From Ecdyonurus torrentis (lineage: Eukaryota; Arthropoda; Insecta; Ephemeroptera; Heptageniidae): DNA of 64,000 nucleotides. Numbering within the stretch: the first letter of the stretch is position 1; every line of letters starts with the position of its first letter. The stretch covers positions 17,384,171 to 17,448,170 of the forward strand of contig OX439137.1 in NCBI GenBank assembly GCA_949318235.1, read 5' to 3'. A program made the translations under genes and the position numbers. Shown in pieces: positions 1-64,000 of this stretch. The notes beneath the pieces are model-generated. The model was given only the letters and a program-made list of their open reading frames with translations. It did not search any database and had not been told where the DNA came from.

Positions 1-2286
1 ACAGTCCACTGAAGGATGTGTCACAAAGTCTCGTGAAGTCTCGTGAAGCACGAGATACAGTTGAAGGAATGTCAGTAGCCGTCAAAGTGACAACCAGCAC
101 CACTAAAGCAAAGCCTCTCTCGGCTGGGACCTCTGGGACCATCAAGAAGTTTCTAGAAGGTCTGGCCAAGAAGACGGCTACCTCACATGCACATGGAATG
201 CAGAACATTAAGGCAAACAGGTTTGCACGTCCTACGGCTACACGTAATCTACACACCACCACCACCACCACAACAACAACAGTAGCGTCAATACAAGACA
301 GCAGGCTAGGTAAAACAATTATAATATCGGTGGTAGTTATTTTGAGTTTTTTTTTTCCGCCATGAGTTTTGATACGTAACGGCGTAGGACACCTTGAAAA
401 AAAAAAAGTCTGATATCCTAACAGCTAAATATCAACATTGATTTGACCGGAATCATTGATTTATAATTTATTTTACATTCACAAAATTACAGATGCGGGT
501 TTGTACTCGCATGTTTCCACGCACGTGGACTATAGTGAGCTGCTACGTCACAAACCCGCAAGTGCTATATTTGCAAATGCTATATTTTGATATTTTTTAA
601 ATGTAAAATAAATTATAATTCAATGACTGGCCAAATCAACGTTGATATTTAGGTATGTTAGAACATAGGCAAGTTTTTGTTTAAGGTGTTCTACGCTTTT
701 AATAAGCGGCTCAATATTTGAATATGGTTAACTAGCTAACTTTAATTACCTGATAATAACAAAATTATAATTTACAAACTAAATGTCTAAATAAATATGA
801 GCAAATAGTTAAGAAAAAATCTGTAAGCTTTGCTAGTAAATCTTCAAAATATACTATTTTTTAATTTAATACATACGAGGAAGGGTATTCTATTATAACA
901 CTGAGTTTGAAGGTGGGGCCTTGTTTAGGCTCCTAACCAGATGTTACTTAATAAATTTTTACTTTACGCATTTTACGGGAGTTAAGGCCGTAAACGTAAA
1001 ATATAGCTTTTACATGTTAATCAATGGAACCTAAAATTCACAAAAAAAAAAATATATATAAAATTTTACATATACGATGAAGTTTTAGGGAGTGAAGTTA
1101 TACGTAAAAAAGACGTATTTTACAAAAAAGAACCTGTATCGGACGTAAAATTATAATTGCGGGTCCTAGGGGCAATTTAATCTGACCCCTAGAATTGCGT
1201 GGTATGAAAAATAGTTTTTTGTGAATTTTATATTCAACTGATTAACATTTAAAACCTGTTTTGTTTTACATTTACGGCCATTACTCCCGTAAAAATGCGT
1301 TTGGGGACGTTAAAATATAGTATAAAACATTTCTTTTTGAGAGCTCATTAGCATTTCCCATACAAAATCTCAGCTTCAAGCCATAGACCACATAAAACAA
1401 CATATTTTGCTTTTTAATAAATGAACACAAAATAGGATCTTCAAAACTGTTGAAAATTGTAACCAGAATGTTAATGTAGCCCCACAAGAGAGCGTGAAAA
1501 TACTGTAAAGTATGCAACTTGCGTGACTATTCATGTTTATGACGTCAGAAACATGCAAAAATTTTAATGAAAATGTTGTGTGTGTTGCATAAATCGAAAT
1601 TTCTAATCACTGCTACGGAGCTACAGTTGTGTTCTGAGACAAACTAAAATTATTTATGTAAGTCCCATCAAGTGTTTTGTAATATGAATGCTTATTTTTT
1701 TCTCTGGTCTATTATTTTCAAACTCATATATCATAATAGAATACCCTGGATCTTGTAATTAATAAATCATGCTACTATAACTACTGAAGTTCTAGTAATT
1801 ATTGAAGCATATTAAAATATAGAAACGCCCAATAAGTTACTAATTATAATATATCGATGGCTTCACGGAAAACTGAACTTACAATAGTGTGTGCCTCTCC
1901 AAAATTTGTAGCATCTGTAATGGTGCGCTGGTAAGAGATACTTCAATTTCAGCTGAGGTGGAGAGCGCAGAAGTTACAAATTTGAGGTGCACGGACACTT
2001 CAGATAGTTCAGTTTTACGTTGAGCCATTGATATATATGTATTATTAACACAGGTGTTGTGGAAAGTGAAGAAGAGAACACCTTCGAACAAGAGACAAAA
2101 CCACTACCTGGGGTTTCTAGTGTAACTTCCCTAGAAGATGACGATGATTTTGATATAGATGCTTATTTAAAAGATCTAGAGGAAGAAGCGATGACCACTA
2201 CTGTAGCTAGTACAGGACTGGATCTAGATTCTATAGTGAAAAAATTCCTTATGGGACTAAATGCTAATTCCAGTTTTGGGAAATAG
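1..2286 (+). CDS. 3' end of an unrecognised acidic protein (two exons, 5' end outside window)
   Basis: I do not recognise this protein. The reading frame is open to the left edge, so the gene begins upstream. Exon one ends at 309 before GTAAAA (phase 1). The next exon runs 2054-2286 after a TTAACACAG acceptor, and the two phases fit, joining ...DSRLG to VVESEEEN.... The stop is TAG at 2284-2286. Visible features are a basic Ser/Thr/Lys-rich stretch, a nine-threonine run, and an acidic tail with DDDDFDIDAYLKDLEEEA. Two similar short segments, IKKFLEGL in the first exon and IVKKFLMGL near the C terminus, look like a repeated linear motif. No membrane segment is seen. The intron carries several inverted-repeat transposons. 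The coding call is supported by phase agreement and composition; the function is unknown. Confidence 0.7.
412..667. mobile_element. MITE with long terminal inverted repeats
   Basis: The left arm (CTAAATATCAACATTGATTT onward) is matched in reverse by the right arm ending AATCAACGTTGATATTTAGG, about 60 bp each. The centre carries a GCGGGTTTGT / ACAAACCCGC pair. A half copy lies near 51610-51710. It has no coding capacity and sits in the first intron of the leftmost gene. Confidence 0.75.
960..1305. mobile_element. MITE-like inverted repeat
   Basis: Outer arms of about 70 bp are inverted copies: GCATTTTACGGGAGTTAAGG on the left and CCATTACTCCCGTAAAAATG on the right, each followed inward by TTAATCA-type sequence. 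No open frame. Confidence 0.65.
1320..1733 (-). repeat. Dispersed repeat family R1, copy 1
   Basis: A roughly 340-400 bp element with landmarks GACCAGAGAAAA, TCAAGTGTTTTG, ATCACTGCTACGGAGCTACA and ATGTAGCCCCACAAGAGAGC. Other copies are at 20888-21222 (-), 25631-25780 (+, short), 26396-26745 (+) and 43905-44250 (-). No coding frame; probably a non-autonomous transposon. Confidence 0.75.
1850..2035. mobile_element. MITE with ATATCGATGGC-type ends
   Basis: The left end ATATCGATGGCTTCACGGAA and the inverted right end (AGTTCAGTTTTACGTTGAGC, then CATTGATAT) pair over about 30 bp. The element ends less than 20 bp before the splice acceptor of the exon at 2054. Confidence 0.65.
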
Positions 2287-4153
2287 GTGTAATTTTACAA
2301 AATTAGTTTATATTTCTTTGATTACAAATTAATTTATCGGTGCAGAAATAATATTAATTAATAATAATAATTAATAATAATAATATCATTCCTTGTGTTA
2401 TAAAACAATTAGAGCTGTAAAAAATCAAAAAAATTTAGCCCTGACTCACCTGCCTTGTCTTGACACCCGGGTTAAGTTTCAATTTAACCTGCAACTTCAA
2501 AAATGAGTAAAAACTTGGAGAAATGGAGAGCTTTATATTTGAGCCAAAGTTTGAAAACGATATTTTGAGCCTTTGAAGAAAAAAGTATTGATTTTCAGTA
2601 CGAAAAATTGTTTTTTAAATATGAAGTCACAAATAAAGTAATTTTTATTAATATTTTAAAACAGCTTTTTTTTATGATAAATTTTAAAAACATCATATTA
2701 AACCAAAATTTTACAAAGGTTTTTTCTTTTCTTACTTCAAAATTTGTTCTTAAGATCGATAAAAAAAAACATCGATACAAAAGATAATTATTTTTACAAG
2801 TCACAACTCATAATAGCTCGTTTTTAAGAAAAGAGCGCGAAACCCGGGTTAAACATTTTCAAAAAAACGATCACCAGAAAATTTTGTCCCAGGTAGATGT
2901 TTGATAACTGGCTTAAATTTACAGCTGTAATAACAATCATGTTAATTGAGATAATCTATTCCATTTTATTAAAAAATCAAAACTAATAATTAGATTAATA
3001 AGCAACATTGAAGTGTGGTTTTCTCACTTTCAAGTTAACAACAATTTATTAAACTGACACCAAATAGAAAAAAACTGAACTTATGTAAATCACTTATTAG
3101 ATAAAATAGCTAAGAGGAATTTTAATTGATGTGACGCTAGGAAATAAAATAATTTATCATCTAAAATTTTTTTAATAGAGTATCTCTTACTATAAACCCT
3201 CACAACGCTTTAATAAAGTTACTTATTATTTTCATACGCTATATTCAAACAATCAATTACAATTTAGGTATTTTTTTGTTATGTTTAAACTTATTTTCTG
3301 CATTGATTAAAAATCTAAAGTTAATGTATATGAATGTATATTTTGTTTTCCAGTAAATATGTATTTAAATATACTATAATTAAAGTAAACATAATTTATA
3401 GACAGAAAATAAAATGGAAAAAATATAACTACTTTTTAACCTTCTATATTTCCTACTTTTGTACGTTATTGCTTTTATTTACATTTTTTTTAAAAGTCGG
3501 ATTTCCTCTTGTTTAAAAATAATGCTTATGTCACAACATTTAATAATGAATCTCTTTTATTGGTGTCAACTTTTGTGAACGGCATGATACTAAAAAATCT
3601 GAATTGATTTACATTTATCTTTGCTTATCATTGCTGACTTTCTGCGTCACAAACGTTTTAGCTATCATTTCACATTTTCTGTTAAATAATTTTAATCGTT
3701 CAAGGTCATGTTTCTGTTGCTTCCTCGTATACTTTTGTGCTCTCTACGGAGCACAAGTTATAGTAAAACTGCTGGGTGAGTACGTCAAAGATTCTAATTA
3801 AAAGCCTGGACATAAAAGTAAAAACAAAAAGGGGACACATTTTAGCGCTTTATTTATAGCGTTAATTTTTAAATAAAAAAAATAATAATAATAAAACGTA
3901 ATAGACATATAAGGCAGCTAAAAGGCAATAAAATAAATTCAAAATGATTATGAGACAAATAACAATTAGTATTTAAGCAAGTCAACGCATAAAAATACAG
4001 CAGAACTATAAACCCTATAGTTTACAAGCAACAACGTACTCGCTTTTCATATTATGCACCATTGTAAGAATAGTAAAATGTGGTACAACGTGATCACATT
4101 TCTATCCTTTTGAATAAAAATATGGTTTTCACGTTTGTTTGAGTGTGTGTAAA

Positions 4154-4155
<2 letters not shown>
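2287..4155. other. Non-coding AT-rich stretch
   Basis: Downstream of the leftmost gene. I see no exon-like composition, RNA gene or clear repeat copy. The short open frames are low-complexity and AT-driven. No canonical AATAAA was found directly after the stop codon at 2286. Confidence 0.5.

Positions 4156-4198
<43 letters not shown>
4156..4198. repeat. (GA)n microsatellite with G-run
   Basis: A pure GA dinucleotide tract followed by a G run. It borders the left end of the possible 3.2-kb element that starts near 4200. Confidence 0.95.
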
Positions 4199-4199
4199 A

Positions 4200-7100
4200 G
4201 CAATGTGATAGAAACGAAATGTGATAGAAGCGTATTTTGTTAGAAACGAATTCTGTTCGACAATGTTAAATTCCCTATCTTGAAACAGGTATGCGCGCAG
4301 GTAGCAAGCATTGTTATAGTTATTTTTATATTAAAGTGCAAGGATAATATAATATTATAATCCATGATATTTATTGTATAATCGAAATGTTGACAAGTTG
4401 AGCTTTTTATTTATTTTTATTTTCATTTTATAAAAATGAAATACTGCAACTATTATATCATGGATTAATTAAAAATTGCATGTTTTCCGTTGATGAAACT
4501 AAAGCCGTGAAATATTAAAACCATTATACTGTTTAAACATAAGGAAATAAAATTCAAGGGACCTCGGGAATCGCTACTCGTTATAACGAAATTATACGGA
4601 AAAATGCCGTAAATACATACGTATATGATTTATATATATGAAAAAAAGAAGTTAAATTTACGTCAAAAATTAATATTTATTTGCTCCACTAAAGTATATT
4701 AAAATAAATGAATTATAAACTGTTTGAAAGAAAAACACGCGCTACAATAAAAAATAATATATAAATAAATACAGTACTAAAAAATTACCGCGGCGGTGAA
4801 AAAAAAAAAAAAAAAAACTGCGCGCCTCTATATAAAGTATGCAAAAAAAATAATAATAATAAATTAATACTCTTGCAATTATACAGCCTGCACAATTTTT
4901 AAAGAAAAAGTTTATTGAACATTAATATTTGCAGGGGTCCAAGATATATGAATTTCCTCAGAAATACGAGAAAAATATCTGCACTTTTCAATTGAACTTT
5001 TTTTTTTTCCGTGTTTGTTTGACTACACGCATTGTATCTAAATAAGGGAAAACAAGGTGTTTTTGAAACATCAAATATTTTGAAAATTATTTTTGGATGC
5101 ATCTCGTTTTTAAAAAATAAAAGTTAGAGTATTATTTCTTTTTGTACTTCTTATATATTTCTCGCAAAAAATGTTTAAGCATTTTTTATTTTGCCGCGAA
5201 ATTCAAAATCAATATTATTCATGCCTATGACTATCCAATGTTTTGACTAGAGCTTGTAGATCATCTTTGTTTTTACTTTTTTTTTTTTTTTTTTAAACTA
5301 TACCGGTACTGTACCTTGAATTTTTTTAAAAAGTTATCTAGTCAATCTTGAGATATTTCGATTTTTCTAGGTCTGAGGTTAATTCTTAAAATGAATAAAA
5401 TGTGATAGAAACATAAATTTTGAACAAAATAAATGAAAGAAAAAGTTGGAAATTGATACTATTTTTACGTTGAGTCGAAAGGCGTAACAAGTTATTTTAA
5501 ATTATTTTGACTTTTTTTTAATTAGTTTAGTGATAATAATAAATATCCAGTGGATTCAAAACAAAAACGTTAAAACCATAAAATAATACAGGGTGTTTAT
5601 AAAAAATTGCCCGTTTTTAAACGTACATTACAATATGAGCAATAATGAAAAATGAAACTTTTTATACATCAAATTAAAGCCTATATTATGCGTTTAAAAA
5701 CGGGCAATTTTTTATAAACACCCTGTATGTTTGATAATACAACCATGATAATACAATATTATTTTTGATAATAATATTTTATCTGGATGGAAAAATGAAA
5801 TAGAAATAATTTATTAATTTATAAACTATTGTCATATTAATTATTATCTAAATATTATTATATTATATTATATTATATTATCAAAATATCTAATATCTAA
5901 ATATTAATCTCTGAAGGTATAAAAAGGCTTCTTGTAATTTAGACTTTAACCTGTGCGCACATCATCATAGTTTATAGTAATATTCTGTTAGTATTATATT
6001 TTGATCGAGTTGAGCAGACGTGGTATTCAACTTGTGTTTAATAATAATAAAAAAAAATATTCACTTAACTTTAATTATGAGGTACAAATGTGCACCAAGT
6101 GTTCGCGAAAATCTAATAATAATTGATATATCATATAAATCATATAATGTTAAAAGTAACTTACGTGCTGTTGATTCATGGTTCATTATTATTATTAGTG
6201 CTTTGGGTTATTATTATGCATTTCATTTTATTCACGAATATTGGAAGTGAAGTTAAAAATAATTTATTTTATTAAAAAAAATGTAAGTATAAACCGCATT
6301 AAATATCTCACCGTAAAAGCAAAATTTACTCTCATTATTTCGGTCAATGAGTGAATTCGGCAATGATTGCCAACATATATATTTTTTTAATAAAAAATAA
6401 AAAAATTTGCAAAATGAAAGAAAATTAAATTTTGTGCAATATCGGAACTTGTTTTTAAAACTATTTTTCTAATCACTATTTTACTATTATTATTTTTTAT
6501 TTATACCTTTTATTTGATGCACAGCACATGCATATGCAGCAACACTTCACGTAATTTTAGTTAATTATATGATCAAGATGACATTTACTTAGTCAAAAAT
6601 TTAATTACGATTTTTTTATCGCGCGTTTCCGAAAGAAATATCGTACGAAAGAGCGCGATGTATCAATGAAAGTTTGGATTAATTAACTTTTGTTTTTTAG
6701 AAACTTTAAATTATTTTGACTTTGCTAAAATTATTATACTTATATTAATTATATTATAATACTCTTATATCTTACAAAGTCTATAGTTTTTTTAAGATTG
6801 TTTTGAACTAAAATTAAATAATAATAATAAATACTATGAATGAATGGTACGAATAATTATAAAATAGTAAATGTTAAACTTTACTCTTTAGTTAGTTAAT
6901 AAAATTTCAAATCATTCCCGTTTTTCGCGCGACTTCTGCCCCTCCGCCGCAGGAATGTAGTAATATCTATAGGTATCGCGCACAGGGTAACATTTTTATT
7001 CGAATTCTATTTTTTATTATCATTTTTATATAATCCATTAATTATTATTATTGTTTATTATAATGAATTATTATTAGAAATTTAAAAATATTACTTAATA

Positions 7101-7369
7101 TTCTTATAATTGCACGACAATTTCATCCACGGAAAAAACTAGCATATTATAATTTTTATAATACTTATTCTTATTAGATTGAATTATTTTATTTTTATTA
7201 AACATTATATTATACAATACATTATATTATGTTTTCAAAGAGAGCTTAGATTCAGGTGTCACTCAATGCAATCGGCATTCACGCTGCACACCTGTCTTAC
7301 CTGAGTGCACGCAGAGTGTCGAACAGAATTCGTTTCTATCACAATTCGTTTCTATCAGAGTGATACTGC

Positions 7370-7371
<2 letters not shown>
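4200..7371. mobile_element. Possible 3.2-kb non-coding element with inverted ends
   Basis: The left end (4200-4260) carries GTGATAGAAACGAA repeats followed by GAATTCTGTTCGACA. The right end (7315-7370) carries the same blocks in reverse orientation. A related block is at 5400. The interior is AT-rich with no recognisable transposase; the longest frame (6020-6250) resembles nothing I know. The MITE at 5588-5731 is nested inside. The pairing could also be two separate copies of a short repeat. Confidence 0.4.
5588..5731. mobile_element. TA-flanked MITE of the Tc1/mariner type
   Basis: The ends are ACAGGGTGTTTATAAAAAAT and its near-exact reverse complement, with arms of about 40 bp beside TA dinucleotides. 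About 100 bp of the left part matches 61586-61690, where a mariner-like transposase remnant survives, so this is probably an internally deleted derivative of that transposon. Confidence 0.85.

Positions 7372-7372
<1 letters not shown>

Positions 7373-7406
<34 letters not shown>
7373..7406. repeat. (GA)n microsatellite
   Basis: A pure GA tract just outside the right end of the possible 3.2-kb element. Confidence 0.9.
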
Positions 7407-7410
<4 letters not shown>

Positions 7411-7436
7411 GAGATTGAGAGTTACACAAAGTCCAT

Positions 7437-7660
7437 ATATCAGAGGTTAGATGCTTCTGAAAAAGTTTTGACCAAGGTTGCGCAGCTTAAAGGAATTCAC
7501 CAAAGACGTCATATCACCATTTGAAACTATGTTCACCTTATCAATGACGTAGCTAGTGAACGGCATCGTATTGGCTTAGAAATAAGTACAATGCACCGCA
7601 AAAAGAAATTGAATACGCGAGTTTTATGCTGTGCTCAAGTTCTTTATTATATAAATCTTG
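7437..7660. repeat. Dispersed repeat, copy 1 (second copy 30688-30898)
   Basis: Shares GTTAGATGCTTC, TTGCGCAGCTTAAAG, TTCACCTTATCA and GGTGAAC-type blocks with 30688-30898. The ends (AGAAGTTAGATGC / GCCCAACTTCTT in the second copy) are partly inverted, which suggests a MITE of about 215 bp. Confidence 0.7.
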
Positions 7661-7673
7661 AAAAATAGAGAGC

Positions 7674-7882
<209 letters not shown>

Positions 7883-9290
7883 TAGAGAGTAGAATAAGTG
7901 GCATGAGCTTTATTATTATGACAGCGCAAAGCATTCGTTCAGTTGCATGAATGACTTGATTGAGTTACTTACTGTTAGTAACGATGCTTTATGATATTAT
8001 ATATCTATAAAAACTCATTAATTTGTTTAGAATTTGCAATAAAAACTGGATAATAAAGAAAATAATATTTAACATAAGCATTTTATTATTTATGCTATTG
8101 AACAATATATTAATATTTATTCTATAATTGCAGAAATATAGAATTTTTTATAATGATATTTTAAATGCCACCTACAATAAGCATTATAAAGCTTCAAAAA
8201 GCAAAATTAGACAACCTTAAAAATATTTGATATTAAAATATAGGAATAAGATACTTTGTTAACCATTTCCGTATATAAATAACTATTTATTATTTGAATA
8301 ATTGATTGAAATCATTTACTAAATATTAATAAATTTTTAAACAAGCTTATTTTCAGGTTTACAAATAATAATTTTCTAAATCATGAAACAGAGAGCTTAT
8401 ATTTCACAATTTTTATTCGTCTTTATTAGTAATGTACAAATCACTCAACAATAAATAATTACAGTTTTTGTTCTAGCAAAGTTTCTAAACAATATAAAAT
8501 ATTATCATGTGGTATCAAAAGTGTTATTTTATAAAATAGTTATATGTTAATATATAAAAGCAGAATGTAAGCTATACGATATAAATACAAAATGTGTTAA
8601 AATTATTTATTGTGTAAATAACATTAAAATGTTTATTACGCAAAAAAAACACACAGACTTTAGTTACTCTAGTAATAAATTTAAAAATATAATATCTCTT
8701 TATGCTGCACTAGTTATTTACACACAGATCTACAGATTCTTATACAATATTCTATTTTTGCCAATATAGTTAAAATGCATTTTACATTTTTATAATTTAA
8801 TATTTACAAAAAGAATTATTAAAAAGATCAATCAAATAATACATAAATAAGGAATTTTATCTATTCCGAATAACATTGGGAAACACCTGCAAATTTACAC
8901 TTAGGCTATTAGTTTCGATGCTCCACTTGTCTTAAAACTAAAAAGTTTTGACGATCATATTTGGTGCGTTGGTATGGACCTGCAAGATACTTCATTGAAG
9001 AAAGAGACAATCTCATTTTAGTTGATGCTTCCGTACATTGCAAAAGATCAGAATTTCTGTTTTATTTAATTGTATTGTTCTGAGTGACACTATGAGCACT
9101 TGGGGTCCAGAAACTCAAGTTTCTATTCTTAGCATTGCCCTCTATACATATAAAACAAAAAGGCTATTTATCTTGTGTAAATAATATCTTGGTAGCTAGT
9201 TTTGACTGTAATGTCAAAACTGAGAAAAATTAAAAAAAGAGATACTTTACATTTAAATTACAAACGTTATAGGTACATTTTTTGTACTTT
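7883..9290. other. Non-coding AT-rich spacer
   Basis: Downstream of the NB-ARC/ankyrin gene that is read from the opposite strand. No exon, RNA gene or convincing repeat was identified. Confidence 0.5.
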
Positions 9291-9296
9291 TTTATT
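9291..9296 (-). promoter_or_regulatory. Candidate poly(A) signal AATAAA
   Basis: The minus strand reads AATAAA about 65 bases after the stop codon of the pseudocaspase-NB-ARC-ankyrin gene. Position and motif suit the 3' end of that transcript. Confidence 0.55.
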
Positions 9297-9359
9297 TAAT
9301 AATTTCGTTATTAATTGCTTTTAATGTCATTTAGTAACAATTTTAAATTTATTTCAAAT

Positions 9360-12300
9360 TTAGCACATAATACAAGTGGATTTCCTACTGCTATTTACAT
9401 ATGATGCTGGTTTGTACTCATTTATTAACTCAGTGACTTCATCATCTGCAACATCAAAAATCGATGCACCAAATTTGTTTACAACTGTAACATTAGAACC
9501 AGCCAAAAGTAAAAACTCTACTAAATCCAATTGCTTCAAAGATACTGCATAGAATAAAGATGTGTTACCATCATTATTCACTTCTGCAACATCGGCACCT
9601 GCTTCTAATAATACTTTAACCATAGAATAGTATCCTGATGCTACTGCCACGAGTAGCATTGTATTACCTAAACTATCTCTAACTGAAATATTAACACCTG
9701 CATCTAACGCACATTTCACTACCTCTACAAAATCTCTAACTACTGCCAAGTGTAGCGCTGGTGATCCATACATGTCCAAAACTGTATAGTCAGCACCTGA
9801 CTTCAGCAAATATCTTACTAATTCAACATGACCATACTCTGCTGCCAAATGTAGCGCTGTTTTACCACCACTGTACACTTCTCTAACGTTAGCACCACGT
9901 TCTAATAAAAACTGTACTACACCCAGATTTCCTTTCACTGTAGCCCAACTAAGTGCTGTGTAATTGATTTTGCTCTTGATCGTTATATCAGCCCCAGCAT
10001 CTAACAAACACCTCACAATATTGATGTGATTAAGTTCTGCAGCAAAGTGTAAAGATGTGTTTCCATTGAAATTTTGTGCTGAAATTTCAGCACGTGCCTT
10101 AAGTAAACATTTCAAAATCTCTACATGACCCATCATTGCAGCTAAGTGTAGAGCTGTAAGACCATTTTTCGCTACTACTGTGACGTCTGCACCAACGTCT
10201 AGCAAACACTTTAAAACATCCAAGTGACCATTTTGTGCAGCCATGTGTAATGGTAAATAGCCATAACATCCTACTGCTGTAATGTCAGCGCCTGCCTCTA
10301 GCAAACGAGTAACAACATTTTTGTGACCATTTTTTGCAGACACATGCAACGCTGTGTTACAATACTTGTTCTTTACTTTGAAGTTACCACCCGCGTCAAG
10401 CAACAATTTAACTACTTCTACGTGACCTACCTCTGCATGACAGTACAGAGCTGTGTTACCATCCTTGTTAATTTTGTCAATGTCACAACCTGCCTCTATC
10501 AAACACTTTGCTACGTCCACGTGACCTTTCAATGCAGCCAAGTGCAGCAATGAATTACCATTACAATCGAATACTTTGCTGTCAGCACCAGAATCTACAA
10601 AATATCTTACCATTTTTGGACCACAGTTCCTTACAACATAATGAAAAACATCAACTTCTATAATGATTTTTAGAAATAGTGCATCCAACCATTTTTTCTT
10701 AACAATTTCAGACACTTTCTCAATCATTTCAATTTCCAACTGCCTTGCTTCATGAGAAGTATTTTTGCGCAACTTCTCTAAACTTAGAAATAGTTCCTTA
10801 CGTTTTTCGTTGTTATCAACCATTACCTGAAATAATTATTAATTATTAAATTATATAGCATGTAAATAATAATAACATTTATTATTAATTTTGAAGCTTA
10901 ACTATATTAATAATAACTGACGTACTACGTACGGTTTAAAAATTATAAAATCTATACAAATAAGTTGTATTATATATTTTCTAGTGTCTATTAACTAGAA
11001 AAAAATCTTTTGAAAGACACCCTCTGATATACTTGCTGTTAAAAATTGTAACTTATAAAACTAATAATAAGTTAAATAAATTTAAAGCACGTATATAGTG
11101 CTTATGTATCTGAAATATTTAAATATAATGCTACAAATTATATAAATTTATAAAGCTATCAAAAATACATGTATTATGGTTGTTGATTTACTTACAATTG
11201 AGGGCAGCAGGGTTTTCTTGAAAGCATCAACAGAAATTTTATTTATCAATAACAAAGAAAGGGCAGTGGATCTGATTTGTATAATTTTCATTTGTACATA
11301 TTTATCATGTTGATGTGATGAAACACTTAACCAAGTGCAGAACTTAACAAGCTGTTGCTCAAGACTTTCTTTTTGATTTATTTGAACACTTTTGTAATTT
11401 GAGATTGTATCACTTGTTAAAAACTTCTTCAAACGATAAATCAATGCCAAAAGATATATTTTAATTTTAACAATATTAGTTTTATCTTCAAATTGCATAG
11501 AATTTAATGTTGAAGTTGTTACTTTGACAATAATTTCCAGTTCATTATTTACATTATTTTCTAATTTAAATAATAACTCTTTCAAAAAGTAATTTAGGTT
11601 CTCTTTCTGATTAATCTGAAACAGAAAACAATATTATGACTACCACAAATATTATTTACCTAGTTTACTAAAGTTCTTTAAAACATTTTTGCTTCTTAAT
11701 TTTAGAAATAGTATACCCAATTCACTCCTTTTTCTACTCAAACGAATATTAAAGACACTGTATAGTTTTAAAGCATAGTAAATATAAAAATAAATAGTGT
11801 AAATGTAATACTGCAAGATATTTGACTTTTAAGATTATGTTTTATACACTTTAGAAGCGTTGTGAAAGGAAAGAATTAAACTTAACGCTTATTTAACTAA
11901 ATATTTCTTTTAAGCGAAAATCATAGCTTTACGTTTGACTTAAATAATTAAAAATGAGACTTACTTCTAATTTTTCCGACTGCAAGAAAATTATTTTTAA
12001 TAGGTCTTGCAATGATTCGAAATTATATCTTTTATTTATTTGGTCACTTTTTATCATAGCTATAGCTGCTGATGCTATCACCATTTTTCTGCTTTTTATA
12101 TCAAGTAACATTTTTACAGCTTCGGCATCCTGGTACTTAACTATCTGTTTAGTAGCACATAGTATTTCATGGCAGTATATGTGCAGAACAAGTGGGCTGT
12201 TCAGTAGCGTTTTAAACATTATGGTTGCTTCTTTACGTTGATTACTAATATGTAGCATGAGCGTACAAAATAATATAATCATGAAAGATTTCTGTATTTT

Positions 12301-14477
12301 TGTAGAATCTTCCATTATTTCATCCAGATGACTTTCTATATATTCAACTGCATATGTTATGTTATCAATTTCATCAGAGCCAATATAATATTTATCGCTG
12401 ATAACACTTGATATTTTTTCAACAAACTGGTTGAAGATAGATTTAAGAATATCTAAATCATTGAAGTTTAGAATATTTTTAAAGTTATGTATTACGTTAG
12501 CAATCAGTCTATACAACTGATCAATAGTTAGCTTGTGATGATGTAGGATGTTTATTACAGGTGATAGACTCATTTCACTCTGTGTATCGTCAATTATGTT
12601 GCACTTGTGAAAAAGCTTCTTAACTGTTTCTAGATTGACCTCTTCTTTAATGAGAAATTTAATATACGTTTTATGCAATTTTTTAGGATATGAGATGCGC
12701 ATCAACGTTAATAAAGTATCTATTAATTGTTTCTTAGAATTAAGGTCAAAATCAAGGTCAATTCTAAGGAATATACTATCTAGCATTTTATTAATTGAAA
12801 ATGGATAGCATATTTTTAGATCGCTAGGACAGATGGCTCTTATCTTTTCAATGGTAGCTTTGTTTAATGATACCTTAGAGGTATTTAAGAATTTTGCAGT
12901 AACATTTAATGTTAGTGGTAAATGTCCAAAGTTTTTAACTATAGCTTCAATTTGTTTTTGCGAGAGATTTGGAGCTAAGGAAGAAATGAATTGTTGCGAC
13001 TCTTGCATTGTAAATTGCTGCAGTTTGATATTTTGTTGAACATGTGACTGCCATGAGTCATGTACAATAAGTGAGGTAGTAATTATAAAGAACTTAGATC
13101 TCACCTCGGGCGAAGGTAAATATTGCTCTAAGTTTATATTAGATGTTACATCATCGAACACTATAACTTGCTTTTTGGTTCCTTCAATATTAATCTTCCA
13201 ATACAGAGAATCTATGTCTCTTTGTAAGTTTCCTTGCTGAGTTATATTGTATTTTCCGAATAAGCTTATGTATTTCTCCACTAAGTGTTGTTTTGTATAG
13301 CATGGAATCCAAACTTTTGTACTACTAAATTCTAAATCATTTACTTCTAAGAATTTTTTTACTAAATGAGATTTGCCAGTTCCTGCTTGACCAGTTACTG
13401 CTACGTTCACTGCACAACGACGTTGTGATTCTAATATACTTTTCTTCAATGTAGAAAGCTCAGATGTTCTGAAGTAAAAGTGCTCAATTGCAGAGTCCAT
13501 TGTGGTTACTTGAATTAGATTTTGATTTGGTAATGTTGATGTCTTTATTTCCTGAAACATTTTTTTTTGCATTTCTTAGTAAATATGTTTGTTTTTTCAA
13601 TAAAACTTGTATATTTTTAAAATGTTTTAAATCAGTTAAAAAATCCTATCTATTTTAGGTAGAGTGTTTAATTAGAAGTTATTGTCAATAGTTAAAAATG
13701 TTAAATATTTGAAATCAATAATATGAAATGTGACTAAAAAATATATAGTCTGGTACGAAAACAAATATAACAAACATATTAACTAATACAATATTTTTTA
13801 AAATTGGTTTATTTTAACCCCTAGTTATGATATTAATTTTAACAAAATAATATGTTAACTCTTACTTGTTTGAAAGACAAAGATGTCCTTATAAAATTTT
13901 ATTATTATCATTTCATGTGCATTTGTTGTTGTTTTATTATAAATTATTTCAAAATACTCAATATTATTTAAACTGAAAAAATATATAGTTTTATAAACTA
14001 ATATATAATATTTTACCTCATTATGCATAAGTTTCTCATGCCAAATTATTTTGTATTTTAAAGTGGATTCTAGAAATGAAAAACGATGACTGGAATGTCG
14101 TACAATACACGATGAAAGCCACGATACCAAATCCAGGTTACTGCATCTTAAGTTCTCCAAGATAAGATCACGTGATTCTGTAAGAATATGTTTTAAAATA
14201 TCCGAAGGTATTTTATACTAAAAAATAAGAAATTTACTTTATAAAATACATTTTAATTATAAGAATATAATTATATACATAAAAATGAACTTTAAAATAG
14301 GAAAGATTGCAACTAACCTTTAGAATAAGCATGCATAACCAAAAAGTCGGAGTGTTCATTACAGAATTTATTAGTATCTAATGTATCATATCTTGGACTG
14401 TCAGTATGTGTGGACTGAAAAGTTTTGAAACAAATTTATTTTTAAGATTTATTTTAAGAATCAGATAACCTTATTTT

Positions 14478-14512
<35 letters not shown>

Positions 14513-15607
14513 TAAAGAAATGTTTGAAAATAATGATTACTAAAATTCAAATTTAAACTACAAAACATCAAGCTTCAAAATATAAAAAAATTACATTTTT
14601 ACTTATTAAACGAGTTGAAACATTTTGCATAAAATAAAACTTTTTAACATTAAGAAAATGCTTACTGATTCATGCAGTCAGTTATAACTTTTTAATGAAT
14701 TGCAGTTTTATAAAATATAAAAGTTTCATAAACAAGATGCTTGATTGTATAAATAAGATTGAAAATATACTAATACTTTTAAATGTTTTAATAAAAAAGT
14801 ATTACGATCTGAGTTTTTTTAGTTTGACAGTGTTTTTCTTTAATTATATTTACCTGTGCATTCATTAGGATTATAACTTTTGGTTTGCCAGCTAAATTTC
14901 TACATCGCATTGGATTCAGCCCATCTATGCTTTTCTGTAGTTTTATATGCTTGTCTGCAATTTCTGTCAGGTCAAATAACACAAAGCATGATGTGGCTTT
15001 GGAAGAGTCTAGGAAAAACAAGAAAATTAAATAACAAAACCAAATTTTATATCTAACGTGAAGTTGAAACAATAAACGTGTGTAAAAGATGAAGAGACTG
15101 CTGGCTTTTAAGAGTTAAAGTGACAATTGAGAATCTTTCGGAGGAAATTACTCTGGCCCCTGAAAGGCCACTGGCCAAATACTTACTTTACTAAAATAAA
15201 TATCTACAATTTTTTATTAATTTTTCGCATGGATTATCCGTTGTTATAGTAGCAGTGGTTACAATATGAACCAAATTATCCACTTCTACCCAATGTGTAA
15301 GTTGCAATTCTAGTTGTTCACTATAATTGCACTACCCTATGCTAGTGGGAATTGCAAATAGTCATTTTGCCATGTAAACATAGGTAAAAGAAAAATTAAA
15401 TGCAATAAAAATAAATAACTTACATGCTTGAATTATCATTTGATATCTTTCAATTTGGTTTACATTTTCTTCATGTACTATTTTAAACTTCATATTTATT
15501 AATTTTCCTCTATATTGCATAGCAATTTGTTTTGTTGCTGTGTTATATAAAATAAGAGCCACGCCTCCTATTTGGTGATTTGAGCTATACACATCAGAGT
15601 CAGTCAT
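9360..15607 (-). CDS. Pseudocaspase-NB-ARC-ankyrin fusion protein (predicted 1356 aa, 7 exons)
   Basis: Exons are 15607-15424, 15008-14854, 14414-14318, 14177-14017, 13551-11965, 11615-11196 and 10826-9360. Every junction agrees in phase and the exons total 4071 bases. Residues 1-199 are caspase-like: SSNHQIGGVALILYNTAT, CRNLAGKPKVIILMNAQ, HSDFLVMHAYSK and a p10-like SWLSSCIVRHSSHRFSFL. The catalytic segments are replaced: FDLTEI lies where LSHGEEG is expected and MNAQS where QACRG is expected. Residues 200-728 hold an NB-ARC/STAND ATPase with Walker A GQAGTGKS (about 253-260), Walker B VIVFDDV, FFIITTS and GHLPLTL. A helical stretch follows. Residues about 930-1335 hold roughly 13 ankyrin repeats (TALHLAA..GHVE.L..LL.AGA). 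The C terminus CIMC is CaaX-like. Likely a signalling switch; substrate and trigger are unknown. The weakest joins are the acceptors at 14177 and 13551. Without them this would be two genes, a pseudocaspase and an NB-ARC-ankyrin gene starting at the ATG at 13572. Confidence 0.72.
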
Positions 15608-15629
15608 GTTTTGTAGATTTGGCTTACCA

Positions 15630-15880
15630 CTGAAAATTATATTTATTATATATCGATGATGTTGCGACTAAACCACGCTTCTACTTTTAGCGTATTTCCT
15701 AACAGGTAAAAACATTTCTACACCTGTTCTTCTATGTAGAAATGTTTTTTACTTGCTGTCGCGATAAATGTAGATACGCGTTTTTATGGCTATCACGATA
15801 AACGTAAATGCGTGAAAGTAAAAGGAAACACGCTAAAAGTAGAAGCGTGGTTTCGCCACGCAACACCATCGATATATTAT
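15630..15880. mobile_element. MITE with ATATCGATG-type ends, next to the first exon of the fusion gene
   Basis: The inverted arms are TATATCGATGATGTTGCG plus CCACGCTTCTACTTTTAGCG on the left, and CGCTAAAAGTAGAAGCGTGG plus GCAACACCATCGATATA on the right. A second inner inverted pair surrounds CGATAAA sequences. A degenerate relative lies at about 37800-37915. The left end is within about 15 bp of the exon that carries the start codon at 15607. Confidence 0.8.
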
Positions 15881-16396
15881 AAACAAGAATACAAAACAAG
15901 TATGTTTTTTCAAATAGCTCTATTTAAAAAAAAAATTATATAAATTGGAAGAAAATATTTAAAAATTAACTGAAAATCTAAAAAAAATTTAAATTATACT
16001 TAAATCTTAATTAATGTAGAGAAATATTTTAAATCTTTTATTTTAATACTATTCATATAAAGTTAGAAGAAATTTTCACTATTTTAAATAAGTGTGTTGT
16101 TTTTCATAGCTGCCCATTAAAATTTTGGTTTTGTATTCCTTTATTAATTTACCACGTGACACCACAAGGTTTAGAAATTTTGGTAACGAAACTTGAAATT
16201 TAAAAACACAAAAAACTCCCAAATCAAAACAATTAACGAAATAGGTGAAGCTAATTACACTAAGAGAGAGATAATTATTAAGTTATTAAGATTAACATTA
16301 TTATTATAAGTTATTAAGACTTTAAATTTATTACTAAAAGTAAAATGTAAATATTATGAAAAAGGTATCTAAATGAACTTATAATTATAAGGTTTC

Positions 16397-16527
16397 TTAT
16401 TTAAAATTTGGTACGAACTCAGTTACAATGGCAGACAGTTGAGATTGTGTTTTGAGGAAGTCAGTTGTACTACTGCTGCTTGGCTGAGACACTGAAGAAG
16501 TTGTTGACATTATTGATTCCTTACTGT
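16397..16527 (-). other. Candidate small exon, Ser/Thr-rich, between the two caspase-type genes
   Basis: After an acceptor (ACTTAACAG at about 16530) the minus strand reads MSTTSSVSQPSSSS and ends at TAA after PNFK. Composition looks coding. It could be a 5' exon of the downstream fusion gene, a small separate peptide, or chance. A weak donor inside (before GTCTGC) would join in phase to the exon at 15629, but a better-looking donor (GTAACT) would not. Unproven. Confidence 0.3.
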
Positions 16528-16567
16528 TAAGTATAAAGGAAATAATAATTTTAAAATAAGGCAGAAT

Positions 16568-16784
16568 ATATATCGATGCCTCCGCGTCAAAAGCGAGCAT
16601 CTGCACTTTTCAGATTTCCGACCAAACGACTATATACACTTTCCGAGCAGCGCTGGAACTTGACTACCGGCCATATTAAGCTTAACATTGCAGATGCTTG
16701 CCGGCGGAAAGTGTAGTTAGTCGCTTTGCCGGAAATCAGGAAAGTGTGGATGCTCGCTTTTGACGTGGAGGCATCGATATTTTT
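16568..16784. mobile_element. MITE with ATATCGATGCC-type ends
   Basis: The arms are ATCGATGCCTCCGCGTCAAA with AGCGAGCATC on the left, and GATGCTCGCTTTTGACGTGG with AGGCATCGATAT on the right. A truncated copy (right half) is at about 50753-50840. Confidence 0.85.
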
Positions 16785-16804
16785 TATTAAATAAATATTT
16801 TATC

Positions 16805-17288
16805 CCAGTCTTGTGGTCATTACATGAATTTTCTATCACGTTAATGTTACGTTATTTTCATATATAACTTAAACGATAAAGTTAACTCTATAGTTTGTCC
16901 CCAACTATAATGTTAACCTTTAACATTAACTTACGTTACCTATAACGTTAACAGTTTTTTTAGACGAGATATGTATTTTTTATGTATTTAATAATTTATA
17001 AAGTTAATATTTTACTTACATTTACTCATTTATAAATAAAAATGTTAATTTTATTTATGATATATTTTTATCAGCTCCTCAGTTGATATTTTTAGTCAAT
17101 ATAATAAAGTAATAATTTCTTACAAAAACTAACGTTTTAGTTATCGCTATGTTAACTTCAGTTTTTGTTAATCTATAGTTATAACGTTACTTTTTACAAT
17201 GTTGTTAATCTATATTATAGAAATAACCAGTTAACGTTTTAGTTAACTTAACGCTAACGACTTTACGTTAACGACTACAAGACTGTTT
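16805..17288. mobile_element. About 480-bp element rich in GTTAAC/AACGTT
   Basis: The terminal inverted pair is CAGTCTTGTGGTC and GACTACAAGACTG. The interior is dominated by variants of AACGTTA/GTTAAC, more than ten of them, so it looks like an element built from short palindromic subrepeats. No open frame. Confidence 0.65.
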
Positions 17289-17433
17289 AATTCACAGGTA
17301 AAAAAAAAAAGTAGATTTGCTTTTCTTTGATTGGGCCATTGCACCCTTTCAAGTAGCCTAACAAAAAGCTAGTGACCTTATTGACGAAGGTATTTTAACT
17401 TCAAAATAGCCCTGTTGTCTAATCGACTGTCCG

Positions 17434-17667
17434 AAAAGTTGCTTTTTTTTTTTTTTTTTTTTTTTTTACCTATGTTTAACCAATACTGAAGAAATTACGC
17501 ACACATTAACTTACAAATTTTCTTTCGTCTCTCTCTCTCTCTCGCTCTCTCTTACACAAAATAATTCACACTTACACACAATACATTTGAATTAGAAATA
17601 TTCACACACCATTTTTGTCTCACCTCACACAAACCTCTGTCTCAAACAGACTCTCTCTCTCTCTCTC

Positions 17668-17735
<68 letters not shown>
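17434..17735. repeat. Poly-T and (CT)n microsatellites
   Basis: A T run at 17443-17467 is followed by short CT tracts and a long CT tract (about 17649-17735) with CACA-rich spacers. It lies directly downstream of the caspase stop codon. Confidence 0.9.
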
Positions 17736-17739
<4 letters not shown>

Positions 17740-17802
17740 ACAAACACATACATGCATAAGTATTTGCTCTCACAATCTCACGTACTACAAAAATTAAACA
17801 AG

Positions 17803-22584
<4,782 letters not shown>

Positions 22585-22919
22585 TGCAGATCACAGTTGA
22601 TCCATCGTTGCTCTGAAAATTAATAAATAATAATAATTAAAATAAAAAAATATCACTCATATCGGTTCATTTTCAAGTTTTTAGCATAGCTGTAATAGAG
22701 ATTTTTGATAAAGCCATAAATTTCGCAAAAAAACTAAGAGTCCCCTAATTTAACATTTATAATAAACAAATTGAATGTTATTATTATTATTTTTGCGTCC
22801 TTAAAAATTCTTTAGTAAAAATAAATATTATTGATGTATATTAATTAAATATTTAAAAAAATGCTCCTTCATATATAAAATAATTTTACAAATACATTGT
22901 ACATATAACAACTACATTA

Positions 22920-23110
22920 AAAAACATAATGTTAACCAATTAATCAGTTACATAAAACTCTTTAGTACAAACCAATAACTTAGGTGACAAAAGTTTAAAG
23001 AGTAACTCGTTACTATAAAAGTTTTTTCTTTAGCGGTAACGCTCTTTAGATTCTAAAACACTTAAGTATGTACGAGTATCTAACAAATTTATTATAAGAA
23101 AAGATTAAAT
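22920..23110. repeat. Dispersed repeat R6, divergent copy
   Basis: Resembles 43561-43735 and 45925-46110 through AGTACAAACCAATAACTT, GACAAAAGTTTAAA and AGTAACT blocks. No coding frame. Confidence 0.55.
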
Positions 23111-23424
23111 ATCAACTCTTTAAATACTTTTTTTTCCGTGTATAAATTATGAATTCAATAAACATGCATTGAAAAAAAAATTTTCAGTATTAAAAAGGTG
23201 AAACAAATTCTGTAGTTTGAAACAGAAACTTTTGTTAAGGTAAAAGAATTGCAAAATAAATTATTATATAAAAAAAATTTACTAAAATTTATTTAAAAAT
23301 AATAATAATTAGATATAAAAAGTTACATCAATAAAAAAGAGAGCAAACTGCGTGCTTTCAGTATTAAAAGATTTAGAAGAAAAAAAAATGTTAATTTTGA
23401 AATTATACAGAATTTTTTTTACTA

Positions 23425-23590
23425 CTTATGACAGGTACATGAACCTGTATTTTGCAATATATAGGTACACTTTAATTTAGAACAGGTAGTTATAAACTAC
23501 AATACCACTTAATCTAAGTAAGTCACACCTTTACTGTAGCATATTGCACCTGTATTAGGTGTTATTGTAGTATAATACCTGGGTTCTAGC
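23425..23590. mobile_element. MITE family R7, copy 1
   Basis: Matches 54610-54790 along its length (ACAGGTACATGAACCTGTAT, ACTACAATACCACTTAATCT, ATTGCACCTG). The ends contain ACAGGT / ACCTG palindromes. Confidence 0.7.
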
Positions 23591-23642
23591 ATATATATCT
23601 ACCTATTGCATTTTTAGTATTAAAATTAGCTAACTTAAATAC

Positions 23643-23740
23643 TGTTCGTAAATCCTGTATATTTTCTATACTAAAATGAAGATCAACTTGGATTATTCAA
23701 ATGTAATGCGCATTTTTTGAAGCAACAGACTTTAACAAAC
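23643..23740. mobile_element. MITE family R8 (CTGTTCGTAAACCCTGTTC ends), copy 1
   Basis: A roughly 100-bp element with landmarks AATGACGATCAACTTTGGTT and AATGCGCATTTTTTG, here diverged. Other copies are at 38885-38995 (reverse), 42690-42790, 51443-51530 and a head-to-head pair at 54885-55146. Confidence 0.65.
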
Positions 23741-23860
23741 AACACTTTTTTTTTAAATATTTAAAAGCCGCGCGAAATAGTTAAAAGTAGTTGTTTTGGT
23801 TGAGTGCACAGTAAATTATACTGTGGGTTGAGTGAGAAAACAGGTCAACATACAGGTATG

Positions 23861-23867
<7 letters not shown>

Positions 23868-23900
<33 letters not shown>

Positions 23901-23911
23901 CCTCTCTCTCT
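23868..23911. repeat. (CT)n microsatellite
   Basis: An interrupted CT tract about 85 bp upstream of the Ly6 start codon, probably in the 5' untranslated region or promoter. Confidence 0.9.
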
Positions 23912-23996
23912 AAGACGCGAGATCGCTGCCAGTTCTAAAATAAACTTCACAGCCGCAGAACAAAGGCAGTACTTTCTAAACACCCAATCTGCAAAC

Positions 23997-26900
23997 ATGA
24001 ACGCCAATTCTACCTTATTATTTTCTTTTGTACTTTTACTCGCAATTTTTGCACAAAAAGGTAACATATTTTTATATATTTGTATGTAGGATGTTTGCAT
24101 GAAATTGCGCATGATCGCCATGATGAAGCAAATATATGCTTTGTATCAGAGATTAAATTTTGCTTTTTGTTATTTTTTATATTTTATTTAGTATTTTTAC
24201 GCTTTATGAAAAACAAATAATTTTATTTATAATATTTTTACAAATAAACTTTTAGTAATTAAAAAAAAATCCCTGTAGCGCACTCAATGTATAATATTTT
24301 TCCCATATTTGAATAATGAGGGTTGTTTGATTTAATGTTAATTATTGCACAAATATGGCATAGAAGCGCAAGCTAAAATTTTATTAGTGAAATCACCACA
24401 AATATCTCAATTTTAACATTAATAAAAATCACATCAACTTTTATAAAAGTATAAAAAGGTCATGAAAAATAATTTTTTATTCATTTATTTATTTTTTACT
24501 TGCTTTTATATATATATATATATAAACTTTGTTTGTTGTTATATATTGCCCCTGCTTCTGCTAGTGTATTTGATTTGATTTTTTTTAATATAAAAATTAT
24601 AAAAACTTAACAGAATGTATTATAATTAATTTCACTTAAGGCTCGAGGTAAAGTAGCTCGTCGCCTAGCTTACCTCGATATTTACCGCTAAGTAGTGATG
24701 ACCATCGCTGCGTAATGTTCTTGAGATTTCAGCGCAAGATTACAAATTAAAGTTTGCGTCGTGTGAGAATATTCACATAAAAACAAAAGTAGAACAAATG
24801 AAAATTAGACAATAATAATAATAACAAGCTTTTTGTAGTTTTTTTTTTAATATTTCATTAAAATTAAATATAAAAAATATTTTTACATTTTCAAATATTT
24901 TAACGATTAATAATTATTTTTACTTTTAATTTTTGTCTTTTATATCAAGTGTATAATTTTGAAGGTAATTACTTTATTATTATATTGTATAATTGATAAT
25001 ATTCATTTATTTTTCTTGTTTGCTTTAGTTTGTTTATTAAAATTTTTAAATACAATTTTAACTTTTTAGTGTATAAAATGTATTTTATTTATCAGTTTTT
25101 ACATTTTTTTATGTTAAATGCCTTAATTATTTCTGATTTATTTATTTATTATTATTAGTTATTTACTTGTTTATTTATTTATTTTTTTCACATATATTTT
25201 TTTTAATTAAAAAGGTAGTTAGACCCTCGTCATAGAGCGTAGAACGTTAAATTCATAGTAATATTGATAGTAATATTAATATAGTAATATTGATAGTAAT
25301 ATTGATAGTTATATTAATAGTAATATTTGCATTCCAAGTGCAAGTATGATAATTGGAAGTTATTGTGTGTGTTTTTTTAAAGAAACTATTAAAAAAATCT
25401 ACAGCTTAAAATACGTAAAAAAAAGTATGTCTAGTATTTCTGATTTAAACTTCTCAAAAATCGATAGAATAGTTTTCTTGAAAATCGAAAAAAAAAGAAA
25501 AGAAAAAAAAAGTGTTTTTCCCCAAAAGGGTAATGTTAAATTAAAGTGGTCTCTTAGCTTTCCCCGCATCTCCCCCCTCGCTAAACAGATTAGCTTAAGT
25601 TAAGATGGAAGTCTCCATATATTGGATCTTAAAGGAATAGACCAGGAAAAAAACATATGCATTTATATCACAAAACACTTGATGGGACTTACATAAATAA
25701 CTTTAGTTTGTCTCAAAACACAACTGTAGCTCCGTAGCAGTGATCAGAAAAATTGCATTTATGCAACTCACATATATATAAGTGGTTAAATTCAATTTAA
25801 AATAATTTAATTAAATAAAATTATGAAAATGGTTAAAGTTTTAATTTAAAACTACCCGTGTACATAAACATAATTTGTATTTAGAATTGCCTCATTTTTA
25901 CAAGCCCTCGATCCCAACAGATGGCGTTTGCATATACTTAAGCTACTAACTAATTCAACGTATTTACAACATTAATGCTCTCAAAAATATTGCATATTAT
26001 TTTGAAACTGTAAAAATGAGTTATTTTCCTATACCACTCATGTTATTCAGTGATCCAACATTGCGTCGACTTTAACATGAATGCATACACCCTATATAAT
26101 ATTCTGTACAAATTAAAAAAAAAATACATATTTTATAACGAGTCATTATTTCAAATTGTAAGTATATTTCACTTTGATACAGTCGTTAAACATTTGCCTT
26201 TCTTTTTCTATGCATATAGTGCGTCATAATTTTATCTAAACTTCCTGGATGATAAAAACATTGTCTGTGTATTTCTGCAATATATATTAAATAGTAACAA
26301 CACTAATTAACCTAATCACCATTATATAATTATTTTTTTTATCAAGAATGTACCCCTCGTCTCCTTATACTTCTAAGCAAATTTACTTTAATTTCTTAAA
26401 GGAATAGACCAGAGAAAAACATAAGCATTTATATCACAAAACACTTGATGGGACTTACATAACTAACATTAGTATGTCTCAAAAAACAACAGTAGGCCCG
26501 TAGCAGTGATCAGAAAATTCGATTTATGCAATCCGCACAACATTTTCATACTAATTTTTGCATGTTTCTGACGTCATAAACATGAATTTTCACATAAATT
26601 GCATACTTTACAGTTTTTTCACGCTCTCTCGTGGGGCTACATTAACATTCTGGTAAAAATTGGCATTAGTTTTAAAGATCCCATTTCGTGTTTATTTATT
26701 AAAAAGCACATGTTGTTTAATGTGGTCTATGTTAATTCTTTACTTAAAAAAACAAAATCGATAAAAATATAATTAATAATTAAAGAGGAAGTTCAGGATT
26801 TACAACATGTCTTTTTTCAATGTTAGATAATGAGAAGAACTGTTCATACACTAATATAATTATGATGACCAAAAGACCTTTTCCGTAACCCCGCAGACTT

Positions 26901-29900
26901 GCGCTCATCCTGCGAGATATGCAACCCGCTACAACTTTTTCTATAGGGTGTATATGCGGATGACGTCATATTTAATGCGCTTGGAGGTCATACTAGAGCA
27001 GTGCATAACATTGCTCAGCATAGGACAAACTTTTTTTAAGTCGATTTTCTTTGGGAAATCGGTTAAATTTGTTGTTATTATTATTTTTCTCACAAGCTTG
27101 AGATACTAATTCAACATATTTACAGCATCAATGCTCTCAAAAATATTGCATGGTGGTTTTAAACTGGCAAAATGATTTTTTTTCCTATGCAACCCATGTT
27201 ATTGAGTTATCCAACATGGCGTCGACTTAAACATGAATGCATACACTCTATAGCATCATGATTTTAACTTAATATGTCACAGAAATAACACTTTTTGACA
27301 AAAAAAAAAAAAAAAAAAGGAAATAAAATAAATAAATAAAAATATTTTGTGTGTACGCATGACGTCATTCTGAGTGCTTATCAATGATGTTCTTGAGCAA
27401 TGAATATAACATTGCTCAGCATAGGACAAACCTAGTTTTTGGCAATTTTCTTTGGTAAATTAGCTATTTTTTGTTCATTATAATTTTTCTTGCATATACT
27501 TATTGGGATACTAATTCAACCTGTTAACAACATCAATGCTCTCAAAAATGAAATATGATCGAAGTATAAACTGGCAAAATGTGCCATTTTCCTATACTGG
27601 CCAATGTTATTTAGTACTCACTTATGATGTAGACTTAAACATGAATGAAACCACCCTATAGAACATTTTACTAATCTATATTGTACAGCAAGAAGTGTAA
27701 GTAGTGTAATTAATAAATATACCTGATGTCGAAGCAGAGTCAATTTGGATTGCGTGTTGCTCTCGTGCAGTAAAACTCGATGTGTCATGAGAGGATGACC
27801 ATGACGCAATTTCCTTATCTATATAAATAAAAAAGTCGTATATATGTTGGACTTTTTTATTTAAAGAGGTTTCATTTATGTTATACGCGTTAATTGAAGT
27901 AAGACTTTTTTGTTATTAATAAATAAGCTATTTATTTTAACATGCAATATCTATAATATTTATTATTTACTTAATTAGGCTTAAAAACTTAATCCCATTA
28001 CAGCCTGGCGTAAAAATTTGTTCCTTCGCAAAAAAAAAAAAAATAATAATAATAAAAATACAACTACAATTCGAGGTGATGATAAAAGTTTATTTCGCTT
28101 CTCATAGATGGCAAAACCATTCTGGCAGCGCTAGAGAACTTTAACACAGAAGCGACATCCCAATGTCTTAGGCAGACCCGCAATATACTCGTTTCATTAT
28201 TCTAGCAACACTGCAGTTGAAAATACTATAGCCCGCCCACTCTCTAATTGGTTCCTCAAATCGGCCACTTCAGGCCTCTGATTGGTGCCTCAAGTAACGT
28301 TGCCAAAAAGTTAAAACTGTTGAGTGTTGCAGTCTGCCTAAAACATGGGGATGTCGTTTCTCTGTTGAAGTTCTCTAAGGCGGCGCAGAACACGAGTTAA
28401 GTTAAAATAGCAAAATTGATTCTTTCCATAATACATAGTTTTTATATTTTAATAATAATATTGTGTTCATATTAAAAATATTAAAATATTATAAATTTAT
28501 CACATTAATGAAAATCCAACATGTACTAGACAAATAATAGAAAAATAAACTGTGAGGTGAGGTGCACTCCAGTTCCCGTTTAGCCATTAATTGCTGCTAA
28601 AATTGATAAATTTTAAACTGGTAATTTTTTTTTATCTCCTAAAAGATGACGTCCAGGCTATAACAACATTCTCTTTTAATTCTCATTAAACTCAAACTGG
28701 GACATTCAAAGCTTATTTTTTTTATTTATTTTTTTATTTATTTATTTCATCCAACAACACGCTTGCGCCCAATTTTAACCCAATAGGGTGGTTTCATTCA
28801 TGTTAAAGTCAACGTCATAAGTGAGTACTTAATAACATTGACCGGTATAGGAAAATGGCACATTTTGCCAGTTAAAAAATACTTCGCGATTTTTTTGAGA
28901 GCATTGATGCTGTTAACAGGTTGAATTAGTACCTCAAGTATGCAAGAAAAATAAAAATAACCAAAAAAATAGCTAATTTCTAAAGAAAATAGTCAAAAAC
29001 TACCTTTGCCCTATACTGAGCAATGTTATTCATTACTCAAGATGAGCATCGAAAAGCACTCAGAATGACGTCATGCGCACACACCCTATACATTGGAGGT
29101 ACACACAGTACAATATAGTTACAATAATCATAAATATTTAAAACTACAACATAAGTTATATAATAGCTATCATGCGAACTAAATTATTTATTTCTATTTT
29201 TATGACACGACATGTTATTTTATTTTGAAAGTGTCATGCATAGATTTTTTTATTTGAATCATAAAAGATATCAATATTTAAGGTGTTATACATAATGTGG
29301 TTGCTCTTGTAATAAAAGAATTTTCAGATACATCATTTGAGCATGTAGGGATACTAAGCTAAAGATGTCATGATTTCTTTATTCTTTTTTGGGCACATTA
29401 ATATTAATCTGGGAGACACATTTTGAATCACGATTGTATAACATAAATATATAATATATATTTTCTTTGGAAAAATAATGTCATTTACATTACTATTATA
29501 CAAAGTGTAACCCCGCAAATGTTGTAAAGTAGGCAACATGCACAAATTTTGAACATTTCTGACGTCAGGATTATTCAACATTCAATAGAGAAAGTTGTGT
29601 GGGTTGCATATAAGCTTAAAAATTGATTATACGGTTTGGGCGTCAAAATTATATTAGGTTCTTGGACAAAATAATTCCTTTTTTGTGTTTAATAAATTAA
29701 AAAGGCATCTTGTATGCTCTGGACGCTTCCTTTAAGGTGTAAAAATAAAAAATATTTAGGATATTTGTGAAACATTGCAATAATAAGCACTCACTCACTC
29801 TATATTTGCTACACAGGAGCAGCTCTCAAGTGCTACCAATGCACGGCTACCTCGGCGTCCACCAAAGATCCGTGCTATGACCCTCGCAGTTCCAAGGACA

Positions 29901-30674
29901 TCAAAGCTACGACTTGCTCCGAGGACCTCGTGTCAAAGTTCATTGACCTGCTCAAGGTCGCGGTGTCCACTGAGAAACTGAAGCCAGTATGCATGAAGAC
30001 AGATATCAAAAGTGAGTAGGAGCAGCCGCGGTGAATGTTAATATTTTGTGTTCCATTCTATAATAGTGTTAATTAAAAAAAAACTTCTAAAAATTCATTA
30101 TGTACACAAAACATTCTTCAATAAATATTTCTGGCCTTTACTGAAAATTCCTTATAATTATTTTGATCATTCTTCAAAAAAAAAATATATATATATTTTT
30201 AAAGTGAAGCAATTTTATGAATTTAAAAAAAAACTACTACACTGAGGTCAGAAATATTTACATAAGAAACAATCAACACACTTTTACGTGTTTTAAGACA
30301 ACTTTTTACGCGATAACATCCTTAACCCAGTTATTGTATTTGTATGCAATCTGTATGCAAACTATTTATCCTTATGTTTACATAATTGCATTATTTACTC
30401 TCTCCCTCCCTCCCTCCCACTTACACACTTACTAACTATACTCCACTCTATGCTTACAGTCGGTAAAGAGACCATAGTACGACGTGACTGTGCCATGGTT
30501 CCAGTGACAAACCTTCAATTCCAAGCCAACTGTCAGAAGATGTCTCAGGACACAGGTGGTGTCCTGCAGTACTGCGGTGTATGTGAGCAGGACGGATGCA
30601 ACCTGACCTCCAGACTGCAAGTAGCCTCAGTGACCGCACTACTAACCATCTCTCTCTTGATCAACCTACTCTAG
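23997..30674 (+). CDS. Ly6/uPAR-type GPI-anchored protein (predicted 157 aa, 3 exons)
   Basis: Exons are 23997-24060, 29817-30011 and 30460-30674; both introns are phase 1 and the joins are clean. Residues 1 to about 22 form a signal peptide (STLLFSFVLLLAIF). The mature part starts ALKCYQC, the typical Ly6 opening, contains ten cysteines, and ends CGVCEQDGCNLTS, the typical CxxDxCN signature with an N-glycosylation sequon. The last 17 or so residues (VASVTALLTISLLINLL) are hydrophobic and fit a GPI-attachment signal. Expected at the cell surface as a three-finger fold. Insect relatives regulate ion channels or septate junctions, but the sequence does not say which. Length is normal for the family. 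Intron one (5.8 kb) is packed with transposon copies. Confidence 0.88.
24620..24800. other. Small GC-richer island in the Ly6 intron
   Basis: A stretch with GCTCGAGGTAAAGTAGCTCG and TTACCTCGATATTTACCGC stands out from the AT-rich surroundings. No frame, tRNA shape or repeat partner was recognised. Confidence 0.3.
25240..25332. repeat. Short tandem repeat of TAGTAATATTGA
   Basis: About seven imperfect 12-15 bp units of TAGTAATATTGA/TTAA type. Confidence 0.8.
25405..25605. repeat. Dispersed repeat R5, copy 1
   Basis: Landmarks are AAGTATGTCTAGTATTTCTG, TTAAACTTCTCAAAAATCG, AATAGTTTTCTTG, an A/G-rich run, then GTTAAATTA and CCCCGC...TCGCTAAAC. Relatives are at about 51800-51960, 57270-57455, 58010-58160, 58990-59245 and 62455-62600. 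Confidence 0.65.
25631..25780 (+). repeat. Repeat R1, truncated copy
   Basis: Begins AAGGAATAGACCAGG and matches the first 150 bp of the copy at 26396. Confidence 0.7.
25890..26098. mobile_element. MITE family R2, partial copy
   Basis: R2 is the commonest element here, about 310 bp. One end reads TAGGGTGTATGCATTCATGT (or GGGTGGTTTCATTCATG) with ATGGCGTCGACTT. The middle has TTTTTGAGAGCATTGATG. The other end has ATGCTGAGCAATGTTATTCA, GCGCATTAAATATGACGTCA and CACCCTATA. This copy keeps the half ending ATGCATACACCCTATATA. Confidence 0.75.
26396..26745 (+). repeat. Repeat R1, full copy
   Basis: The clearest plus-strand copy, from AAGGAATAGACCAGAG to about ATGTGGTCTATG, with GTGGGGCTACATTAACATTC inside. 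Confidence 0.8.
26943..27263. mobile_element. MITE R2, full copy
   Basis: Runs from TATAGGGTGTATATGCGGAT to ATGCATACACTCTATAG, with TA at both ends. Confidence 0.8.
27351..27662. mobile_element. MITE R2, full copy (GGTGGTTTCATTC subtype)
   Basis: From GTGTACGCATGACGTCATTC to AATGAAACCACCCTATAG. In tandem with the previous copy across an A-rich spacer. Confidence 0.75.
28118..28392. mobile_element. MITE with long inverted arms
   Basis: The left arm GCGCTAGAGAACTTTAACAC continues to GCGACATCCCAATGTCTTAG. The right arm is its near reverse complement (ATGGGGATGTCGTTTCTCTG ... GGCGGCGC). Two CCAAT-type boxes (TAATTGGTTCC, GATTGGTGCC) lie in the middle. GC-richer than the surroundings. Confidence 0.8.
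28786..29097. mobile_element. MITE R2, full copy (GGTGGTTTCATTC subtype)
   Basis: From AATAGGGTGGTTTCATTCAT to GCACACACCCTATACAT, opposite in orientation to the two copies upstream. Confidence 0.8.
29100..29816. other. End of the first Ly6 intron, nothing recognised
   Basis: AT-rich intron sequence with a partial R1-like segment around 29500-29590 (AAATGTTGTAAAGTAGGCAA, TGACGTCAGG) and an acceptor TTTGCTACACAG at 29816. Confidence 0.5.
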
Positions 30675-30687
30675 ATTCAAGGTACAT

Positions 30688-30898
30688 ATATAAGAAGTTA
30701 GATGCTTCGGAAAAAGTTTTGGCCAAGGTCGCGCAGCTTAAAGATATTCACCAATGACGTCATATCACCACTAACAATTTTGTTCACCTTATCAGTGACG
30801 TAACTGGTGAACATATTGGCTTAGAACCAAGTACAATCCATCGCAAAATAAAATCTAATGCGTGAGTTTTGTGCTTCGCCCAACTTCTTTATTTATGA
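30688..30898. repeat. Dispersed repeat, copy 2, in the Ly6 3' region
   Basis: Second copy of the 7437-7660 repeat, starting 13 bases after the Ly6 stop codon. It contains AATAAA at 30847-30852, which could serve as the Ly6 poly(A) signal. Confidence 0.7.
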
Positions 30899-31129
30899 AC
30901 CTTTTTGCTCTAGAATATACAAATTTTAAGAGTGAAACCCAGACCTTGAAAATTTTAAATATCGAGGAATGAGAACAAATAACTTAATTATGTAATTTAT
31001 ATGCTGCACTTATGTAATTTGGCATAAATTATACTGAACAACATAATATTTATGTTATTGTAACATATATTAATTGTAAACAATCTCATATGTATTGAAA
31101 AAATAATGCTGAAAATGAGTAAGTATAGA

Positions 31130-31396
31130 ATTGTTCACTTTAAAAATTGGTGCATTACTTTAGTTATTTATTCTAACTTTTTTAAGAAAATCACTTTTAA
31201 GTTCTTTTGAGCAGCTAAAATAATGCATTTTATCAAATTATTAAAAATAGCTTATTCAGTTCTTTTAAGTTAAAATAGCTATTGTGTAATAATTTGCTAA
31301 AATGCATTATTTTAGCTACTCATAATAACTTAAAAGTGTTTATCTTAAATAAGTTAGGATTTTTAACTAAAGTAATTAATTTATTTTAGAGTGGTG
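31130..31396. mobile_element. MITE R4, copy 2
   Basis: Matches 19660-19928: TTACTTTAGTTA, CACTTTTAAGTTC, AATGCATTTTATC and the inverted counterparts, ending ATTTTAGAGTG. Confidence 0.7.
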
Positions 31397-31399
31397 TGT

Positions 31400-32525
31400 T
31401 CCAATTGTGTGCATAAATTATAGATAAACCATTACTAGAATAAAGAGAGAGAGATTTTACCACAACCTTACTTGTACTCTTTTTATCTCCTGTTCTCATC
31501 AAGATAGAAATAAAATTTAGCAGGTATTGCACGTCGCGCGATGTTTTATGAGTAATTGACACAGGTATCTGCAGATCTTCTTTAATAGACAGACGACACT
31601 TTTATATTGTTGCTGAATGGTGACCAAACATACAGTAATTGTAATTACTAATTAGCAAAAGCTATCAATAGCAATATTCAAAAAGTTCTGAAAAAATAAT
31701 AATAGTAATGATAATTCATGATAATATTCAATTATTAGTAATTAACCTGCGTACCTTTGATTAACCTGTAATAAATGTAAGACATAGTAAACTGTTTCAT
31801 CTTTATAAAAATTAAATATTCATAATAAGAATTTTATAGTTGTGTGTGTGTATGTGAATATAAAAAATATTAAAGTATATAATATAATGTATAGCTGATG
31901 TTGTAGCTAAAAATGTGTCTAATTTTATAAATATAAAATTAAAAAAAAAAACTAATCTTGAATTTTTATTTTTGAGTTACTGGAAAGCAATTGCCAATTA
32001 TTTACCCTGGCTTATTGTTGCAAGACTTAAAGGCAACTAATATTTAATAACCTGTTTTAATTGACAAAATTTGAATGAAATAGATAGAAACGTTGCAGTA
32101 AAAACAGAAAATATTGTAAAAGCGAAATGCAAATAAATAAAAGTGGCATTATATCCAAAGAGGGGTCATAAATATTTTCATTATTTTCTTTTACTTGTAA
32201 ATTTTATTATTTATTACTAATATTATAATTATGTAAAGGTAAAATGCTTGCCGAATATAGCTTCTCATAGCAATTTTGGTACAGTTAAAAAAAAAGTTAC
32301 AAAGTGATTTTGATTCTATTTTAGAATGCGGTCAAATGATAGGAAATTTAAAATTATAAGAAAAAAGTAAAGTTATGCAAATTTTAAATAAATATATATA
32401 AATATACTGTTAAAAATATTAGCCTTATTTTGCATATAATAATAAATGCTTGCATAATTTTTGTATTAGTTATACAAGTGAATATGCTGAACAGGTTAGT
32501 AAATATAATTGTCTTTGGTCTTGCA
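31400..32525. other. Non-coding AT-rich stretch
   Basis: No exon-like segment, RNA gene or repeat partner recognised. Confidence 0.5.
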
Positions 32526-32531
32526 ATTGAT

Positions 32532-32961
32532 CAATAAGCAAAAATTATCATTTCGATTTAACTGATTCTCGTTGAAAATGAAAAGTCTCTCCATTAATTT
32601 GAAACGTCCCTGATCAATATCAATTGACATTTTTGCATCATTTTGTTCGAGTTGTGAAAAAATCAATTGATCAAACTTGTCATTTCATACGAGATGTCTT
32701 TATCATTTCAATTCAAATGAGTGCTAAATATCAATTGATATTTTTATTGTATATCATTTAAATTCAAAAGAGTGCTAAATATCAATTGATATTTTTATCG
32801 CATATCATTTAAGTTACAAAGACTGATCAAAATCAATTGATTTTTTTTAGAAAAAAAAAATTTTAATTAATTTTATAAAAAAATAGCAAATGCGGTTATT
32901 TTAAATAATGTATAAAACTTGAGAAAGTGTTTTTTAGTAATTGTTAATTTTATAATGCTAA

Positions 32962-33017
<56 letters not shown>

Positions 33018-33675
33018 AATATAGCAGCACTTCATATTTAATTTATTATTATATATTTAAGTTATAATTAAAAAGTTCCTTAAGATGGTAAAAATTAAAA
33101 AATTAAAGCTCCCATTAAAATTAAAACACCAAAATATCGTATAATTAAATTGTCATTTCAATTTGAAATGACATGAGAAAATATCAATTGATATTTTTGT
33201 ACCATCTGATCAAGTCACGTGATATAAATAGGCCAATCAACCTGCATTGCCATTTCAAATAAAATAACGGTCACTTTTGTGAAGAGAAGCTTGGAGTACA
33301 ACCTGTTTTCGTCGTTCTCCTCGATTTTAATGCAAATTAGTGGTATTTTTTCCAGTAATAAGATCAAAAATATTATTAAAATGTAAGTAAATATTTATGT
33401 ATTAATCTGCAATAGTAAAATTATGTTGGGTTAATAAGTTGTGTCTTTTTCTGGGTTTCAAATATGAGGCATGCTGTTGATGACGCGAGGCCAGTAATGA
33501 GATTCTGATCATTTTTTTTATTTTCAAGTAAAGATTATTGAAATGCAATTGAGCTGTTTTTTGATTTTAATTATATTTCTTGAATATTTAAGGTGAGTGG
33601 AATAAAAACTAAATATTCTTTACTGTTTTAAAGTTGAATTACAGATTAATTAAATATTAAATTTTTTCATTTGTT

Positions 33676-33708
<33 letters not shown>

Positions 33709-34412
33709 GTAACTAAAACTATAAAAATGTATTAAAATAATATAAAAGAAAAAATGGATGAATATAGACATAACAGTAATTATTTACTACAAAACTTTAT
33801 TCTATAAATTTTATAAATTCCAAAGATTAATTTATTATTAAAAAAAATTAAGATAATTAACTTATATATTTTATAAAATTTTTAATTAACCTGAACGTTT
33901 ATTACAAAAATATCGTTTAAAATTACATTTAAAAGTTAAATTGATTTCAGATGATGCAAATTTTGATGACTTGGAACGGGAAACATTTGATATTTTTGCA
34001 GTCATTGTCCATGTCAATTTATATGGAGAGACTTGGTAAAAATATCAATTAATAATGGAGAGACTATAGTAAAAATATCAATTGATATAGAGAGGCTTGC
34101 TACAAATATCAATTGATCTGCACCCTGAAATATCAATCGCAAATTGAGACAAAATCATTTCATTTCTATCGTCACACCATTGAAGTGAAAGGACATGCTT
34201 TTCATTTCAATGGTCAGACGATTAAAAATGAAACGATATTTTGATTCATTTCAATGGTCAGACCATTAAAATAAAAAGCATGTCATTTCATTTCAATGGT
34301 CTCGCCATTCAAATGAATGGAGTTTTGTCTCAATTTGCAATTGATATTTCGGGGTGCAGATCAATTGATATTTTTTAAAATTTCAATTGATAATTTTTGC
34401 TTGGGATGATGA
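32532..34412. mobile_element. About 1.9-kb element with TATCAATTGATA subterminal repeats
   Basis: The ends are AAGCAAAAATTATCA at the left and its reverse complement TGATAATTTTTGCTTGG at the right. The palindrome ATCAATTGAT recurs near both ends and in the middle (near 32665, 32735, 32783, 33185, 34078, 34108, 34364). ATTTCAATGGTC/ACCATT blocks repeat at 34150-34320. The middle has TATAAATAGG at about 33220, followed by a GC-richer stretch and a GTAAGT donor at about 33383. Poly-A (32968-33016) and poly-T (33681-33708) tracts interrupt it. No transposase frame, so it looks non-autonomous. Confidence 0.6.
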
Positions 34413-34487
34413 AGAATTTGACTGGGATTAACATATTATTAATTTGTTAAATAATTTGAGATCTGCTATAGTTTAAATAGACATTAA

Positions 34488-34808
34488 GGCTTGTATATAT
34501 GTCTTGTATCTCAAAATCTAAAAAGAAAATTGCAAAATGATGCCATTTGAAAGTTAACAGTAACAGTTACCTATGATAAAATATTCAGAACCCGTGACCA
34601 TCGGATAAGAGAGAAAATAATTATTGAAATTAACATGGGCTCTTATGGGACTAAAACTTCAAAAAATTATAATTTAAAATCTAGCATAGTGACCAACTAA
34701 TTTTTTTACTATTTTGAAGATACCTAATTCTAATGTATCACTGGGGGAAATTTCAGTTTTTTCTTTCTTTAATACTTTTTAGTCAAATCCCGCAGTACCT
34801 GATTTCAC
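34488..34808 (+). repeat. Dispersed repeat R3, copy 1
   Basis: A 320-bp repeat: TATCTCAAAATCTAAAAA, GAAAGTTAACAGTAACAG, AACATGGGCTCTTATGGGAC, TATCACTGGGGGAAATTTCA, GTCAAATCCCGCAGTACCTG. Copies are at 47886-48206 (-) and 57662-57964 (+). No coding frame; the class is unclear. Confidence 0.8.
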
Positions 34809-35105
34809 GCTTTAACCTTACGTTATCGAAACTGTATGAAAGAATGATACTTTTCATTTATGCATTCACGTATAGTGTATGTTTTGTTAGCATTTAATAT
34901 GGTACTAAATCAAGAAAACTATGGCGATTGAAAAAAATTAAAATTAGAATACTTAAAGTAAAAAAAAAAAAAAAAAGTTACTGATATTACCCAAAACTAT
35001 GGATATTATGTACTTTAAATATTTTAATATATGTTTAATTGAAGAAACTTTTAAATGTGTTTTCATATGTGCAAATTATTATTAGTGCATTGTACACCTG
35101 GATAC

Positions 35106-36582
35106 TGCTACTTTAAAACTTTAATTATTATGTTAAATTAATAAAAAATTAAATTTTTAGTAAATATAGATCTAAATATATAAATAGGGTAAAAAAACCG
35201 AAATCAACACTCTCAAGGTGTCTACTATCGTGCAATTTTGCCACTTAGATGCCACGATTTAACTCACCACCGTAATTAGCTATGTTCAAGGGATCGTAGG
35301 GAGGGATGCCCGATTGCTCGCGACATGATCCACAACGTGACTTATAGACGTTTCCGATGATCTGAATTTCGATCCTCCGGCCTCACGTACCAGAATCTCG
35401 TCTTTTCTTCAACACATCAGATTCCATGAACTAACTCTATAGCCGAGAATGACGAATTAACGTGCAATCTTCTACAAAGTTAAACTGGCAAGTCCCTTAT
35501 TATACATCTTTAGCTCCAAATCTTTAAGCCCTAACAGATAACCTAAAGAATTTGTCTATCCCGAATAATAACCGTACGTGTCACAACATAAGTCCTGGTG
35601 ACCATAGTCCCCCACTAATGTTAGTGGGGCTACATTAAATCAACTTTCATTCTTATGTTGAATGTTATATTTTTATCCAATGGCCGGGAGAGCAGTCACA
35701 TAAACATAGATGGCTGTCAACTTGGGTAACACTATTCAGTGTTTAGAGTCATTAGTGTTAAACTATTATTAATATAGGGCTAACAATTAAATATGACTCT
35801 TGCTCATTGCATCCTTTGCAAGTAAGAAACATTCACAAGAAATAACAATAGAAAACTTAGAAAAGTAGGTGAGAAAATAAACAAACTGACAGCTAAACAA
35901 TACTAATAAAGTGATAGCAGACGACTTTGTGTTCATGTCTACATTTAACATGCTTTCTTATAAGGTAAAAATGAAGTAGCTATATATAACTCAAGTAATG
36001 ATTATTTTTTGGAGCTGAAGTTCTTACTGCAGCTCAAAGCTTTTGTTTTCCTAGAGATCAATCAATTTGGTACAATATATATTTTCATCCCAGTTGATTT
36101 CAATTTCAGAAAAACAAAAACTTTAAGGCTCAGTAAGTAAGCAAGTATAGGCTCTGAAAGGCTACTCAAAAGGCCAGTACAATTTTCTGAACAAAAGTTT
36201 CAGTTTTTCAGAAAAGAAAAATACAGCTCCAAAAACTTATGAACATCGAAAGTTGTAAAAACATGGTTGTTGCCGTTATTTAAACCCATGCTATATGAGA
36301 ATAAAGTCGACGTTTAAAGCTAGAAACGGGTTAATCGTTTCAAAAGACAGGCCTTTTTTATTCTTTCTATAGATCCGCACACTGGCAAAGAAAAACAAGG
36401 TACTAAAAGTGTTTTGATTGCATATAACACGAAATTCGTTCTATATAATTTAAACGTAAAATAACTGATATCTTTTTGTAAAAAAATGTATACTTTTTAT
36501 TATTTATTTAATACTATTTATGTTATACGGTAATAATAAAATTTATTCAGTAAAATGCAGAGGCTATATACCTCTCTCTCTC

Positions 36583-36597
<15 letters not shown>
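35106..36597 (+). repeat. 1.5-kb direct repeat, left copy
   Basis: Nearly identical to 39105-40590 from TTTAATTATTATGTTAAATT to GCAGAGGCT and a CT tract. It includes a GC-richer block (35205-35620), a hairpin CCCCACTAATGTTAGTGGGG (about 35611-35630) and a segment related to the foldback element at 18064. The two copies flank 2.5 kb, so they could be LTRs of one element, or two insertions or a segmental duplication. Confidence 0.85.
35268..35361 (-). pseudogene. Exon-like fragment inside the 1.5-kb repeat
   Basis: Read on the minus strand after AATTCAG and before GTGAGT, this 94-base piece is open and encodes IIGNVYKSRCGSCREQSG followed by IPPYDPLNIANYG. The composition is more protein-like than anything nearby. 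The second copy (about 39272-39365) has one coding change (Pro to Leu). I do not recognise the protein. It may be a captured gene fragment or part of the transposon's own gene. Confidence 0.35.
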
Positions 36598-36654
<57 letters not shown>

Positions 36655-36661
36655 TATATAG
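36587..36661. repeat. (CT)n and (AT)n microsatellite
   Basis: A dinucleotide tract marking the right boundary of the left 1.5-kb repeat. Confidence 0.95.
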
Positions 36662-37800
36662 ATTTATAATATACATACACACACATATAATAAAGGCATC
36701 TCGTAGTGCATGTAAAAAGGCCAGATCTCGGTGATAGCTTTTATATTCTGAGTTGAGCTGGTGGAACTTGATATTAATATTACATTAATATTTTTAATCA
36801 AACCTGAAATAATAATAATTATAATAAAGATTTTATGTAGCAAATTATTATAATACAATCATTGCACATAGTCAAAGAAGGTTGCTCAACAGATAGAAAA
36901 AGGAAAGTTCATTTAAAATTTACGCCGAGTAAAAGATTATGATATAGACATAAAAAGCTAAATAAATAAGCATATAAAAAAGTACATTCACAACTAGATA
37001 ATAGTTTTGAACTTAGAGGAAGACAAATTTCTGACGAAAGTTTCCAACTTTTTGTATAAATTAACACTGCGGGAAAAAAAGAAGTATTGTAATAAGATGC
37101 TGAAATACGTGGAACAACATATTCAACACTATCTCCTCCACGCAATTTGGCTACTTTTAGTGCGTATGGAAACTCTAGTATCAGAGAATACTGGCATGTC
37201 AACATCCCCCTGGATACACTTATGTAGAATAATAACATCTTGGCGATACAACACATTGCTAATTGGGGGGAGTTTACACATTTGATTACATTTATACGTA
37301 AGCGAAACATACTGGACCTTTGCATGAACAAAGAGAAAAAGGTCAACCACACTATAGAAGCGAGGTGGACAAATTCACCGCTTTTACTTCGCGGGTTCTG
37401 GGTGGGTTTAATTACTTCATGGTATATTTAATCCTGTAAAATAAACAAAAATATAAAGCTGAAGCAAAAAATGATTTAATTTTATGTGCATCTTTTTTAC
37501 ATGGACACCATAAAAAACCTGATTATGTCCCTGAGTGACAACTACTTAAATTTAAAATATTTCCATTGCATTTAAAAATAAATTATTTACATATATTTTT
37601 AATTAATTTTCTAGCTGAATTGAGCCTAAAAGTGTCAGATCTACATCTGACCGAACAATGAAGTTAGCTGTAAGGATCAAACATGGGAAAATTTCAATAA
37701 AATTACATCGATCACAATTTAATACAGAATCAAAGATCTTTTATTTAAAACATTTCCTCACCTTAGGCACTTATCGCTGCTGGTGCGGATAAAAACCAAG
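36662..37800. other. Region between the 1.5-kb repeats, no recognised gene
   Basis: Contains a stretch (about 37000-37430) of more balanced composition with overlapping frames on both strands (up to 147 codons on the minus strand). None resembles a known domain or shows splice-supported extension. It may be the eroded interior of a transposon. Confidence 0.4.
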
Positions 37801-37915
37801 TTTGTATTTTTAGTAGGTTTGCTTACTTTCACGCATATATAACGGTTATCACGATAGCCGTAAAAACATGCGCATCTACATGTATCGCGATAACAGGTAA
37901 AAAAAACTCTGCTAT
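37800..37915. mobile_element. Degenerate copy of the 15630-15880 MITE
   Basis: Shares TTACTTTCACGCAT, GGTTATCACGATAGCCGTAA and TCGCGATAACAGGTAAAAA with the inner part of that element. Confidence 0.5.
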
Positions 37916-37929
37916 ACTACACCTAGAAT

Positions 37930-38405
37930 TTCCAATGTTCCAATGAGGAAGGTAAATTGAAACTTTTTTTGTTGAGTTTATGATATTTTTGGAAAGAGCT
38001 TAAAAAATTATGAGGCGTTATTTTTTCTTAGAGCAATTGGAGCATGCGAATTTTTTTCATTTAATTTTTGAAAATCGACCTAAAAAGCCTAAGACGTCAT
38101 CAGTCCACTTTTTTCTCGACAAATACTAATAGTTCGAGGTTCATTAACCAGTTTAATGAAATCAGCTCGTTCTCAGGATTTCAAAAAACTGGCTACTGAA
38201 CTTTCTACGGAAAATACTTTCCGAAATAAATGCCCGATTGATGACGTCACAGGCTTTTTAGGTCAATTTTCTAAAATTAATTAAAAATACTTCCCATGCT
38301 CCAATCGTTCTAAGAAAAAAACAAGTGCCTCAAAAATTTCCAACGCTCTTTTCAAAAATGTCATAAAAAGTGGGGGTTAAAAAAATTTACCTTCCTCATT
38401 ATACG
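37930..38405. mobile_element. MITE of about 470 bp with long inverted arms
   Basis: ATGAGGAAGGTAAATT at the left pairs with AATTTACCTTCCTCAT at the right. The arms continue through TCTTAGAGCAATTGGAGCAT / ATGCTCCAATCGTTCTAAGA and CCTAAAAAGCC / GGCTTTTTAGG, about 190 bp each. Confidence 0.85.
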
Positions 38406-38584
38406 ACATCTCTATTCGGATAAACTGATATTACATTTGTTTAGTTAGAACACAATATACAGATACATAACACATAAATATCAAAGAGTTAAGGACTCAA
38501 TTATCGGAATTGGAATCAGAGCGATCACAATAATGCCTATATGTCACATGTCAGTTGCAAAATATACTTGCAGAGAAGAGCATA

Positions 38585-38880
38585 CACTCTAAAAAATTGT
38601 GCATTAATTAGTTACGAATCCTAACTTATTTAAGATATACACTTTTAAGTTAATTTGAGCAGCTAAAATAATGCATTTTAGCAAATTATTAACAATATAG
38701 CTAATTTAACTTAAAATAGCTGAAAAAACTTTTAAAACGCAGAACAACTTAAATTAGCAATTTTTAATAACTTGAAAAAATGCATTATTTTAGCTACTCA
38801 AAATAACTTATAAGTGTATATCTTAAATAAGTTAGTATTCGTAACTAAAAGTAATGCATCATTTTTTTTAGAGTGTATAT
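38585..38880. mobile_element. MITE R4, copy 3
   Basis: The most complete copy: starts CACTCTAAAAAATTGTGCAT and ends TGCATCATTTTTTTTAGAGTG. Confidence 0.8.
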
Positions 38881-38884
38881 AATA

Positions 38885-38995
38885 GCTCTGTTCATTAAAC
38901 CGTTTTCTTACACCAAAAAATGCGCATTCCATATGTAAATAACCCAAGTTGATTGTCATTTTAGTACAGAGAACAGGGTTAACAAACAGCATTAA
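38885..38995 (-). mobile_element. MITE R8, reverse copy
   Basis: Carries CACCAAAAAATGCGCATTCC and GAGAACAGGGTTAACAAACAG; the reverse of the copy at 51443. Confidence 0.75.
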
Positions 38996-39104
38996 TATAT
39001 TATAGAGATTTAGTGCAGCATCACACTTTATAGTCACTCTCTGATATCAATATTTAATATAAAAATAGCTAGGTTTATATATTTGCTTAGAATGCAACTG
39101 CTGC

Positions 39105-40590
39105 TACTTTTAAACTTTAATTATTATGTTAAATTAATAAAAATTTAAATTTTTAGTAAATATAGATCTAAATATATAAATAGGGTAAAAAAACCCGAAA
39201 TCAACACTCTCAAGGTGTCTACTATCGTGCAATTTTGCCACTTAGATGCCACGATTTAACTCACCACCGTAATTAGCTATGTTCAAGGGATCGTAGGGAA
39301 GGATGCCCGATTGCTCGCGACATGATCCACAACGTGACTTATAGACGTTTCCGATGATCTGAATTTCGATCCTCCGGCCTCACGTACCAGAATCTCGTCT
39401 TTTCTTCAACACATCAGATTCCATGAACTAACTCTATAGCCGAGAATGACGAATTAACGTGCAATCTTCTACAAAGTTAAACTGGCAAGTCCCTTATTAT
39501 ACATCTTTGGCTCCAAATCTTTAAGCCCTAACAGATAACCTAAAGAATTTGTCTATCCCGAATAATAACCGTACGTGTCACAACATAAGTCCTGGTGACC
39601 ATAGTCCCCCACTAATGTTAGTGGGGCTACATTAAATCAACTTTCATTCTTATGTTGAATGTTATATTTTTATCCAATGGCCGGGAGAGCAGTCACATAA
39701 ACATAGATGGCTGTCAACTTGGGTAACACTATTCAGTGTTTAGAGTCATTAGGGTTAAACTATTATTAATATAGGGCTAACAATTAAATATGACTCTTGC
39801 TCATTGCATCCTTTGTAAGTAAGAAACATTTACAACCAATAACAATAGAAAACTTAGAAAAGTAGGTGAGAAAATAAACAAACTGACAGCTCAACAATAC
39901 TAATAAAGTTATAGCAGACGACTTTGTGTTCATGTCTACATTTAACATGCTTTCTTATAAGGTAATGAAGTAGCTATATATAACTCAAGTAATAATTATT
40001 TTTTGGAGCTAAAGTTCTTACTGTAGCTCAAAGCTTTTGTTTTCCTAGAGATCAATCAATTTGTTACAATTTATATTTTCACCCCAGTTGATTTCAATTT
40101 CAGAAAAACAAAAACTTTGAGGCTCAGTAAGTAAGCACGTATAGGCTCTGAAAGTCCACTCAAAAGGCCAGTAAAATTTTTCTGAACTTAAGTTTCAGTT
40201 TTTTAGAAAAGAAAAATACAGCTCCAAAAACTTATGAGCATCGAAAGTTTTAAAAATATGGTCGTTGCGGTTATTTACACCCATGCCTTATGAGAATAAA
40301 GTCGACGTTTAAAGCTAGAAACGGGTTAATCGTTTCGAAGGACTGGTCTTTTTTATTCTTCCTATAGATCCGCACACTGGCAAAGAATAACAAGGTACCA
40401 AAAGTGTTTTGTTTGCATATGACACGAAATTCGTTCTATCTACTTTAAACGTAAAATAACTGATATCTTTTTGTAAATAAATATATACTTTTTATTATTT
40501 TTTTAATACTGTATTTTTGTAATACGGTAATATTAAAATTTGTTCAGTAAAATGCAGAGGCTTTATACCTCTCTCTCTCTCTTTCTATGT
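39105..40590 (+). repeat. 1.5-kb direct repeat, right copy
   Basis: Same order and orientation as 35106-36597, with few substitutions and small indels. Ends in a CT tract. Confidence 0.85.
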
Positions 40591-40599
40591 ATATCTTTT

Positions 40600-41108
40600 T
40601 ATATTTATGAAAATCTGCATTTAATATATAATTTACTTTTAATGTTTTATAGAAATTAAAAATAATTAAGCTTTTTAGAATCTGTTCTTTACTTAAGTAA
40701 AATATAATAAATTAACAATTTCCCCTAATTTTATAAAATTTTATACCCAGCATATACGGTATACAAAATGTCCAAATTGAAATGCTTGAATGGTAGGAAT
40801 AGATTCCTTAAAGTATACGAATTTTGCAACTTATACCAAATTTTTTAGATGATTATACTAATTTAAAAAAAAAAAACATTGTTGGCTATCTCTTTAATCA
40901 TTTTCATATTTATATTATGCAGGACATGAGTGGTATTGAATCACAAATACATTTTCTAAACTTTTTTAAATTTTTATTTTATTTATTTATTATTTATTAT
41001 TTTTTTTTTTTTGCTAAATCAACATATTATGGTATGCAACTCTGAAGTTTAAAAGAAATAAAAAACCTGCAAAATTTTAATGAATAATTTTAATAAAAAA
41101 ATGCATAA
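40600..41108. other. Non-coding AT-rich stretch
   Basis: No exon or repeat recognised. It would lie downstream of the SLC22 transcript on the minus strand. Confidence 0.5.
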
Positions 41109-41109
41109 T

Positions 41110-41530
41110 ATAGGGTGTATGCATTCATGTAAAAGTCGACGCCATGTTGGATCACTCAATATCATAAGCAAAATAGGAAAATGACTCCTTTGGGTAGTTT
41201 TAAAATACTAAGCAATATTTTTGAGAGCATTGATGTTGTTAATAGCTTAAATTTCATGTATGTGAGAAAAATAATAATAACAAATCAAATAATTTCCTAA
41301 AGAAAATAGACAAAAACGAAGTTTGTCCTATGCTGAGCAATGTTTTTTATTACTCCAGTATGGCAAAGAAACGCATATGTGGATACACCCTATATGAGTA
41401 AAATAATAATAAACTGATTTCCTGAAAGAAAATATCGAAAATGAAGTTTGTTTTATGCTGAGCAATGTTCATTGATCCAATATGGCGTCCAAGCGCATTC
41501 ATTATGACGTTATGTGGAAACACCCTGTAT
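41110..41530. mobile_element. Two MITE R2 copies side by side
   Basis: The first (41110-41395) is complete, from TATAGGGTGTATGCATTCAT to GGATACACCCTATATG. The second (about 41396-41530) is a half copy ending AACACCCTGTAT. Its end is one base from the SLC22 stop codon, so the transporter's 3' untranslated region would be transposon-derived. Confidence 0.75.
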
Positions 41531-41531
41531 G

Positions 41532-62373
<20,842 letters not shown>

Positions 62374-62387
62374 CTCTATATCTACAC

Positions 62388-62720
62388 GGACAAATAATTA
62401 CGTAATAACTATGCACAATGGAGGTTTAACTAATTATTTATTTAAAAAAAAACTATGACTTAAAACATCATTTAAATATCTCCGGAATCGGTGGAGTAGT
62501 TTTTTTCTTTTTCTCAAAAAATGCGTTTTTTTCCCCATAAGCATAATTTTAAAAGTAGCTTCTCCCGCGCACTAAAACTCCACTTCATGCATACTGCGTA
62601 CAACATAATAACTATGCTAAAGTAGCATAAATATTATGTTGTACAGCATGGTCATTTGAATTGAGTGTTTATGCTATAAAATGCAGCATAAATTACGTGA
62701 TTTATTGGTTCCGTGTAGAC
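62388..62720. mobile_element. MITE R9 interrupted by repeat R5
   Basis: R9 ends ACACGGACAAATAATTACGT (left) and AAATTACGTGATTTATTGGT (right) frame an R5 insert at about 62450-62600 (ATTTAAATATCTCCGGAATC). It starts about 15 bases upstream of the SLC22 start codon, so it may lie in the 5' untranslated or promoter region. Confidence 0.7.
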
Positions 62721-62928
62721 AAAGATGATTTATCTCGACTAGATATGGTTTATCTGTCGAGAGATACGAGAACGGAGATGTGATCTGGACCACCGTCACA
62801 TGGCGAGTGAATTGACTTGTCGCGCGCTTAGCTTAGCGGCTGCTGCTCTGCTCTCTGCTGGTGGCTCGATCTATCTCTAGTTCAAGGTAGGGTGTATAGG
62901 AGGTAACCTAGGTATATAGATATTATGC

Positions 62929-63061
<133 letters not shown>

Positions 63062-63074
63062 AGATATTAGATGT

Positions 63075-63356
63075 TAATGTCGATGCCTTGTTAGATAGCT
63101 CAATAACATGGGTGGCATAGGAAAATAACTCATTTTGCCAGTTTAAAAACACTATGCAATATTTTTGAGAGCATCGATGTTGTAAATATGTTGAATTAGT
63201 ATCTCAAGTATGTGAGAAAAATAACAATATATTAACATATTTTCCAAAGAAAATTGCTAAAAACAAAGTTTGTCCTATGCTGAGCAATGTTATTCACTAC
63301 TCCAGTATGGCCTCCAAGCGCATTAAATATGACGTCATCCGCATACAACCTATAGC
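63075..63356. mobile_element. MITE R2, copy cut by the GATA repeat
   Basis: From TTAATGTCGATGCCTTG to ATCCGCATACAACCTATAG. Confidence 0.75.
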
Positions 63357-63359
63357 TAC

Positions 63360-63760
63360 TATATATTATTTTGAGTATATAGGTTTTGATAAATAAAAAA
63401 ATTAAAACTTAAATTTTATAATTTTTATTTTTTTATAATTGTTTATTGAAAAAATGGTTGATAAAACATTATTTAATGTAGTTATCTCTCTCTCTCTCTC
63501 TCGCTCTATATATAATATATTACACATTTGCATATCATACACTGCGATCAGCAAACAAAATCAAACCGTTGTTGCTCCTACTTCCATACCTAGTGGAGCA
63601 AAATGTCGAGCTGTGTAGGAGAGTCACTGCGGGTTAACAAGCTTCTGTGCCACGCAACAGTCAAAACCTTGGCACAGAGCTTGTAAACCAAAAATACCCA
63701 TTTTTCTCGTAATATAACCAAGTTATCGGGGAAACAAATTTAACATTATTAACTTCAATA
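63360..63760. other. Mostly unassigned sequence with a CT tract
   Basis: A CT microsatellite at 63484-63506 and a small inverted pair (ACAAGCTTCTGTGCCA / TGGCACAGAGCTTGT) at about 63639-63689. Nothing else recognised. Confidence 0.45.
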
Positions 63761-63763
63761 TTG

Positions 63764-63953
63764 AGTGCTTATGTTTACTCTAAAAAACAGAAATGGAAGT
63801 GACCGGAAAAGGAAACCACGTGATGGTAAAAGTGTTAGAAAAGTTGTTGCCAGCAGCAAGCTAGGCCTGAGCTACCTCCCACTTTTACCGTCACGTGGTT
63901 TACTCTTCCAGCCACTTCCTTTTCCGTATTTTGAGTAAACATAAGCAATCATT
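63764..63953. mobile_element. MITE with long inverted arms
   Basis: GCTTATGTTTACTCTAAAAA pairs with TTTTGAGTAAACATAAGC. The arms continue through ACCACGTGATGGTAAAAGTG / CACTTTTACCGTCACGTGGT, about 75 bp each. CACGTG boxes occur in both arms. Confidence 0.85.
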
Positions 63954-64000
63954 GACTACAGGAACAACTGACTTGAAGCCGACTATAAACGATTTTGCTC

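Follow-up and report, generated by a model that had tools for sequence, protein, structure and literature searches.

A predicted pseudocaspase, NB-ARC and ankyrin gene beside an intact caspase gene in the mayfly Ecdyonurus torrentis

The window analysed here, a 64,000-nucleotide stretch of the Ecdyonurus torrentis genome (contig OX439137.1 of assembly GCA_949318235.1, forward-strand positions 17,384,171 to 17,448,170), contains two neighbouring genes that read in the same direction (Table 1). The first, which we refer to as the fusion gene, is predicted to encode a caspase-like domain, an NB-ARC ATPase and an array of ankyrin repeats in a single chain. The second is an intact caspase gene that ends 2.2 kb before the start codon of the fusion gene (position 15607). 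A preliminary description of the locus treated the fusion gene as a single gene and overlooked this caspase, which lies directly upstream on the same strand and is matched by Pfam Peptidase_C14 (PF00656) at 3.4e-40. Pfam was also run on ten further open frames from the window; at E 0.01 it gave just two weak matches, neither of which reached the cutoff.

Table 1. Positions within the window of the two genes, their exons and the protein features they are predicted to encode.
Feature	Residues	Positions	Strand	Basis
Intact caspase gene, six exons, 256 aa, short prodomain		17803..22584	-	gene model, Pfam
Exons of the intact caspase gene		22584-22556, 21885-21816, 21390-21237, 20563-20391, 19522-19405, 18029-17803	-	
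Fusion gene exons 1-4, predicted pseudocaspase domain	1-199	15607-15424, 15008-14854, 14414-14318, 14177-14017	-	gene model, caspase profile
SCFVLFDLTE, position of the caspase catalytic-His strand	68-77	14962..14991	-	alignment, sequence
NLAGKPKVIILMNAQ, position corresponding to QACRG and the active-site strand of caspases	99-113	14854..14898	-	alignment, sequence
Fusion gene intron 4, which decides between one gene and two; contains in-frame ATG 13572		13552..14016	-	
Fusion gene exon 5, NB-ARC ATPase and start of the following region	200-728	13551-11965	-	gene model, Pfam
Pfam NB-ARC match	232-426	12871..13455	-	Pfam
Walker A, GQAGTGKSHL	253-262	13363..13392	-	sequence, by eye
Walker B, KQVIVFDDV	326-334	13147..13173	-	sequence, by eye
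GxP (GLPL-type) motif, GHLPLTL	408-414	12907..12927	-	sequence, by eye
Fusion gene exon 6, linker without convincing domain	729-868	11615-11196	-	gene model, Pfam
Fusion gene exon 7, linker followed by the ankyrin array and the stop codon	869-1356	10826-9360	-	gene model, Pfam
Ankyrin repeats, about 11 helix pairs and a last lone helix	961-1339	9414..10550	-	Pfam, AlphaFold

Spliced in phase, the seven minus-strand exons of the fusion gene give a coding sequence of 4071 nt including the stop codon, or 1356 amino acids, with no internal stop. All six introns are GT-AG. The preliminary description had arrived at the same in-phase structure, and its exon ends reproduce to the base. It had also placed a caspase-like domain, NB-ARC and ankyrin repeats in this order in one open frame, and on this the gene model, Pfam and hhalign agree. 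By base counts the DNA is about 71% A+T, and the window contains no N. An open frame of 1356 codons at this composition is not due to chance. The length of this frame, together with the sound splice sites and the absence of N, also argues against a pseudogene or an assembly artefact. Such a reading would draw on the lack of any relative in the searches described below, and we find it hardly credible.

The evidence for the first four exons is of two kinds. Joined, they contain no stop codon in their assigned frame and 22 in each other frame. Their codon score, for which exons 5-7 and the upstream caspase served as the training set, is 0.264 and exceeds that of all 2000 background stretches (background maximum 0.157). 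The same DNA read in frame 1 scores 0.208, also above the background maximum, and for exon 2 alone and exon 4 alone another frame outscores the true one. Because these results undercut the codon score, which discriminates weakly between frames, the case for exons 1-4 is carried by their stop-free frame, which is better evidence than the score. The true N-terminus of the fusion gene could sit in another upstream exon: the frame is open upstream of the ATG, and an AG acceptor at 15631-15630, seen by eye, would give a phase 2 junction, as at intron 1 of the upstream caspase.

The C-terminal part of the predicted protein is an ankyrin array. Pfam Ank (PF00023) matches 11 stretches of exon 7 at E 7.8e-83, and a single-sequence AlphaFold model of this exon is a regular solenoid of 11 helix pairs at 33-residue spacing, with a mean pLDDT of 79.9 and values mostly between 85 and 98 over exon residues 121-440. 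The top Foldseek hits of this model are designed and natural ankyrin-repeat structures. Between the NB-ARC domain and the ankyrin array (residues ~430-960), Pfam finds no convincing family.

NB-ARC (PF00931) is matched in exon 5 at E 1.1e-7 and 31.8 bits, above the cutoff of 23.5. Three motifs placed by eye, Walker A, Walker B and GxP, are kept, and this suggests a working ATP switch. The likely place of the winged-helix histidine (MHD), positioned by eye, is EMSLSPVINIL, which has no His. The best NCBIfam match of the exon is FxSxx_TPR (9.3e-17; 60.8 bits, far under the cutoff of 300), a partial match to about the first 200 positions of this family of bacterial FxSxx-COOH TPR proteins. A sequence search of the PDB with exon 5 found neither Apaf-1, CED-4 nor Dark; it gave two hits at E 10, both to nucleotide-binding proteins of other kinds. 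A single-sequence AlphaFold model of exon 5 alone has a mean pLDDT of 37.3 and is uninformative on the fold.

The N-terminal domain required a dedicated profile. Searches with Pfam models, which the preliminary description had proposed as a check, recover the NB-ARC and Ank families, whereas residues 1-200 match none of the Pfam families at E 1. The caspase label that it gave to this region is right by a profile built from 26 of 32 homologues of the upstream caspase (those of at least 215 residues, with the 6 shorter ones left out) together with the window's own caspase, which thus itself belongs to the profile that picks up the domain. With hhalign, the match has a probability of 93.7 (P 1.9e-7) and a score of 52.4, compared with 25.3 for the best of 100 shuffles and at most 16.3 for ten segments taken from elsewhere in the protein; exons 1-4 alone reach P 1.4e-7. 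It spans 211 columns (residues 2-229) at a permissive setting and 115 columns at the default setting. With hmmsearch, the domain scores 23.0 bits, whereas the highest score among 5000 shuffles is 11.0.

When the window was compared with this profile in six frames, the exon 2 open frame scored E 7.4e-5 and ranked directly after four true-caspase exons. Exon 1 reached only E 6.5, and neither exon 3 nor exon 4 was among the matches at E 10. Because only exon 2 scores well alone, the caspase signal lies mainly in residues 67-119. These are also the only residues that hmmalign placed, leaving the p10 half unaligned, and the mapping of p10 relies on MAFFT and hhalign. The earlier label of a p10-like segment is accordingly too narrow: p10 aligns, weakly, and p20 aligns too and gives the significant score, so the likeness is not to p10 alone. 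MAFFT sets the first residues of exon 5 on the last caspase strand, which forms the dimer, and in this placement the strand is a candidate without score support. We rejected the idea that the start of exon 5 completes the p10 part, as it comes from the MAFFT placement only and the hhalign score shows no gain when this segment is added (52.3 to 52.4).

Might the N-terminal domain be no relative of caspases at all, its match being due to the stretch LAGKPK? Arguing for this, Pfam finds no family in the domain, exon 2 alone scores, and the pairwise score to the upstream caspase is not significant. Furthermore, a sequence search of the PDB is headed by a Rab (E 0.056), with caspase-3 chains appearing from E 0.07 among kinase and other unrelated chains. 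Counter to this, the profile scores beat shuffles in two programs (hmmsearch and hhalign), the intron phases run in the same order as in the upstream caspase, and MAFFT sets D136 and W165 of the domain on D172 and W194 of that caspase. We consider an unrelated domain very improbable, and these lines of evidence point to a caspase homologue.

MAFFT and hmmalign agree that the position of the catalytic His (LTHG) is occupied by E77 and that of the catalytic Cys (ACRG) by A112, and there is no Cys anywhere in residues 106-120. Opposite SCFVLFDLTE, the strand of the upstream caspase reads VMFVVLTHG. The arginines R46 and R187 of the upstream caspase, presumably those of the S1 pocket, are not kept: in MAFFT they correspond to N22 and S158, and hhalign has a gap near the first of these positions. 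Because the catalytic His and Cys are missing, the domain is, as judged from the aligned sequences, a pseudocaspase and not an active caspase. The preliminary description had left its role as effector or decoy, and the losses at residues 77 and 112 and the lack of a nearby Cys disfavour the part of a protease.

The neighbouring gene, by comparison, has the features of a caspase. It carries LTHG and, at the active site, NACRG where QACRG would be expected. Among 253 candidates it has 32 homologues, all with PF00656 and the best at E 3.8e-30; the top-scoring relative is a Culex caspase, with 34% identity. Its 29-nt first exon was positioned by eye.

The two genes have intron phases in common. 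Introns 1-3 of the fusion gene and introns 3-5 of the upstream caspase share the phases 1, 0 and 1, in the same order. In the MAFFT alignment, the first pair of introns is 1 codon apart and the second 3 codons. The third is 3 codons off when measured from the pseudocaspase side and 7 from the caspase side, and 0 when counted ungapped from a shared DFL. In simulations with assumed phase frequencies, the chance of at least three such matches is 2.4e-4 when offsets of up to 3 codons are allowed, 8.8e-4 for up to 5 codons and 2.1e-3 for up to 7. Introns 1 and 2 of the caspase have no counterpart in the fusion gene, nor does intron 4 of the fusion gene in the caspase. Aligned pairwise, the pseudocaspase and the upstream caspase show no significant similarity (the local score is equalled or exceeded in 218 of 2000 shuffles and the semi-global score in 249 of 2000), and tblastn with the upstream caspase finds no pseudocaspase exon at E 1. 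We interpret the intron pattern to indicate that the genes are probably paralogues, or that both share a common caspase gene structure. The non-significant alignment is evidence against a recent duplication; because the sequence divergence is large, any duplication would be old. The upstream caspase is a possible origin of the pseudocaspase domain and a possible partner for it, although, because the direct alignment is not significant, the neighbouring caspase need not be the partner.

The junction of exons 4 and 5 is the weak point of the single-gene model. On the predicted splicing, we think it likely that exons 1-7 form one gene, from which the animal would produce one chain. Alternatively, the locus may hold two adjacent genes, a short one for a pseudocaspase (exons 1-4, with its end inside intron 4) and one for an NB-ARC-ankyrin protein starting at ATG 13572, or it may have two promoters that yield long and short products. 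This ATG is preceded by a stop codon and is in frame with exon 5 (MQKKMFQ, then exon 5), and with intron 4 retained the frame of exon 4 stays open to 13855. In addition, the exon 5 acceptor is preceded by a run of A, which makes a poor pyrimidine tract, and the caspase score is flat across the junction. In favour of a single gene, the GT donor of exon 4 is in phase with the AG acceptor of exon 5, a one-in-three coincidence, and the residues after the junction fall on the last caspase strand in the MAFFT placement, which the hhalign score does not support. Overall, we regard two genes or two promoters as rather unlikely. Polyadenylation signals were discarded as a means of discriminating between one gene and two, as they are too common throughout this AT-rich DNA.

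Searches for relatives of the fusion protein were negative within their scope. For residues 1-900, 7981 candidates (those sharing most words) were scored and none was a homologue at E 0.001; for residues 205-470, the NB-ARC region, none of 1326 candidates matched even at E 10. The collection includes animals, as the 32 caspases found in it attest, and its word filter and length limits lower the sensitivity of the search. Exon 5 was also compared with viral contigs, where two stretches fit a pattern and none was confirmed, and with bacterial and archaeal genomes, where 18 did and none was confirmed. These comparisons, made in collections of viral, bacterial and archaeal and not of animal DNA, speak against exon 5 having a near source in viruses or bacteria.

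The predicted combination of a signalling module, a nucleotide switch and a repeat sensor is the anatomy of a STAND receptor. Apaf-1, CED-4 and Dark are like the fusion protein in their central NB-ARC, their link to caspases and, in most of them, their repeats. They carry a CARD and usually WD40 repeats (absent in CED-4), and recruit caspases by CARD-CARD contact. For Apaf-1, this is also described in PMC6321704. The fusion protein differs in having a pseudocaspase at the N-terminus and ankyrin repeats instead of WD40. No CARD precedes its NB-ARC domain among Pfam matches to residues 1-200 at E 1, with a further upstream exon being possible, and Pfam finds no WD40 repeats in the protein. Where published passages describe animal proteins of the NLR and Apaf-1 type, the N-terminal modules are CARD, DED, Death or TIR.

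A second likeness is to c-FLIP and insect caspase-like decoys, which, as here, have a caspase domain that lacks the catalytic residues and is kin of an active caspase. These proteins have no NB-ARC or ankyrin part, and c-FLIP bears death effector domains. The Aedes decoy is, we take it, CASPS18.

Proteins with the same overall plan are described in fungi. There, NLRs join a protease-fold N-terminus to a STAND NTPase and to ANK, TPR or WD40 repeats (PMC12881547, PMC9815663). They belong to a different kingdom, and the proteases named in the relevant passages are of CHAT and serine types and are viewed as effectors; a dead metazoan-type caspase is not among the modules that these passages describe. 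Cnidarian proteins that combine NACHT or NB-ARC with ankyrin repeats, 11 of them in Acropora (PMC7642931 Table 4; also PMC4083563), provide an animal precedent, with CARD, DED and Death as the N-terminal modules and no caspase fold described in those parts of the papers. In amphioxus, TNFR-caspase and LRR-caspase hybrids fuse an animal sensor directly to a caspase domain (PMC2575513). As described in the corresponding passages, these hybrids keep QACXG and are thought to be proteolytic, and both fusions are without NB-ARC. Among the matches listed in the open-licence literature and in passages of the related papers, no animal protein with a caspase or pseudocaspase, NB-ARC and ankyrin repeats is evident. 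Thus, each part and the three-part plan have precedents, and what appears to be new is their combination in an animal.

What might such a protein do? We give about an even chance to a single-chain STAND-type (NLR/Apaf-like) receptor that gathers caspases, with the pseudocaspase as its N-terminal signalling module and the ankyrin array as its sensor. The array would bind a ligand or host factor and keep the NB-ARC domain in the ADP state. Ligand binding may then lead to exchange for ATP and to oligomerisation of the receptor. The resulting ring of pseudocaspase domains could pair with zymogens of the neighbouring or another caspase through caspase-caspase contacts, which would replace a CARD or death domain. 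The zymogens would be activated by proximity, as caspase-8 is by c-FLIP(L), or held off.

The opposite extreme is a constant decoy, in which the N-terminal domain would be a dominant-negative caspase inhibitor and the NB-ARC-ankyrin part a scaffold for localisation or stability only. The loss of both the catalytic His and Cys fits this reading, and inactive caspase homologues are already known, including c-FLIP, portrayed in published passages as a dead caspase homologue that acts on live caspase-8. Counter to this, the retained Walker A, Walker B and GxP motifs suggest a working switch, and we consider a constant decoy quite unlikely. A constant decoy would have no need of an ATP switch and a sensor, and for this reason we favour activation or tuning of a caspase over inhibition alone. 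In the relevant passages of PMC3141678, a caspase-like decoy of Aedes is reported to enhance a paralogous caspase.

The receptor reading can be taken one step further. A captured, dead copy of a caspase may have replaced the death-fold adaptor, such that a one-chain receptor akin to an apoptosome or inflammasome would recruit its former sister caspase next door by direct pairing. We put this forward tentatively, as possible if somewhat doubtful.

If the pseudocaspase N-terminus is true, it would represent a different wiring of such receptors, in which a caspase-fold module serves as the recruiter and is fused to the ATP switch. In an arthropod, an additional NB-ARC receptor in physical linkage with a caspase locus would also qualify the published picture for that lineage. 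A dead caspase apparently joined to a switch and a sensor, beside an intact caspase, suggests a built-in sensor controlling a cell-death enzyme.

The predicted gene under study, which would join a pseudocaspase, an NB-ARC ATPase and ankyrin repeats, lies beside an intact caspase gene on the same strand. The active site of the neighbouring caspase reads NACRG in place of QACRG. In the pseudocaspase–NB-ARC–ankyrin gene itself, the likely place of the winged-helix MHD motif, located by eye at 12544–12576 on the minus strand, reads EMSLSPVINIL, without the histidine. Its absence might alter the switch. The ankyrin exon (9360–10826, minus strand) matched the Pfam retroviral protease family, RVP, at 26.6 bits, which is over the family cutoff; zero stretches pass individually, and we regard the match as probably a repeat artefact.

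Copies of a dispersed repeat at 1414–1704, 20923–21193 and 25646–25750 are 88–92% alike across the matched stretches, and one sits inside intron 3 of the caspase gene. Intron 5 of that gene contains both a foldback element and an open frame (18985–19305) that looks retroelement-like.

Features in and near the two genes
Feature	Position	Strand	Details
Effector-type caspase gene	17803–22584	minus	intact; six exons; gene model
Caspase intron 5	19404–18030	minus	
Foldback element	15642–15883		arms of 25 nt (complementarity 92%) and 31 nt (97%)
Foldback element	16565–16785		81-nt arms at 85%
Foldback element	18164–18482		108-nt arms at 96%; within caspase intron 5

Elsewhere in the window, two similar minus-strand copies about 4 kb apart (35248–36496 and 39245–40491) were recognized by eye, as were peptides common to both, such as GRRIEIQIIGNVYKSRCGSCREQSGI. 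The Quiver (Ly-6-like) family of Pfam weakly matches a plus-strand open frame (30297–30671), under the family cutoff at E 2.8e-4. Minus-strand fragments at 42875–43081 and 44500–44817 appear to resemble an organic cation transporter (MFS) gene, a likeness for which Pfam gives no support.

The foldback element at 15642–15883 ends about 35 bases ahead of the predicted start codon of the pseudocaspase–NB-ARC–ankyrin gene. This element may be a source of promoter or splice signals.
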